Shown here one piece after another: positions 1 through 53,541 of a DNA stretch of 53,541 bases. Source of the DNA: Terriglobia bacterium (GTDB taxonomy: Bacteria > Acidobacteriota > Vicinamibacteria > Vicinamibacterales > CAVVIG01). Under the pieces are notes generated by a model. The model searched no databases, was not told the DNA's origin, and saw only the letters and a program-made list of their open reading frames with translations. Where the stretch lies: NCBI GenBank assembly GCA_020073005.1, contig JAIQFX010000025.1, positions 1 to 53,541 on the forward strand. The letters run 5' to 3'. The position numbers were made by a program, and so were the translations under genes. The number at the start of each line of letters is the position of its first letter. Positions within the stretch are counted from its first letter, which is position 1.

Positions 1-2
1 CC

Positions 3-812
3 GTTGGCAGTCGCGTTCCTAGCCTGACGCCCTGGCGGACGGCAGATACGGTCCGCAACGCGTGGACGCTGCTGTCCGGCATCCTCGAGACGGCGGTCGA
101 GTACGGCTACCTCACGATGAATCCTGCGCGCGGAGTGAAGTTCCCGCAGCAGGCTGCTCGTGAAGCGCCGGCGATCATCGCCGACGACGACTTCGCGAAG
201 CTTCTGAACGAAGTCGACGAGCCATATCGGACGATGGTCGAGCTGATCGCAGCAACCGGGCTGAGGATCGGCGAGCTGCTGGCGGTTCGGTGGCGTGCGC
301 TCGATCTGGAAGTCGGAACGCTGGCGGTTCGGGAGTCGGTGTATGAGGGCAAGTTCCAGCGGCCGAAGACGCACAAGTCGCGGCGGACGATTCCGCTGGG
401 ACCGCATGCGATCACATCGCTGAAAGAACATCGCGATCGATCGACGCGCAAGAGCGACGACGATCTGGTGTTCCCGAACAAGTCCGGCGAACCTCTCCGC
501 GAATCGAAGCTGCTGGAGCGCGTGCTACAACCGGCGGCGGAGCGTGCGGGGCTCGGGCGCGTGACGTGGCATCAGTTCCGCCACATTCATTCGTCGCTGC
601 TCAACGATCTGCGCGTGCCGGTGAAGATCGCGCAAGAGCAACTCGGGCACGCGAGCATCCAGACGACGCTCAACATCTACACGCACGTCGTCGACGCCTC
701 GCACCGCGCGGCGATCGAACAGCTCGAACAGCAGTTGTTCCCAACTGTTCCCAAGTCGCAGAAAGCGGACACTCCGCCCGAATCGCTAAGTGTCAGGAAA
801 CGTGCTGGTTAG
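3..812 (+). CDS. Tyrosine recombinase / phage-type integrase (5' end outside window)
   Basis: The reading frame is open from the window edge, so the N-terminal part is missing; about 269 residues are visible. It is the C-terminal catalytic domain of a tyrosine recombinase, which cuts and rejoins DNA at att sites. The catalytic set is complete: Arg in TGLRIGELLAVRW, a Lys in the KTHKSRRTIPL hairpin, HQFRH (H-x-x-R), LGHASIQTT and the nucleophile Tyr in LNIYTHV. The visible start of the frame looks like the end of the SAM-like core-binding domain. The stop codon (TAG) lies three bases before the 3' end of a tRNA-Cys gene. That is the usual place for an integrase of an element inserted at a tRNA 3' end, so the element probably extends leftwards. 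The domain is secure; the specific element type is unknown. Confidence 0.93.
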   Translation, partial: VGSRVPSLTPWRTADTVRNAWTLLSGILETAVEYGYLTMNPARGVKFPQQAAREAPAIIADDDFAKLLNEVDEPYRTMVELIAATGLRIGELLAVRWRALDLEVGTLAVRESVYEGKFQRPKTHKSRRTIPLGPHAITSLKEHRDRSTRKSDDDLVFPNKSGEPLRESKLLERVLQPAAERAGLGRVTWHQFRHIHSSLLNDLRVPVKIAQEQLGHASIQTTLNIYTHVVDASHRAAIEQLEQQLFPTVPKSQKADTPPESLSVRKRAG

Positions 813-815
813 AAG

Positions 816-889
816 TGGAGGCGCCGCCCGGATTTGAACCGGGGGTGGAGGTTTTGCAGACCTCTGCCTTACCTCTTGGCGACGGCGCC
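816..889 (-). tRNA. tRNA-Cys (GCA)
   Basis: On the minus strand the sequence folds as a 74-nt cloverleaf. The 7-bp acceptor is GGCGCCG/CGGCGCC, the anticodon loop carries GCA, and the T loop reads TTCAAAT. The discriminator is U73, the CysRS identity base, and the CCA end is encoded. Its 3' end faces the integrase stop codon, three bases away, which makes this tRNA a likely attachment site. Confidence 0.97.
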
Positions 890-980
890 CCTTGGAGTGC
901 CTAAACGACTCGCGGCCCGCTGGGGGCCGCGTTCATCGATCCGAGCGTGCCGCGGGGCGCGGGGGCCCCGCGAGAAAAAT
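890..980. other. Spacer between two tRNA genes
   Basis: About 90 bases of G/C-rich sequence separate tRNA-Cys and tRNA-Gly. It contains G/C-rich inverted segments but no recognisable gene. The two tRNAs point the same way and could be one transcription unit running leftwards from tRNA-Gly. Confidence 0.5.
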
Positions 981-1055
981 TGGAGCGGGAAACGGGATTC
1001 GAACCCGCGACTTCGACCTTGGCAAGGTCGCACTCTACCACTGAGTTATTCCCGC
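981..1055 (-). tRNA. tRNA-Gly (GCC)
   Basis: The minus strand gives a 75-nt cloverleaf with acceptor GCGGGAA, D loop CAGTGGTAGAG, anticodon GCC in the loop TTGCCAA, T loop TTCGAAT, discriminator A/U-type end and an encoded CCA. It lies upstream of tRNA-Cys in the same orientation. Confidence 0.97.
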
Positions 1056-1100
1056 CCGAACGCCCAAAGTACCACAGGCGCCGCATAACGTTCAAGCGCC

Positions 1101-1125
1101 GCTCGCCTAAAAGGCTCGCGCTACA
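1101..1125 (-). repeat. Mini-hairpin element, TGTAGCG class
   Basis: A 25-nt intergenic element. On the minus strand it starts TGTAGCG and continues as GCGAGCC-TTTTA-GGCGAGC, a short stem interrupted by tandem G-A mismatches. The same 25 nt, with one mismatch, occur in frame inside comEC at 10955-10979. The TGTAGCG head recurs at 42168-42190 with a different stem. Confidence 0.75.
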
Positions 1126-1137
1126 CGTCCGACGCGT

Positions 1138-2133
1138 CTACAACTTCACCGCGCGCAGCGCCTCCGCCGCCTCCTCGGGCGATACGGGATTGATGTAGAA
1201 CCCGGTCCCCCACTCGAATCCCGCCACGCGCTGGATCTTCGGCACGATCTCGACGTGCCAGTGCCACGCGTCGCGCAGGTCCTCGTCGCTCGGCGCCGTG
1301 TAGATGATCAAATTGTATGGCGGCCGCTCCAGCGCGCGATCGATCCGCGACAACGCCGACTTCAGCGCCCGCGCCAGACTCGGATACGCGGCCTGCGCGT
1401 CCTCGAACCGCGGCCCGTGCTGCTTCGGCAGCAGCCACGTCTCGAACGCGAACCGCGCCGCGTACGGCGCGATCGCGACGACATCCCCATCGTCCTGGAC
1501 CAGGCGCCGGCCGTCGGTCAATTCCTGATGCAGGATGTCGCAGTACACGCACCGCTGCTTGACGTCGAAATGCCGGCGCGCCCCGTCGATCTGCGCGCGC
1601 ACGAAGTCCGGCACGATCGGCAGCGCGATGAGCTGCGAGTGCGGATGCGAGAGCGTCGCGCCGGCGCCCGCGCCGTGATTCTTGAAGCCGAGCATGTACT
1701 TCAATCGGACATCGCGCTTGAGATCGACGATGCGCTCGCGGAAGGCGCCGAGCACCCGCTCGATCTCCGCTTCGCTCATCGTCGCCAGCGACTTCTCGTG
1801 ATCCGGCGTCTCGATGATCACCTCGTGCGCGCCGATGCCGTTCATGCGGTCGAACATGCCCTCGCCCTGCGGATCGAGCGTGCCCTCGACGCGCAGCGCG
1901 GGAAACCGGTTCGGCACGACGCGCAGGTCCCAGCCCGGTGTGTCGGGCGCGCTGCCGTGACGGTACCCGCGGATCTCGGGCGGCGTCATGGATTCATGGC
2001 CCGGACAGAAGGGACAGTGCTCGCGGCCCAGGATCGCCGGCGCAACGATGTTGAAGTCGCTCGGCCGCTTCTGGCGTTCGGCGGAGACGATGACCCAGCG
2101 GGAGGTGACGGGATCTTTTCGAAGATCTGCCAA
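1138..2133 (-). CDS. galT: Galactose-1-phosphate uridylyltransferase
   Basis: 331 residues, the normal length for GalT. The enzyme moves UMP between UDP-glucose and galactose-1-phosphate in the Leloir pathway and acts in the cytoplasm. Visible hallmarks are the N-terminal zinc-site CPFC near residue 40 and the active-site HPHSQ motif around residue 163 (HIT-superfamily nucleophilic His). CVYC and the HWHVEI histidines lie near the C-terminus. The start MADLRKDPVTSRWV matches the usual N-terminus. The stop is TAG. It lies 30 bases downstream of yraN on the same strand, separated by an A-rich repeat, so co-transcription is plausible. No other galactose genes are nearby. Relatives in this superfamily can accept other nucleotidyl-sugar substrates, so specificity is inferred. 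Confidence 0.92.
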   Translation of the reverse strand: MADLRKDPVTSRWVIVSAERQKRPSDFNIVAPAILGREHCPFCPGHESMTPPEIRGYRHGSAPDTPGWDLRVVPNRFPALRVEGTLDPQGEGMFDRMNGIGAHEVIIETPDHEKSLATMSEAEIERVLGAFRERIVDLKRDVRLKYMLGFKNHGAGAGATLSHPHSQLIALPIVPDFVRAQIDGARRHFDVKQRCVYCDILHQELTDGRRLVQDDGDVVAIAPYAARFAFETWLLPKQHGPRFEDAQAAYPSLARALKSALSRIDRALERPPYNLIIYTAPSDEDLRDAWHWHVEIVPKIQRVAGFEWGTGFYINPVSPEEAAEALRAVKL

Positions 2134-2168
2134 AGTTAAAACGTAAAAGTGAAAACCTGAAAGTTAAG
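2132..2168. repeat. Short-period repeat, AAAGTGAAAACTG class
   Basis: The gap between galT and yraN is made of AAAAGTGAAAACCTGAAAG-like units. Related stretches lie at 15938-15975 and 29908-30010, always at gene ends. Confidence 0.6.
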
Positions 2169-2535
2169 AGTCACACGCGTCAAACGCGTTCTTGAACACT
2201 TCGATCACGGGCGCGCCCGAGTCGAAATGAATCGACACGACGTCGAAGCGGCACGGGCACTCCGGCACGTGCTGGCGCGCGAGGTAGTCCTGCGCGAGGC
2301 GCGTGATCCGGCGGCGCTTGAGCGGCGTCACGGCTTCCGCGCCGTCGCCGAACTCGCGCCCCTCCCGCGCCTTCACTTCCACGAACACCAGCGTCGGGCC
2401 ATCACGCGCGACGATATCAATTTCTCCACGCGGCGTGCGGTAGCGCCTGGCAATAATTGCGTACCCGCGGCGCTCGAGCTCGCGACACGCGAGATCTTCG
2501 CCTGTTTTGCCCAGTTCGATTCTGGCGTGCGTCAT
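2164..2535 (-). CDS. yraN: YraN/UPF0102 family nuclease-like protein
   Basis: 123 residues when read from the ATG beginning MTHARIELGKTGED. The frame is open 15 codons further upstream, but that part overlaps a repeat and is not family-like. The fold is PD-(D/E)XK: RTPRGEIDIVARDG followed by LVFVEVKAR supplies the GEID and ExK residues. The C-terminal IEVFKNAFDA is also typical. The family is widespread and resembles Holliday-junction resolvases, but its function is not established. It lies between an aminotransferase and galT on the same strand. Confidence 0.9.
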   Translation of the reverse strand: MTHARIELGKTGEDLACRELERRGYAIIARRYRTPRGEIDIVARDGPTLVFVEVKAREGREFGDGAEAVTPLKRRRITRLAQDYLARQHVPECPCRFDVVSIHFDSGAPVIEVFKNAFDACDS

Positions 2536-2578
2536 GCGGCGAAACGAGTGCAATCCGCACGCCACTGCCGCGACGATC

Positions 2579-2643
2579 AACGCAGAAACCGCAGAACACG
2601 CAGAGCGAAACCCATCTTCTGCGGGTTCCGCGAGTTCTGCGTT
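2579..2643. repeat. Inverted short-period repeat, ACGCAGA class
   Basis: Two 26-nt arms, 2579-2604 and 2618-2643, are complementary at 22 of 26 positions and are built from ACGCAGA/CCGCAGA units. The right arm runs up to the stop codon of the aminotransferase gene. A cousin of this element is translated inside comEC (10137-10203). Confidence 0.8.
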
Positions 2644-3971
2644 TACCGTCGTGAGTCTACGTCGGTCAGTGCCTCGTCGAACAGCCTCACCGCCGTGTCC
2701 GCCTGCTCTTTCGTCAGCACGAGCGGCGGCGAGAAGCGGATCGCGTTCTTGCCCGCGCCTAACACGAGCAGTCCTTTACTGAACGCCGCCTTGACGACCG
2801 CGTCGCGCTCGGTCGTCGCGCGCTCCTTCGTCTGCCGATCGCGCACGAGCTCGACGCCGATCATCAGCCCGCGTCCGCGCACGTCGCCAATCAGCGGGTG
2901 CTTCGCGGCCAGCGCCTTCAATCCATCCATCAACCTGGTGCCGACCGTCGCCGCGTTCGCGACGAGCTGTTCCTTCAGCAGCGTGATCGTCGCCAGCGCC
3001 GCGGCGCAGGCGACCGGATTGCCGCCAAACGTGCTCGCGTGCGCGCCCGGCGGCCACGTCATCAGCTCGCTCCGCGCGACGGCGACGCCGAGCGGGAGGC
3101 CCGACGCGATCCCCTTCGCGATCGCGACGATGTCCGGCTCGACGTTCACGTGCTCGATGGCGAACATCTTTCCCGACCGCCCCATGCCCGACTGCACTTC
3201 GTCGACGACGAGCAGCATGCCGTGCGTCTTCGTCAGCGCGCGCAGCCGCTGCAGGAACTGATCCGGCGGCACGATGTAGCCGCCCTCACCCTGAATCGGT
3301 TCGACGACGACGGCCGCCACAGAATCCGGCGACACGAGCTGCAAGAGCATCTGGTTCTCGATCACGTCCAGACACTCGGCCGCGCACGTCTCCGGCTTCA
3401 GTCCGAGCGAACAGCGGTAGCAGTCCGCGTACGGCGCGTGAAACACGCCGGGCAGCAGCGGCCCGAATCCGCGGCGCTGCACCGCCTTGCTCGCCGTCAG
3501 CGACAGCGACCCCATCGTCCGGCCGTGGAATCCGCCGAGGAACGCGATGAAGTTCTGCCGGCCGGTCGCGTAGCGCGCGAGCTTCAGGCACGCTTCGATC
3601 GCTTCGGTGCCCGAGTTGCCGAAGAAGGACTTCACGGGGCCGCGCATCGGCGCGATCGTCGCCAGTTCTTCGGCGAGGCGGACCTGGAGGTCGTAATAGA
3701 AGTCGGTTCCCGACATGTGGAGGAACCGCTGCGCCTGGTCCGTGATCGCGCGGACGACGTCGGGGTGCGAATGGCCGGTGGAGTTGACGGCGATGCCGGC
3801 CGCGCAGTCGAGGAAGACGTTGCCGTCGACGTCCTCGACGGTCGCGCCCGACCCGCGCTCGATGACGAGCGGATAGCCGCGGGTGTAGGACGGGGAGACC
3901 ACCGCCGCATCGCGCTCGATGATGGCTTTGGCTTTCGGGCCAGGAAGAGACGTTCGAATTGAGGGGACCAT
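2643..3971 (-). CDS. Class III (acetylornithine/GABA-type) PLP aminotransferase
   Basis: 442 residues. This is a pyridoxal-phosphate enzyme of the AGAT-II subgroup that includes acetylornithine, ornithine and 4-aminobutyrate aminotransferases. The cofactor region is clear: FFGNSGTEAIEACLKLAR (phosphate site), GGFHGRTMGSLS, VVVEPIQGEGGY, VVDEVQSGMGRSGKMFA and AIAKGIASGLPLG with the Schiff-base Lys. Substrate cannot be read from sequence. The closest general group, long proteins with a CYRCSLG segment, includes archaeal-type enzymes, some of which act as amino-acid racemases. It is followed on the same strand by yraN. The stop abuts a hairpin repeat. Confidence 0.88.
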   Translation of the reverse strand: MVPSIRTSLPGPKAKAIIERDAAVVSPSYTRGYPLVIERGSGATVEDVDGNVFLDCAAGIAVNSTGHSHPDVVRAITDQAQRFLHMSGTDFYYDLQVRLAEELATIAPMRGPVKSFFGNSGTEAIEACLKLARYATGRQNFIAFLGGFHGRTMGSLSLTASKAVQRRGFGPLLPGVFHAPYADCYRCSLGLKPETCAAECLDVIENQMLLQLVSPDSVAAVVVEPIQGEGGYIVPPDQFLQRLRALTKTHGMLLVVDEVQSGMGRSGKMFAIEHVNVEPDIVAIAKGIASGLPLGVAVARSELMTWPPGAHASTFGGNPVACAAALATITLLKEQLVANAATVGTRLMDGLKALAAKHPLIGDVRGRGLMIGVELVRDRQTKERATTERDAVVKAAFSKGLLVLGAGKNAIRFSPPLVLTKEQADTAVRLFDEALTDVDSRR

Positions 3972-4021
3972 AAAGTCAGAAGGAAGAAGGTGGAACCTTC
4001 TGCCTTTTTCATTCTTCCTTC
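3972..4021. repeat. Inverted A/T-rich repeat between genes
   Basis: The gap between the aminotransferase and cysS is an imperfect inverted repeat. AGAAGGAAGAAGG pairs with CATTCTTCCTTCCT, and there is an inner AGAAGGTGGAACCTTCT-type dyad. It may act as a terminator for cysS transcription on the minus strand. Confidence 0.5.
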
Positions 4022-5443
4022 CTATTTTCTCTTCCAGCGCGTAGCGCCAGCACTATCTTCCAGCAGCACGCCGCGTGCGGCCAGGTCGTTGCGGATACCG
4101 TCGGCGGCGGCGAAGTCGCGCCGGCGTCTGGCGGCGTGACGTTCCTCGATCAGCCGATCGATCTCCTCCACCGCCACCGGCGGCCGGTCGTCCTCGGCCT
4201 GGCGCAGGCTCAGCACGCCGAGCACGGCGTCGAACTTCGCGAACGCGTCGCGAATGCCGGGCACATCTCCCGTGCCGAGCTGATTCGCGTCGATGGCCGA
4301 GTTGAGGAACCGCACGAGCTCGAAGATCGCGCCGAGCGCCGCCGCGGTGTTCAGGTCGTCCTGCATCGCGTCGGAGAACTCCTTGCGGGCCTGGTCGACG
4401 CGCGCGGTCACGTCGGCGTGCATGCCCTCGCGGGTCACGGCGCCGAGCCGCGCGAGGAAATCCGTCAGCCGGCGCAGCGACTCTTCCATCGCCGCGAGGC
4501 TGTCCCAGGTGAAGTTCAGCTGCTTGCGGTAGTGCGCCGAGAGCAGCAGCAGGCGCACCGCGGACGGCCGGAAGCCCTTCGCGGCGACGTCCGGGATCGT
4601 GTACGTGTTGCCGAGCGACTTGGACATCTTCTGCTCGTCGACGATCAAGTACTCGACGTGCATCCAGTAGCGGGAGAACGGCTTCCCTGTCGCGCCTTCG
4701 CTCTGCGCGATTTCGTTTTCGTGGTGCGGGAAGATCAGATCGATGCCGCCGGCGTGGATGTCGATCGGCGGCTGGCCGAGCAGCCGCAGCGCCATCGCCG
4801 AGCACTCGATGTGCCAGCCGGGCCGGCCCGGCGTCACGCCCTGCTGTGGGAATTCCCACGAGGGCTCGCCGTCGCGATGCCCTTTCCAGAGCACGAAATC
4901 GCGCGCGTCTTCCTTCGCGTAGTTGTCGGAATCGACGCGGGCGCCGGGCTTCATGCCCTCGGTATCGAGCCGCGCGAGCTGGCCGTACTTCGGCAGCGTC
5001 GAGATCTTGAAGTAGATCGATCCGTCGCTGCGATACGTGTGACCGTTCTTGTCCAGCGCCGCGATCATCGAGGCCATCGCCTGCAGGTTCGCCTCGTCGG
5101 TGGCGCGCGGCGTTTCCTCCGCCGGCTCGAGGCCGAGCGCGCGCGCGTCCTCGCGGAACGCGGTGATGTACTGATCGGTGTAGGCGCGCAGATCCATGCC
5201 GGCCTTCGCCGCGCCGGCAATCGTGCGGTCGTCCACGTCCGTGAAGTTGACGACCTGCTTCACGCGATACCCGAGCAGATACTTCAGCGTCCGCCGGAGC
5301 ACGTCGACGCACACGAACGTGCGGAAATTGCCGATGTGGCCGCGCGCGTAGACCGTCAGCCCGCACGTGTACATGCGGACGGTGTTGTCGGGGCCCGGCG
5401 AGAACGGTTCCTCGCTCCGAGTCAGGGTGTTGTAGAGACGCAT
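4022..5443 (-). CDS. cysS: Cysteinyl-tRNA synthetase
   Basis: 473 residues, typical for CysRS, which charges tRNA-Cys with cysteine in the cytoplasm. Class I signatures are present. MYTCGLTVYARGHIGNFRTF includes the zinc Cys and the HIGH-like HIGN. GWHIECSAMA and HHENEIAQSEG hold further zinc ligands. KMSKSLGN is the second signature loop. The C-terminal DALR-type helical region is present. The start MRLYNTLTRSEEPF is canonical. It sits downstream of ribF and a small gene on the same strand. Confidence 0.96.
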   Translation of the reverse strand: MRLYNTLTRSEEPFSPGPDNTVRMYTCGLTVYARGHIGNFRTFVCVDVLRRTLKYLLGYRVKQVVNFTDVDDRTIAGAAKAGMDLRAYTDQYITAFREDARALGLEPAEETPRATDEANLQAMASMIAALDKNGHTYRSDGSIYFKISTLPKYGQLARLDTEGMKPGARVDSDNYAKEDARDFVLWKGHRDGEPSWEFPQQGVTPGRPGWHIECSAMALRLLGQPPIDIHAGGIDLIFPHHENEIAQSEGATGKPFSRYWMHVEYLIVDEQKMSKSLGNTYTIPDVAAKGFRPSAVRLLLLSAHYRKQLNFTWDSLAAMEESLRRLTDFLARLGAVTREGMHADVTARVDQARKEFSDAMQDDLNTAAALGAIFELVRFLNSAIDANQLGTGDVPGIRDAFAKFDAVLGVLSLRQAEDDRPPVAVEEIDRLIEERHAARRRRDFAAADGIRNDLAARGVLLEDSAGATRWKRK

Positions 5444-5451
5444 CGAGTTAG

Positions 5452-5485
5452 TGTGGCCGGTCGAAAGGACCCCTTACGTTACTAC
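5452..5485. repeat. Degenerate GGGGTCC hairpin element
   Basis: The 54-base gap upstream of cysS contains, on the minus strand, GTAACGTAAGGGGTCC followed by TTTCGACCGG. It resembles a decayed copy of the GGGTCC palindromes at 7388-7408 and 42168-42190. Confidence 0.35.
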
Positions 5486-5497
5486 GAGATGTTGATC

Positions 5498-5782
5498 TCA
5501 GGGCAGCGGGCGCGAGGTGCGCCACGCAGCGGCGCCCGCGAAGCCGATCGCGATCTCGAGCTGGCCGTCGCGGGCCTGGAACCGGACATCGCAGCGGCGC
5601 TTCCCGTCGGCCGCGCCCTTGGCGAGCACGGTCCGGAGCGCGCCCGACAACTCGTCGACGGCCGACGGCGCGAAACTGACGTGCGCGAGCACGGCCTGGA
5701 TGAGGTCCTTCAGCAGATCGTCGAACGGCGTTTCGTCGGACAGTTCAAGCGCGAACAGAAACTCGTGGTCGGGCACGGGCAA
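5498..5782 (-). CDS. Small conserved-looking protein of unknown function
   Basis: 94 residues, MPVPDHEFLFALELSDETPFDDLLKD onward. I do not recognise the family. The predicted pattern is two beta strands around a long helix (PSAVDELSGALRTVLAKGAADGK) followed by strands (RCDVRFQARDGQLEIAIGFAG). This resembles the first half of a GHKL/anti-sigma ATPase fold, but no ATP-binding box is present, so that similarity may be superficial. It starts three bases after the ribF stop codon and precedes cysS by about 55 bases, which suggests it is co-transcribed with ribF. Confidence 0.6.
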   Translation of the reverse strand: MPVPDHEFLFALELSDETPFDDLLKDLIQAVLAHVSFAPSAVDELSGALRTVLAKGAADGKRRCDVRFQARDGQLEIAIGFAGAAAWRTSRPLP

Positions 5783-5785
5783 ATT

Positions 5786-6724
5786 CTACAGTGAAAGGCG
5801 GCTGAACAATAGGCGGGCGCGCTGGCAATCCGCGTCGATTTGGGCGCGCAGCGCGTCGAGCGACTCGAACGCCCGCTCGTCGCGCAGGCGCTGGATGAAG
5901 CTGACGCGCAGCGACGCCCCGTACAGGTCGCGGTCCAGGTCGAAGATGTGGGTCTCGACGCTCGTCCGGCCCGACGTATCGACCGTCGGGCGGGTGCCCA
6001 CGTTCGTAATCGACGCCCGCACGACGTGCGCCACGCGCGTCGTCGTCGCGTACACGCCGTTCGGCGGCAGCAGTTCGTTCTCGGTGCACAGATTCGCGGT
6101 CGGAAAGCCGAGCGTCCTCCCCCGCTGGTCGCCGCGGACGACGGTGCCGTCGATCGCGTACTGGTGGCCGAGCAGCGCGCCGGCTTCGTCGACGCGCCCT
6201 TCGCTCACGAGCCGGCGGATGCGCGTGCTGCTGACGACGAAGTCCTTGTAGCGGACGGGATCGATCTTCTCGGCCTTGAACCCGTACTGCGCGCCGAGCA
6301 TGCGCAGGAGCGAGAAGTTGCCGCTGCGGTCGTGGCCGAAGAGAAAGTTCGCGCCCACCCAGACCTCGGCGACGTGCAGCCAGTCGACGAGGACCGTGCG
6401 GACGAACATCTCCGGATCCCAGCGCGAGAGCTCAGGCGTGAAGCGGACAATCGCCGCGCCGTACACGCCGGCGTCGGCGAACGCTTCGAGCTTCTGCGCC
6501 TTGGTCATCAGGAGCGGCGGCGCCTTGTCCGGGCGCACGACGCGGGGCGGATGCGGATCGAAGGTCATGACGACCGGCGTCGCGCCGCGTTCGTTCGCCA
6601 CGCGCTGCAGGCGGTCGAGGATCTTGCGGTGGCCACGGTGCACGCCGTCGAAATTGCCGAGCGCGAGGACCGGGCTCACCCAGCGCGAGGGCCGCGGATC
6701 GTCAGGGAAGTGGATGATGTCCAC
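5786..6724 (-). CDS. ribF: Bifunctional riboflavin kinase / FAD synthetase
   Basis: 312 residues with a GTG start. The N-terminal half is the FMN adenylyltransferase: ALGNFDGVHRGHRKIL carries the nucleotidyl-transferase HxGH-like motif, followed by NFLFGHDRSGN and SSTRIRRLVSEG. The C-terminal half is the flavokinase: RGRTLGFPTANL, NGVYAT and TSVETHIFDLDRDLYG. The protein turns riboflavin into FMN and then FAD. The GTG start shares one base with the TAG stop of the preceding gene (TAGTG), so the two are probably translationally coupled. Confidence 0.95.
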   Translation of the reverse strand: MDIIHFPDDPRPSRWVSPVLALGNFDGVHRGHRKILDRLQRVANERGATPVVMTFDPHPPRVVRPDKAPPLLMTKAQKLEAFADAGVYGAAIVRFTPELSRWDPEMFVRTVLVDWLHVAEVWVGANFLFGHDRSGNFSLLRMLGAQYGFKAEKIDPVRYKDFVVSSTRIRRLVSEGRVDEAGALLGHQYAIDGTVVRGDQRGRTLGFPTANLCTENELLPPNGVYATTTRVAHVVRASITNVGTRPTVDTSGRTSVETHIFDLDRDLYGASLRVSFIQRLRDERAFESLDALRAQIDADCQRARLLFSRLSL

Positions 6725-7536
6725 TAAATCTCCAACACCAACCCATCATAGGCCAACTCCACGCCGCTCGGCAGTTGCGCGCAGGTCTCCGCGTGCCCGA
6801 GATCGTGCGCGATGTGCGTGAAGTACGCGCGCTCGGCGCCGAGCCGCGCGACGACGTCCACGGCTTCCGAGAGACTGAAGTGCGTCGGATGCGGACGGCG
6901 ACGAAGCGCGTCGAGCACGACGGTCTTCACGCCGCCGAGCAGCGGCCACGACTCGTCCGGAATGCGATTGCAGTCGGTGAGATACGCGAACGCGCCGACG
7001 CGGAAGCCGAGAATCGGGAGGCGCCCGTGGAACACCGGGACCGGAACGATCTCGGCGCCGCCGAGCGAGAACGGTCCGCCGATGCGGAACAGCGAGAGCT
7101 GCGGGATGCCGCCGCCGATCTGCTCGGGCGGAGTGAAGACGTACGCGAACATGCGGCGCAGGCTCGCCAGCGTCTCGGCGTCGGCGAAGCACGGAATCGC
7201 CGCGCGCTGCATCTGGTTGTACCGCCGGACATCGTCCAGTCCCATGACGTGATCGGCGTGGCTGTGCGTGAAGAGGATCGCGTCGACGCGGCGGACGTTT
7301 CGCGCCAGCGCCTGTTCGCGCAGATCGGTCGACGTGTCGACGAGGATCGAACGAACGGAGCCGGCGAACGGCGAAGGAGATCCGGAGGCCGGGTCCTTTG
7401 GACCCGGCGCGATCTCGATCAGGATCGACGGCCGCGTGCGCCGATCGCGCGGATCGGTCGATCGGCAGACGGCGCAGTCGCAGCCAATCGCCGGCACGCC
7501 GGAAGACGTTCCGCTGCCGAGAACCGTCACCTTCAT
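6724..7536 (-). CDS. PhnP-like metallo-beta-lactamase-fold hydrolase
   Basis: 270 residues. The N-terminus MKVTVLGSGTSSGVPAIGCDCAVC and the metal motif HSHADHVMGLDD belong to the PhnP/RNase Z-like group of MBL phosphodiesterases. Further ligands are seen in THFSLSEA and FTHIAHDLGH. The PhnP-type Cys pair near residues 18-23 probably binds zinc. The substrate is unknown; relatives open cyclic phosphates or act on phosphoester cofactors. An extra loop, APGPKDPASGSPSPFAG around residues 43-59, is partly encoded by a perfect palindrome (7388-7408) and looks like an in-frame insertion. The gene overlaps ribF by one base. Confidence 0.87.
   Translation of the reverse strand: MKVTVLGSGTSSGVPAIGCDCAVCRSTDPRDRRTRPSILIEIAPGPKDPASGSPSPFAGSVRSILVDTSTDLREQALARNVRRVDAILFTHSHADHVMGLDDVRRYNQMQRAAIPCFADAETLASLRRMFAYVFTPPEQIGGGIPQLSLFRIGGPFSLGGAEIVPVPVFHGRLPILGFRVGAFAYLTDCNRIPDESWPLLGGVKTVVLDALRRRPHPTHFSLSEAVDVVARLGAERAYFTHIAHDLGHAETCAQLPSGVELAYDGLVLEI
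7388..7408. repeat. Perfect 9-bp palindrome inside a coding region
   Basis: GCCGGGTCC-TTT-GGACCCGGC lies in frame in the PhnP-like gene and encodes part of a surface-type loop. The stem core GGGTCC recurs at 42168-42190. Confidence 0.8.
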
Positions 7537-7562
7537 AAGGGCTGAGAGCTGATCGCTGAAAG
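7537..7562. repeat. Short-period repeat, GAGAGCTGATCGCTGAAAGC class
   Basis: The whole gap between the PhnP-like gene and the DUF1844 gene consists of GCTGA/GCTGAAAGCT units. A similar string, GACAGCTGATAGCTGG, follows ilvE at 37790-37808. Confidence 0.45.
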
Positions 7563-7850
7563 CTACGGCTCGATAATCCGCTTGTTGAGGCCGGAGACTT
7601 CCACGAAGCGTAGGCGCAGCTCGTAGAGCACCTGCTCGAGCACCTGCCGCTCCTCCGCGGTCAGGTTGCCGCGCGTCTTCGCGTCGAGAAGCGCGAGGAT
7701 CTCGATCATCTGCGCCGCACCGGCGAGATTCTTCTCGACCGGCTCGCCCGTCACGGGATCGGGCAGGTCGCCGAAGTGAATCGCGGCGGTGCTCGCCAGC
7801 GACAGCACGAAGGCGGTGAAGCTCAGGGCGGGCTCGAACGGCTCGGACAT
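7563..7850 (-). CDS. DUF1844 family protein
   Basis: 95 residues from the ATG MSEPFEPALSFTAFVLSLASTAAIHFGDLPDP. A frame extends nine codons further, but that would overlap the divergent mazG start region. The family (DUF1844) is small, acidic and common in Acidobacteriota and Deltaproteobacteria-like genomes, and its function is unknown. Key conserved parts are GDLPDPVTGEPVEKNLAGAAQMIEILALLDAKTRGNLTAEE and the leucine-rich C-terminal helix. It is divergent from mazG with only 17 bases between starts, so promoters must lie within the coding ends. Confidence 0.85.
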   Translation of the reverse strand: MSEPFEPALSFTAFVLSLASTAAIHFGDLPDPVTGEPVEKNLAGAAQMIEILALLDAKTRGNLTAEERQVLEQVLYELRLRFVEVSGLNKRIIEP

Positions 7851-7867
7851 TCCAGTAAGATTACCAA

Positions 7868-8725
7868 ATGTCTTCAACGTCTACAGCGGGCCGCGCCGCC
7901 GACGAGCTCACGCGCCTGATCGCCATCATGGCCACGCTGCGGGGCCCGGACGGCTGTCCGTGGGATCGCGAACAGACGATCGACACGCTGAAGCCGTTCG
8001 TGCTGGAAGAGACGTACGAGGTGCTCGAGGCGATCGATCGGCACGATCACGCCGCGCTCTGCGAGGAGCTCGGCGACTTCGTCTTCGAAGCCGTCTTCCT
8101 CGCGCAGCTCGAAAGCGAAGCCGGACACTTCACGATCGCCGATTCGCTGCAGAGCATCGCCGACAAGCTGGTGCGGCGCCACCCGCACGTGTTCGCGCGC
8201 GACACCGGCGAAGCGTCGCTCGATTCCGCGGGCCAGGTCCGCGTGCGGTGGGAAGAGATCAAGGCGCAGGAGCGGACGTCGAAGGGCGGCGACGTCGAGA
8301 CACCCAAGACGCTGCTCAGCGGGATCGCGCCGGCGCTCCCCGCCCTGCTGCGCGCGTACCACATCGGCGTGCGGGCGGCGTCGGTCAACTTCGACTGGTC
8401 GCGGACCGCGGACGTCGTGGACAAGATTCAAGAGGAGGTCGACGAGCTCCGTCACGAGGTGGCCGACGGCCGCGCCGGCGACCCTGGAAGCGACGTCCGC
8501 GCCGAGGAGGAGATGGGCGACCTGCTCTTTTCGATCGCCCAGCTCGCGCGCCAGCTCGGGATCGAACCCGAGACCGCGCTGCGCAAAGCGAACGACAAGT
8601 TCACGAAGCGCTTCACGACGCTGGAGCACGCCGTCAGCACGTCAGGGCGCGCGATGAAGGACATGACGCTCGAAGAACTCGAACAGGAGTGGCAACGAGC
8701 CAAGTCCCAGCAACGAGCTGATTAG
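7868..8725 (+). CDS. mazG: Nucleoside triphosphate pyrophosphohydrolase MazG
   Basis: 285 residues, two tandem MazG domains. Domain 1 begins LIAIMATLRGPDGCPWDREQTIDTLKPFVLEETYEVLEAI and holds the first EExxE metal site, with EELGDFVFEAVF after it. Domain 2 has VDKIQEEVDELRHEV and EEEMGDLLFSIAQLAR. The enzyme hydrolyses NTPs and dNTPs to NMPs plus pyrophosphate and is a housecleaning or stress enzyme. It ends in TAG. It is convergent with comEC, with a hairpin repeat in between. Confidence 0.95.
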   Translation: MSSTSTAGRAADELTRLIAIMATLRGPDGCPWDREQTIDTLKPFVLEETYEVLEAIDRHDHAALCEELGDFVFEAVFLAQLESEAGHFTIADSLQSIADKLVRRHPHVFARDTGEASLDSAGQVRVRWEEIKAQERTSKGGDVETPKTLLSGIAPALPALLRAYHIGVRAASVNFDWSRTADVVDKIQEEVDELRHEVADGRAGDPGSDVRAEEEMGDLLFSIAQLARQLGIEPETALRKANDKFTKRFTTLEHAVSTSGRAMKDMTLEELEQEWQRAKSQQRAD

Positions 8726-8735
8726 AAGCGACGGT

Positions 8736-8857
8736 GGCGACGAAGACACGAACACACGAAGGAAAGAGACGAAGAAAGAGAGATGTGTAGGTGCCGGACG
8801 CACGAAACCCACGCGCGAGGATACTCCTCTTCTTCGAGCTTTCGTGTCTTCGTGGCC
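8736..8857. repeat. Inverted short-period repeat, GAAGACACGAA class
   Basis: The gap between the convergent mazG and comEC genes has a left arm of CGAAGACACGAACACACGAAG units (8736-8762) and a complementary right arm of TTTCGTGTCTTCGTGGC units (8838-8857). It could form a bidirectional hairpin terminator. The same class forms 11430-11508. Confidence 0.7.
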
Positions 8858-8861
8858 CCCG

Positions 8862-11411
8862 TCAGCCCTTCAGTAATAAGCGCCGGCCCTGGAATGTGTG
8901 GACGTCGATCGTCTTGCCGTCGGTATCGACCGTGACGGCGCCGTCCTGGTCCGTTCGGAAGATCGCTGATCCGATCGCGCGGTAGCGGTCCAACACTTCT
9001 GGCGCCGGATGGCCGAAGTGGTTGTTCCGGCCGGCGCTCACGACGGCGACCTGTGGTCGTACCGCCGCAAGGAACTCGTTCGAGCTCGACGTGAGGCTCC
9101 CGTGGTGCGGTACTTTGAGAATCCGCAGCCGCGCCGGAGGAATCAGCGGCGCGATGTCGCGCTCCACCATTCGTCCGATGTCGCCCGTCAGCAGCACTGA
9201 CACGTCGCCCCAGCGCAGCTCGAGCACGATCGAGTCGTCGTTGCGGACCTTCTGCCGCTCCCACTCCTCCATCGCGGGATGACGGGCGATCACCTCGACG
9301 CCGTCGATGACGCGCCGCGTGCCGCGATACATCGTCGTCCAGCGCGCATCGCCGGCTTCCGCCGCGGCGCGAAGCGCGTTCAACGGCTCGAACCGCGGCA
9401 CGGGAACGCCTTCCCACACTTCTTTCGGCCTGAACTCGCGGAGAATCGCCGGCGCGCCACCGATGTGATCGGGATCGCCGTGCGTCAGGACGATCTCGTC
9501 GAGCCGCGCGAAGCCGGCGTCCCGGATGACCGGCGCGACGACGCGATCGCCGATGTCGAAGGTGGACGACGACGAGAGTCCACCGGCATCGACGAGCAGC
9601 GTCGAGCCTCCGGGAAATCGCACGAAGGCGGCGTCGCCCTGCCCTACATCCAGAAACGTCACGTGCAATCGCCCGTCGCCGCGCGCGGCGAGGACGGCTC
9701 GGGGATCGATCAGGATCCAGAACGCGGCCGCTACGGCGACGACCGCCGCAGTCCACCGCGTCGCTCGGCTGGCGCCTCGCGCGACGGTCCACCACGCGAT
9801 CGCGGCGGCGTAATAGATCGCCACGGCCATCGGCGACGGCGGCGCCACTCGATACGTCATCGCGGGCGCGAAGCGCACGAGGTCCGCCGACCGGACGAGC
9901 CCCGCGGCGCCGGCATGCGCAACCCAACCGGCGATCGACGCCAGCGGCGTCCAGAGAGTCGCCAGCGGGACGACCGCCATGCCGGCGATCTGCGCGACGC
10001 CCATCAACGGAATCGCGATGAAGTTCAGGCCCAGACCCGCGAACGTCACGCGTGAGAACACGATCGCGCCGACCGGAAACAGCATCGCCTCGGCGGCCGC
10101 CGATGCCGCGAACATCGCTAACGCCACGCGTTTGACCGCCGAGAGCGCGGAGACCGCAGAGCCAATGGATTTCGCTGCGTGCTCTGCGGACTCTGCGTTC
10201 CATTTCGTCACGGCGGGCACGACGACGAGAATCGCCAGCGTCGCGCCGCAGGTGAGGATGAACGCGGGATCGGCCACCGACAGCGGATCGCCCGCCACGA
10301 GCAGTGCCGCGACCACCGCGAGCGAGTTGAGCGGCGGACTCCGATGATCGAGCGCGCGGCCGATGAAGTACACGACCGCCATCAGCGTCGCGCGATCCAC
10401 CGACGCGCCGCCGCCTACGAGCATGGCGTAGACGATCAGGAGCGCGATCGCGGCCACCATCGCGCCGCGGCCGAGCCAGCCGGCCGTGCGAAACGCGCCG
10501 AGCAACAGGCCGGCAAGGATTGCGATGTTACCGCCCGAGATCGCGATCACGTGATACGTCCCCGCCTCCTGCAGGCGCCGCTGCACGTCTTCGTCGAGCC
10601 CGGCGCGATCGCCAATGACGATTGCCGCGACAATCGCCGCCGACCGTGGACTCCAGCGACCGACCGCGTCGCCGATCGCGCGGCGGGAGAACGCGCGAAC
10701 GGACGCGAGACCTTCATCGATCCACGATCCGCGCGCGAGGACTTCGACGAGCGCGCCGCTCTTCGTCGTCCCGACGAGCGCCGTCCCGCGCCGGGCAAGC
10801 GCGCGCTCGTGGTCGGGCACGCCGGGATCGAGATAGCGCGACGGACGCCGCAGCATGACCGGCAGCCGCACGCGTCGCCCCGCGCGCCATTCGTCGATTC
10901 CTTCGGCCGCGAGCGCGCCGACGACGGTGACGAGAATGCCGCCGCTCGCGTCTCGCTCGCCTGAAAGGCTCGCGCTACAACAGAGGCGATCAACGTCCAG
11001 CGACAACGAGACTCCGGACGCGCTCGGACTGGCGTCCGATCTCAGCGTGCCCCGGACAATCGCGAACGCCTCGTCGTCTTCGGGCACGCGCCGGCCTTCA
11101 GCCGCCGCCTCCGCGCGTTGAGTGCGCGCGAGATCTTCGAACGCGACGCGCAGCGGCGGCCGCCACGCGCGCTGCCACGCGACAGCGGACAGCATCCACC
11201 CGCCGATGAAGAACCCGAGCGCGACCGCCGCCGAGAGACACCAACTCCGCCGCAGCGCCCACGCGAACATGGCGCCGGCGACGCTGGACGAGAGGAGAAC
11301 GTAGAGAACGATGACGTGCGGAGGAGGAAGAACGAGGCCGAAGGCCGCGCCGGCGAGAAGAGCGACAGCAGGAATCGCGGCGACCGTCTGCACGGCCGAA
11401 GCGTTGTGCAA
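8862..11411 (-). CDS. comEC: ComEC/Rec2 DNA-uptake channel
   Basis: 849 residues with a TTG start, a multi-pass inner-membrane protein that carries single-stranded DNA into the cytoplasm during transformation. Order of domains: two N-terminal TM helices, the soluble OB-like DUF4131 region (about 60-200), and the Competence TM domain with IAISGGNIAILAGLLLG (about 240-570). A C-terminal MBL domain follows, with FLDVGQGDAAFVRFPGG, VLTHGDPDHIGG and VPHHGSLTSS. Two in-frame insertions come from repeats. CCSASLSGERDA (about residue 145) is encoded by a TGTAGCG mini-element. NAESAEHAAKSIGSAVSALS (about 403-424, in the membrane domain) is encoded by an ACGCAGA-class repeat. All three domains appear intact. 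Confidence 0.93.
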   Translation of the reverse strand: MHNASAVQTVAAIPAVALLAGAAFGLVLPPPHVIVLYVLLSSSVAGAMFAWALRRSWCLSAAVALGFFIGGWMLSAVAWQRAWRPPLRVAFEDLARTQRAEAAAEGRRVPEDDEAFAIVRGTLRSDASPSASGVSLSLDVDRLCCSASLSGERDASGGILVTVVGALAAEGIDEWRAGRRVRLPVMLRRPSRYLDPGVPDHERALARRGTALVGTTKSGALVEVLARGSWIDEGLASVRAFSRRAIGDAVGRWSPRSAAIVAAIVIGDRAGLDEDVQRRLQEAGTYHVIAISGGNIAILAGLLLGAFRTAGWLGRGAMVAAIALLIVYAMLVGGGASVDRATLMAVVYFIGRALDHRSPPLNSLAVVAALLVAGDPLSVADPAFILTCGATLAILVVVPAVTKWNAESAEHAAKSIGSAVSALSAVKRVALAMFAASAAAEAMLFPVGAIVFSRVTFAGLGLNFIAIPLMGVAQIAGMAVVPLATLWTPLASIAGWVAHAGAAGLVRSADLVRFAPAMTYRVAPPSPMAVAIYYAAAIAWWTVARGASRATRWTAAVVAVAAAFWILIDPRAVLAARGDGRLHVTFLDVGQGDAAFVRFPGGSTLLVDAGGLSSSSTFDIGDRVVAPVIRDAGFARLDEIVLTHGDPDHIGGAPAILREFRPKEVWEGVPVPRFEPLNALRAAAEAGDARWTTMYRGTRRVIDGVEVIARHPAMEEWERQKVRNDDSIVLELRWGDVSVLLTGDIGRMVERDIAPLIPPARLRILKVPHHGSLTSSSNEFLAAVRPQVAVVSAGRNNHFGHPAPEVLDRYRAIGSAIFRTDQDGAVTVDTDGKTIDVHTFQGRRLLLKG
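10137..10203. repeat. ACGCAGAG-class repeat translated within comEC
   Basis: The units CGCGGAGACCGCAGAGCC and GTGCTCTGCGGACTCTGCGT form imperfect inverted arms. The element is in frame in comEC and codes NAESAEHAAKSIGSAVSALS. It resembles the intergenic copy at 2579-2643. Confidence 0.75.
10955..10979 (-). repeat. TGTAGCG mini-hairpin translated within comEC
   Basis: It matches the intergenic element at 1101-1125 at 24 of 25 positions. On the comEC strand it is read as cysteine/serine-rich CCSASLSGE in the soluble N-terminal domain. Confidence 0.8.
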
Positions 11412-11429
11412 GATTCGGGGCGGCGGCGG

Positions 11430-11508
11430 GCCACGAAGGCACGAAGCACACGAAGCGTCGCGAATCTCTTCCTTCAGAAGAACTTCGTGCGCTTCGTGTC
11501 TTCGTGGC
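11430..11508. repeat. Inverted short-period repeat, CACGAAG class
   Basis: Arms 11430-11455 and 11483-11508 are complementary at 24 of 26 positions and consist of CCACGAAGGCACGAAG-type units. They fill the gap between comEC and carB. On the minus strand the hairpin is a candidate terminator for carB or a leader structure for comEC. Confidence 0.8.
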
Positions 11509-11552
11509 TCACAGGCGCTGCACGCTCGCCTGTTGCAGAAAATGCCAGGCGA

Positions 11553-14800
<3,248 letters not shown>

Positions 14801-14801
<1 letters not shown>

Positions 14802-15937
14802 TAGGCTCGGGTCCCCTCGATCAGCTGGAGAAAGTCGTCGAACAGATAGTCGGCGTCGTGCGGGCCCGGCGACGCCTCCGGATGATACTGCACGCAGAAC
14901 ACCGGATGCGTCGTGTGACGCAGTCCTTCGACGGTTCCGTCGTACAGATTGACGTGCGTGACCTCGACGTCCGCGGGCAGCGACTTCGGGTCGACCGCGA
15001 AGCCGTGGTTCTGCGACGTGATCTCGACCTTGCCGGTCGCCAGCTTCTTCACCGGGTGATTGCCGCCGCGGTGGCCGAACTTCAGCTTGTAGGTATTCCC
15101 GCCCATCGCGAGGCCGAGAATCTGGTGCCCGAGGCAGATGCCGAACACCGGCACCTTGGACGCGACGAGCACCTTGGCGTTGTCGATCGCGTACGTCAGC
15201 GGCGCGGGATCGCCGGGGCCGTTGCTCAGGAACACGCCGTCGGGTTTCGTCGCGAGCAGCTCCTTCGCGGGCGTCGCCGCGGGATACACGCGCACGTCGC
15301 AGCCGTGCGCGCTCAGGCGGCGCAGGATGTTGAATTTCATGCCGTAATCGTAGGCGGCGATCTTCAGCCGCGACGTTTTCCCCAGGGCGCGTCGCGCCGG
15401 CGTGATGCCGAACTCGTCCGGATCTTCCTGCGGCCAGTCGAAGACGTTCGGCGTCGTGACGTCCTTGACGAGATCCGACCCTTCCATCTGCGGAATCGAT
15501 CGCGCACGTTCGACGAGCGCCTTCGGATCGAGCGCGTTGCCCGTCACGATGACGCCGCGCATGACGCCGCCCGACCGCAGCTGCCGCGTGAGCGCGCGGG
15601 TGTCGATGTCGCAGATCGCGACGATGTTGTGATCGATCAAGTACTCGCGCAGCGTCTGCTCGGCGCGCCAGTTGCTGGCGACCGGCGACTCGTCGCGGAG
15701 GATGAAACCCGCCACCTGCGGCGCGCGCGACTCCACATCGTCCGGCGAGACGCCGTAGTTGCCGATCTCGGGGCACGTCATCGTGACGATCTGCCCGGAG
15801 TACGACGGGTCGGTCAGAATTTCCTGATACCCGGTCATGCTCGTGTTGAACACGACCTCGCCGCGCGCTTCGCCTTCCGCGCCGGCGGCCGCGCCGCGAA
15901 ACCAGGTGCCGTCTTCCAACGCGAGAATCGCTTCCAT
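14801..15937 (-). CDS. carA: Carbamoyl-phosphate synthase small (glutaminase) subunit
   Basis: 378 residues. It supplies ammonia from glutamine to CarB. The N-terminal CPSase small-chain domain ([22 protein letters not shown]) is followed by a class I glutamine amidotransferase. The nucleophile Cys is in [13 protein letters not shown] and the His-Glu pair in [19 protein letters not shown] is also typical. It ends TAG, overlapping the carB GTG by one base. Only a 28-base repeat separates it from the upstream kinase-like gene. Confidence 0.97.
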
Positions 15938-15975
15938 CCTACTTTTCTCTTTTCACTTTTGACTTTTATCTTTCA
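15938..15975. repeat. Short-period repeat, CTTTTCACTTTTGACTTT class
   Basis: The gap upstream of carA, and the last codons of the next gene, are made of CTTTTC/ACTTTTGAC units. It is the same class as 2132-2168 and 29908-30010. Confidence 0.6.
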
Positions 15976-17966
15976 AGCGATGCCGTCACCCTGCTCGTGG
16001 CGGCGGCCGCGACGCGGACAGATGACGTCCAGTCGCGGTAGCCGCTCAGCTCGAGCCTGACGCCGTGTTCGCCGGACATCACTCCCTGCGACAGCGGCGT
16101 CGTGCCGATCATCTTGCCGTCGACGTACACCTTCGCTCCAGCCGGCCGCGACTCCACCTGCAGCGTCCCGGACCCGACAGACGATGTCGACGGTGCGGGC
16201 GAGGTTGACGCCGCCGGAGCGACGCGAACGCGGTCGAGCGCGACGGCCATCGACTGCGCGAGCCGCGCGCGTGTGATCGTGACACGCCTTTCCGCCGGCG
16301 CAAAGCCTTCATGTGTGATTTGCACGCGATGCGCGCCCGTCGCCAGCTCGCGAACCGTGACCGGCGTCTTGCCCGCCTCGCGGCCGTCGACGGCGACCAG
16401 CGCGCCCGCCGGCGTCGAGCGGATCAGCAGGCGGCCCGGCCCTGCGCTTCGATTTTCGACGGGCTTCGTCGGCGCAGCCGGCGCCGCGGGCCTCGCGGCC
16501 TCCGTGGCGTCCGGCTTCGCCCGGACCGGCTCGATCTTCTCGGCTGGCTCCGGCGGGAGCTGAAGCTTCGGATCTTCGACTCTCGTCGGCTCGGCGACTG
16601 CACGTTCCGTGAATTCGCGTCCCGGAACGGGCGGTGACCCGGACGCCGGAGACGCGGCGCGATCGCGCACGCCCAGGCCATAGCCGCCGCCAAAACCGAG
16701 CGCGATGCCCACGCCGAGCGCGAGACCGAGCGGCCAGACGGCGGACCGCGAACGTTCGAGCATGGACGACCCGGCGTCGTGGCCGGTGATGAACCCCGAC
16801 GGCGGCGCCGTCACGGGCGCCTCAGGAGTGGCCAGCCGCAGGTCGTTAGTCGTTGGTCGTAGGTCGTTAGTCGTTGGTCGTAGGTCGTTAGTCGTTGGTC
16901 GTAGGTCGTTAGTCGTTGGTCGTAAGTCGTTGGGCATCTGGAGCGCCAGGTCGTCTGCCGCCGCCTCAACGGCGACTGACGTCAGCCGCACGTCGACGAC
17001 CGGCGACCGACTGTCCGCGGCCGAGAGCTCGGGATCGTCGAGCGGCAGCTTCAGATCTTCGGGCGCGACCGGCGGTTGCGACTCGTGACTCTCTTCAGGC
17101 GACAGCGGTGCGGCAACTGGCGCGTGCCTCTTCCGTCGCTTGACCGCCGACTGCACCGGCGCCATCAGCGTGACGTCGGGAAATGCGCCCTTGAGCGCCT
17201 CGGCGAACTCGAGCGCCGTTTCGAATCGCGCCGCCGGATCGTCGGCGAGCGCCCGCGCGAACGCGGCCTGCAGCGTCGCGAGGTGCGCCTCCTCGATTTC
17301 GGTCAGCCCTTCGGCGGCACGCTCGCCCGTCGCCGACAGGCGCCGGCCCCACAAGACTTCGTGCATCAGCGCCGCCAGGCTGAACACGTCGGCGCGCCGA
17401 TCCCAGGGTCCGCCGGCCATGCGCTCAGGCGCCGTGTACGGGCGGCGAACCGGCGCCGAGACGCCGACCCGTTCCAGCGCACGGGCCACGCCGACGCCCG
17501 TCAGTCGCGTCTCGTCGGTCGACGTGAGCACGTCACGCGGGTGCAGCGCGCCGTGATCGACGTCCGCCACGGCGGCGAAGTCCAGCGCGCCGGCCAGCTG
17601 CGCCGCGATGCGAAGCGCGTCGGCGGGCGACGCCGGTCCGTACTGCCGCAGCGACAGGTCGAGCGATTCCGCGGCGACGTAATCCTGCGCGAGAAACGCC
17701 GAGACGCCGGTGATGCCGGCCGCCAGCGGCGCCGCGATCGACGGATGCGTGAGATCGGCGGCGACGAGCCGTTCGAGCTCGGCGACGAGCCGGTGCACCT
17801 GCTCCGGAGGAAGGTCGAGCGTGAAAACTTTGACGGCGACCAGACGCTCGCGCTGCGCGTCGTACGCGCGAAACACCGGTCCCAACGTCCCCGCGCCAAT
17901 TTGATGAAGAACTCGAAATGGTCCGAACGCGTCTGGAGGCGTCGTGCCGGCGGCTTCCGTGTGCAG
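15966..17966 (-). CDS. Membrane-anchored kinase-like protein (probable pseudokinase) with two PEGA domains
   Basis: About 667 residues. The kinase-like domain (FGPFRVLHQIGAGTLGPVFRAYD, VAVKVF) keeps the Gly loop and the VAVK Lys. The HRD region reads HGALHPRDVLTS and the DFG position reads LTGVG, so the catalytic Asp and the metal Asp appear lost. The APE motif (TAPERM) remains. A charged linker contains five NDLRPTT-like heptads, then one TM helix (AVWPLGLALGVGIALGFG), then two PEGA domains (LLIRSTPAGALVAVDGREAGKTPV and LQVESRPAGAKVYVDGKMIGTTPL), presumably periplasmic. No ATG or GTG start is convincing. AGGAG at 17975-17979 lies 8 bases before a CTG at 17964-17966, which I take as a tentative start; the frame is open to 18125. 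It is divergent from bshC. Confidence 0.8.
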   Translation of the reverse strand: MHTEAAGTTPPDAFGPFRVLHQIGAGTLGPVFRAYDAQRERLVAVKVFTLDLPPEQVHRLVAELERLVAADLTHPSIAAPLAAGITGVSAFLAQDYVAAESLDLSLRQYGPASPADALRIAAQLAGALDFAAVADVDHGALHPRDVLTSTDETRLTGVGVARALERVGVSAPVRRPYTAPERMAGGPWDRRADVFSLAALMHEVLWGRRLSATGERAAEGLTEIEEAHLATLQAAFARALADDPAARFETALEFAEALKGAFPDVTLMAPVQSAVKRRKRHAPVAAPLSPEESHESQPPVAPEDLKLPLDDPELSAADSRSPVVDVRLTSVAVEAAADDLALQMPNDLRPTTNDLRPTTNDLRPTTNDLRPTTNDLRLATPEAPVTAPPSGFITGHDAGSSMLERSRSAVWPLGLALGVGIALGFGGGYGLGVRDRAASPASGSPPVPGREFTERAVAEPTRVEDPKLQLPPEPAEKIEPVRAKPDATEAARPAAPAAPTKPVENRSAGPGRLLIRSTPAGALVAVDGREAGKTPVTVRELATGAHRVQITHEGFAPAERRVTITRARLAQSMAVALDRVRVAPAASTSPAPSTSSVGSGTLQVESRPAGAKVYVDGKMIGTTPLSQGVMSGEHGVRLELSGYRDWTSSVRVAAAATSRVTASLER
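16504..16526. repeat. GTGGCGTCCGGCTT hairpin element in frame
   Basis: It matches the recX element (38973-38995) at about 20 of 23 positions: GTGGCGTCCGGCTTC then CCGGAC. On the minus strand it encodes VRAKPDAT in the linker region of the kinase-like protein. Confidence 0.65.
16840..16933. repeat. In-frame 21-bp tandem repeat (NDLRPTT units)
   Basis: There are four near-identical 21-nt units and a fifth diverged one, made of GTCGTTAGTCGTTGGTCGTA. On the minus strand they encode NDLRPTT four times and then NDLRLAT in the linker of the kinase-like protein. The same GTCGTTGGTCG words appear as intergenic sequence at 50155-50197. Confidence 0.93.
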
Positions 17967-18109
17967 TTGACGGGCTCCTGTAGGAAGGTGATGAATCGTA
18001 ACACGCTGAACGAGTCGGTTCAATTGATAAGCGGAGAAAAGGCACCCCGCGCCCGCATGCGCGCGTCTTAGAGCTGTCGAATCGCGCGCGTGCGAACACT
18101 TTCGTTTGC

Positions 18110-18148
18110 TTGACAGTGCGAGCAACGCTTTGAGACAGTAGCCCTCTG
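18110..18148 (+). promoter_or_regulatory. Possible promoter for bshC
   Basis: A perfect -35 TTGACA lies at 18110-18115. A weak -10 region follows 17-18 bases later (AGACAGT), close to the GTG start at 18149, so any leader would be very short. The -10 is poor, so confidence is limited. Confidence 0.35.
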
Positions 18149-19822
18149 GTGCCGGCCAATTCCGTAAAACCGTCTGCGCGTCCAGACGAATCTTCGGTGC
18201 GCATTCCGGTCGATGTCCGGCGCTTCCCCTGGATTCGCCGCCTGGCCGTCGACTACGCGTACGATTTCCGCGCGGTCGCGCCGTTCTTCTCGGGCGATCC
18301 CGCCGATCGCGCGGCGTGGGCGGACGCGATCGCGCGCACCCAGGCCCACGATCGCCGCCGCGCCGACATCGCCGCCATCATCGCCAGCCAGCAGGAGCGG
18401 CGGCAGGCGCCGCCCGCGGCGCGGGACGCCGGCCGCCTGCTCGCCGATCGCCGCACGGTCGCCGTCGTCACCGGTCAACAGGCCGGTCTCTTCGGCGGCC
18501 CGCTGTTCACGCTGCTCAAGGCGCTGACCGCGCTCAAGCTCGCCGAGCAGGTCGCGCGCGACCACAACGTGCCCGCGGTCGCCGTGTTCTGGATCGACGC
18601 CGAGGATCACGACTGGGAGGAAGTCCGGTCGTGCACGGTGTTCGACGAGACGCTCGCCCCGCGCGCCGTGGGGCTGCCCGGCCGGATCGGCGCCGAACAT
18701 GCGCCGGTCGCGACCGTCCGGCTCGACGACTCGATCGTCGGCGCGCTCGACGAGCTCGCCCAGCTGCTGCCGCCGACCGAGTTTCGCCCCGCGCTCCTCG
18801 AATCGCTGCGCCGCGCGTACGCGCCCGGCATGGGCATGGCCGAGGCGTTCGGCCGCTGGCTCGAAGACGTGCTCGGCGCGCGCGGGCTGGTCGTGTACGA
18901 CTCGTCGGATGTCGCCGCCAAGCCGCTCGTCGGCGCGCTCTTCGCGCGCGAGCTGTCGATGCCGGGCCAGACGGCGAAGCTCGCGGCGCTGGCGGGATCG
19001 GACCTGACGGCCCGCGGCTACCACGCGCAGGTGCACGGACACGACGACAGCCTCGCGCTCTTTCACCTGGATGCCGACAGCGGGCGCCGCGCGATTCGGA
19101 AGCAGGACGGCCAGTTCGTCGTCGGCGAGACCACGTATCCAGCCGAGACGCTGCTGCGCCAGGCGAGAGAGCAGCCGGCGGGCTTCAGCCCCAACGTCCT
19201 GCTCCGCCCGCTGGTGCAGGACACGATCTTCCCGACGATCTGTTACGTCGCCGGCCCGAACGAGCTCGCGTATCTCGGACAGCTGCGCGGCGTTTACCAG
19301 CACTTCGGCGTGCCGATGCCGCTGATGTATCCGCGCGCGACGGCGACGCTGCTCGACTCGGCGGCGCTCCGGTTCCTCAACAAGTACAAGTTGCCGCTCG
19401 AAGCGCTGCAGCCGCAGGACGAAGCCGCGCTCAACGAGCTGCTCAAGACGCAGATTCCGCCGGCCGTCGAGGAATCGTTCGCCGAGGCGGCGCAGACGAT
19501 CGAGACGCAGATGACGCGCGTGATCCAGGCGATGCCCGCGCTCGATCCGACGCTTGAGGGCGCCGCGCGGTCCACGCTCGAGCGGATGCAGCGCGATCTG
19601 CAGACGCTGCACGGCAAGATGATCCAGGCCGCCAAGCGGCGCGACGAAACGCTGCGGCGCCAGTTCATTCACGCCCGCGACCTCGCCTTCCCCGGCAGCC
19701 ACGCGCAGGAGCGCACGATCGGCTTCGTGTCGTTCCTGAACCAGTACGGACCGGCGCTCGTCGAACGCCTCGACGAAGAGCTGCCGCTCGACCTGGGGCG
19801 TCACTGGATTGTCACGATCTAA
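18149..19822 (+). CDS. bshC: BshC, putative cysteine-adding enzyme of bacillithiol synthesis
   Basis: 557 residues, GTG start. BshC is thought to add cysteine to glucosaminyl-malate in the last step of bacillithiol synthesis, a low-molecular-weight thiol. Family hallmarks are VTGQQAGLFGGPLFTLLKA, AVFWIDAEDHDWEEV, the central NVLLRPLVQDTIFPTICYVAGPNELAYLGQL and the C-terminal helical region ending in LPLDLGRHWIVTI. BshA and BshB are not in the window. The 3' end overlaps the next gene's TTG start by 14 bases, so it is probably one transcript with the penicillin-binding protein. Confidence 0.93.
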   Translation: MPANSVKPSARPDESSVRIPVDVRRFPWIRRLAVDYAYDFRAVAPFFSGDPADRAAWADAIARTQAHDRRRADIAAIIASQQERRQAPPAARDAGRLLADRRTVAVVTGQQAGLFGGPLFTLLKALTALKLAEQVARDHNVPAVAVFWIDAEDHDWEEVRSCTVFDETLAPRAVGLPGRIGAEHAPVATVRLDDSIVGALDELAQLLPPTEFRPALLESLRRAYAPGMGMAEAFGRWLEDVLGARGLVVYDSSDVAAKPLVGALFARELSMPGQTAKLAALAGSDLTARGYHAQVHGHDDSLALFHLDADSGRRAIRKQDGQFVVGETTYPAETLLRQAREQPAGFSPNVLLRPLVQDTIFPTICYVAGPNELAYLGQLRGVYQHFGVPMPLMYPRATATLLDSAALRFLNKYKLPLEALQPQDEAALNELLKTQIPPAVEESFAEAAQTIETQMTRVIQAMPALDPTLEGAARSTLERMQRDLQTLHGKMIQAAKRRDETLRRQFIHARDLAFPGSHAQERTIGFVSFLNQYGPALVERLDEELPLDLGRHWIVTI

Positions 19823-22250
19823 ATCGAAATTCGCGCGGTGGCGACATCGGCTCGCGGGGCTCTGGCGCAAGCGCTGGGTCCGGATGGCCGCGGCCGTGCT
19901 CGCCGTGCCGATCGTGGTGCTGTTCTTCACGGCCGGTTACACCTACGTCCGCTTCGCGCGGCTCATCGACACGCGCCTCCACGGCGAGCGCGACACGGTG
20001 CTGCCGCGCGTCTTCGCCCGTCCGCTCGAGCTGCGGCGCGGCCAGGCGCTCAGCGATCGCCAGCTGATCGATCGCCTCAACGATCTCGGGTACGCGCAGC
20101 GGCCGGCGGTCCAGAAGCCCGGAGAATTCGCGCTCGCGCCCGGGGCCGTGTCCATCCTCGCGCGCGCGCCGGACACGCAAGGCAAGGTCGTGCGCGTCGT
20201 CTTCCAGCGCGTGCCCGCCGGCCGCGGCGCCGCCGCGCGCCGCGCGCCGTCGCCGCGCCAGGCCGATCGCGTGCTGGACCTCGAGCTCGACGGCAAACCG
20301 GCGGACCGCCTCATGCTCGACGCGCCGGTCCTGACGTCGCTCGCCGCGGGCGAACGCGAGAAGCGGCGGCCGGTCGCGCTCGCCGTCATCCCGCCGCGGA
20401 TGTCGCAGGCCGTCCTCGCGATCGAGGATCGCCGTTTCTACGAGCACCCGGGCATCGATCCGATCGGCATCGTCGGCGCCGCGATCGCCAACATCCGCGG
20501 CAAGCGCGCGTACCTCGCGGGCGCGAGCACGATCACGCAGCAGGTCGCGCGCAACGAGTTCCTGCCGAAGATGTTTCCGGGGATGACGCTGCAGGCCGCG
20601 CGCGAGAAATCCTGGCGGCGCAAGCTGCTCGAGATGTGGGTCTCGATCATCCTGACGCAGCGCGCGTCGAAGGACGAAATCCTCGAGATGTACCTGAACG
20701 ACATGACGCTCGGCCAGCGCGGGTCGTTCGGCATCGTCGGCGTCGCGGAAGCCTCGCGGCTCTTCTTCGGCAAGGACGTGAGCAACGTCACGCTGGCGGA
20801 AGCGGCGACGATCGCCGGCGTCTTCCAGTCGCCGTCGGCGCTGTCGCCGTTCAACAATCCGGCACGCTGCAGGGATCGGCGCAACGTCGTCCTGCAGGCG
20901 ATGGTCGACGCGGGCTACGTGAAGCAGGACGCCGCGGATCGCGCGGCGCACGAGCCGCTCGTCGTCGTCCAGCGCGCGCTGGAGTCCGAGGCGCCGTACT
21001 TCGTCGACTTCGTCGGCCAGACGCTCGACGATCAATACCGCGGCCTGACGACCACGACGACGAAGGCGGTGGACGTCTTCACGACGCTCGATCTCCACAT
21101 GCAGCGGATCGCGCAGGACGCCGTGCGCGCCGGCCTGACGCACGTCGACGAACTGCTCGCGCGCCGCAAGCGCGGCAAGGCCGAGGCGGCGCTCATCGCG
21201 GTCGACCCGCGGACGGGCGAGATCCTCGCGTTCGTCGGCGGCCGGTCCTACAACCAGTCGCAGTACGACCGCGCGATCGTCTCGCGCCGGCAGCCGGGCT
21301 CCGTCTTCAAGCCGTTCGTGTTCCTGACGGCGTTCGAGGAGGCGGTCAAGCAGGGCCGCACCGACATCACGCCCGCGTCGATCACGAACGACGAGCAGGA
21401 AACGTTCGAGTTCGACAACCAGGTGTGGACGCCGGAGAACTACGAGAAGACCTACGACGGCCCGATCACGTTCCGCCGCGCGCTCGCCCACTCGCGCAAC
21501 CTCGGCACGATCCACGTCGCGCAGGCCGCGGGCTACGACCACGTCGCCAATTTGTGGAAGAGCCTCGGCGTCGGCGCTCCACCCAAGCCGTATCCGTCGA
21601 TCGCGCTCGGCGTGTTCGAGGCGACGCCGTACGAGATCGCGACGGCGTACACGCTGTTCCCGAACGGCGGCGTCATCCGGCCGCTGAAGCACATCCTGAA
21701 GATCACGGAAGGCGGCGTCGACGTCACGCGCAAGGATCCGTCCGCGCCGCGCCGCGTCGCCGCGCCGGAGACGACCTTCCTCGTGACCAACATGATGCGC
21801 AGCGTGCTGAACGAAGGTACGGGCGCGAGCGCGCGCAGCATGGGCTTCACGCTCGATGCGGCCGGCAAGACGGGCACGACCAACGATTTGCGCGACGCGT
21901 GGTTCGTCGGCTTCACACCCGAGCTGCTCACCGTCGTCTGGGTCGGCTTCGACGACAATCAGCCCGTCGGCCTCAGCGGCGCGCTGGCGGCGCTGCCGAT
22001 CTGGACGCAGTTCATGAAGGGCGCGCTCGGCGGCCGGCCGAGCGTGCCCTTCGAGGCCCCGGAGGGCGTCGTCTTCGCCGACATCGACCCCGATACCGGC
22101 CAACTCGCGACGCCGAATTGCCCGCGGACGTTCAGCGAATCGTTCATCGCCGGCACCGTGCCCACGCAAACGTGTGAACGGCATCGCGGTCCCCTGGCCG
22201 GCCGGATTCTCAACGCCGTCAAGGGCCTGTTCACCCTCGGGCGCGACTAA
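19809..22250 (+). CDS. PBP1b-type bifunctional penicillin-binding protein
   Basis: 813 residues, TTG start. Order: short basic cytoplasmic tail, one TM helix (RMAAAVLAVPIVVLFFTAGY), and a UB2H-like domain (ARPLELRRGQALSDRQLIDRLNDLGY...KPGEF). Next comes a GT51 glycosyltransferase with EDRRFYEHPGID and GASTITQQ, then a transpeptidase with SVFK, SRN and KTGTT active-site motifs. It polymerises and cross-links peptidoglycan in the periplasm. The UB2H-like region makes it PBP1b-like rather than PBP1a-like. It is co-oriented with and overlaps bshC. Confidence 0.95.
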   Translation: MSRSKSKFARWRHRLAGLWRKRWVRMAAAVLAVPIVVLFFTAGYTYVRFARLIDTRLHGERDTVLPRVFARPLELRRGQALSDRQLIDRLNDLGYAQRPAVQKPGEFALAPGAVSILARAPDTQGKVVRVVFQRVPAGRGAAARRAPSPRQADRVLDLELDGKPADRLMLDAPVLTSLAAGEREKRRPVALAVIPPRMSQAVLAIEDRRFYEHPGIDPIGIVGAAIANIRGKRAYLAGASTITQQVARNEFLPKMFPGMTLQAAREKSWRRKLLEMWVSIILTQRASKDEILEMYLNDMTLGQRGSFGIVGVAEASRLFFGKDVSNVTLAEAATIAGVFQSPSALSPFNNPARCRDRRNVVLQAMVDAGYVKQDAADRAAHEPLVVVQRALESEAPYFVDFVGQTLDDQYRGLTTTTTKAVDVFTTLDLHMQRIAQDAVRAGLTHVDELLARRKRGKAEAALIAVDPRTGEILAFVGGRSYNQSQYDRAIVSRRQPGSVFKPFVFLTAFEEAVKQGRTDITPASITNDEQETFEFDNQVWTPENYEKTYDGPITFRRALAHSRNLGTIHVAQAAGYDHVANLWKSLGVGAPPKPYPSIALGVFEATPYEIATAYTLFPNGGVIRPLKHILKITEGGVDVTRKDPSAPRRVAAPETTFLVTNMMRSVLNEGTGASARSMGFTLDAAGKTGTTNDLRDAWFVGFTPELLTVVWVGFDDNQPVGLSGALAALPIWTQFMKGALGGRPSVPFEAPEGVVFADIDPDTGQLATPNCPRTFSESFIAGTVPTQTCERHRGPLAGRILNAVKGLFTLGRD

Positions 22251-22254
22251 CTTG

Positions 22255-22300
22255 CTTACCCCACCCGCCTTACCTGCCCTACCTGCCCCACCCGCCCCTA
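22255..22300. repeat. Short-period repeat, TACCTGCCC class
   Basis: Tandem TTACCTGCCCTACCTGCCCC-like units lie just upstream of the xdhC promoter. A second block of the same words stands upstream of the lytic transglycosylase gene (42197-42240). Confidence 0.75.
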
Positions 22301-22306
22301 TAACCC

Positions 22307-22318
22307 TATAATCAGTTC
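22307..22318 (+). promoter_or_regulatory. -10 box of a probably leaderless xdhC promoter
   Basis: A perfect TATAAT (22307-22312) stands only six bases before the GTG start at 22319. A transcript initiated at the normal distance would begin at the start codon. No Shine-Dalgarno sequence fits in the gap. Confidence 0.65.
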
Positions 22319-23146
22319 GTGAACCAGGAAGTCTTCGCCGCCGTCGCCGACGCGCTCGAACGCGGCGAGTCCGCGGCGCTCGTGACGATCGTCTCGGCCA
22401 CCGGCTCGACGCCGCAGCGCGTCGGCGCGAAAATGCTCGTCTTCGCCGACGGCCGCATCGTCGGCACGATCGGCGGCGGCTGCTACGAGAACGACGCGTT
22501 CTGGAAGGCGCGCGACGCGATCGTGCAGCGCAAGCCGCTGCTCTTGCGCTACGAGCTCTCGGACGATTTCGCGCAGGAGACCGGGCTCATCTGCGGCGGG
22601 CAGATGGACGTCTACATCGAGCCGATCGAGCCGTCGCCCGAGCTCTACATCATCGGCGCGGGCCACGTCGGATTCCATCTGGCGCGGATCGCGAACGAGG
22701 TCGGCTTTCGCGTGCACGTCGCCGACGACCGTGAGAAGTTCGCCAACGCCGAGCGCTTCCCGCACGCCGCCGAGATCATCGTCGACGACATCCCGTCGTG
22801 GCTCGCGCGCGCCAATCTGCCGCCGCATTCTTACGTGGTCATAGTCACCCGCGGCCACACCAACGACCTCGAGGCGCTGCGCGCGCTGGCGCCGCGAGAG
22901 CTGCGGTATCTCGGATTGATCGGCAGCCGCGCGAAGGTCGCGCGGATCTACGACGCGCTGACGGCCGGCCAGATGTCCGCCGATCTGTTCGAGCGCGTGC
23001 ACGCGCCGATCGGCCTCGACATCGGCGCCGTCACGCCGCAGGAGATCGCAGTGAGCATCCTGGCCGAGCTCATCGCGGTGAAGCACGGCAAGACGCACCC
23101 CGCGGCCATGAAGTGGAACCCGCCGCAGCTCGTGCGCGAAACGTAG
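22319..23146 (+). CDS. XdhC/CoxI family molybdenum-hydroxylase maturation protein
   Basis: 275 residues, GTG start. XdhC proteins bind molybdenum cofactor, help sulfurate it and insert it into xanthine dehydrogenase-type enzymes. The XdhC_CoxI N-domain is ALVTIVSATGSTPQRVGAKMLVF...IGGGCYE. A Rossmann-like C-domain follows, ELYIIGAGHVGFHLARIA with LGLIGSRAKVARIYDAL and HAPIGLDIGAVTPQEIAVSILAELIAV. The partner hydroxylase is not in the window. The next gene, a deaminase, begins one base after the stop codon, pointing to a purine-catabolism unit. Confidence 0.92.
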   Translation: MNQEVFAAVADALERGESAALVTIVSATGSTPQRVGAKMLVFADGRIVGTIGGGCYENDAFWKARDAIVQRKPLLLRYELSDDFAQETGLICGGQMDVYIEPIEPSPELYIIGAGHVGFHLARIANEVGFRVHVADDREKFANAERFPHAAEIIVDDIPSWLARANLPPHSYVVIVTRGHTNDLEALRALAPRELRYLGLIGSRAKVARIYDALTAGQMSADLFERVHAPIGLDIGAVTPQEIAVSILAELIAVKHGKTHPAAMKWNPPQLVRET

Positions 23147-23147
23147 C

Positions 23148-24473
23148 TTGTCCCTGCTGATTCGCAGCGGCATCGTCGTCACGATGAACGACGCCTTCGA
23201 GGTGCTCGAGGGCGACGTGTCGATCCGTGACGGCCGCATCGCGGCGATCGCCTCGAACATCACGGCGCCGCACGATCGGGTCGTCGACGCGCGCGGCGGC
23301 TACGTCCTTCCCGGCCTCATCCAGACGCACATTCATCTCTGCCAGACGCTGTTTCGCGGATTCGCCGACGACCTGCCGCTGATGGACTGGCTGCGGCGGC
23401 GCGTCTGGCCGATGGAAGCGGCGCACACGCCGCCGTCGCTCCGCGCGGCCACGCGCCTCGCCACGACCGAGCTCCTCTGCAGCGGCACGACGTCGGTCCT
23501 GACGATGGAGACCGTGCACGACACGGATGTGGTGTTCGAAACCGTCGCCGAGAGCGGACTGCGCGCGACGATCGGCAAGTGCATGATGGATTTCGACGCG
23601 CAGGTGCCGAAGCGCCTGCAGGAGACGACGCGCGCGTCGATCGACGAGAGCCTCGCGATCCGCGCGCGCTGGGACGGCCAGGCCGGCGGCCGCGTGCGCG
23701 CCGCGTTCGCGCCGCGCTTCGCGGTCTCGTGCTCGCGCAATCTGCTCGAGGAAGTCGCCAGCCTGTCGAGCCGGCACGGCACGCTCGTCCACACGCACGC
23801 GTCGGAGTCCAAGGACGAGATCGCGCTCGTGAAGAAGGCGTCGGGCGGGATGACGAACATCGAGTATCTGGACGCCGTGCACCTCGCGTCGCCGCATCTG
23901 TGCGCGGCGCACTGCGTGTGGGTGGACGATCGCGAGCAGCAGCTGCTCGCCGCCCACGACGTCAAGGTCCTCCACTGCCCCGGCTCGAACCTGAAGCTCG
24001 GCTCCGGCATCGCGCCGGTGCCGGAGATGCGCGCGCGCGGCATCACGGTGTCGCTCGGCGCCGACGGCGCCGCCTGCAACAACCGGCTCGACATGTTCGA
24101 GGAAATGCGGCTCGCCGCGATCCTGCAGGCGATGCGGCAGCGCCCGGGCGTCCTGCGCGCGCGCGACGTGCTGTGGATGGCCACGCGCGCCGGCGCGCGG
24201 ACGCTGGGCCTCGAACACGAAATCGGATCGCTCGAATCCGGTAAGCGCGCCGACGTCATCGTCGTCGATCGCGACCGTCCGCATCTGGCGCCGGGGCCCG
24301 ATCCGTATTCGACGCTCGTCTACGCGGCCCGCGGCAGCGACGTCCGCGCCACGATCGTCGACGGCGAGTTGCTGGTCGACGACTTCCTGCCCGTTCGCGT
24401 CGATCGCGCGGACGTCGCCAGCGCCGCCCGCGCCGCCGCCCGCGATCTCGCGGCCCGAGCGGGCGTTGTATAA
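23148..24473 (+). CDS. Amidohydrolase of the guanine deaminase / SsnA-like family
   Basis: 441 residues, TTG start. It is a metal-dependent deaminase of the COG0402 group (guanine, 8-oxoguanine, 5'-deoxyadenosine, S-adenosylhomocysteine or triazine substrates). Signatures are VLPGLIQTHIHLCQTLFRGF (HxH metal site), HTHASESKDE, HCPGSNLKLGSGIAPVPEM and SLGADGAACNNRLDMFEEMRLA (metal Asp). The C-terminal ESGKRADVIVVD is typical. The pairing with xdhC favours a purine substrate (guanine to xanthine), but this is inference. Its stop codon overlaps the -10 box of the heat-shock operon. Confidence 0.87.
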   Translation: MSLLIRSGIVVTMNDAFEVLEGDVSIRDGRIAAIASNITAPHDRVVDARGGYVLPGLIQTHIHLCQTLFRGFADDLPLMDWLRRRVWPMEAAHTPPSLRAATRLATTELLCSGTTSVLTMETVHDTDVVFETVAESGLRATIGKCMMDFDAQVPKRLQETTRASIDESLAIRARWDGQAGGRVRAAFAPRFAVSCSRNLLEEVASLSSRHGTLVHTHASESKDEIALVKKASGGMTNIEYLDAVHLASPHLCAAHCVWVDDREQQLLAAHDVKVLHCPGSNLKLGSGIAPVPEMRARGITVSLGADGAACNNRLDMFEEMRLAAILQAMRQRPGVLRARDVLWMATRAGARTLGLEHEIGSLESGKRADVIVVDRDRPHLAPGPDPYSTLVYAARGSDVRATIVDGELLVDDFLPVRVDRADVASAARAAARDLAARAGVV

Positions 24474-24502
24474 TATTGGCAGTCTCTGGCGCAGAGTGCC
24501 AA
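24469..24502 (+). promoter_or_regulatory. Heat-shock promoter -10 with CIRCE operator
   Basis: A perfect -10 TATAAT is at 24469-24474. Starting two bases later is TTGGCAGTC-N9-GAGTGCCAA (24476-24502), a close match to the CIRCE consensus TTAGCACTC-N9-GAGTGCTAA (15 of 18 positions). CIRCE is the binding site of the HrcA repressor. It covers the expected transcription start, so HrcA bound here would block its own operon. Confidence 0.9.
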
Positions 24503-24532
24503 CCAGACCCCGCTAAAGACTAGAACCGTAAG

Positions 24533-25570
24533 ATGCTTGACGCCAACGATCGCTCCCGACGGGTACTGGCGGCGCTGGTCCGCGAGTACATCGCCTCGGG
24601 TGAACCGGTCGCCTCCTCTTTACTCGTGTCCGCCGCGGGACTCGGCGTCTCGTCGGCGACGGTGCGGAGCCTGCTCGCGCGCCTCGAGGACGAAGGCTAC
24701 GTCCAGCAGCCGCACACGTCGGCCGGCCGGATCCCGACCGATCGCGGCTATCGCTTCTACGTCGACCTGCTGCTCGAGTCGAAGCGGTCGCGGCGCGCCT
24801 CGACCGCCGTCGAAGCGCGGCTCCGGCGCGAAAGTCCCGCCGGCCTCATCGATGCGCTGCTGCCGCAGGTTTCGCACGTCGTGTCGCAGGCCTCGCACAC
24901 GATCGGCTTCGCGAGCCGGCCCGCGCACGAAGTCGCGGTGTTCGACCGCGTGGAGTTCGTCCCGCTCGGCGCGACCAAGGTCCTGGTCGTCATCGTCGCC
25001 AGGGGCGGCCACGTGATTCAGAAGGCGATCGACATCGGCGAGCCGCTCGGCACCGACGATCTGCGCCAGGCCGCCAACTACCTCAACGCGGAATTCTCGG
25101 GGCTCCCGCTGCACCGCGCCCGCGAGGCGGTGCTCGAACGGATCAACGAAGAGCGGCTGCTCTACGACGCCCTCATGGCGCGCGCGATGCGGCTGGCCAC
25201 GTCGACGTTCACGGATCTGCCGGACGAACAGACGATCTACGTCGACGGCGCCGCGTCGCTGCTCGACGACACGACGGGACTGACGCTCGGCACGCTGCAG
25301 GCGCTGCTGCAGATGATCGAAGAAAAGCAAAAGCTGCTGCAGCTGCTCAACGAGTACATCGACGGTCCCGGGCTGACCGTCGTGATCGGCGCGGAACACC
25401 TCGATCCCAGCCTCCGCCCGTTCAGCCTGGTGCTGTCGACCTTCGACGATGGCGTCGGCATCGGGACGGTGGGCGTGATCGGTCCCACCCGCATGCGCTA
25501 CTCGCGCGCGATCTCCGTCGTCGACGGCGCCGCGCAGGCCGTGGCGCGCGTGCTGCGCGATCCCAATTAG
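24533..25570 (+). CDS. hrcA: Heat-inducible transcription repressor HrcA
   Basis: 345 residues. The N-terminal winged helix (SRRVLAALVREYIASGEPVASSLLVS...SSATVRSLLARLEDEGYVQQPHTSAGRIPTDRGYRFYVD) is very characteristic. The GAF-like dimerisation domain follows, ending GVIGPTRMRYSRAISVVDGAAQAV. It represses chaperone genes by binding CIRCE, and a CIRCE lies 30 bases upstream, implying autoregulation. It ends TAG, eight bases before grpE. Confidence 0.96.
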   Translation: MLDANDRSRRVLAALVREYIASGEPVASSLLVSAAGLGVSSATVRSLLARLEDEGYVQQPHTSAGRIPTDRGYRFYVDLLLESKRSRRASTAVEARLRRESPAGLIDALLPQVSHVVSQASHTIGFASRPAHEVAVFDRVEFVPLGATKVLVVIVARGGHVIQKAIDIGEPLGTDDLRQAANYLNAEFSGLPLHRAREAVLERINEERLLYDALMARAMRLATSTFTDLPDEQTIYVDGAASLLDDTTGLTLGTLQALLQMIEEKQKLLQLLNEYIDGPGLTVVIGAEHLDPSLRPFSLVLSTFDDGVGIGTVGVIGPTRMRYSRAISVVDGAAQAVARVLRDPN

Positions 25571-25577
25571 GACGGAT

Positions 25578-26111
25578 ATGGCTGACCCTCTTGACGACGG
25601 TCCGGCGGAGGTGCCGCCGGACGGCACCGATCCAGTCGGCGTCGCGCCAGTGGACGAGCGCGACGATCGTGCCAGGGCGCTGGAGCGCGAGCGCGACGAC
25701 TTCAAGGATCGCTGGCTGCGCAAGACCGCCGAGTTCGACAACTACCGCAAGCGGATCGAGCGCGAGCGGCGCGAGCAGGCGGATCAGGCCGTCGTCGATC
25801 TGTTGAGCGAACTGCTGCTCGTCGTCGACGATTTCGATCGCGCGCTGACGGTGGACGCCGGCGACGGCGCCGCCGCGTACCGCAAAGGCGTCGAGCTCAT
25901 CCACGCGAAGCTGTACGACCTGCTGCGCAAGCAGGGCGTGCGGCCCATCGACGCGCTCGGCGCCGATTTCGATCCGAACATCCATCAGGCCGTCATTCAG
26001 GAAGTCAGCCCGGATCACCGCGAAGGTGAAGTCATCGGCGAGCTGCAGAAGGGCTACACGCTCAACGATCGCCTGCTGCGGCCGACCATGGTGAAGGTGG
26101 CGAAGGCGTGA
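25578..26111 (+). CDS. grpE: Nucleotide exchange factor GrpE
   Basis: 177 residues. It releases ADP from DnaK. An acidic disordered N-terminus precedes the long coiled-coil helix (ERDDFKDRWLRKTAEFDNYRKRIERER). The C-terminal beta domain holds GADFDPNIHQAVIQEVSPDHREGEVIGELQKGYTLNDRLLRPTMVKVAK. The stop overlaps the dnaJ GTG by four bases (GTGA), so the two are coupled. Confidence 0.96.
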   Translation: MADPLDDGPAEVPPDGTDPVGVAPVDERDDRARALERERDDFKDRWLRKTAEFDNYRKRIERERREQADQAVVDLLSELLLVVDDFDRALTVDAGDGAAAYRKGVELIHAKLYDLLRKQGVRPIDALGADFDPNIHQAVIQEVSPDHREGEVIGELQKGYTLNDRLLRPTMVKVAKA

Positions 26112-27268
26112 GCAAGAGCGTCAGCAAGCGGGACTACTACGACGTCCTCGGCGTCTCGCGATCGGCGAGCGATTCCGAAATCAAGAGCGCCTACCGGAAG
26201 CTGGCCATGAAGCATCACCCGGATCGCAATCCGGGCGACGCCGCGGCCGAGGAGAGCTTCAAGGAAGCGGCGGAGGCGTACGCCGTGCTCGCCGACACCG
26301 ACAAGCGCAGCGCCTACGACCGGTTCGGGCACGCGGGCGTCAGCTCGGCGGCCGGCGGCGGATTCGATCCGACGGTCTTCACCGGCTTCGAGGACATCCT
26401 CGGCGGCCTCGGCGACATCTTCGGCTTCGGCGATCTCTTCGGCGGCGGCCGCCGGCGCGGCGGCCCGCAGCGCGGCGCCGATCTCCGCTACGACCTCGAG
26501 ATCACGTTCGAGGAATCCGCGCGCGGGGCGGAAACCGCGATCCAGATTCAGCGGCAGGAGCACTGCGACGAATGCCACGGCACCGGCTCGGCGCCCGGGT
26601 CGTCCGCGAGCACGTGTCCGCAGTGCCGCGGTCAGGGCCAGGTCCGGTTCCAGCAGGGCTTCTTCACCGTCGCGCGCACGTGCCCGCAGTGCCGCGGCGC
26701 CGGCAAGGTGATCACCAAGCCGTGCACGGCGTGCCGCGGCGCCGCGCGCGTCGCGAAGGACCGCAAGATCACGGTCAAGATTCCGGCGGGCATCGCGAGC
26801 GGACAGCAGCTCCGCCTGCAGGGCGAAGGCGAACCGGGATTCGCCGGCGGTCCGGCCGGACATCTCTACGTCGTCGTCCACGTGCAGGAGCACGCGTTCT
26901 TCCGGCGCGACGGCCTGAATCTCTTCTGCGAGATTCCCGTGAACTTCCCGACGCTCGCGCTCGGCGGCGAGATCCAGGTGCCGACGCTCGACGGCGTGGA
27001 GAAAGTGAAAGTCCACGAGGGCACCGAAACCGGTACGACGCTGCGCCTCAAAGGCAAGGGGATGCCGGACGTCGGCGGCCGCGGACGCGGCGATCTGTTC
27101 GCGACCGTGCAGGCGCACACGCCCAAGAAGCTGACGAAAGAACAGCGCCAGCTGCTCGAACAGCTCGGCAAGGCGCTGCCGGCCGAACAGTTCGCGCCGC
27201 GGACGCGCGAAGGCGACGCCCAGAACGAGCGGAACCTGTTCGACCGCGTGAAGGACATGTTTGGCTAG
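26108..27268 (+). CDS. dnaJ: Chaperone protein DnaJ
   Basis: 386 residues, GTG start. The J domain has the HPD motif at residues 37-39 and is followed by a G/F-rich segment (FEDILGGLGDIFGFGDLFGGG). Four zinc-finger repeats come next (CDECHGTGS, CPQCRGQGQ, CPQCRGAGK, CTACRGAAR), the last with a weaker glycine pattern. The beta-sheet substrate domains finish the protein. It stimulates DnaK ATPase. The dnaK gene is absent from this operon. The TAG stop overlaps the prmA GTG by one base (TAGTG). Confidence 0.96.
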   Translation: MSKSVSKRDYYDVLGVSRSASDSEIKSAYRKLAMKHHPDRNPGDAAAEESFKEAAEAYAVLADTDKRSAYDRFGHAGVSSAAGGGFDPTVFTGFEDILGGLGDIFGFGDLFGGGRRRGGPQRGADLRYDLEITFEESARGAETAIQIQRQEHCDECHGTGSAPGSSASTCPQCRGQGQVRFQQGFFTVARTCPQCRGAGKVITKPCTACRGAARVAKDRKITVKIPAGIASGQQLRLQGEGEPGFAGGPAGHLYVVVHVQEHAFFRRDGLNLFCEIPVNFPTLALGGEIQVPTLDGVEKVKVHEGTETGTTLRLKGKGMPDVGGRGRGDLFATVQAHTPKKLTKEQRQLLEQLGKALPAEQFAPRTREGDAQNERNLFDRVKDMFG

Positions 27269-28086
27269 TGAAGTACTACCCCGCGATCGACGTCCGCGGC
27301 GATTCCACTGATCTCCTGCTTGTCGCCGTCGACGACTACTCTCCCACGGCGATCGAGGAACGCGACGACTCGGTCCGCGTGTTTTTTGCGACGACCGAGA
27401 TCAGGGACACGGCGTGCGCTGCGCTCGCCACGCAATTCATCGTCGAAGCGATCGATGTGCCCGACGAGGACTGGGCGAAGCGATCGCAGGAAGGCCTGAC
27501 GCCAATCACCGTCGGCCGCATCACCGTGGCTCCGCCGTGGTCAGTCTCTTCCCAGCCCCCAGCCACCAGTCACCAGCCACCGATCGTCATCACGATTCTT
27601 CCATCCATGGGTTTCGGCACCGGCCATCACGCGACGACGAGGCTGTGCCTCGATGCGCTGCAGGCGATCGATCTGAAGGGCGCCGTGCTGCTCGACGTCG
27701 GCACCGGATCGGGCGTGCTGGCGATCGCGGGCGCGCGGCTGGGCGCCGCGCGCGTCGTCGCCATCGACGTCGACCCTGATGCGATCCAATCCGCGCGCGA
27801 GAATCTGGCCATGAATCCCGATGCGCGGAACGTGACCTTCGAAATGGCGGACCTGACATCGGCCGCCTTGCCGAAGGCACGCGTCGTCACGGCGAATCTG
27901 ACGGGCGCGCTCCTCGTGAAGTCCGCGCCGCTGCTGCTCGCGGCCACCGAGCCGGGCGGCGTGCTGATTCTGAGCGGTCTCCTCGCGCACGAGCGTGACG
28001 AGGTGTGTCGCGCGTTCACGCCGGCGGCGGTATGCCGGGCACGCGCGGAGGACGGCTGGCTCGGCCTGACGATGAAAATATCGTGA
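27268..28086 (+). CDS. prmA: Ribosomal protein L11 methyltransferase
   Basis: 272 residues from the GTG that overlaps the dnaJ stop (MKYYPAIDVRG). A small N-terminal substrate domain is followed by a Rossmann SAM domain. SMGFGTGHHATTRLCLDAL is the PrmA signature, DVGTGSGVLAIAGARLGAARVVAIDVDPDAIQSARENL is the SAM site, and VTANLTGALL replaces the usual ANIL. It trimethylates L11. Residues 91-105 ([14 protein letters not shown]) are encoded by a CCAGTCACCAGCCACC-type repeat lying between the two domains, an in-frame insertion at the linker. It follows the heat-shock genes directly, a common arrangement. Confidence 0.9.
   Translation: MKYYPAIDVRGDSTDLLLVAVDDYSPTAIEERDDSVRVFFATTEIRDTACAALATQFIVEAIDVPDEDWAKRSQEGLTPITVGRITVAPPWSVSSQPPATSHQPPIVITILPSMGFGTGHHATTRLCLDALQAIDLKGAVLLDVGTGSGVLAIAGARLGAARVVAIDVDPDAIQSARENLAMNPDARNVTFEMADLTSAALPKARVVTANLTGALLVKSAPLLLAATEPGGVLILSGLLAHERDEVCRAFTPAAVCRARAEDGWLGLTMKIS
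27540..27583. repeat. CAGCCACCAGTCACC repeat in frame in prmA
   Basis: CCCAGCCCCCAGCCACCAG followed by TCACCAGCCACC belongs to the TGGTGGCTGGTGACTGG class seen at 37760-37800, 48127-48160 and 50121-50153. Here it is translated as [11 protein letters not shown]. Confidence 0.8.
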
Positions 28087-28130
28087 CAGTCAACCCTGCA
28101 GCCGTGGACGCGTCTAATAATCGGTACAGC

Positions 28131-29927
28131 ATGCTGCAGCGGGCATCGACGATCGTCGGTCTGGTGAGCGCGCTCGCCATCGGCCTTGGCGCCCAGGGAA
28201 CGACGTCCGCTCCCCAGCAACCCGTGCGCGACACGCCCGCACAGTCCAAGGACGCCCCGCCCGCGCCGAGCGGACGCATCACGGGCCGCGTGCTGACCGC
28301 CGACAGCGGCCGTCCGGTCAAGCACGCGCGCGTTTTCATCAACGCGGCCGAGCTGCAGGGCGGCCGCGGCATCCTGACCGACGACACGGGCATCTTCGAC
28401 TTCACGGAGCTCCCCGCCGGACGCTACACGCTCTCCGTGTCCAAGTCCGGCTTCATCTCGCTGTCGTACGGACAGCGGCGTCCGCTGATGGCGGGCACGC
28501 CGCTCCAACTCGCCGATGGACAACCGCTCAAGGGGATCGAGTTCCGGCTGCCGCGCGGCGGCGTGATCTCCGGCCGCGTGCTCGATGAGGAAGGCGAGCC
28601 GGTCGTCGGCGCCAACGTGCGCATCATGCGGTACCAGTATCAGCAGGGCGATCGCCGCTTGTCGCCGGCCGGCAGCGGACAGACCGACGATCGCGGCCAG
28701 TATCGCGTCTGGGGTCTGATGCCGGGCGACTACTACGTCAACGCGCTCACGCGCGGCGGCGGCCCCGGCGGATTCGGCGGCTTTGTTCCAGGGGGCGGCG
28801 GTCCCGGCGGATTTGGTTCCGGCGGCGCACGTGGAGGACGCGGCGGTCCGCCCGGACCGGGCGGCGGCGCCGGCAGTGACGACCAGGAACAGTTGAACTA
28901 CGCGCCGACCTACTATCCCGGCGTGACGACGGTCGAAGAGGCGCGGCCGATCACCGTCGGCATCAGCCAGGAAGTGCTGGACGTCAACTTCAACCTGCAG
29001 CTCGTCCGGACGTCGCGCATCACCGGGCACGTCACCAATCCCGACGGCGGCGCCGCGTGGAGCGGCAACGTGAACCTCACCAACGACGGTGCGGGCCGCG
29101 GCGGCCAGATTGGAATGAACTACGGATCGCGCATCGGGTGGGACGGCACGTTCACGCTCGCGAACGTGCCGCCGGGCCGTTACATCCTGCGCGCGCGCGC
29201 CGGCGACGACAACGACGCCTCGCTCTTCGCGGTGCAGCCGCTGACGGTGAGCGGCTCGGACGTGTCCGACCTCATGGTGATGCTGAACACGGGCGCGACG
29301 ATCAGCGGAACGGTCACGTTCCTGCCGGGCAGTTCGCCGCCGCCGGATCCCACGCAGTTCCGCGTGACCGCGCCGTCGACCGACAATTCGTCCTTCGGCC
29401 CGCAGCCCAACGCGCGCCTCGACAAGGACGGCACCTTCACGCTCTCGGGCGTGCCGGCCGGGCTGCATCTGTTTCGACCGGCAGGCGGCGGGCGCGGGTG
29501 GAATCTGAAATCGGTCGCCGTCGGCGCGCGCGACGTGACGGACACGCCGATCGAGATCCGCAGCGGCCAGACGCTCAACAACGTGTCGATCGTCTTCACG
29601 GACGCGCAGAGCGAGATCAACGGCACGATCACGACGCAGGACGGCACGCCGATGTCCGAGTACACCGTGCTGGCGTTCCCGACGGATTCAACGCTGTGGC
29701 GGCCGCAGGCGCGGCACATCATGACGGCGCGGCCCGATCAAACGGGTCAGTACCGGATCCGCGGTCTGCCGCCGGGCGACTACTATCTGGCGACGGTCGA
29801 TCCGGCCGAGCAGGGCGAATGGTTCGAGCCCGCGTATCTCGACGAGCACCGCGCGGGCGCCGCGCGGCTGACGCTCGGCGACAACGACGTGAAGACGCAG
29901 GACTTTAAACTCAAAACTGAAAAGTGA
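28131..29927 (+). CDS. Secreted carboxypeptidase-regulatory-like domain protein
   Basis: About 598 residues from the ATG at 28131. A GTG at 28083 overlapping the prmA stop is an alternative start (614 residues). MLQRASTIVGLVSALAIGLGAQG looks like a signal peptide. At least five beta-sandwich repeats of the carboxypeptidase-regulatory/CNA-B type follow: GRITGRVLTADSGRPVKHARVFI, GVISGRVLDEEGEPVVGANVRI, RITGHVTNPDGGAAWSGNVNL, ATISGTVTFLPGSSP and EINGTITTQDGTPMSEYTVLA. They share LPAGRYTLSV or PPGDYYLATV ends. A glycine-rich linker is at about residues 205-250. Such proteins are abundant in Acidobacteriota and are presumed cell-surface or secreted, with no known catalytic activity. The last residues (KLKTEK) are encoded by a repeat. 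Confidence 0.82.
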   Translation: MLQRASTIVGLVSALAIGLGAQGTTSAPQQPVRDTPAQSKDAPPAPSGRITGRVLTADSGRPVKHARVFINAAELQGGRGILTDDTGIFDFTELPAGRYTLSVSKSGFISLSYGQRRPLMAGTPLQLADGQPLKGIEFRLPRGGVISGRVLDEEGEPVVGANVRIMRYQYQQGDRRLSPAGSGQTDDRGQYRVWGLMPGDYYVNALTRGGGPGGFGGFVPGGGGPGGFGSGGARGGRGGPPGPGGGAGSDDQEQLNYAPTYYPGVTTVEEARPITVGISQEVLDVNFNLQLVRTSRITGHVTNPDGGAAWSGNVNLTNDGAGRGGQIGMNYGSRIGWDGTFTLANVPPGRYILRARAGDDNDASLFAVQPLTVSGSDVSDLMVMLNTGATISGTVTFLPGSSPPPDPTQFRVTAPSTDNSSFGPQPNARLDKDGTFTLSGVPAGLHLFRPAGGGRGWNLKSVAVGARDVTDTPIEIRSGQTLNNVSIVFTDAQSEINGTITTQDGTPMSEYTVLAFPTDSTLWRPQARHIMTARPDQTGQYRIRGLPPGDYYLATVDPAEQGEWFEPAYLDEHRAGAARLTLGDNDVKTQDFKLKTEK

Positions 29928-30010
29928 AAACTGAAAAGTAAAGAGGCACACGCACTTTTCACTTCAGTTTTCACTTCAGTTTTCTCTTTTCAGTTTTCGC
30001 TCTTCAGTTT
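29908..30010. repeat. Inverted short-period repeat, AAAACTGAAAAGT class
   Basis: The left arm AAAACTGAAAAGTGAAAACT and the right arm CTTTTCACTTCAGTTTTCAC are complementary and fill the gap between two convergent genes. The units overlap the C-terminal codons of the left gene and reach the stop codon of rsmE. A terminator role for both strands is plausible. Confidence 0.85.
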
Positions 30011-30756
30011 CACAACTCTTTCCAGATAAATTGCAGCACGCTCAACGCCGCGACCGGCACGGCGTCCGCGCGCAGCGTGCGATGGCCGAGCGTCACGAGC
30101 CGCACGCCTCGTGCGCGCGCGGCGCCGCACTCGCCTTCCGTCCATCCGCCTTCGGGGCCGACGAGGACCGCGGCGTCGGCGGGCGGAGGCGGTCCCTGGA
30201 GCGCGGACAGCGGCTCGACGTCCGCTGTCGCGCCAGGTTCGACGAGCATGACGCGCAGCGCGGCGGGCGGTTCTCCCAGAAATGTCTCGAGCGTCAGCGG
30301 CACGCGGATCTCCGGCAGCACCGCGCGGCGCGACTGCTTCACCGATGCGAGGGCGACGCGCCGCCACCGCTCCACGCGCGCGCCCTTCAGCAGCGCCGCG
30401 ACCGTCACCTCGGTCCGCTTCGAGACGATCGGCTGAATCGCGGCGACGCCGAGCATCACCGCGTCGCGCACGACCTCGTCCATCTTGTCCGTCTTGAGCA
30501 CGGCTTGCGCGAGCGTGACGGCGACGCCGGACTCGGCCGCCGGTTCCACGCGCGACAGGATCTGCAGGCGTACGTCGCGGCGGACGACGGAGGCGACGCG
30601 CGCGAGGAACTCGCGTCCGCGTCCGTCGAACACCGCGACCGTGTCGCCCACGCCGAGGCGCAGCACGCGCGTCAGATGCTCCGCTTCGTCGCGCGGCAGC
30701 GCGACGGTCTCGTCACCGGGATCGAGCGTGGGAGCAAAGAAACGCGGATATGACAC
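30010..30756 (-). CDS. rsmE: 16S rRNA m3U1498 methyltransferase
   Basis: 248 residues from the GTG at 30756 (MSYPRFFAPTLDP). The frame is open further upstream, but only because the neighbouring repeat lacks stops. It methylates U1498 of 16S rRNA. An N-terminal PUA-like domain (RDEAEHLTRVLRLGVGDTVAVFDGRG) is followed by a SPOUT methyltransferase with TLAQAVLKTDKMDEVVRDAVMLGV, VGPEGGWTEGE and LGHRTLRADAVPVAALSVLQ. The promoter appears to be TATACT six bases upstream, so the message may be leaderless. Confidence 0.94.
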   Translation of the reverse strand: MSYPRFFAPTLDPGDETVALPRDEAEHLTRVLRLGVGDTVAVFDGRGREFLARVASVVRRDVRLQILSRVEPAAESGVAVTLAQAVLKTDKMDEVVRDAVMLGVAAIQPIVSKRTEVTVAALLKGARVERWRRVALASVKQSRRAVLPEIRVPLTLETFLGEPPAALRVMLVEPGATADVEPLSALQGPPPPADAAVLVGPEGGWTEGECGAARARGVRLVTLGHRTLRADAVPVAALSVLQFIWKEL

Positions 30757-31006
30757 GGGGTGAGTATAACGAGGGTGCTGGGTGCGAGGTGCTGGGTGCG
30801 AGGTGCTGAGTGCCGGGTGCCGTGCCGGGTGCTGCGTGCCCGTGCAAGGTGCGGAGTGCAGCGTGCTGTGCTTGGTGCGGTGCGAGGCGCGGTGTGCGTG
30901 ACGCGCACTCAGCACCTGGCACTCAGCACCTGGCACTCAGCACGGCACCAAGCACCTCGCACCAGGCGCCAGGCACCCTGGTGAGCGTCTGCTATACTCG
31001 CCGCCG
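30757..31006. promoter_or_regulatory. Divergent promoter region filled by a long dyad of GGTGCTGGGTGC repeats
   Basis: A -10 TATACT for rsmE (minus strand, 30768-30763) and a -10 TATACT for the kinase gene (plus strand, 30993-30998) flank about 200 bases of repeats. The left half is GTGCTGGGTGCGAGGTGCTG-like and the right half is GCACTCAGCACCTGGCACTC-like, so the halves are largely complementary. No -35 box is evident for either promoter. Both -10 boxes lie 6-8 bases from the start codons. Confidence 0.75.
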
Positions 31007-31987
31007 ATGTTCTTTCGCGGCCAGATCATCGGGAAGTACAAAATCCTTTCGACGATCGGCAGCGGCGGCTTTGGAACAGTCTACCTCGCCGAAGACACCT
31101 GGATCGACAAGAAGGTCGCGCTCAAGGTTCCGCACAAGCAGGGCGTGGACTTCGGCGAGCTGCTGCGCGAGCCGCGCCTGCTCGCCACCCTCAACCACCC
31201 GAACATCGTCGCGATCCTCACCGCGGAGAAGCAGGAGAACGTCTTCTTCATCGTGATGGAGTTCGTTCCGGGCGAAACGCTCGAATCGATCATCGCGCGC
31301 GAGGGCGCGCTCGATCTGCCGCGGGCGCTCGACTACACGTGCCAGATCTGCAACGCGGTCGACTACGCGCACAAGCAGGGCGTCCTGCACCGCGACCTGC
31401 GGCCGTCGAACGTCCTCGTCGGCGAAAGCGGCCTGCTGAAGGTCGCCGATTTCGGCACGTCGCGGTTCCTCGAAATCGCGGCGCACGGCACGACCGTGAT
31501 CGGCAGCCCGCCGTACATGGCGCCCGAACAGTTCCACGGCAAGGCCGTCTTCGCGTCGGACATCTACTCCCTCGGCGTGACGATGTATCAGATGCTGACG
31601 GGTGTGTTGCCGTACGACACGCCGTCGCCAGCCGATCTCGATCGGTTGATGAGCGGCGAGCTGCTGACCGCGCCGCGGCTGAAGAATCCGAAGATCCCGA
31701 AGGCGCTGAACGACATCGTCCTGAAGGCGATGGCGCCGGAGATTCACGCGCGCTACCAGCGGGCCGGCGACCTGCTGGACGACGTGCTCGCCCTGCGCGA
31801 GGGCGGGTCGCGGCGGACGCCGCGCGCGACACCGCCGTCCGCGGGCGGCGCGGTCGACGAGAGCCAGGACATTCAGACCCGCCTCAAGGCGCGCGAAACC
31901 GCGACGGTGCCCCGCTTCTGCTGGCAATGCAGAAAACCCCTCCACGCGCGGTCGGACAGATGTCCTTTTTGCGGAGAAGCGCAGTGA
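31007..31987 (+). CDS. Serine/threonine protein kinase with C-terminal zinc ribbon
   Basis: 326 residues. It is a Hanks-type kinase domain with all catalytic parts: IGSGGFGTVYLAED (Gly loop), VALKV (Lys), HRDLRPSN, VADFGTSR and PPYMAPEQ. Unlike many bacterial Ser/Thr kinases it has no membrane helix. A short linker leads to a C-terminal CWQC...CPFC zinc ribbon, probably for protein binding. It is cytosolic and its substrate is unknown. It is divergent from rsmE. Confidence 0.92.
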   Translation: MFFRGQIIGKYKILSTIGSGGFGTVYLAEDTWIDKKVALKVPHKQGVDFGELLREPRLLATLNHPNIVAILTAEKQENVFFIVMEFVPGETLESIIAREGALDLPRALDYTCQICNAVDYAHKQGVLHRDLRPSNVLVGESGLLKVADFGTSRFLEIAAHGTTVIGSPPYMAPEQFHGKAVFASDIYSLGVTMYQMLTGVLPYDTPSPADLDRLMSGELLTAPRLKNPKIPKALNDIVLKAMAPEIHARYQRAGDLLDDVLALREGGSRRTPRATPPSAGGAVDESQDIQTRLKARETATVPRFCWQCRKPLHARSDRCPFCGEAQ

Positions 31988-32002
31988 GCGCGCGACGAAT
32001 CG

Positions 32003-32082
32003 GGTGATTGAGTAGTTGGGTAATTGTGTAATCGAGCGACGGCGCTCGCAGCGATTACCCAACTACCAAATTACTCAAGGGG
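32003..32082. repeat. Inverted short-period repeat, AATTACCCAACTA class
   Basis: GATTGAGTAGTTGGGTAATT in the left part is complementary to GATTACCCAACTACCAAATT in the right part. Similar words occur at 36779-36805 and 43050-43085. The element follows the kinase stop and ends at the left edge of the lower-GC island. Confidence 0.8.
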
Positions 32083-32221
32083 ATTGGCGCGATTACAAAC
32101 CCAATAGGGTCGCGCCGTGAGTAACCGTCGCCCTTTACGGCGTTTCCCACGACGACGCCAGAAAACCACTACATCTTGTACCGTACTCGACAAGGGGCCG
32201 TCCGCCGAAAAGTCTGGCGGC

Positions 32222-33850
32222 ATGAACCGCTTGTTCTGCGGCGACAACCTCGACGTACTCCGCAAGGAGATCGCGCCCGAGTCCGTTGATCTCGTCTATC
32301 TCGATCCGCCCTTCAATAGCGACCAAACCTTCAATGTAATTTATTCCGAGCATGGCCGAAAGGCAAAGGCTCAAGAACGAGTTTTTGAGGACACTTGGGT
32401 CTGGGAGCAACCCGCTAAAGATGCCTTTCAAGAGGTCGTGCAAAACGGCGGACCAATAGCCGATGCCCTACGTGCGTTCTTTGCTTTCCTTGGTCCCGTA
32501 CCGATGATGGCGTATCTCGCGATGATGGCTCCGCGCCTAACCGAACTTCATCGAGTCCTGAAGCGCACCGGCACGTTGTATCTACACTGTGACCCAAACG
32601 CGAGTCACTACCTGAAACCCGTGCTCGATGCGGTGTTCGGCCATGAGAATTTCGCTAATGAAATCATCTGGCGTCGGACAACCACTAAGAACGATTACAA
32701 GCAGGGCGCTGTTAACTGGCCGCGCGTGCATGACGTGCTCCTCATGTACCACCGCTCTACTTCTGCGGCCCGCGCCGCGAAGCGTTTTCAGCAACCGTTT
32801 GCTCCATATGACGAGCATTATCTTGAGACGTTCTACACGTTTAAGGACCCAGACGGGCGGCGTTACCGACTGTCAGATTTGACCGCGCCAGGCCAAGGTT
32901 CGCGGGGCCATCCGAAATATGACTTCCTCGGAGTGACGCGTTACTGGCGCTACAACAAGGAAAAGATGGAACAACTCCACAAGAAGGGTCTTGTTGAGTT
33001 TCGGCCTACAGGGAAAGTGCCGTTTCGGAAGGTGTACCTCGATGAAATGCCGGGCGTGGCCATCGGCGACGTGTGGACCGATATTCGAGGAATGAACAAT
33101 CTTGGAAAGGAGATGCTCGGCTATCCCACTCAGAAGCCGGAGGCCCTCCTCGAGCGCATCATCACGGCGAGCACCAAGAAGGGCGACATGGTGCTTGATC
33201 CATTTTGCGGCTGCGGTACTGCGGTGTCTGTAGCGCAGCGGCTTGAACGTGACTGGATCGGGATCGATATTGCGAAGCTAGCGATTGGTGTCATTCGCGG
33301 GCGCCTTCACAACCAAGGTGTTGACGCTGGCTATGAGGCGAAATGGCTCCCGGCAACGGAAGATGAAGCCGCCGCGCTCGCCGATGAAGATCCTTTCGGT
33401 TTTCAGTGCTGGATTCTTGGGCATCTTGGCATCAACCCGCTGTACCAAAAACGCGGCGCGGATCGTGGCATCGATGGACGATTGTTCTTTTTTGACGGCC
33501 CAGATACAGGCAGACCGCGTCAGATAGTGTTTTCCGTGAAGGGCGGCATCCTGAGTCCGGTCAACGTTCGTGAATTGGCTGGGGTGGTCCGTCGTGAACA
33601 AGCGCAGATAGGAGTGTTGGTCACTCTGCATGAACCGACTGCAGCGATGCGGAAAGAAGCTGCGACGGCCGATCATTACCGCTCACACGACGACAGCCTG
33701 TATCCAGGCCTACAGATTCTGACGGTTAAAGACGTTCTCGACGGAAAGCGTCCGCAGCAACCCAACAGCCGGACCATGACCTTCCCAGATCCCAAAATGG
33801 CAAAGGTGGGATTGGCAGCGGTACAGCAACAGCTTCTCAAGTTCGCCTAG
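32222..33850 (+). CDS. DNA methyltransferase fused to an Mrr-like nuclease domain
   Basis: 542 residues from MNRLFCGDNLDVLRKEI. A GTG at 32117 would add 35 residues with no family-like features. It is a beta-class N6-adenine or N4-cytosine methyltransferase: catalytic DPPFNS (residues about 30) comes first, then GYPTQKPEALLERII and DPFCGCGTAVSVAQRLERDWIGIDI (SAM site). The C-terminal 150 residues contain GADRGIDGRLFFFDG...RQIVFSVKGG, a PD-(D/E)XK Mrr-type core with the D...K pattern. This suggests methylation and cleavage in one chain. GC content and codon use are clearly lower than the neighbours, indicating transfer. It ends TAG. No separate restriction or specificity subunit is nearby. Confidence 0.88.
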   Translation: MNRLFCGDNLDVLRKEIAPESVDLVYLDPPFNSDQTFNVIYSEHGRKAKAQERVFEDTWVWEQPAKDAFQEVVQNGGPIADALRAFFAFLGPVPMMAYLAMMAPRLTELHRVLKRTGTLYLHCDPNASHYLKPVLDAVFGHENFANEIIWRRTTTKNDYKQGAVNWPRVHDVLLMYHRSTSAARAAKRFQQPFAPYDEHYLETFYTFKDPDGRRYRLSDLTAPGQGSRGHPKYDFLGVTRYWRYNKEKMEQLHKKGLVEFRPTGKVPFRKVYLDEMPGVAIGDVWTDIRGMNNLGKEMLGYPTQKPEALLERIITASTKKGDMVLDPFCGCGTAVSVAQRLERDWIGIDIAKLAIGVIRGRLHNQGVDAGYEAKWLPATEDEAAALADEDPFGFQCWILGHLGINPLYQKRGADRGIDGRLFFFDGPDTGRPRQIVFSVKGGILSPVNVRELAGVVRREQAQIGVLVTLHEPTAAMRKEAATADHYRSHDDSLYPGLQILTVKDVLDGKRPQQPNSRTMTFPDPKMAKVGLAAVQQQLLKFA

Positions 33851-33877
33851 GCCGCGACCGCGTTAGCCCGGCCCGGC

Positions 33878-34012
33878 TCACTTCTTCTTCGCCGACCGTT
33901 TCTTCTTCACACCTTTCCGCGTAGACGGATCGCCTACTGGTGGTGGAGGCGTGCGGAGGAGCGCGCTCAACGTCGCCTTGAAATCTGATGGGAGTCTGAG
34001 CCTCTTAGCCAA
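33878..34012 (-). CDS. Tiny basic protein downstream of fic
   Basis: A 44-residue frame beginning with TTG one base after the Fic stop codon (TGA-A-TTG): MAKRLRLPSDFKATLSALL, then RTPPPPVGDPSTRKGVK, ending KKRSAKKK. It is very lysine/arginine-rich with a proline run, and would bind nucleic acid or be a basic tail. I do not recognise a family. The tight spacing suggests translational coupling with Fic. It is too short to be certain. Confidence 0.45.
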   Translation of the reverse strand: MAKRLRLPSDFKATLSALLRTPPPPVGDPSTRKGVKKKRSAKKK

Positions 34013-34013
34013 T

Positions 34014-35252
34014 TCACAATCCGTTCGTAGTCGGTGTCGGGAACGTGCTTGTCTTTGACCGTGGGAGTTGCTCGATCTTCATGAAGAACTCCGTATCAGT
34101 AATTTGGCTCGGCCAGTTCAGGTTGGCCCCGATCCAAAACCTAGAACGCTTCTCATCGATTTGCTCGCGCCGTACCGTGATCGCACCTAACGCGCCCAAT
34201 CGGTTGACGTCGCGCACGATTGCGGTTGATGCATTCTTCCGCGATGCATAGTAACGGGCGACCTCGTCCACAAGCTGCGACCACTCCACTTCCTGTTCAC
34301 CATCGCGCTCAAGCAATCGGTTGAGCACCATCAGTTGCCTCTTTACGATGACACGTTTCCGAGTGCTCTCTAGCCGACTAAAGAGATCGCCCATCAGGCC
34401 ACGAAAGAGTTCTTTCGATACGGCGTTCTTGACGAGATTCGTGAGGCGTTGAGTCTGAAGCGCAATTCCCTTTAGGCCAAACTTGAGAAAAGCAGTGAGA
34501 TTATGATCTCCAGCCCGCACTGCAGCGAGAGACGATAAGTAGTCCTTTTTTTCATCGTAGTAGTAGTTCGACATTGCGATAAAGAGAGAATCCTTCAAAC
34601 CTGCGCGTTGCAATGCGAGCGCTTCAAGCACGCGTGCAGTGCGCCCGTTTCCGTCAACGAATGGGTGCATCGCAGCAAAGTGGTAATGGAGGGCGAGCGC
34701 TTGAACTAGCGCGTCATGATTCCGATAGGTTGTCTTGACCTCCTCCGTGAGTTGTTGCAACGCGTCCTTGCATTCATCTCCGGCCCGTGCGCCGCGATGC
34801 TTCGGAATACCAAAGGTGACCTGATCGTCGCCGTGGCGAACAACACCAGGTTCGCAATGATCTTCATCGCAGTCCGTGATGATGATCCGATGGATGGAAC
34901 ACACCAAATCCACGTCAATCGGGTAGTCGTCAGGGATGTTCACGATCCACCGATATGCTTTGGTTGTCGCCAACGCTTGCCGCTGTGAGCGAGTGACCAG
35001 TTCTTCCGGCGTTTCAGCCTTGATCGCCGTCTCTAGTTCGTTTGCTGCGAAATCTGCCCCTTCGATTCTTGAGGAGCCACCAACCTCCATCTTTAGTTGG
35101 ATGTCTTGAATCGATTTCACCCATCTACGCTGAAAAGGGATCGCCTTCAGCGCCAGAATCGATGCCTTAGCGGTGAGGAGTTCATCGCGAATCTCGTCGT
35201 GGTCATACTTGATCCATGAGCGGGGCACTTCGTATTGAATCGCCGTATCCAT
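34014..35252 (-). CDS. Fic-domain protein (AMPylase-type) with inhibitory helix
   Basis: 412 residues from ATG at 35252; six codons more are possible. Fic enzymes transfer AMP or similar groups from a nucleotide to a hydroxyl on a target protein. The active-site loop HPFVDGNGRTARVLEAL is a full HxFx(D/E)GNGRxxR motif. An N-terminal GGSSRIEGADF matches the (S/T)xxxE(G/N) inhibitory helix, so the protein is a self-inhibited class II Fic. The C-terminal third looks like a winged helix (SQLVDEVARYYASRKNASTAIVRDVNRLGALGAITVRREQ). GC content is low relative to the chromosome. It is convergent with the methyltransferase-nuclease gene in the same island. Confidence 0.93.
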   Translation of the reverse strand: MDTAIQYEVPRSWIKYDHDEIRDELLTAKASILALKAIPFQRRWVKSIQDIQLKMEVGGSSRIEGADFAANELETAIKAETPEELVTRSQRQALATTKAYRWIVNIPDDYPIDVDLVCSIHRIIITDCDEDHCEPGVVRHGDDQVTFGIPKHRGARAGDECKDALQQLTEEVKTTYRNHDALVQALALHYHFAAMHPFVDGNGRTARVLEALALQRAGLKDSLFIAMSNYYYDEKKDYLSSLAAVRAGDHNLTAFLKFGLKGIALQTQRLTNLVKNAVSKELFRGLMGDLFSRLESTRKRVIVKRQLMVLNRLLERDGEQEVEWSQLVDEVARYYASRKNASTAIVRDVNRLGALGAITVRREQIDEKRSRFWIGANLNWPSQITDTEFFMKIEQLPRSKTSTFPTPTTNGL

Positions 35253-35261
35253 AACACCTAA

Positions 35262-35290
35262 ATCATACAAGTAATATCGCTCTTTTTGAA
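35262..35290 (-). promoter_or_regulatory. Promoter for the fic gene
   Basis: On the minus strand TTCAAA, a 17-base spacer and TATGAT (35267-35262) form a fair sigma-70 promoter. The -10 ends nine bases before the ATG at 35252, so the leader would be about two or three bases. Confidence 0.55.
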
Positions 35291-35438
35291 GCAGAAAATA
35301 ATATTGAATTACTATAAGTAACTACCGTAAATACAATAAGTTACTGAAGTTTATCTGTACATTGTGACCTATAATATTGCAAATAATTTGACAATATTCG
35401 ACTGTATTGTCTAGGATCGGTGGCGTCACAAAAGCGAA
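35291..35438. promoter_or_regulatory. AT-rich regulatory region with a promoter for the tRNA genes
   Basis: About 150 bases at roughly 30% G+C, the lowest in the window. It holds a dyad AGTAACT-N14-AGTTACT (35319-35346), a stand-alone TATAAT at 35370-35375, and a good plus-strand promoter: TTGACA 35388-35393, 18-base spacer, TAGGAT 35412-35417. That promoter would transcribe the tRNA at 35467. No gene is visible. Confidence 0.55.
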
Positions 35439-35461
35439 ACGGCCAGCTTGAGGCTGGCCGT
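35439..35461 (-). terminator. 9-bp hairpin, terminator-like on the minus strand
   Basis: ACGGCCAGC-TTGAG-GCTGGCCGT is a perfect 9-bp stem. On the minus strand it is followed by TTTCGCTTTTG, giving a weak intrinsic terminator. On the plus strand it lies between the promoter and the tRNA and could be part of the precursor. Confidence 0.5.
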
Positions 35462-35466
35462 CAATG

Positions 35467-35552
35467 GCGGGTGTGGCGAAACTGGCAAACGCAACCGGCT
35501 CTAAACCGGTCGTCCTGGTAGGGATTTGCGGGTTCGAGTCCCGCCACCCGCA
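35467..35552 (+). tRNA. Leu-type tRNA with CUA anticodon (amber suppressor)
   Basis: 86 nt with a complete class II cloverleaf. Acceptor GCGGGTG/CACCCGC has all 7 pairs. The D arm GGCGAAACTGGCAAACGC is the standard bacterial tRNA-Leu type. The anticodon stem ACCGG/CCGGT closes the loop CTCTAAA, giving anticodon CUA at 35501-35503. The long variable arm (CGTCCTGGTAGGGATTT) has a CCT/AGG stem. The T arm is GCGGG-TTCGAGT-CCCGC and the discriminator is A73. LeuRS reads A73 and the core rather than the anticodon, so leucine charging is expected and UAG would be decoded. CCA follows after one extra A. It lies in a low-GC island downstream of a promoter. Confidence 0.85.
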
Positions 35553-35635
35553 ACCATTCTATCGGCAAATGAACTACTTCACGTAGTCTTCGCTCGCTCG
35601 CCCGCCACCAGTCGTAGCCGTTTCCCATGACGGCG

Positions 35636-35704
35636 GGGGGGCGGTTGGTCCCACAGTCGGATTCTGGATTCAGACAGTGACCGGTTCGATCCCGGTGCTC
35701 TCCA
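35636..35704 (+). tRNA. tRNA-like sequence, perhaps a degenerate tRNA-Gln (CUG)
   Basis: The T arm is perfect (ACCGG-TTCGATC-CCGGT). A 7-bp acceptor GGGGGGC/GCTCTCC forms with two G-U pairs, and the discriminator is A. The anticodon loop TTCTGGA would give CUG, but its stem (TCGGA/TTCAG) has a mismatch and wobbles, and the D arm is about five bases short. I read it as a decaying or unusual tRNA-Gln-like gene accompanying the suppressor tRNA. Confidence 0.4.
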
Positions 35705-35714
35705 ATATTAGTAC

Positions 35715-35743
35715 TTGACATACCCACGTAAAACTAGTACTCT
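35715..35743 (+). promoter_or_regulatory. Transposase promoter
   Basis: A perfect -35 TTGACA (35715-35720) is followed after exactly 17 bases by TACTCT (35738-35743), seven bases before the transposase ATG. TAGTACT words (35709-35715 and 35735-35741) overlap both promoter boxes. Confidence 0.6.
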
Positions 35744-35750
35744 ACACACC

Positions 35751-36689
35751 ATGGACGGCACCTTGAATCTCTCGAAGCTGGCGAAGTACTTCAGCGATGA
35801 AGACGCGGCCCGCGCTCTCTTGGAAGACATGCGCTGGGGGAATAACCCGACGTGTCCGCATTGCGGCGGGCTGAATCCCTACAGGCTGGTCGCCCGCAAG
35901 CCGGGCGCGAAGACACGCAAGGGCCTCTGGAAGTGCAGCCAGTGCCGCAAGCAATTCACCGTGACGGTTGGCACCGTGTTCGAGGATTCACGGATTCCGA
36001 TCTCAAAGTGGCTGCTGGCGATTCACCTGATCGGCTCGTCCAAGAAGGGCATGTCCGCGCATCAGATTCACCGCAACCTCGGCATCAGCTACAAGGCCGC
36101 ATGGTTCATGATGCACCGCTTGCGCTACGCGATGCGGAGCGGGCCATTGTCGGACTTGATGAAGGGCGTTGTTGAGGTTGACGAAACCTACGTCGGGGCG
36201 CGTAACAAGCGCGGCACGAAGCGTGGACGTCCCGGCCCGGATTCACACAAGACGCCGGTTGTGGCCCTCGTAGAACGCGGCTCAGGCCGCGTCCGGGCCT
36301 TCACCATGCCCCGCGTCACCGCCGACACGCTGAGCGAAGCGATTAGCGCCAACGTCCACCCGGACGCCATGATGATGACGGACGAGTTCTCCGCGTATCA
36401 GGCCCTCGGACGTCGGAACCACCAGACCGTGAATCACTCGAAGGACGAATACGTCCGTGGCGACGTCTACACGAATACAGCGGAAGGGTTCTTCTCGCTG
36501 CTCAAGCGCGGCATCACCGGAACATTCCATCACGTCAGCCGGGGTCACTTGAACCGCTACTGTGACGAGTTTGCCTTCCGGTATGAGAACCGCCAGACCA
36601 CGGACGGCCAGCGGGCCGCGTTGCTAGTCGCCGGAGCCGAAGGCAAGCGCCTCACCTACAAGCAACCAGCAAGCCCTAGCCCGAACTGA
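35751..36689 (+). mobile_element. IS1595-family transposase
   Basis: 312 residues from ATG MDGTLNLSKLAKYFSDE. The N-terminal zinc ribbon (CPHCGG...CSQCRKQFTVTVGTVFEDS) and the ISXO2-like DDE domain are typical of IS1595. Catalytic acidic residues lie in VEVDETYVGAR, MMTDEFSAY and the NTAEGFFSLLKRGITGTFHHVS region, followed by HLNRYCDEFAFRYENR. It appears full length. Clear terminal inverted repeats could not be found on either side, so the element's ends are not set. It closes the accessory island just before ilvE. Confidence 0.9.
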
Positions 36690-36708
36690 GCGGGAAGCGT
36701 GGAAAGGG

Positions 36709-36732
36709 GCGTGGGGCCTTTCGGCCCCGCGT
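36709..36732 (+). terminator. Hairpin terminator-like element after the transposase
   Basis: GCGTGGGGCC-TTTC-GGCCCCGCGT forms a 10-bp stem with two G-U pairs and a 4-base loop, starting 20 bases after the transposase stop. The T tract is weak. Confidence 0.5.
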
Positions 36733-36778
36733 CAGTTGAGACTCTGGTACGATTAAAGGGTTGGGTTTGTGAACGCGC

Positions 36779-36805
36779 TAATTGCCTTACTCAATTACCC
36801 AATAG
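36779..36805. repeat. AATTACCCAATAG repeat at the island's right edge
   Basis: TTGCCTTACTCAATTACCCAATAG-type words of the same class as 32003-32082. The 9-mer ACCCAATAG at 36797-36805 also occurs at 32099-32107, giving direct repeats at both ends of the island. Confidence 0.6.
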
Positions 36806-36825
36806 AATTCGTTCGAGGGTCTCTT

Positions 36826-37776
36826 ATGGCTTTTCCTGGTACTGGCAAAATCTGGATGAACGGCAAGTTGGTGGACTGGAAGGACGCAACCATTCATATC
36901 GCGTCCCACGTCGTCCACTACGGCAGCAGCGTGTTCGAGGGCGCGCGGTGCTACGCGACGCCGAAAGGCTCGGCGTGCTTCCGGCTCGACGCGCACATGC
37001 GGCGGCTGCAGCACTCGGCCAAGATTTACCGGATGGCATACCCGCTGGATCTGAGCGGATGGGAGAAGGCCGTCCTCGACACGATCCGCGCCAATCAGAT
37101 GAAGGCGTGCTACATCCGTCCGATCGTGTATCGCGGGTACGAGGAGCTTGGCGTCAATCCGATCCACTGCCCCGTCGACGCGGCCATTCTGCTCTGGGAA
37201 TGGGGCAAGTACCTCGGCCAGGATGCGCTCGAAAAGGGCACGGACGTGCGGGTCTCGTCGTGGTCGCGCATGGCGCCCAACACGCTGCCCGCGATGGCGA
37301 AGAGCGGCGCCAACTACGCCAACTCCGCGCTCATCAAGATGGAAGCGATCGCCGACGGCTACTCGGAAGGCATCGCGCTCGACGTCTACGGCAACGTCAG
37401 TGAAGGCAGCGGACAGAATCTCTTCCTGGTCCGCGACGGCGTCCTCTACACGCCGGCGCTGGGCTCGTCGATCCTCGGCGGCATCACGCGCGACTCGGTG
37501 ATCACGCTGGCGAAGGATCTGGGCTTCACGGTCGCTGAAAGCGTGGTTCCGCGCGAGGCGCTCTACATCGCGGACGAAGTGTTCTTCTGCGGCACGGCGG
37601 CCGAGGTCACGCCGGTGCGGTCGATCGACAAGATCGTCGTCGGCGAAGGCCGGCGCGGCCCGATCACCGAGGCGATCCAGCGCGCGTTCTTCGACGTCAT
37701 CAACGGCGCCCGGCCGGACACGCACGGCTGGTTGACGTATGTCTACGCCAAAGAACCCGTGGTGGCTGGTGGCTAG
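36826..37776 (+). CDS. ilvE: Branched-chain amino acid aminotransferase
   Basis: 316 residues from the ATG MAFPGTGKIWMNGKLVDW, preceded by GAGGG at a good distance. An in-frame start 57 bases upstream would be inside a repeat. It is a fold-type IV PLP enzyme for the last step of valine, leucine and isoleucine synthesis. Hallmarks are HVVHYGSSVFEGARCY, YIRPIVYRGYEELGVNP, NYANSALIKMEAIADGYSEGIALD (PLP Lys), VSEGSGQNLFLVRDG and GITRDSVITLAKDLG. The final VAGG is encoded by a TGGTGGCTGG repeat, and the stop is TAG. Confidence 0.95.
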   Translation: MAFPGTGKIWMNGKLVDWKDATIHIASHVVHYGSSVFEGARCYATPKGSACFRLDAHMRRLQHSAKIYRMAYPLDLSGWEKAVLDTIRANQMKACYIRPIVYRGYEELGVNPIHCPVDAAILLWEWGKYLGQDALEKGTDVRVSSWSRMAPNTLPAMAKSGANYANSALIKMEAIADGYSEGIALDVYGNVSEGSGQNLFLVRDGVLYTPALGSSILGGITRDSVITLAKDLGFTVAESVVPREALYIADEVFFCGTAAEVTPVRSIDKIVVGEGRRGPITEAIQRAFFDVINGARPDTHGWLTYVYAKEPVVAGG

Positions 37777-37812
37777 TGGCTGGTGACTGACTGACAGCTG
37801 ATAGCTGGACTA
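37760..37812. repeat. GTGGCTGGTGGCTAGTGG repeat
   Basis: GTGGTGGCTGGTGGCTAGTG runs from the last codons of ilvE into the gap before pilT, followed by GACAGCTGATAGCTGG. It is the same class as the repeats in prmA, leuS and upstream of leuS. Confidence 0.8.
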
Positions 37813-37817
37813 CACAC

Positions 37818-38963
37818 ATGCATGTCAACGATCTCCTGAAGATCGCCGTCGACAGCGGAGCCTCCGACCTGCACCTCAAGGTCGGCTCCTACCCGATGAT
37901 GCGCGTCCGCGGCACGCTGACGCCGGCGACGCAGGAGAAGCGGCTCGACCACGAGGACGTCGTCGCCATGAGCGCGGCGGTCATGTCGTCGGCGGCGCGC
38001 GAGAAATTCAAGGACTCGCAGGAGATCGACCTCGCCTACAGCGTGCCGGGCCTCGGCCGCTTCCGCTGCAACGTCTTCCAGCAGCGCGGCACCGTCGGCA
38101 TGGTCCTCCGCGTCATCCCCATGCAGATCCGGACGATCGACGATCTGGGCCTGCCGCAGGTGCTCAAGAAGATCGCGTCGGAAGAGCGCGGCCTCGTCCT
38201 CGTCACGGGCACGACCGGCAGCGGCAAGAGCACGAGCCTCGCCGCGATGATCGACTACATCAACCACTCGCGCTCCGCGCACGTGATGACGGTCGAGGAT
38301 CCGATCGAATTCCTGCACCGCGATCACCTGGCGATGGTGAACCAGCGCGAGGTCTCGGTGGACACGAAGTCGTTCGCGCAGGCGCTGCGCGCCGCGCTCC
38401 GGCAGGATCCCGACGTCATCCTCGTCGGCGAAATGCGCGACTTCGAAACGATTGAGACGGGCCTGCTCGCCGCCGAGACGGGCCACCTCGTCTTCTCCAC
38501 GCTGCACACGCTCGACGCGACGGAAACGATCAACCGCATCATCGCCGTGTTTCCGCCGCACCAGCAGAAGCAGATCCGGCTGCAGATCGCCGCCGTCCTC
38601 AAGGCCGTCATCTCGCAGCGCCTGATGCCGAGAGCCGACGGCCAGGGCCGCGCCGCGGCGGTCGAGGTCATGATCAGCACGCCGTTCATCCGCGACTGCA
38701 TCGTCGACAAGGAAAAGACGCACCTCATCCACGGCGCCATCGCGTCGGGCACGTCGCAGTACGGCATGCAGACGTTCGACCAGTCGATCTTCGGGCTGTT
38801 CGAGCAGGGCCTCGTGTCCTACGAGGAGGCCCTGCGCTGGGCGAGCAACGTCGATGAGTTCAAGCTGAAGGTGCAGGGCATCTCCTCGACCTCGGAGATG
38901 AGCCGCGATTCGATGGCGAAGACGATCGTCGGCACGCCCGAAATCACGCGATTCGGATCTTGA
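37818..38963 (+). CDS. pilT: Twitching motility ATPase PilT
   Basis: 381 residues. A hexameric ATPase that retracts type IV pili at the inner membrane. The N-terminal PAS-like domain (LLKIAVDSGASDLHLKVGSYPMMRVRG) is followed by the RecA-like core. Walker A is GTTGSGKST, the Asp box is VMTVEDPIEFLH, Walker B is DPDVILVGEMRD and the His box is GHLVFSTLHT. The downstream QQKQIRLQIAAVLKAVISQRL is also diagnostic. With comEC in the window this hints at natural competence. The stop overlaps the recX TTG start. Confidence 0.95.
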   Translation: MHVNDLLKIAVDSGASDLHLKVGSYPMMRVRGTLTPATQEKRLDHEDVVAMSAAVMSSAAREKFKDSQEIDLAYSVPGLGRFRCNVFQQRGTVGMVLRVIPMQIRTIDDLGLPQVLKKIASEERGLVLVTGTTGSGKSTSLAAMIDYINHSRSAHVMTVEDPIEFLHRDHLAMVNQREVSVDTKSFAQALRAALRQDPDVILVGEMRDFETIETGLLAAETGHLVFSTLHTLDATETINRIIAVFPPHQQKQIRLQIAAVLKAVISQRLMPRADGQGRAAAVEVMISTPFIRDCIVDKEKTHLIHGAIASGTSQYGMQTFDQSIFGLFEQGLVSYEEALRWASNVDEFKLKVQGISSTSEMSRDSMAKTIVGTPEITRFGS

Positions 38964-39478
38964 AACACCCTCGTGGCGTCCGGCTTCAGCCGGACGCGTC
39001 CGCCTACATCGACGGCCTGAGGATGCTCGCGCGGCGCGAGCTGTCCGAGGCCCAGGTCCGCCAGCGCCTCGCGCGCAAGGAACACAGCGCCGGCGACATC
39101 GACGCGGCGGTCGCGCGGCTGCGCGAGGAGCGCGCGATCGACGACGCGCGCGTCGCCGAGGCGATAGCGCGGACCGAGACGTCCATTCGCAAGCGCGGCA
39201 GGCTGCGCGTCCGGATGCAGATCGAGCGGGCCGGCATCGCGAAGGCGATCGCGCGCAAGACCGTCGACGAGGTGTTCGGCGGGATCGACGACGAGGCGCA
39301 GATCGAAGCGGCGCTGCGCAAGCGGCTGCGCGGCCGCGACGCGATCGCCGACGACCGCGAGTTCCAACGGCTCTACCGCTTCCTCGTCGGGCAGGGCTTC
39401 GAGAGTGACAAGGCGCTGTCCGCGCTGAGGCGGCACGGGAAGAGGAACCACAAAGACCACAAAGACCACGACGAATGA
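38960..39478 (+). CDS. recX: Regulatory protein RecX
   Basis: 172 residues with a TTG start overlapping the pilT stop (TTGA). It is a small all-helical RecA modulator. The core is SAYIDGLRMLARRELSEAQVRQRLARKEH...RLREERAIDDARVAEAIART...RGRLRVRMQIERAGI...FLVGQGFESDKALSALRR. Both ends are repeat-derived: residues 5-14 (RGVRLQPDAS) come from a perfect hairpin element and the tail NHKDHKDHDE from an ACCACAAAGACC repeat. Both ends lie outside the conserved core. An alternative start inside the core cannot be excluded. Confidence 0.88.
   Translation: MKHPRGVRLQPDASAYIDGLRMLARRELSEAQVRQRLARKEHSAGDIDAAVARLREERAIDDARVAEAIARTETSIRKRGRLRVRMQIERAGIAKAIARKTVDEVFGGIDDEAQIEAALRKRLRGRDAIADDREFQRLYRFLVGQGFESDKALSALRRHGKRNHKDHKDHDE
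38976..38997. repeat. GCGTCCGGC-TTCA-GCCGGACGC hairpin element
   Basis: A perfect 9-bp stem with a TTCA loop, translated as GVRLQPDA at the recX N-terminus. A diverged copy is in the kinase-like gene (16504-16526). Confidence 0.88.
39440..39474. repeat. ACCACAAAGACC repeat at the end of recX
   Basis: ACCACAAAGACCACAAAGAC units are translated as NHKDHKDHDE and end at the recX stop codon. They are related in style to the ACCACGGAGGACACGG element at lptE. Confidence 0.75.
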
Positions 39479-39499
39479 AGATGTGGTTCAATTAGGCTG

Positions 39500-42163
39500 A
39501 TGACGTCGAACGAGATCAGGGCTTCCTTCCTCGAGTACTTCAAGAAGAACGGTCACCGCGTCGTGCCGAGCTCGCCGCTCGTCCCGGCCGACGACCCGAC
39601 GTTGCTGTTCACCAACGCCGGGATGAACCAGTTCAAGGACCTGTTTCTCGGCCGCGAGAAGCGCGACTACACGCGCGCGACGACGGCGCAGAAGGTGATG
39701 CGCGTCAGCGGGAAGCACAACGACCTCGACAACGTGGGACCGTCGTTCCGGCATCACACGTTCTTCGAGATGCTCGGCAACTTTTCGTTCGGCGATTACT
39801 TCAAAGACGAGGCGCTGCCCTTCGCGTGGAAGCTGCTGACGGAAGTCTGGAAGCTGCCGGCGGACAAGCTCGTCGTGTCGATCTTCAAAGGCGAGAACGG
39901 CATCCCGCGCGACGACGAGGCGTACAACGTCTGGCGGAAGCTCGGCGTGCCGGCCGATCGCATCCTGGAGCTCGGCACCGACGACAACTTCTGGCAGATG
40001 GGCGACACGGGACCCTGCGGCCGCTGCTCGGAGATCTACTTCGTCCGCGGCACGGGTAAAGACCCCGAGATCGAGATCTGGAACAACGTGTTCATGGAGT
40101 TCGAGCGCAGCGCGGACGGCACGCTGACGCCGCTGCCCGCCAAGTGCATCGACACGGGCATGGGCTTCGAGCGCGTCACTTCAGTGCTCCAGAAGAAGGA
40201 ATCCAACTACGACACGGATCTCTTCACCCCGCTACTGAGTGAAATCGGCAAGCAGTCCGGCCATACGCACACGCCGGGCACCGGCGGGATGTCGCCGTCC
40301 GACATTTCGCTGCGCGTCGTGGCGGACCACATGCGCGCGACGACGTTCCTCATCGCCGACGGCGTGATCCCGTCCAACGAATGGCGGGGGTACGTGCTGC
40401 GCAAGATCATGCGGCGCGCGATGCGGCACGGCAAGCATCTGGGCTTCACGCAGCCGTTCATGCACGGGCTCGTCGGCGTCCTCGATCGCGAGATGGGCGA
40501 CGCGTACCCGGAGGTCCGTCGCAACCGCGAGATGATCGAGAAGACGATCCTGGCAGAAGAGCACCGGTTCGAGACCGTCCTGACCGAAGGCCTGCCCCGC
40601 CTGGAAGCGGAGATCAACAAGGTTCTCGGCGCCGGCTCGAAGACGCTCAGCGGCGACGTCGCCTTCAAGCTCTACGACACGTTCGGCGTGCCGTACGACT
40701 TCATCGAGGACACGGCCGCGACGCAAGGCGTGAAGGTCGACGAGGCGGAATACAAGAAGGCGATGGAAGGCCAGCGCGACAAGGCGCGCGCGGGCAGCGC
40801 GTTCGCCGGTGGAAAGAAGGATGACAAGTTCCTTCTCGACCTTGAGGATTCATCGCTTCAGGTCGGCGATAACTTCGAGGGATACACAACAACAAGGGTC
40901 CCTGGCACGTCCGTCGTCGGGCTGTGGGACGAAACGCGACATCCAACGCAAGCGTTGACCAGTGGGCAGCGAGGTTACCTCGCTCTCGCGAAGACCCCCT
41001 TTTACCTTGAGGCTGGTGGGCAGGTTTCAGACTCCGGCCGGATCTTCAACGAGGCGAGCGGCGCGTCGGCAACGGTTGAGGGCTTGGCAAAGACCGGAGC
41101 AGGAACACCCCGCGCGCACCACGTGCGCGTGGAGTCGGGCGCACTTCGAGTTCGCGACATCGTCACGGCCGAGGTCGACGCGGAGACGCGCAACGCGACG
41201 CGGCGGAATCACACGGCGACGCACCTGCTCCACGCGGCGCTGCGCCAGGTCCTGGGCACGCACGTGAAGCAAGCCGGCTCGCTCGTCGCGCCCGATCGCC
41301 TGCGCTTCGACTTCGTCCATTTTCAGCCCGTGACGCGCGACGAACTGGACCGCATCGAGGGCATTGTCAACGAGCAGATCTACCGCAACACGGCCGTGAC
41401 GACGGAGGTCCGGTCGACGCAGGAAGCGATCGGCGCGGGCGCGATGGCGCTCTTCGGCGAAAAGTACGGCGACAAGGTGCGGGTCGTCAGCGTCCCCGGC
41501 GTCAGCCTCGAACTGTGCGGCGGGACGCACGTCAGCGCGACCGGCGACATCGGGTTCTTCGTCATCGTCGCTGAGAGCGGCGTCGCGGCCGGCGTGCGCC
41601 GCATCGAGGCGCTGACCGGCAGTGGCGCGGTCGCGTGGGCGCAGCATCAACGCAGCACACTCGGCCGCATCGTCGAAGCGCTGCACGTGAACGAGGAGCA
41701 AGCCGTCGAAGCGATCGACAAGCTGCACGGCGAGTCGAAGCGCCTCGGGCGCGAGGTCTCGCAGCTCAAGCAGAAGATTGCAATGGGCGGCGGCGCGTCC
41801 CCTGGCGGCGCTGGCGCTGACGACACGATCGAGGTCGCCGGCGTGAAACTCGCGCGGCGGAAGCTGAGCGATCTGGATAAGGACGCGCTGCGCGGCGTCG
41901 CCGACTCCTTGAAGGAGAAGATCAAGAGCGGCGTCGTCGTCCTTGCGTCGGCGAGCGACGGCAAGGTCCAGATCGTCGTCGCCGTGACCGCGGACCTCAC
42001 GGGCCGCGTCAAGGCGGGCCAAATCGTGAAGGAGATCGCGCCGATCGTCGGCGGCGGCGGCGGCGGACGGCCGGATTTCGCCGAGGCGGGCGGTAAACAG
42101 CCGGAGAAGATCGACGAAATGCTCAAGGCCAGCGAAGGCGTCCTTGCAAAACTGTTAGGCTGA
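39500..42163 (+). CDS. alaS: Alanyl-tRNA synthetase
   Basis: 887 residues. Class II catalytic core (MTSNEIRASFLEYFKKNGH...DPTLLFTNAGMNQFKD, HHTFFEMLGNFSFGDYFK, GDTGPCGRCSEIYF) is followed by the helical tRNA domain. The editing domain holds the metal motifs HTATHLLHAALR and ELCGGTHVSATGDIG. A coiled coil and the C-Ala domain with GGGGGGRPDFAEAGGK complete it. It charges tRNA-Ala and removes mischarged serine or glycine. A stretch around 40840-41130, the start of the editing region, looks lower in GC than the rest of the gene; the protein still reads through normally. Confidence 0.97.
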   Translation: MTSNEIRASFLEYFKKNGHRVVPSSPLVPADDPTLLFTNAGMNQFKDLFLGREKRDYTRATTAQKVMRVSGKHNDLDNVGPSFRHHTFFEMLGNFSFGDYFKDEALPFAWKLLTEVWKLPADKLVVSIFKGENGIPRDDEAYNVWRKLGVPADRILELGTDDNFWQMGDTGPCGRCSEIYFVRGTGKDPEIEIWNNVFMEFERSADGTLTPLPAKCIDTGMGFERVTSVLQKKESNYDTDLFTPLLSEIGKQSGHTHTPGTGGMSPSDISLRVVADHMRATTFLIADGVIPSNEWRGYVLRKIMRRAMRHGKHLGFTQPFMHGLVGVLDREMGDAYPEVRRNREMIEKTILAEEHRFETVLTEGLPRLEAEINKVLGAGSKTLSGDVAFKLYDTFGVPYDFIEDTAATQGVKVDEAEYKKAMEGQRDKARAGSAFAGGKKDDKFLLDLEDSSLQVGDNFEGYTTTRVPGTSVVGLWDETRHPTQALTSGQRGYLALAKTPFYLEAGGQVSDSGRIFNEASGASATVEGLAKTGAGTPRAHHVRVESGALRVRDIVTAEVDAETRNATRRNHTATHLLHAALRQVLGTHVKQAGSLVAPDRLRFDFVHFQPVTRDELDRIEGIVNEQIYRNTAVTTEVRSTQEAIGAGAMALFGEKYGDKVRVVSVPGVSLELCGGTHVSATGDIGFFVIVAESGVAAGVRRIEALTGSGAVAWAQHQRSTLGRIVEALHVNEEQAVEAIDKLHGESKRLGREVSQLKQKIAMGGGASPGGAGADDTIEVAGVKLARRKLSDLDKDALRGVADSLKEKIKSGVVVLASASDGKVQIVVAVTADLTGRVKAGQIVKEIAPIVGGGGGGRPDFAEAGGKQPEKIDEMLKASEGVLAKLLG

Positions 42164-42167
42164 TGCC

Positions 42168-42190
42168 GGGTCCGTAAGGACCCCGCTACA
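42168..42190 (-). repeat. TGTAGCG hairpin element with GGGTCC stem
   Basis: On the plus strand GGGTCC-GTAA-GGACCC then CCGCTACA; on the minus strand it starts TGTAGCG like 1101-1125 and 10955-10979, but with a different stem. It lies right after alaS and could also act as a terminator. Confidence 0.75.
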
Positions 42191-42196
42191 TCCTCT

Positions 42197-42240
42197 TTCC
42201 ACACCTGCCCTACCAGTCCTACCTGCCTCACCCGCCCTAC
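42197..42240. repeat. ACCTGCCCTACC short-period repeat
   Basis: CACCTGCCCTACCAGTCCTA and CCTGCCTCACCCGCCCTACC units match the block upstream of xdhC (22255-22300). Both blocks stand 10-50 bases upstream of a start codon. Confidence 0.75.
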
Positions 42241-42278
42241 CCGACCCGACTATTGCATCCGATAACCGCTGTACACTC

Positions 42279-43049
42279 ATGCCCTTGACGGACCGAACCC
42301 GTTACAAATTCGTATGGACGTGCCTGAGAAACAACGCCGGCGCCCGCGCGGCCGTGGGCCTGCTCGCGTTCGCTCTCCTCTGGCTCGGCCTCGCCTCCCC
42401 CGCGTATTCGCAGATCTACACGTGGCGCGACGCCAACGGCAAGCTCGTGCTCTCCCGCACCAGGCCTAAGCCGGGCGCGGAAGTGCAGTCCTTCGCCGTC
42501 CTCGAGGCCGCGCGCGTGCGCGCGACGCGGTACGTCACCGCCGCGCAGAGCCGGCTCTACGACCAGCTCATCCGCGATCACGCGACCTTGAACGGCGTCC
42601 GCGCCGATCTCGTGAAAGCCGTCGTCCAGGTGGAATCGGGCTTCGACACCTACGCGAGGTCGCCGAAGGGCGCGCTGGGGCTGATGCAGTTGATGCCGGC
42701 GACCTGCAAGCGGTACGGCGTGAAGAACCCGTTCAATCCTGTCGAGAACGTCGGCGCCGGCGTCGCGTACCTGCGCGACCTCCTCGATCGGTATCAGAAC
42801 GACGAGACGCTCGCGCTCGCCGCGTACAACGCCGGGCCGGGCGCGGTCGACGATCACGGCCAGGCGGTCCCGCCCTACCGTGAGACGCAGAACTACGTCG
42901 CGAGCGTGAACAAGCTGGCGGGCCACGCGGCCGAGCCGGGCGGCAAGGTGATCTACAAGCTGAAGGATGTGGTCGACGGAAGAACCGTGATCAAGTACAC
43001 GGACAAGCGGCCGGCGACCGGCGCGTACGAAATCGTCGACGCCCGCTAG
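42279..43049 (+). CDS. Soluble lytic transglycosylase with DUF4124 domain
   Basis: 256 residues. A long N-terminal signal peptide (ARAAVGLLAFALLWLGLASPAYS) precedes a DUF4124-type segment (QIYTWRDANGKLVLSRTRP) and an SLT/goose-lysozyme-like domain. The catalytic Glu is in VKAVVQVESGFDTYARSPKGALGLMQLMPAT. ENVGAGVAYLRDLL and LALAAYNAGPGAVD are the other family motifs. It cleaves peptidoglycan glycan strands in the periplasm and releases anhydro-muropeptides. The start is ATG; possible -10 boxes lie within 20 bases upstream. It ends TAG. Confidence 0.93.
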   Translation: MPLTDRTRYKFVWTCLRNNAGARAAVGLLAFALLWLGLASPAYSQIYTWRDANGKLVLSRTRPKPGAEVQSFAVLEAARVRATRYVTAAQSRLYDQLIRDHATLNGVRADLVKAVVQVESGFDTYARSPKGALGLMQLMPATCKRYGVKNPFNPVENVGAGVAYLRDLLDRYQNDETLALAAYNAGPGAVDDHGQAVPPYRETQNYVASVNKLAGHAAEPGGKVIYKLKDVVDGRTVIKYTDKRPATGAYEIVDAR

Positions 43050-43085
43050 CACTTACCCGATTACCCAACTACTCAATTACCCAAT
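43050..43085. repeat. ATTACCCAACTACTCAATTACCC repeat
   Basis: The gap between the convergent transglycosylase and ABC permease genes consists only of ATTACCCAACTACTCAATTA units, the class also seen at 32003-32082 and 36779-36805. Confidence 0.85.
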
Positions 43086-44825
43086 TCACTCTGGTCGCTC
43101 GATGCCTGTCAGATCGAGCCGCTCATACGCTGGTCCCAGCGCTTCGGTAATCGCCAGCACTTCAATCGCCACAATCCCCAGGCAGATCGCGGCTCCGGGC
43201 ACGAGCACGGCCGCGCCGATGAACCGGCTGAACGCGAACCAGAGCGCACCGCCGACGATCACGCCGGGCAGCATGAAGATCGCGAGCGTGATCAGGACCG
43301 CGGCAAGGAGCAGCAGACGCTGCCCCATCATGTCCAGGCCGCGCGGCCGCGAGCTCCCCAGCGGTACCCACGCCGGAAAGAGCACGGCCGTCGCGTTGTG
43401 CACGGTGAGCTGGCCGAAGACGAGCGCGGGCGTCAGCAGCAGCGCGGTCAATGAGAGCGACGATCGCCACAGGATCGAAAGATTGGGGAACGCCGCCGCC
43501 GAGAAGATCGCCGCGCAGATCAGCGCGAGCCATGCGATCCCGGTGATGAGCAGGCCGTTCCACAGCATCTCGCCGCGGATGACCGCCGCGGGCCGGAGCG
43601 GCCACGTCTTGAGCACTTCGAGGTGACGGAGATCGTCGCGCATGTCCGTGCGCACGATCTGCGGTCCGAGCAGCACGGCAAAACCTGCGATCGCGGCCCC
43701 CATGAGGCAGAAGACCGCGGCGCCGCCGCGCGCGCGGTTCCCTGACATCATCGCCGAGCTGATCCCGACGGCGAAGATCAAGAGCGGCACGACGTAGCGG
43801 AAGAGCGTGAGTCCGCTCGTGTTCCGCAGCATCTGCATCGCGTTCTTCCACAGGAAGACGCCTTCGGCCGGTCCCGACGGCGCGAGCGTCCAGCCCACCG
43901 CGCGCACTTTGGTCGCGGTCCCGCCGCTGGCCTTCCGCTCCGCCCGCCGCTCCGCGGACTCGGCCGCCATGTCCTGGAACGCCGCGTCGCTGCGCACGAC
44001 CCACAGCGTGACGGCGACCATGACGGCGGCGGCCCACGCGAGCGCGTTGACGAACTCGAGGCCTGTCGTCAGTTGCGGCCGCACGAGGATCAGGAACGGC
44101 ATGACGATGACGCGGGCCGCGCCGGTGTCCAGGGCCGTGCCCAGCGCCACGAAGACGTCGCGCGGGCTCTCCATCGGCTGCGTCATCAAGACGCGGGCGA
44201 TCGCGGTCCCGACGATCCCGAGCGCCGCGACGATGACGGCGAGCGGCGCCCACGCCACGCGGCGTGCCTCGCCGGTCGATCCGGCCAGGCGCGAGCGCGC
44301 GAGCGTGACGCCGGCGAAGTACACGCGAATCGTCACGAACAGCACCCACATGCCCGCCGCAAACCGCAGGCGCGGCGCGATGGCGGCCGCCGGCACGAAC
44401 AGCGCCGAGATGACGGCACCGAACACCAGCGCGATCTGCGAGCGCAGGATGCGGTAGACCAGCAGGTCGCGGCGCGACACCGGCGCCGGAAACAGGAACT
44501 GCACCTCCGGCTCCGTGAACTCGAGCAGCGAGCTCTTCGCCGGCACGAGCCACGCGAGCGCGGCCAGCACGAGCAGCCCGGCGCCGGCGATCGGGCCGCC
44601 GGCGTGGAGCAGCGTCTGCGGCAGGACGGGCAACGGCCGCCCGTTGCGGCCTGCGCGCGCGGTGCCCGCGCGCGCGCCGCGCAGGCGCGCGAAGATCGCG
44701 AAGTAGAAGTACGCGATGCCGGCGATCGCGCCGAGCAGGTAGCGCGGCTCGCGCAGCCGTCGCAGGCGCACGCGGAGCCGGTTCCGCATGCTGCACACGA
44801 TGATGTAGAGGGAGGCGGCGAACAT
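43086..44825 (-). CDS. ABC exporter membrane protein
   Basis: 579 residues from ATG at 44825 (MFAASLYIIVCSMRNRLRVRLRRLREPRYLLG). The frame upstream of that ATG is only a shadow of the ATPase gene. Several hydrophobic helices are visible: GAIAGIAYFYFAIFARL, AGLLVLAALAWLVPAK, AFGAVISALFV, LIFAVGISSAMM, FCLMGAAIAGFAVLLG and LLLLAAVLITLAIFMLPGVIVGGALWFAF. It resembles putative ABC exporter permeases such as those transporting unknown or antibiotic-type substrates. It is 14 bases downstream of the ATPase gene, so the two form a transporter. Confidence 0.85.
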   Translation of the reverse strand: MFAASLYIIVCSMRNRLRVRLRRLREPRYLLGAIAGIAYFYFAIFARLRGARAGTARAGRNGRPLPVLPQTLLHAGGPIAGAGLLVLAALAWLVPAKSSLLEFTEPEVQFLFPAPVSRRDLLVYRILRSQIALVFGAVISALFVPAAAIAPRLRFAAGMWVLFVTIRVYFAGVTLARSRLAGSTGEARRVAWAPLAVIVAALGIVGTAIARVLMTQPMESPRDVFVALGTALDTGAARVIVMPFLILVRPQLTTGLEFVNALAWAAAVMVAVTLWVVRSDAAFQDMAAESAERRAERKASGGTATKVRAVGWTLAPSGPAEGVFLWKNAMQMLRNTSGLTLFRYVVPLLIFAVGISSAMMSGNRARGGAAVFCLMGAAIAGFAVLLGPQIVRTDMRDDLRHLEVLKTWPLRPAAVIRGEMLWNGLLITGIAWLALICAAIFSAAAFPNLSILWRSSLSLTALLLTPALVFGQLTVHNATAVLFPAWVPLGSSRPRGLDMMGQRLLLLAAVLITLAIFMLPGVIVGGALWFAFSRFIGAAVLVPGAAICLGIVAIEVLAITEALGPAYERLDLTGIERPE

Positions 44826-44839
44826 TTTCTGCCGGGCGC

Positions 44840-45580
<741 letters not shown>

Positions 45581-45629
45581 GGGTCTGGGGGCTATGCTAC
45601 GATTAGAGGTTCCGGAGGTTAGATATTAC
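45581..45629 (+). promoter_or_regulatory. Region between ABC ATPase and rpsT with an rpsT ribosome-binding site
   Basis: GGAGG at 45614-45618 stands 11 bases before the rpsT GTG. CTATGCTACGATT just upstream may hold the -10 box (TATGCT or TACGAT). This site decides the GTG start, since the open frame continues further upstream. Confidence 0.5.
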
Positions 45630-45893
45630 GTGGCTACGCACGCATCCGCGCTCAAAGCGCATCGACAGAGTCTAAAGAACCGCGAGCACAACCGCCAGTT
45701 CCGCGCGCGCCTGCGCGGCGCCCTGAAGGACGCCAGGACCGCGGTCGCGGGCAACGATCTGGCCAAGGCCAAGGCGGCGCTGCAGCAGACCATCTCGCTC
45801 ATCGACCGGATGGCGAGCAAAGGGATGATTCACCGCAACGCGGCCGGCCGCTACAAGTCGCGGCTCACCAAGCGCCTGACCGCCCGCGCCTGA
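45630..45893 (+). CDS. rpsT: 30S ribosomal protein S20
   Basis: 87 residues from GTG (MATHASALKAHRQSLKNREHNRQFRARLR), the expected length of S20. It is a highly basic three-helix protein binding 16S rRNA. The C-terminal segment MASKGMIHRNAAGRYKSRLTKRL is diagnostic. A GGAGG ribosome-binding site precedes the GTG. It is convergent with holA. Confidence 0.96.
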   Translation: MATHASALKAHRQSLKNREHNRQFRARLRGALKDARTAVAGNDLAKAKAALQQTISLIDRMASKGMIHRNAAGRYKSRLTKRLTARA

Positions 45894-45914
45894 GGCCCGC
45901 GCGACGGCTCGCGG

Positions 45915-46922
45915 CTACCAGCGGCGAGCCGTTCGCTTTCCCGCACACAGCTCGACGACGAGACGCTCCAGCAGCACGCGGGGATCGCCCGCGGACCGCT
46001 TGAGGTCCACGTCGGTCCTGAACAGCGACTCGACGGCGCCGCGCGTCTGCGCGGCCGCGATTTCAGGGAACTTCGCCCGCACCACCCAGCCCAGCTGACC
46101 GAGGATCATCTCGGGCGGCGTGCCGCTCTCGAGCATCAGCGACAGCTGCCGCAGCGCGGCGCCGGCCTGACCGCTCTCGATCGCGTTCGTCATCGCCCAG
46201 TGATCCTGAATCGCCGCGGGCCCCGCGATCGCGCGCGCATCGTCGGCCGTGATCTTCTTCTGCCCGAGCGCGTAGATCAGCAAACGATCGACTTCGCCGC
46301 GCAGCCGTTTGACGTCGCCGGTCCTGCCGTCCTTCTGCGGGCGATCGGGAAATCCCGCCAGCGCCGCCATCACGCGCGCGCCCGCCGGTTCGATCTCGAC
46401 GCCGGCCTTGGCGACGCGCTCGCGCACCCATCGTTCCGCCGCCGCGAGATCTTCCGGCGATCCGCACTCGACGATCGTCGCCTGCTTCTGAAGGAGCTTG
46501 AAGATGCTCTTGCGCCGGTCGATCGCCGCCGCGACCAGCACGAGCGTCGTCTGCAGCTCCGGCGTCTTGAGGAGCGCCTCGAGCTGCTCGAGCGCGCGGT
46601 TGGCGGCGTCGCTCTCGCGCTTGGGCGCGAGCAGCGTCTCGGCCTGAAAGACGATGACGACGCGGCGGGGCGACATCATCGGGAGCGTCCGCGCGGAGGC
46701 GACGAGCGACGCGACGCCGTCGAGCAGCTTGTCGCCGGTCGTCAGATCACCCGCGTGAATCCGCTCGACGTTGAACGCGCGCAGCCCCTCCTCGACCAGA
46801 TCCGCGAACTCAGACGCGAGCGCCGACTTCTCGACCTCCTCTTCGCCAAGGAGCAGGTAGATCGGATCCGTATTGCCGGACTGGATCTGCTTGCGAACGG
46901 CGGCCGGGAGCACTAGAGGCAT
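45915..46922 (-). CDS. holA: DNA polymerase III delta subunit
   Basis: 335 residues. HolA is the clamp-loader subunit that opens the beta clamp. The N-terminal RecA-like fold (YLLLGEEEVEKSALASEFADLV...FNVERIHAGDL, RRVVIVFQAETLL, TTLVLVAAAIDRRKSIFKLLQKQ) and the C-terminal helical collar (GDVKRLRGEVDRLLIYA, IAGPAAIQDHWAMTNAIESGQAGAALRQLSLMLE) are typical. It starts 34 bases after the lptE stop, across a TCTGAAATCTGA repeat. Confidence 0.92.
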   Translation of the reverse strand: MPLVLPAAVRKQIQSGNTDPIYLLLGEEEVEKSALASEFADLVEEGLRAFNVERIHAGDLTTGDKLLDGVASLVASARTLPMMSPRRVVIVFQAETLLAPKRESDAANRALEQLEALLKTPELQTTLVLVAAAIDRRKSIFKLLQKQATIVECGSPEDLAAAERWVRERVAKAGVEIEPAGARVMAALAGFPDRPQKDGRTGDVKRLRGEVDRLLIYALGQKKITADDARAIAGPAAIQDHWAMTNAIESGQAGAALRQLSLMLESGTPPEMILGQLGWVVRAKFPEIAAAQTRGAVESLFRTDVDLKRSAGDPRVLLERLVVELCAGKRTARRW

Positions 46923-46956
46923 TCGAAATCTGAATTCTGAAATCTGACATCTGAAA
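46921..46956. repeat. TCTGAAATCTGACATCTG short-period repeat
   Basis: The gap between lptE and holA consists of ATTCTGAAATCTGACATCTG units with about a 9-base period. It covers the region where a holA ribosome-binding site would be expected. Confidence 0.7.
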
Positions 46957-47511
46957 TCAAAATGCCTCCAGGATCGCGCTGACGATCGTGCGCGCGAACT
47001 CCGAGGCCATGCGGTCCAGCGCGTTCGTGTCCTGCTGGAAGAAGGCGGCCGCGTCGACGGCGTTGCGGCCGCTGGTCGCTTCGTACTCCTGGCGGAACGA
47101 GACGCTGGGATTCTCCCAGAGCACCTTGTTCTCGCGCATGTCGCGCAGCTCGATCCGCGCCGTCATCGTCAGCGCGTAGCGCGACGCCAGCTGGTTCGCG
47201 GCGAAGCTCGCCGGCACGATCGAGACGTTCGTCACCTCGCCCGTCAGCAACGCGTCCACGCCGGTCGCCTGCGGGAGGATCTGATACTTGCCGCGGCCGA
47301 TGAATTCCGCGCGGACCTTCTGCGTCAGCGTCGTTTCGAGGTTGAAGATCGCCGTGCGATTCGTGAAGGTCGGAACGCCGACGATCTTGATGTACTCGGG
47401 CAGGAAGGCGCCGCGGCCCGCCAGAGAGTAGCCACAGGACGAAAGAAGAAATGAACCACAGAGGACACTGAGGACACGGAGGAGGAGAATGTGTCGCTTC
47501 CACGTTCCCAT
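46957..47511 (-). CDS. lptE: LPS-assembly lipoprotein LptE-like
   Basis: 184 residues from the ATG at 47511; an ATG at 47559 that overlaps the leuS stop (ATGA) would add 16 polar residues. The protein begins MGTWKRHILLLRVLSVLCGS and reaches LLSSCGYSLAGRG, a lipoprotein signal peptide with a lipobox ending SSC. The body matches LptE-type proteins, with GVPTFTNRTAIFNLETTLTQKVRAEFIGRGKYQILP and ALTMTARIELRD. LptE supports LptD in placing LPS in the outer membrane. The hydrophobic core of the signal peptide is encoded by the right arm of an intergenic-type repeat, and the ATG lies in its loop. Confidence 0.82.
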   Translation of the reverse strand: MGTWKRHILLLRVLSVLCGSFLLSSCGYSLAGRGAFLPEYIKIVGVPTFTNRTAIFNLETTLTQKVRAEFIGRGKYQILPQATGVDALLTGEVTNVSIVPASFAANQLASRYALTMTARIELRDMRENKVLWENPSVSFRQEYEATSGRNAVDAAAFFQQDTNALDRMASEFARTIVSAILEAF

Positions 47512-47538
47512 CTCCGTGTCCCCCGTGTCCTCCGTGGT
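47455..47538. repeat. Inverted ACCACGGAGGACACGG repeat covering the lptE start
   Basis: Arms 47455-47481 and 47512-47538 are complementary at 24 of 27 positions; the 30-base loop carries the lptE ATG. One arm is translated as LLRVLSVLCG of the signal peptide, and the other lies between the two candidate starts. Confidence 0.88.
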
Positions 47539-47555
47539 TACCGTCTGGCCTTCAG

Positions 47556-50114
47556 TCATGAAACAACAATGCTGACGAGCGGTCCCTTCGCCACAACCAC
47601 TTTCCGGATCGTCTTTCCCTCAGTGTGCGCCTTCACCACAGGATCCGCCAGCGCGAGCTCGCGAAGTCGATCCTCGCCCGCATCGGCCGGCGCCGTAATG
47701 CGCGCGCGGACCTTGCCGTTGATCTGCACCGGCACGACGACCTCGTCGGCCTTCGCGACCTCCGCGTCGAACGACGGCCACGTCGTTTTCGCCAGGCCCT
47801 CGGCGTGGCCGAGCATGCCCCACAGCTCTTCGGCGGTGTGCGGCGCGAACGGCGACACCATGACGACGAGCGCCTCGAGCGCTTCGCGGACGACCGCCAG
47901 CGTCGCCGTGGTTTCAGCGCTCGCCGCGCGCTGCGCCGATCCCTCGCCGCGGGTCGGCTGGCCGTGCGCCGTGCCGTCGCTGAACGTGTAGAGCTCGTTG
48001 ACGAGCTCCATCAGCGACGAGACGGCCGTGTTGAGGTGCATCCGCTCTTCGATGTCGACGGTGACGCGGCGGATCGTGTCGTGTGTCTTACGACGCAAGG
48101 CGCGCTCAGAGTCGGTCAGCGCGCTCACGGTGGCTGGTGACTGGTGGCTGGTGGCTGACGCCGCCCAGTGATCAACGATTCGCCAGACGCGCACGAGGAA
48201 CCGGAAGCTGCCCTCGAGGCCCGCGTCGCTCCACTCGACTTCCTTTTCCGGCGGCGCGACGAACATCACGTAGAGCCGGAGCGCGTCGGCGCCGTACTTC
48301 TGCAGCATGTCGTCCGGATCGACGACATTGCCCTTCGACTTCGACATCACGGCGCCGTTCTTGAGCACCATGCCCTGCGTCAGCAGGCGCTTGAACGGCT
48401 CGTCGAACGTGACGAGGCCGACGTCGCGCAGGACGCGCGTGAAGAAGCGCGAGTACAGCAAGTGGAGGATCGCGTGCTCGACGCCGCCGCTGTAGAAATC
48501 GACGGCCATCCAGTACGCGGCGTCCTTCGGATCGAACGGCAGCTCCGTATTCTTCGGATCGCAGAACCGGAGGAAGTACCACGACGAGTCGACGAACGTG
48601 TCCATCGTGTCGGTCTCGCGTCTGGCGGGACCGCCGCACTTCGGACACTTCACGTTCACCCACTCCGGCACCTGCGCGAGCGGTGAATCGCCGCGGCCGG
48701 TGAACGTCGTGACCTTCGGCAGCGTGACCGGGAGATCCGAGTACGGGACCGCCACCACGCCGTCCTTCGCGCAGTGGATGACGGGAATCGGCGTGCCCCA
48801 GTAACGCTGGCGCGAGATGCCCCAGTCCTTGAGTCGATACTGGATCTCGCCTTTGCCGATGCCGCGCTTCTCCGCGTCGGCGATCATCTTCGTCATGACC
48901 GCGGGCGCTTCCTGCCCGTCCCACGGCCCGGAGTTCACGAGCGTGCCGTAGTTCGTTGTCGCGGCGGACGGGGACGGGAGTCGGCTGTCCAGCTGCTCCG
49001 ACTCCCGTCCCCCTCGTACGACGATTTGCACCGGCAGGTCGTACTTGCGCGCGAACTCGAAGTCGCGCTCGTCGTGCGCGGGCACGGCCATGATCGCGCC
49101 GGTGCCGTACTCGGCGAGGACGAAGTTGGCGACCCAGATCGGAACTTCCTTGCCCGTAAACGGGTTGATCGCCTTGCGCCCCGTGTCGAAGCCTTCCTTG
49201 ACGATGTCGCCCGTCAACCGCGACTGACGATCGAGCGCGCGGAACTTCGCGTTCTTCGCGCGGAACGCGGCCGGATCCGGACTCTCGGCGGCGAGCTTCT
49301 CCACCATCGCGTGTTCAGGCGCGAGGATCACGAAGGTTGCACCGTAGATGGTGTCGATGCGCGTCGTGAAGATCTCGATACCCGCGGGTGCGCCCGCGAC
49401 GGGGCCGGCGATCGGAAACGTGACACGCGCGCCTTCCGAGCGTCCGATCCAGTTGCGCTGCATGACGACGACTTTCTCGGGCCAGTCGGTCAAAGTGTCG
49501 AGGCCCTTGAGCAGCTCGTCGGCGTACTGCGTGATGCGGAAGAACCACTGCTCCAGGTCGCGCCGCTCGACGACGGTCCCGCAGCGCCAGCACGCGCCGT
49601 CGACGACCTGCTCGTTGGCGAGCACCGTGTTGCAGCTCGGGCACCAGTTGACCGTCGAGCGCTTGCGGTACGCGAGGCCGCGCTCGAGCATCTTCAGGAA
49701 GATCCACTGGTTGAACTTGTAGTAGTCCGGCAGGCACGTGGCGATCTCGCGCTCCCACGCGTAGCTGATGCCGAGGCGCTGCAGCTGCCCTTTCATGTGG
49801 GCGATGTTGTCGAGCGTCGACGTCTCGGGATGCGTGCCCGTCTTGATCGCCGCGTTTTCCGCCGGCAGACCGAACGCGTCCCAGCCGAAGGGATGCAGCA
49901 CGTTGAAGCCGCGCATGCGCTTGGTGCGCGCCATCACGTCGCCGATGATGTAGTTGCGGACGTGGCCGACGTGCGCGTGCCCCGACGGGTACGCGAACAT
50001 CTCGAGGCAGTAGAACTTCGGCCGCGCCGGGTCGGTCACGACCTCGAACGCCCGCGAATCCGTCCACCGCTTCTGCCACTTCCTGTCGAGTTCCTGGGGT
50101 TTGTAGTCGGTCAT
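47556..50114 (-). CDS. leuS: Leucyl-tRNA synthetase
   Basis: 852 residues from [17 protein letters not shown]; the frame upstream is repeat sequence. Class I motifs: [17 protein letters not shown] (HIGH-like), zinc-type CPSCN...CWRC, the CP1 editing domain with [19 protein letters not shown] and [15 protein letters not shown], and [13 protein letters not shown] (KMSKS). It ends with an anticodon-binding and C-terminal domain. Two in-frame repeat insertions are visible: residues 368-382 ([15 protein letters not shown], a 15-bp palindrome) and about 652-663 ([12 protein letters not shown]). This synthetase would be the one expected to charge the CUA tRNA at 35467. It ends in an ATGA overlap with the upstream ATG of lptE. 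Confidence 0.96.
48125..48162. repeat. GGTGGCTGGTGACTGGTGGC repeat in frame in leuS
   Basis: Units GGTGGCTGGTGACTGG are translated on the minus strand as [10 protein letters not shown] between the catalytic and anticodon-binding domains. They are nearly identical to the intergenic block at 50121-50153 and the prmA copy. Confidence 0.88.
48970..49012. repeat. 15-bp perfect palindrome in frame in leuS
   Basis: GGGGACGGGAGTCGG (48970-48984) pairs perfectly with CCGACTCCCGTCCCC (48998-49012) around a 13-base loop. It is translated within leuS after PVQIVV, at the end of the editing region. Confidence 0.92.
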
Positions 50115-50198
50115 GAAGAATGGTGGCTGGTGGCTGGTGGCTGGTGGCTGGCGCGGATGACTCACGACCAACGACTCACGACCAACGACTGACGACCA
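50115..50198. repeat. Compound repeat upstream of leuS
   Basis: GGTGGCTGGTGGCTGGTGGC units (50121-50153) are joined to ACTCACGACCAACGACTCAC units (50159-50197), the second being the class that is translated as NDLRPTT in the kinase-like gene. No ribosome-binding site is evident for leuS in it. Confidence 0.85.
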
Positions 50199-50331
50199 TT
50201 CTAACGGATTGAGGCCCCTGCACCACCGCGCGACACTGCAGCCGCGTCGGCCGGACCGGATACCGAAGCTCAGGCGCCCTCTCTCGTAACTTTAGTGGTG
50301 CCGCTCGCGGCTCATCGGCAGTGCGTTAGAC
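50199..50331. other. attC-like boundary (speculative)
   Basis: TTCTAAC at 50199-50205 and GTTAGAC at 50325-50331 resemble the R'' and R' boxes of an integron attC site 133 bases apart. The internal L boxes are not convincing. No integron integrase is in the window. Apart from this I see no gene in 50200-50356. Confidence 0.25.
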
Positions 50332-50356
50332 AGCAATCGGAGAGAAGAAGGAGACG

Positions 50357-50619
50357 CTACAGGCGGGACGTCCAATAACCCGGCCGGCGCCGGTCGTGCG
50401 CGATGGCCAGTACGCGGATAGTCGATGACGTTTCGAGATAGACCACGTGGTAGGGGAAGCGCTTTACTGGCGCTCGGCGCACCTGCAAGTCGACCGGCAC
50501 CCGTCGGAGAGCGCGCCCGCCTTCGGCAAGCGGGCAATTTGGTCGAGCACGGCGTCCACCGCATCGAAGAACTCGATACCGAGGCCCACGACGCGTTCCT
50601 CGTGCGTGCGCCGCGTCAT
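50357..50619 (-). pseudogene. Frameshifted ParE/RelE-type toxin
   Basis: Two adjoining frames together make a ParE toxin. MTRRTHEERVVGLGIEFFDAVDAVLDQIARLPKAGALSDG (from 50619) runs into a shift near 50500-50510, at a GGG run. The next frame then gives VPVDLQVRRAPVKRFPYHVVYLETSSTIRVLAIAHDRRRPGYW. The RRAPVKRFPYHVVY and RVLAIAHDRRRPGYW segments are hallmarks of the ParE family, which in active form poisons gyrase or cleaves mRNA. The N-terminus also looks short and no antitoxin is seen, so it is probably dead. Confidence 0.82.
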
Positions 50620-50645
50620 GTGGGCATTCTAGCATCGTCGCTGCT

Positions 50646-50734
50646 GTCTGACTTGCGCTGGAGCTGGCGGCGTTTCGCCAATCGAAATGCTTGTTGTGCC
50701 GCTCGAGCGTCGCGACTCAGCGCAACCGTTAGGC
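50646..50734. other. attC-like site (speculative)
   Basis: GTCTGAC-TTGCGCT at the left and AGCGCAA-CC-GTTAGGC at the right form paired R''/L'' and L'/R' boxes over 89 bases, with GTTAGGC matching GTTRRRY. Left spacing is tight and R'' has one mismatch. It separates the toxin remnant from the SRPBCC gene. Confidence 0.35.
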
Positions 50735-50756
50735 AGAGTTCACTGAGGAGGTCAGC

Positions 50757-51053
50757 GTGTCCGTCTTCCGCAGCTCCCGCGAAATTCCGGCGACACCCCA
50801 AGCAGTGTTTGCGGCCTTTCAGGATCCCACATGGCTTGCGCGCTGGTGGGGTCCGAATGGAAACACGAACACGTTTCACAGATTTGAGTTTCGAGACGGT
50901 GGATCCTGGCTGTTCACCATGCACGGTCCGCTTGTCTCTTGGTATCGCGTGTTTGAGAACAGCGCGTTCGCCGAAAATGCCCGCCGATTTCTCGAGACTT
51001 CCAACGAGCAGAATATGGAGCGACTCGCGGTTGAGGTTGGCCGCGTGCACTAG
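50757..51053 (+). pseudogene. SRPBCC (AHSA1-type) gene with internal deletion
   Basis: 98 residues, GTG start with GAGGAGG five bases upstream. The first part, SREIPATPQAVFAAFQDPTWLARWWGPNGNTNTFHRFEFRDGGSWLFTMHGP, and the last part, VSWYRVFENSAFAENARRFLETSNEQNMERLAVEVGRV, belong to an Aha1-like START-fold protein of about 145-150 residues. The central 45 or so residues are missing but the frame is kept. The product would lack core strands of the ligand cavity, so I treat it as a remnant. A shortened functional protein cannot be ruled out. It ends TAG. Confidence 0.7.
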
Positions 51054-51220
51054 TCAGGCGCCCAATCGCCGACGTCATGCGCAGAGAGATGAACGTGGCG
51101 ACCACGTCACCGACTCCGGCGCGGACACGGAGTTGACGGCCGTGCATCATTGCTTGCTGGCGGTCCCGTGGTCGGCCGACAACGAGATCCAGTGGCGTCA
51201 CGCGCCGTCTGAAAGGTATC
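51054..51220. other. No recognisable gene
   Basis: About 170 bases of mixed composition between the SRPBCC remnant and a short ORF. I see no RNA gene, promoter or repeat I can name here. Confidence 0.4.
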
Positions 51221-51412
51221 GTGTACTTCGATCCACTAGTGAAGCGGGATCTCGGGGTGCCAGCTGACTCTGATGAGTACCTCGAAGGTCCCTTGGTTCA
51301 ATCCTATCCGCCAGGCGCATCGATTCATCAGGCCTTTACTTGGTTTGTCGAGGCGCGTCCAAATGCGTACGCAGTGTTTCGGATCGACCTTTTTGCCAAG
51401 AGAGAGGACTAA
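51221..51412 (+). CDS. Short unknown ORF, possibly a gene remnant
   Basis: 63 residues, GTG start, MYFDPLVKRDLGVPADSDEYLEG...AYAVFRIDLFAKRED, stop TAA. The composition looks protein-like (LVQSYPPGASIHQAFTWFVEARPNAYAVFRIDLF), but I recognise no family and no good ribosome-binding site. It lies in a decayed accessory stretch and may be the tail of a lost gene. Confidence 0.35.
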   Translation: MYFDPLVKRDLGVPADSDEYLEGPLVQSYPPGASIHQAFTWFVEARPNAYAVFRIDLFAKRED

Positions 51413-51640
51413 GGAACCGCTCGACTTCCACTACGCTTGGGGACAGGCCTGCGAAGGCTTGACCCCGCCGGCGTCTAAACAGGCGGGCGCGAATCGAACA
51501 CCGAGGACCAGGTAGCGGGCCGTGAGCTCCCTAACACGCTCGGCGCCGTCGCGATCACACGCGCCGCGGCTGAAACGCGGGCGTCTGGTTCTTCTGTGAC
51601 GAGTCCATCCTTCCTCGGCTCATTGGGGGAAATCCTGAAG
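51413..51640. other. No recognisable gene
   Basis: About 230 bases with no supported gene. A CCGCCGGCGTCTAAACAGGCGGGCG dyad-like patch lies near 51465-51490, split here by mismatches. The rest looks like decayed sequence. Confidence 0.4.
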
Positions 51641-52059
51641 TGATGCGCGATCACGACTGGACGGCATCTGGGCTACCGCAGCTTCTCGCGCATCGAGGGA
51701 CAAGATGTGATCGAGCTCAAGCGCATGCTGCACGCGCCCGGCTACTGGCGTCCGTCGATGGCGGCGTTTCCCGATCCACCAGCACCCACGAACACGCCGA
51801 AGATGCAGGAACTGCAGCGAACCGACCGCGCGCGATACGACAGGATCATCGCCGACACGCGCCGCGCTGCCGCCGAGTACACGCGCAACTACTCGCAGTA
51901 CGACGAAGAAACCGTCGCGGCCGTGGACAACTTCCGCAAGGACAAGGACCTCGACTATCAGGGCGACGCGCCGGGCCTCGTCGACGCGCGGCTGATCGAC
52001 GCGCTGCGGTCCGCGTCTATCGCGAAGAAGAAGGCCGGCGAAAGCCGCCCTCCACGAAT

Positions 52060-52060
<1 letters not shown>
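51641..52060 (+). pseudogene. Remnant of a peptidoglycan-binding-type protein
   Basis: The frame reads LGYRSFSRIEGQDVIELKRMLHAPGYWRP...EETVAAVDNFRKDKDLDYQGDAPGLVDARLIDALRSA, the rhythm of a PG-binding domain (helix, GYW, AVDxFR, GLVDxRLxxAL). It follows a TGA at 51641 with no proper start. LDGIW in the neighbouring frame directly before GYRSF suggests a one-base loss near 51667. The frame then runs 160 bases into the oppositely oriented deacetylase gene, so the original stop is also gone. Function cannot be assigned. Confidence 0.55.
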
Positions 52061-53088
<1,028 letters not shown>

Positions 53089-53092
53089 GGTC

Positions 53093-53162
53093 GGGTTCAG
53101 GGTACCGGGTTCAGGGTTCAGGATTCCGGGTTCAGGGTTCCGGGTTCTTGGGTCAGGGTTCT
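53093..53162. repeat. GGGTTCAGGGTTCCGGGTTC short-period repeat
   Basis: Tandem GGGTTCAGGGTACCGGGTTC units with about a 7-base period fill the gap between the acyltransferase and deacetylase genes. They include the last codons of the acyltransferase (minus strand). Confidence 0.85.
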
Positions 53163-53541
53163 CGGTTCGAATTCTCCAGCATCTGGCGTGCTCGTGTCTC
53201 CAATTCCTGCAGGCGGGCTTCCAGCTGCAGTCGCGCGCTTTCGATGCCGGCCTCGTCGGCATCCGCCGGCACGTCGAACGGCTCGCCCATCGCGATCGCG
53301 ACCGTCGAGAACGGCTTCGGGATCTGCGTGCGGTCCCAGCTGTGCAGTGTCCAGTGGCGATCGGCTTCCAGGTGAAACGGCAGGACGGGATGGCCAGTTG
53401 CTTTCGCCAGCCACACGGCGCCCGGCTGCGCGACGCGCGCCGGACCACGCGGGCCGTCGATCGTGAATCCGGCCGGCCTCCCCGTCTCGAGCTCGCGCGT
53501 CAGCTGCAGCAGCGCTTTTCGTCCGCCGCGCGACGTCGAGC
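53153..53541 (-). CDS. DUF374-type lysophospholipid acyltransferase (5' end outside window)
   Basis: The frame enters from the right edge, so about 128 C-terminal residues are seen. GGRKALLQLTRELETG then FTIDGPRGPARVAQPGAVWL and AKATGHPVLPFHLEADRHW match the DUF374 branch of the PlsC superfamily. FTIDGPRGP is its hallmark. Such proteins are membrane-associated acyltransferases of lipid A or lipoprotein type. The C-terminal coiled part (ESARLQLEARLQELETRARQML) and the last residues NSNREP run into a repeat. Confidence 0.88.
   Translation of the reverse strand, partial: STSRGGRKALLQLTRELETGRPAGFTIDGPRGPARVAQPGAVWLAKATGHPVLPFHLEADRHWTLHSWDRTQIPKPFSTVAIAMGEPFDVPADADEAGIESARLQLEARLQELETRARQMLENSNREP

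Follow-up and report, generated by a model that had tools for sequence, protein, structure and literature searches.

A leucine-type tRNA with anticodon CUA carried by an IS1595-family transposon in an acidobacterial genome

The tRNA and the transposon around it

The window (the whole 53,541-nucleotide stretch that we analysed) is a contig rich in chromosomal housekeeping genes, and it contains a complete IS1595-family transposon in which a tRNA gene with anticodon CUA lies between a Fic gene and the transposase gene. The features of the region are as follows, with the evidence for each in brackets.

32071-32078, no strand: left copy of the 8-bp target site duplication TTACTCAA
32079-36786, no strand: complete IS1595-family transposon, 4,708 bp (empty site in genome G002, synteny, ends, target duplication)
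32079-32106, forward strand: left terminal inverted repeat GGGGATTGGCGCGATTACAAACCCAATA (identical to the right end at 21 of 28 positions)
32117-33850, forward strand: N6/N4 DNA methyltransferase fused to an Mrr/iREase-like domain, stop TAG (Pfam, PADLOC, homologues, motif DPPF)
34014-35270, reverse strand: SoFic-type Fic protein with intact motif HPFVDGNGRTAR, stop TGA (Pfam; PADLOC SoFic, 5.4e-42)
35388-35417, forward strand: promoter-like TTGACA-18-TAGGAT upstream of the hairpin and tRNA (consensus match only)
35439-35461, forward strand: GC-rich hairpin of 10 bp that ends 5 nt before the tRNA; its last part and the spacer are common to an element on viral contig L249
35467-35552, forward strand: tRNA of leucine and amber suppressor type, anticodon CUA, class II, A73, no encoded CCA (ARAGORN; Rfam; isotype scores; covariation in the set of CUA tRNAs)
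35715-36689, forward strand: IS1595 (ISXO2-like) transposase with zinc ribbon, stop TGA (Pfam PF12762, 1.1e-41; PF12760, 1.5e-15)
36759-36786, reverse strand: right terminal inverted repeat
36787-36794, no strand: right copy of the target site duplication TTACTCAA
47556-50171, reverse strand: leucyl-tRNA synthetase of the host, encoded on the same contig and predicted to charge the tRNA (Pfam)

ARAGORN placed a tRNA with anticodon cta at exactly 35467-35552 on the forward strand, although under the label 'tRNA-Pyl', and the Rfam tRNA model, whose cut-off is 29 bits, gave it a score of 59.4. Each of the four stems (acceptor, D, anticodon and T) is built of Watson-Crick pairs throughout, 20 in total, and CUA sits in a 7-nt anticodon loop, as in an amber suppressor. 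The minimum-energy fold of the bare sequence differs from the cloverleaf; unmodified tRNAs can give such a fold. A73 is followed by ACCATT, and CCA is not encoded. The pyrrolysine identity implied by the ARAGORN label was rejected because the tRNA has a long variable arm, a 5-bp anticodon stem and A73; tRNA-Pyl is described, in the accessible part of PMC7609411, as having a 3-nt variable arm, a 6-bp anticodon stem and G73.

With the anticodon masked, the best scores of the tRNA against reference sets of 26 Leu, 4 Tyr and 10 Ser tRNAs were 105, 85 and 62, respectively. Among tRNAs of its own genome, Leu(UAA) and Leu(UAG) scored highest (95 and 93), with Tyr(GUA) third at 87.7, above the other three Leu tRNAs. 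In the anticodon-masked comparison with the window tRNA, one ordinary Leu(UAA) scored 105.4, as high as the best CUA tRNA at 104.0. Reading by eye in standard numbering found the Leu identity set A73, the Levitt pair A15-U48, G18G19 and A20a, as well as U8:A14 (an A. aeolicus feature) and C2-G71 (which speaks against SerRS). The elements by which LeuRS recognizes tRNA-Leu are described for Escherichia coli in PMC9976931; in the portion we could consult, the anticodon is not crucial to leucine identity, so leucine charging of the window tRNA would be expected. The first-pass annotation had described a class II tRNA-Leu with CUA and A73, and ARAGORN, Rfam, the paired stems and the isotype scores all bear this out: it is a tRNA-Leu body with a UAG-reading anticodon, for which leucylation and UAG reading are predicted.

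The surrounding transposon is assigned to the IS1595 family by its DDE_Tnp_IS1595 transposase with zinc ribbon, its terminal inverted repeats and its 8-bp duplication; an inverted-repeat search gave 82% identity over 28 nt, with the register shifted 2 nt outward from 32079-32106. DNA matches from G002, a genome of the same genus, reach both edges of the insert and thus define an empty site, and the gene order kinase-ilvE-T2SSE is kept without the insert in nine relatives' loci. What had been annotated at first pass as a mobile island is one IS1595-family transposon, flanked by a target duplication and missing from the corresponding site of a relative; that empty site documents past insertion only, not present activity. 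A short palindromic repeat at 31997-32078, at the left edge of the insertion, has 20 partial matches elsewhere in the genome. Like ISApl4, an IS1595 element described in PMC12561309 (seen in part) with 8-bp duplications and ends starting with GGGG, the window transposon has an IS1595 transposase, GGGG-starting inverted repeats and 8-bp duplications. Unlike ISApl4, which is 712 bp long with a transposase gene, it spans 4.7 kb and carries nuclease, Fic and tRNA cargo.

The Fic gene, a candidate defence gene, matches the SoFic profile and keeps an intact Fic motif. None of the three recognised transposon genes is interrupted by an in-frame TAG, and so the transposon does not classify as a UAG-recoded element; other TAG-containing frames of at least 40 codons were judged by eye only. 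We considered regulated readthrough at the TAG of the nuclease gene and rejected it, because the alignments of the nine best homologues extend to residues 545-574 of 577 and their open frames, of 541-590 codons, stop at about the same place. Less in keeping with this, two weaker nuclease homologues, L146 (genome G082) and L148 (G106), have one in-frame TAG each; the search pattern described below found no CUA tRNA in G082 or G106. There was no tRNA within ~1.5 kb of 16 nuclease homologues.

Promoter-like sites number two in the region against 0.8 expected from shuffles. Between the tRNA and the transposase, a stretch at about 35631-35707 looks like a 3' tRNA half with T arm and acceptor. As a second, degenerate tRNA this stretch was rejected: it had no Rfam match up to E=1 and folded no better than shuffles (z 0.50), and 35553-35720 had no BLAST match in phages or plasmids. 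It may be a tRNA remnant. Directly after the CUA tRNA, a small forward frame begins with ATG at 35569 and meets TAG at codon 6, and an early TAG after the tRNA also occurs in loci L080 and L062 and in some clostridial phages. A short stretch, CTTCACGTAG, is common to the window and L249; since, by our reading, it falls at the end of a small gene on the opposite strand in L249, we take the UAG-containing forward frame to be a probable artefact.

Related CUA tRNAs in bacterial genomes and viral contigs

A search pattern combining the Leu D-arm with a CUA anticodon matched 18 times in 84,980 species genomes and three times in viral contigs, of which ARAGORN confirmed 11 and three, respectively; because the pattern fixes one D-loop length, this census is a lower bound. 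The seven of 21 matches in which ARAGORN found no CUA tRNA (L063, L066, L067, L068, L070, L072 and L074) were dropped. Two of these may be real: L070:1548 (Treponema) is an irregular CUA Leu-like sequence with a very long variable arm, and L066:5903-5933 on the reverse strand (Breoghania) is the 5' half only of such a sequence. Within the window's phylum, the pattern matched only the window's own genome among 396 sampled, which gives no sign that the lineage has retained the tRNA. BLAST with the window tRNA returned three phage and two plasmid records; among them, L081, L082 and L083 are ordinary Leu tRNAs (anticodons taa, taa and caa) and the other two are annotated as tRNA-Leu. Two more viral patterns, with six further matches, added CUA tRNAs in L245/L247 and L249; L246, L248 and L250 had no CUA tRNA. 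Three further viral scans gave no new CUA tRNA among the matches examined (L251-L253 share the end motif only and were left out), and the matches listed for a mismatch search were almost only ordinary Leu(CAA).

The hairpin recurs with these tRNAs. Defined as a GC-rich stem of at least 8 pairs ending within 16 nt of the tRNA, it preceded 12 of 15 CUA tRNAs and 1 of 69 other tRNAs (Fisher 5e-11; counting the five clostridial loci as one, 4.9e-8); the misses were L080 (6 pairs), L061 and L078. In an enlarged set, to which L249 (hairpin present), L245/L247 (absent, counted once) and 19 ordinary Leu(CAA) tRNAs (none) were added, the counts were 13 of 17 CUA tRNAs and 1 of 88 ordinary tRNAs; from these, the single ordinary tRNA of L248, which has no hairpin, is excluded. 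From the hairpin end through the spacer and tRNA, the window and L249 share 83 of 101 positions, a likeness beyond the tRNA that points to a module of common origin. Our guess is that the hairpin acts in processing or at an mRNA end.

Across the aligned CUA set (15 tRNAs, 14 of them distinct), 97.8% of 276 stem cells are paired and 15 of 20 pairs have changed on both sides, a result reached in none of 500 shuffles. Three bases are missing from the start of the L071 sequence in this alignment and three from the end of the L062 sequence, and gap cells were set aside; since phage tRNAs are included, this covariation speaks for the CUA set and not for the window copy alone.

Phylogeny was inferred with the anticodon masked over ~82 positions, with L076, L077 and L079 left out. 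A larger tree (61 sequences) united 15 CUA tRNAs and the two UAA tRNAs of L081 and L082 in one clade (0.961), within which the window grouped with L249 (0.849), and these two with L080, L071, L073 and one plasmid Leu(UAA) (0.943). A smaller tree split the CUA tRNAs into two groups (0.887 and 0.854); the latter, consisting of the window, L073, L080, L071 and the plasmid Leu(UAA), lay nearer to ordinary Leu tRNAs with anticodons tag, gag and cag (0.76). The window tRNA stood apart from the host's own Leu(UAA) in both trees, neither of which supports an origin from that gene. We regard the evidence for horizontal spread of the CUA tRNAs as moderate, given that only ~82 positions could be compared.

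Several relatives of the window tRNA also lie in mobile elements. Locus L071 (Bryobacterales) has its CUA tRNA in an IS1-type transposon at 1131-5260 with the 8-bp duplication ACGCGCAT. L080, a 7,290-bp contig binned as Aenigmarchaeota, an archaeal bin in which it may be misplaced, has one in a transposon at 548-5956 with the 8-bp duplication CGACCGGA and with AbiEi-like and PDC-S42 genes. The L071 and L080 transposases are 44% identical and fall just below the Pfam IS1 cut-off; their plasmid relatives are annotated as IS1 family. L245/L247, one identical 4,198-bp stretch on two viral contigs, carries a CUA tRNA 22 nt after the stop of a SoFic gene (PADLOC 4.9e-47) and facing an IS1595 transposase (Pfam 2.3e-40); the transposase is 36% and the Fic protein 24% identical to those of the window. 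Element ends were looked for in this stretch and not found. The smallest carrier, L249:1451-2152, is a 702-bp element with perfect 23-nt inverted repeats and the 8-bp duplication CCCAACTG, which holds the hairpin and CUA tRNA and has no transposase match; its 5,500-bp viral contig has a terminase match below the Pfam cut-off (E 4e-4). Elsewhere, a CUA tRNA-Leu with hairpin adjoins an Ietas defence pair, both genes of which end in TAG (L069:2180-6017, equivalent to L164:9681-13518), and another adjoins type I-G CRISPR-Cas genes (L065:1150-7919).

By tblastn, four transposases had no match in loci L060, L061, L062, L064, L065, L069, L073, L075-L079 and L249. A transposase lay near the tRNA at 4 of 13 CUA loci and 0 of 64 others; since CUA loci supplied the query transposases, the comparison is in part circular, and no conclusion rests on it. 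The idea that such a tRNA is a standard part of IS1/IS1595 transposase families was discarded: there was none in nine related plasmid loci (five IS1 and four IS1595, from 29 and 464 plasmid records matched), nor any tRNA within ~1.5 kb of three further IS1-type copies in genomes G432 and G436.

How UAG may be read was examined in the five clostridial loci (L060, L064, L076, L077 and L079), which come from rumen Clostridia bins and one viral contig and all carry tRNA-Leu(CUA) together with a hairpin. We compared 57 in-frame TAG sites on the coding strand, counted per locus so that one alignment column can count more than once. Twenty-four faced TAG only; at the other 33, the facing sense codon was Leu 23 times, Gln three times, Trp, Ile and Glu twice each and Pro once. 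A looser count in all frames put 24 of 53 TAG sites opposite Leu. This clostridial phage clade thus appears, from the alignments, to read UAG as Leu; two papers on phage recoding, in the sections open to us, give UAG as Gln (PMC9523058, PMC10879173). The first-pass annotation's suggestion of a link to recoded phages holds for these relatives and not for the window copy.

Leucine tRNAs and TAG stops of the host

The genome has a complete set of ordinary tRNA-Leu genes (caa, cag, gag, taa and tag); in all, 44 tRNAs were recovered besides the CUA tRNA, compared with 45 Rfam matches. Its TAG use was sampled over 448,833 bp (8% of the genome) with a crude gene finder and compared with samples of three relatives. 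TAG ends 76 of 297 genes (25.6%) in the host and 71 of 257 in the relatives. Among 47 host cases in which coding sequence continues in the same frame after the stop, the stop is TAG in 7, TGA in 34 and TAA in 6; in the relatives, the figure for TAG is 8 of 20. There was no sign of UAG as a sense codon in the 448,833 bp. The stop and continuation counts thus argue for neither avoidance nor sense use of UAG in the host sample, and both a recent arrival of the tRNA and a weak suppressor fit this combination.

Free TAG use by the host had been claimed at first pass from genes of the window, and the eight that we checked (the integrase fragment, PhnP-like gene, mazG, hrcA, dnaJ, the methyltransferase, ilvE and the transglycosylase) all end in TAG, in agreement with the 8% sample. 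It is also the ground for the earlier view, which we share, that suppression, itself a prediction, would be weak or conditional. The same annotation also considered use of the tRNA by a phage or plasmid with recoded genes; none of the three recognised transposon genes is recoded, and the 8% sample has no excess of continuations after TAG.

Interpretation

We propose that the hairpin and tRNA-Leu(CUA) form a module carried as cargo by an IS1595-family transposon with anti-phage-type genes, that is, a mobile leucine amber suppressor, a reading to which we give a probability of about 60%. Transcription would start at the tRNA's own promoter and run through the hairpin, and the transcript would be trimmed and receive CCA. 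Host LeuRS, which does not read the anticodon, would then charge it, and leucine would be inserted at UAG against release factor 1, probably at low efficiency. The likeliest beneficiary would be the element, or the phages that it visits, by way of a portable UAG-reading tRNA, rather than host housekeeping. That such modules pass between phages and bacteria is suggested by L249, L245/L247 and the clostridial phages on the viral side. A wider proposal is that transposons of the IS1/IS1595 superfamily and transposase-less miniature elements move a UAG-reading Leu tRNA module between bacteria and phages, as a portable code modifier that is linked with anti-phage cargo (SoFic, for instance) and whose UAG reading is under selection; we offer this tentatively and think it rather less likely to be right than wrong.

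The window tRNA is probably not a chance passenger. The main rival reading is that it is a neutral hitch-hiker: taken up at some time from a phage or foreign host, the tRNA would look active but be expressed too little to matter. The single match among 396 sampled genomes of the phylum, the host's relative-like TAG use, the unencoded CCA, the cargo genes free of in-frame TAG and the nine related elements' loci that lack a tRNA would all be expected of such a passenger. Four fully paired stems, covariation across the CUA set and recurrence in several elements, one of them 702 bp long without a transposase, would not, and we consider this explanation unlikely.

A second alternative, to which we give little credence, joins the tRNA to its neighbor: the Fic protein would act, for example, on translation, and the tRNA would tune its dose or target in an addiction or abortive-infection unit. 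SoFic, the CUA tRNA and an IS1595 transposase do occur together in two elements as divergent as those of the window and L245/L247, and in L247 a mere 22 nt separate the Fic stop codon from the tRNA. Against this, L071, L080 and L249 have no Fic match, the orientation differs between the window element and L245/L247, and Fic genes are common in any case; moreover, each of the two Fic genes stops at TGA, and reading through UAG would therefore not lengthen its product. The link to defence or addiction that was drawn at first pass is accordingly suggestive in its association of genes and lacks a mechanism; even so, the recurrence of SoFic in two divergent elements is the most concrete functional lead.

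It is also conceivable, albeit improbable, that the shape of the module matters and not its anticodon, and that, in the leader of transposase or cargo transcripts, the hairpin and tRNA serve for RNase P/Z processing or for insulation. The hairpin lies at most 16 nt upstream in 13 of 17 CUA tRNAs, and in the window, L071 and L080 the transposase gene follows the tRNA on the same strand; in L245/L247, however, the two genes converge and no hairpin precedes the tRNA. CUA was a criterion of our search, and the set as such cannot judge use of the anticodon. Least probable is that UAG mutations in useful host genes have made the host dependent on the tRNA and so hold the transposon in place: there is a precedent in the Trp amber suppressor of Aeromonas salmonicida, which reportedly serves 21 genes (PMC2556355, available in part), but continuations after TAG (7 of 47 in the host sample against 8 of 20 in the relatives, by the crude gene finder) speak against it.

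The proposed mobile suppressor resembles several known systems without coinciding with any of them. Leucine-inserting amber suppressors of the laboratory E. coli supP type are derived from tRNA-Leu; like them, the window tRNA combines a class II tRNA-Leu body with a CUA anticodon, and unlike them it is natural, foreign to its host by the trees and situated inside a transposon. With the A. salmonicida suppressor it shares being a natural UAG-reading tRNA beside normal tRNA genes, there in an IS-rich genome; that suppressor is Trp rather than Leu, differs by two bases from the host tRNA-Trp, from which it is thus probably derived, and has no transposon context stated in the accessible text (PMC2556355). 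Code 15 phages likewise place a UAG-reading tRNA of a mobile entity in a standard-code host. Their own genes are recoded, with UAG as Gln, and need the tRNA, whereas the window transposon has no recognised recoded gene (PMC9523058, PMC10879173; both consulted in excerpt). In the same excerpts, theta ribozymes are described at phage suppressor tRNAs (PMC10879173). Elsewhere, an alternative-code screen gives reassignments of UGA as the known bacterial code changes (PMC8629427, in the part available), and an allo-tRNA pseudogene overlaps a transposon-related frame (PMC7609411, likewise). Judging by titles and abstract openings, with subscription journals mostly outside the search, none of the matches listed reports an IS1/IS1595 transposon with a suppressor tRNA in its cargo.

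Suppressor tRNAs have so far come from laboratory mutants, a few natural bacteria and recoded phages. If our reading is true, a suppressor carried by small transposons, once as a transposase-less element of 702 bp on a viral contig, would provide a direct route for spreading altered reading of a stop codon, and would help to explain how phages and bacteria acquire suppressor tRNAs. It would also make testable the ideas that code changes are seeded by mobile tRNAs and that translation of UAG serves as a lever for some anti-phage elements: a change in the genetic code may itself spread by transposition.
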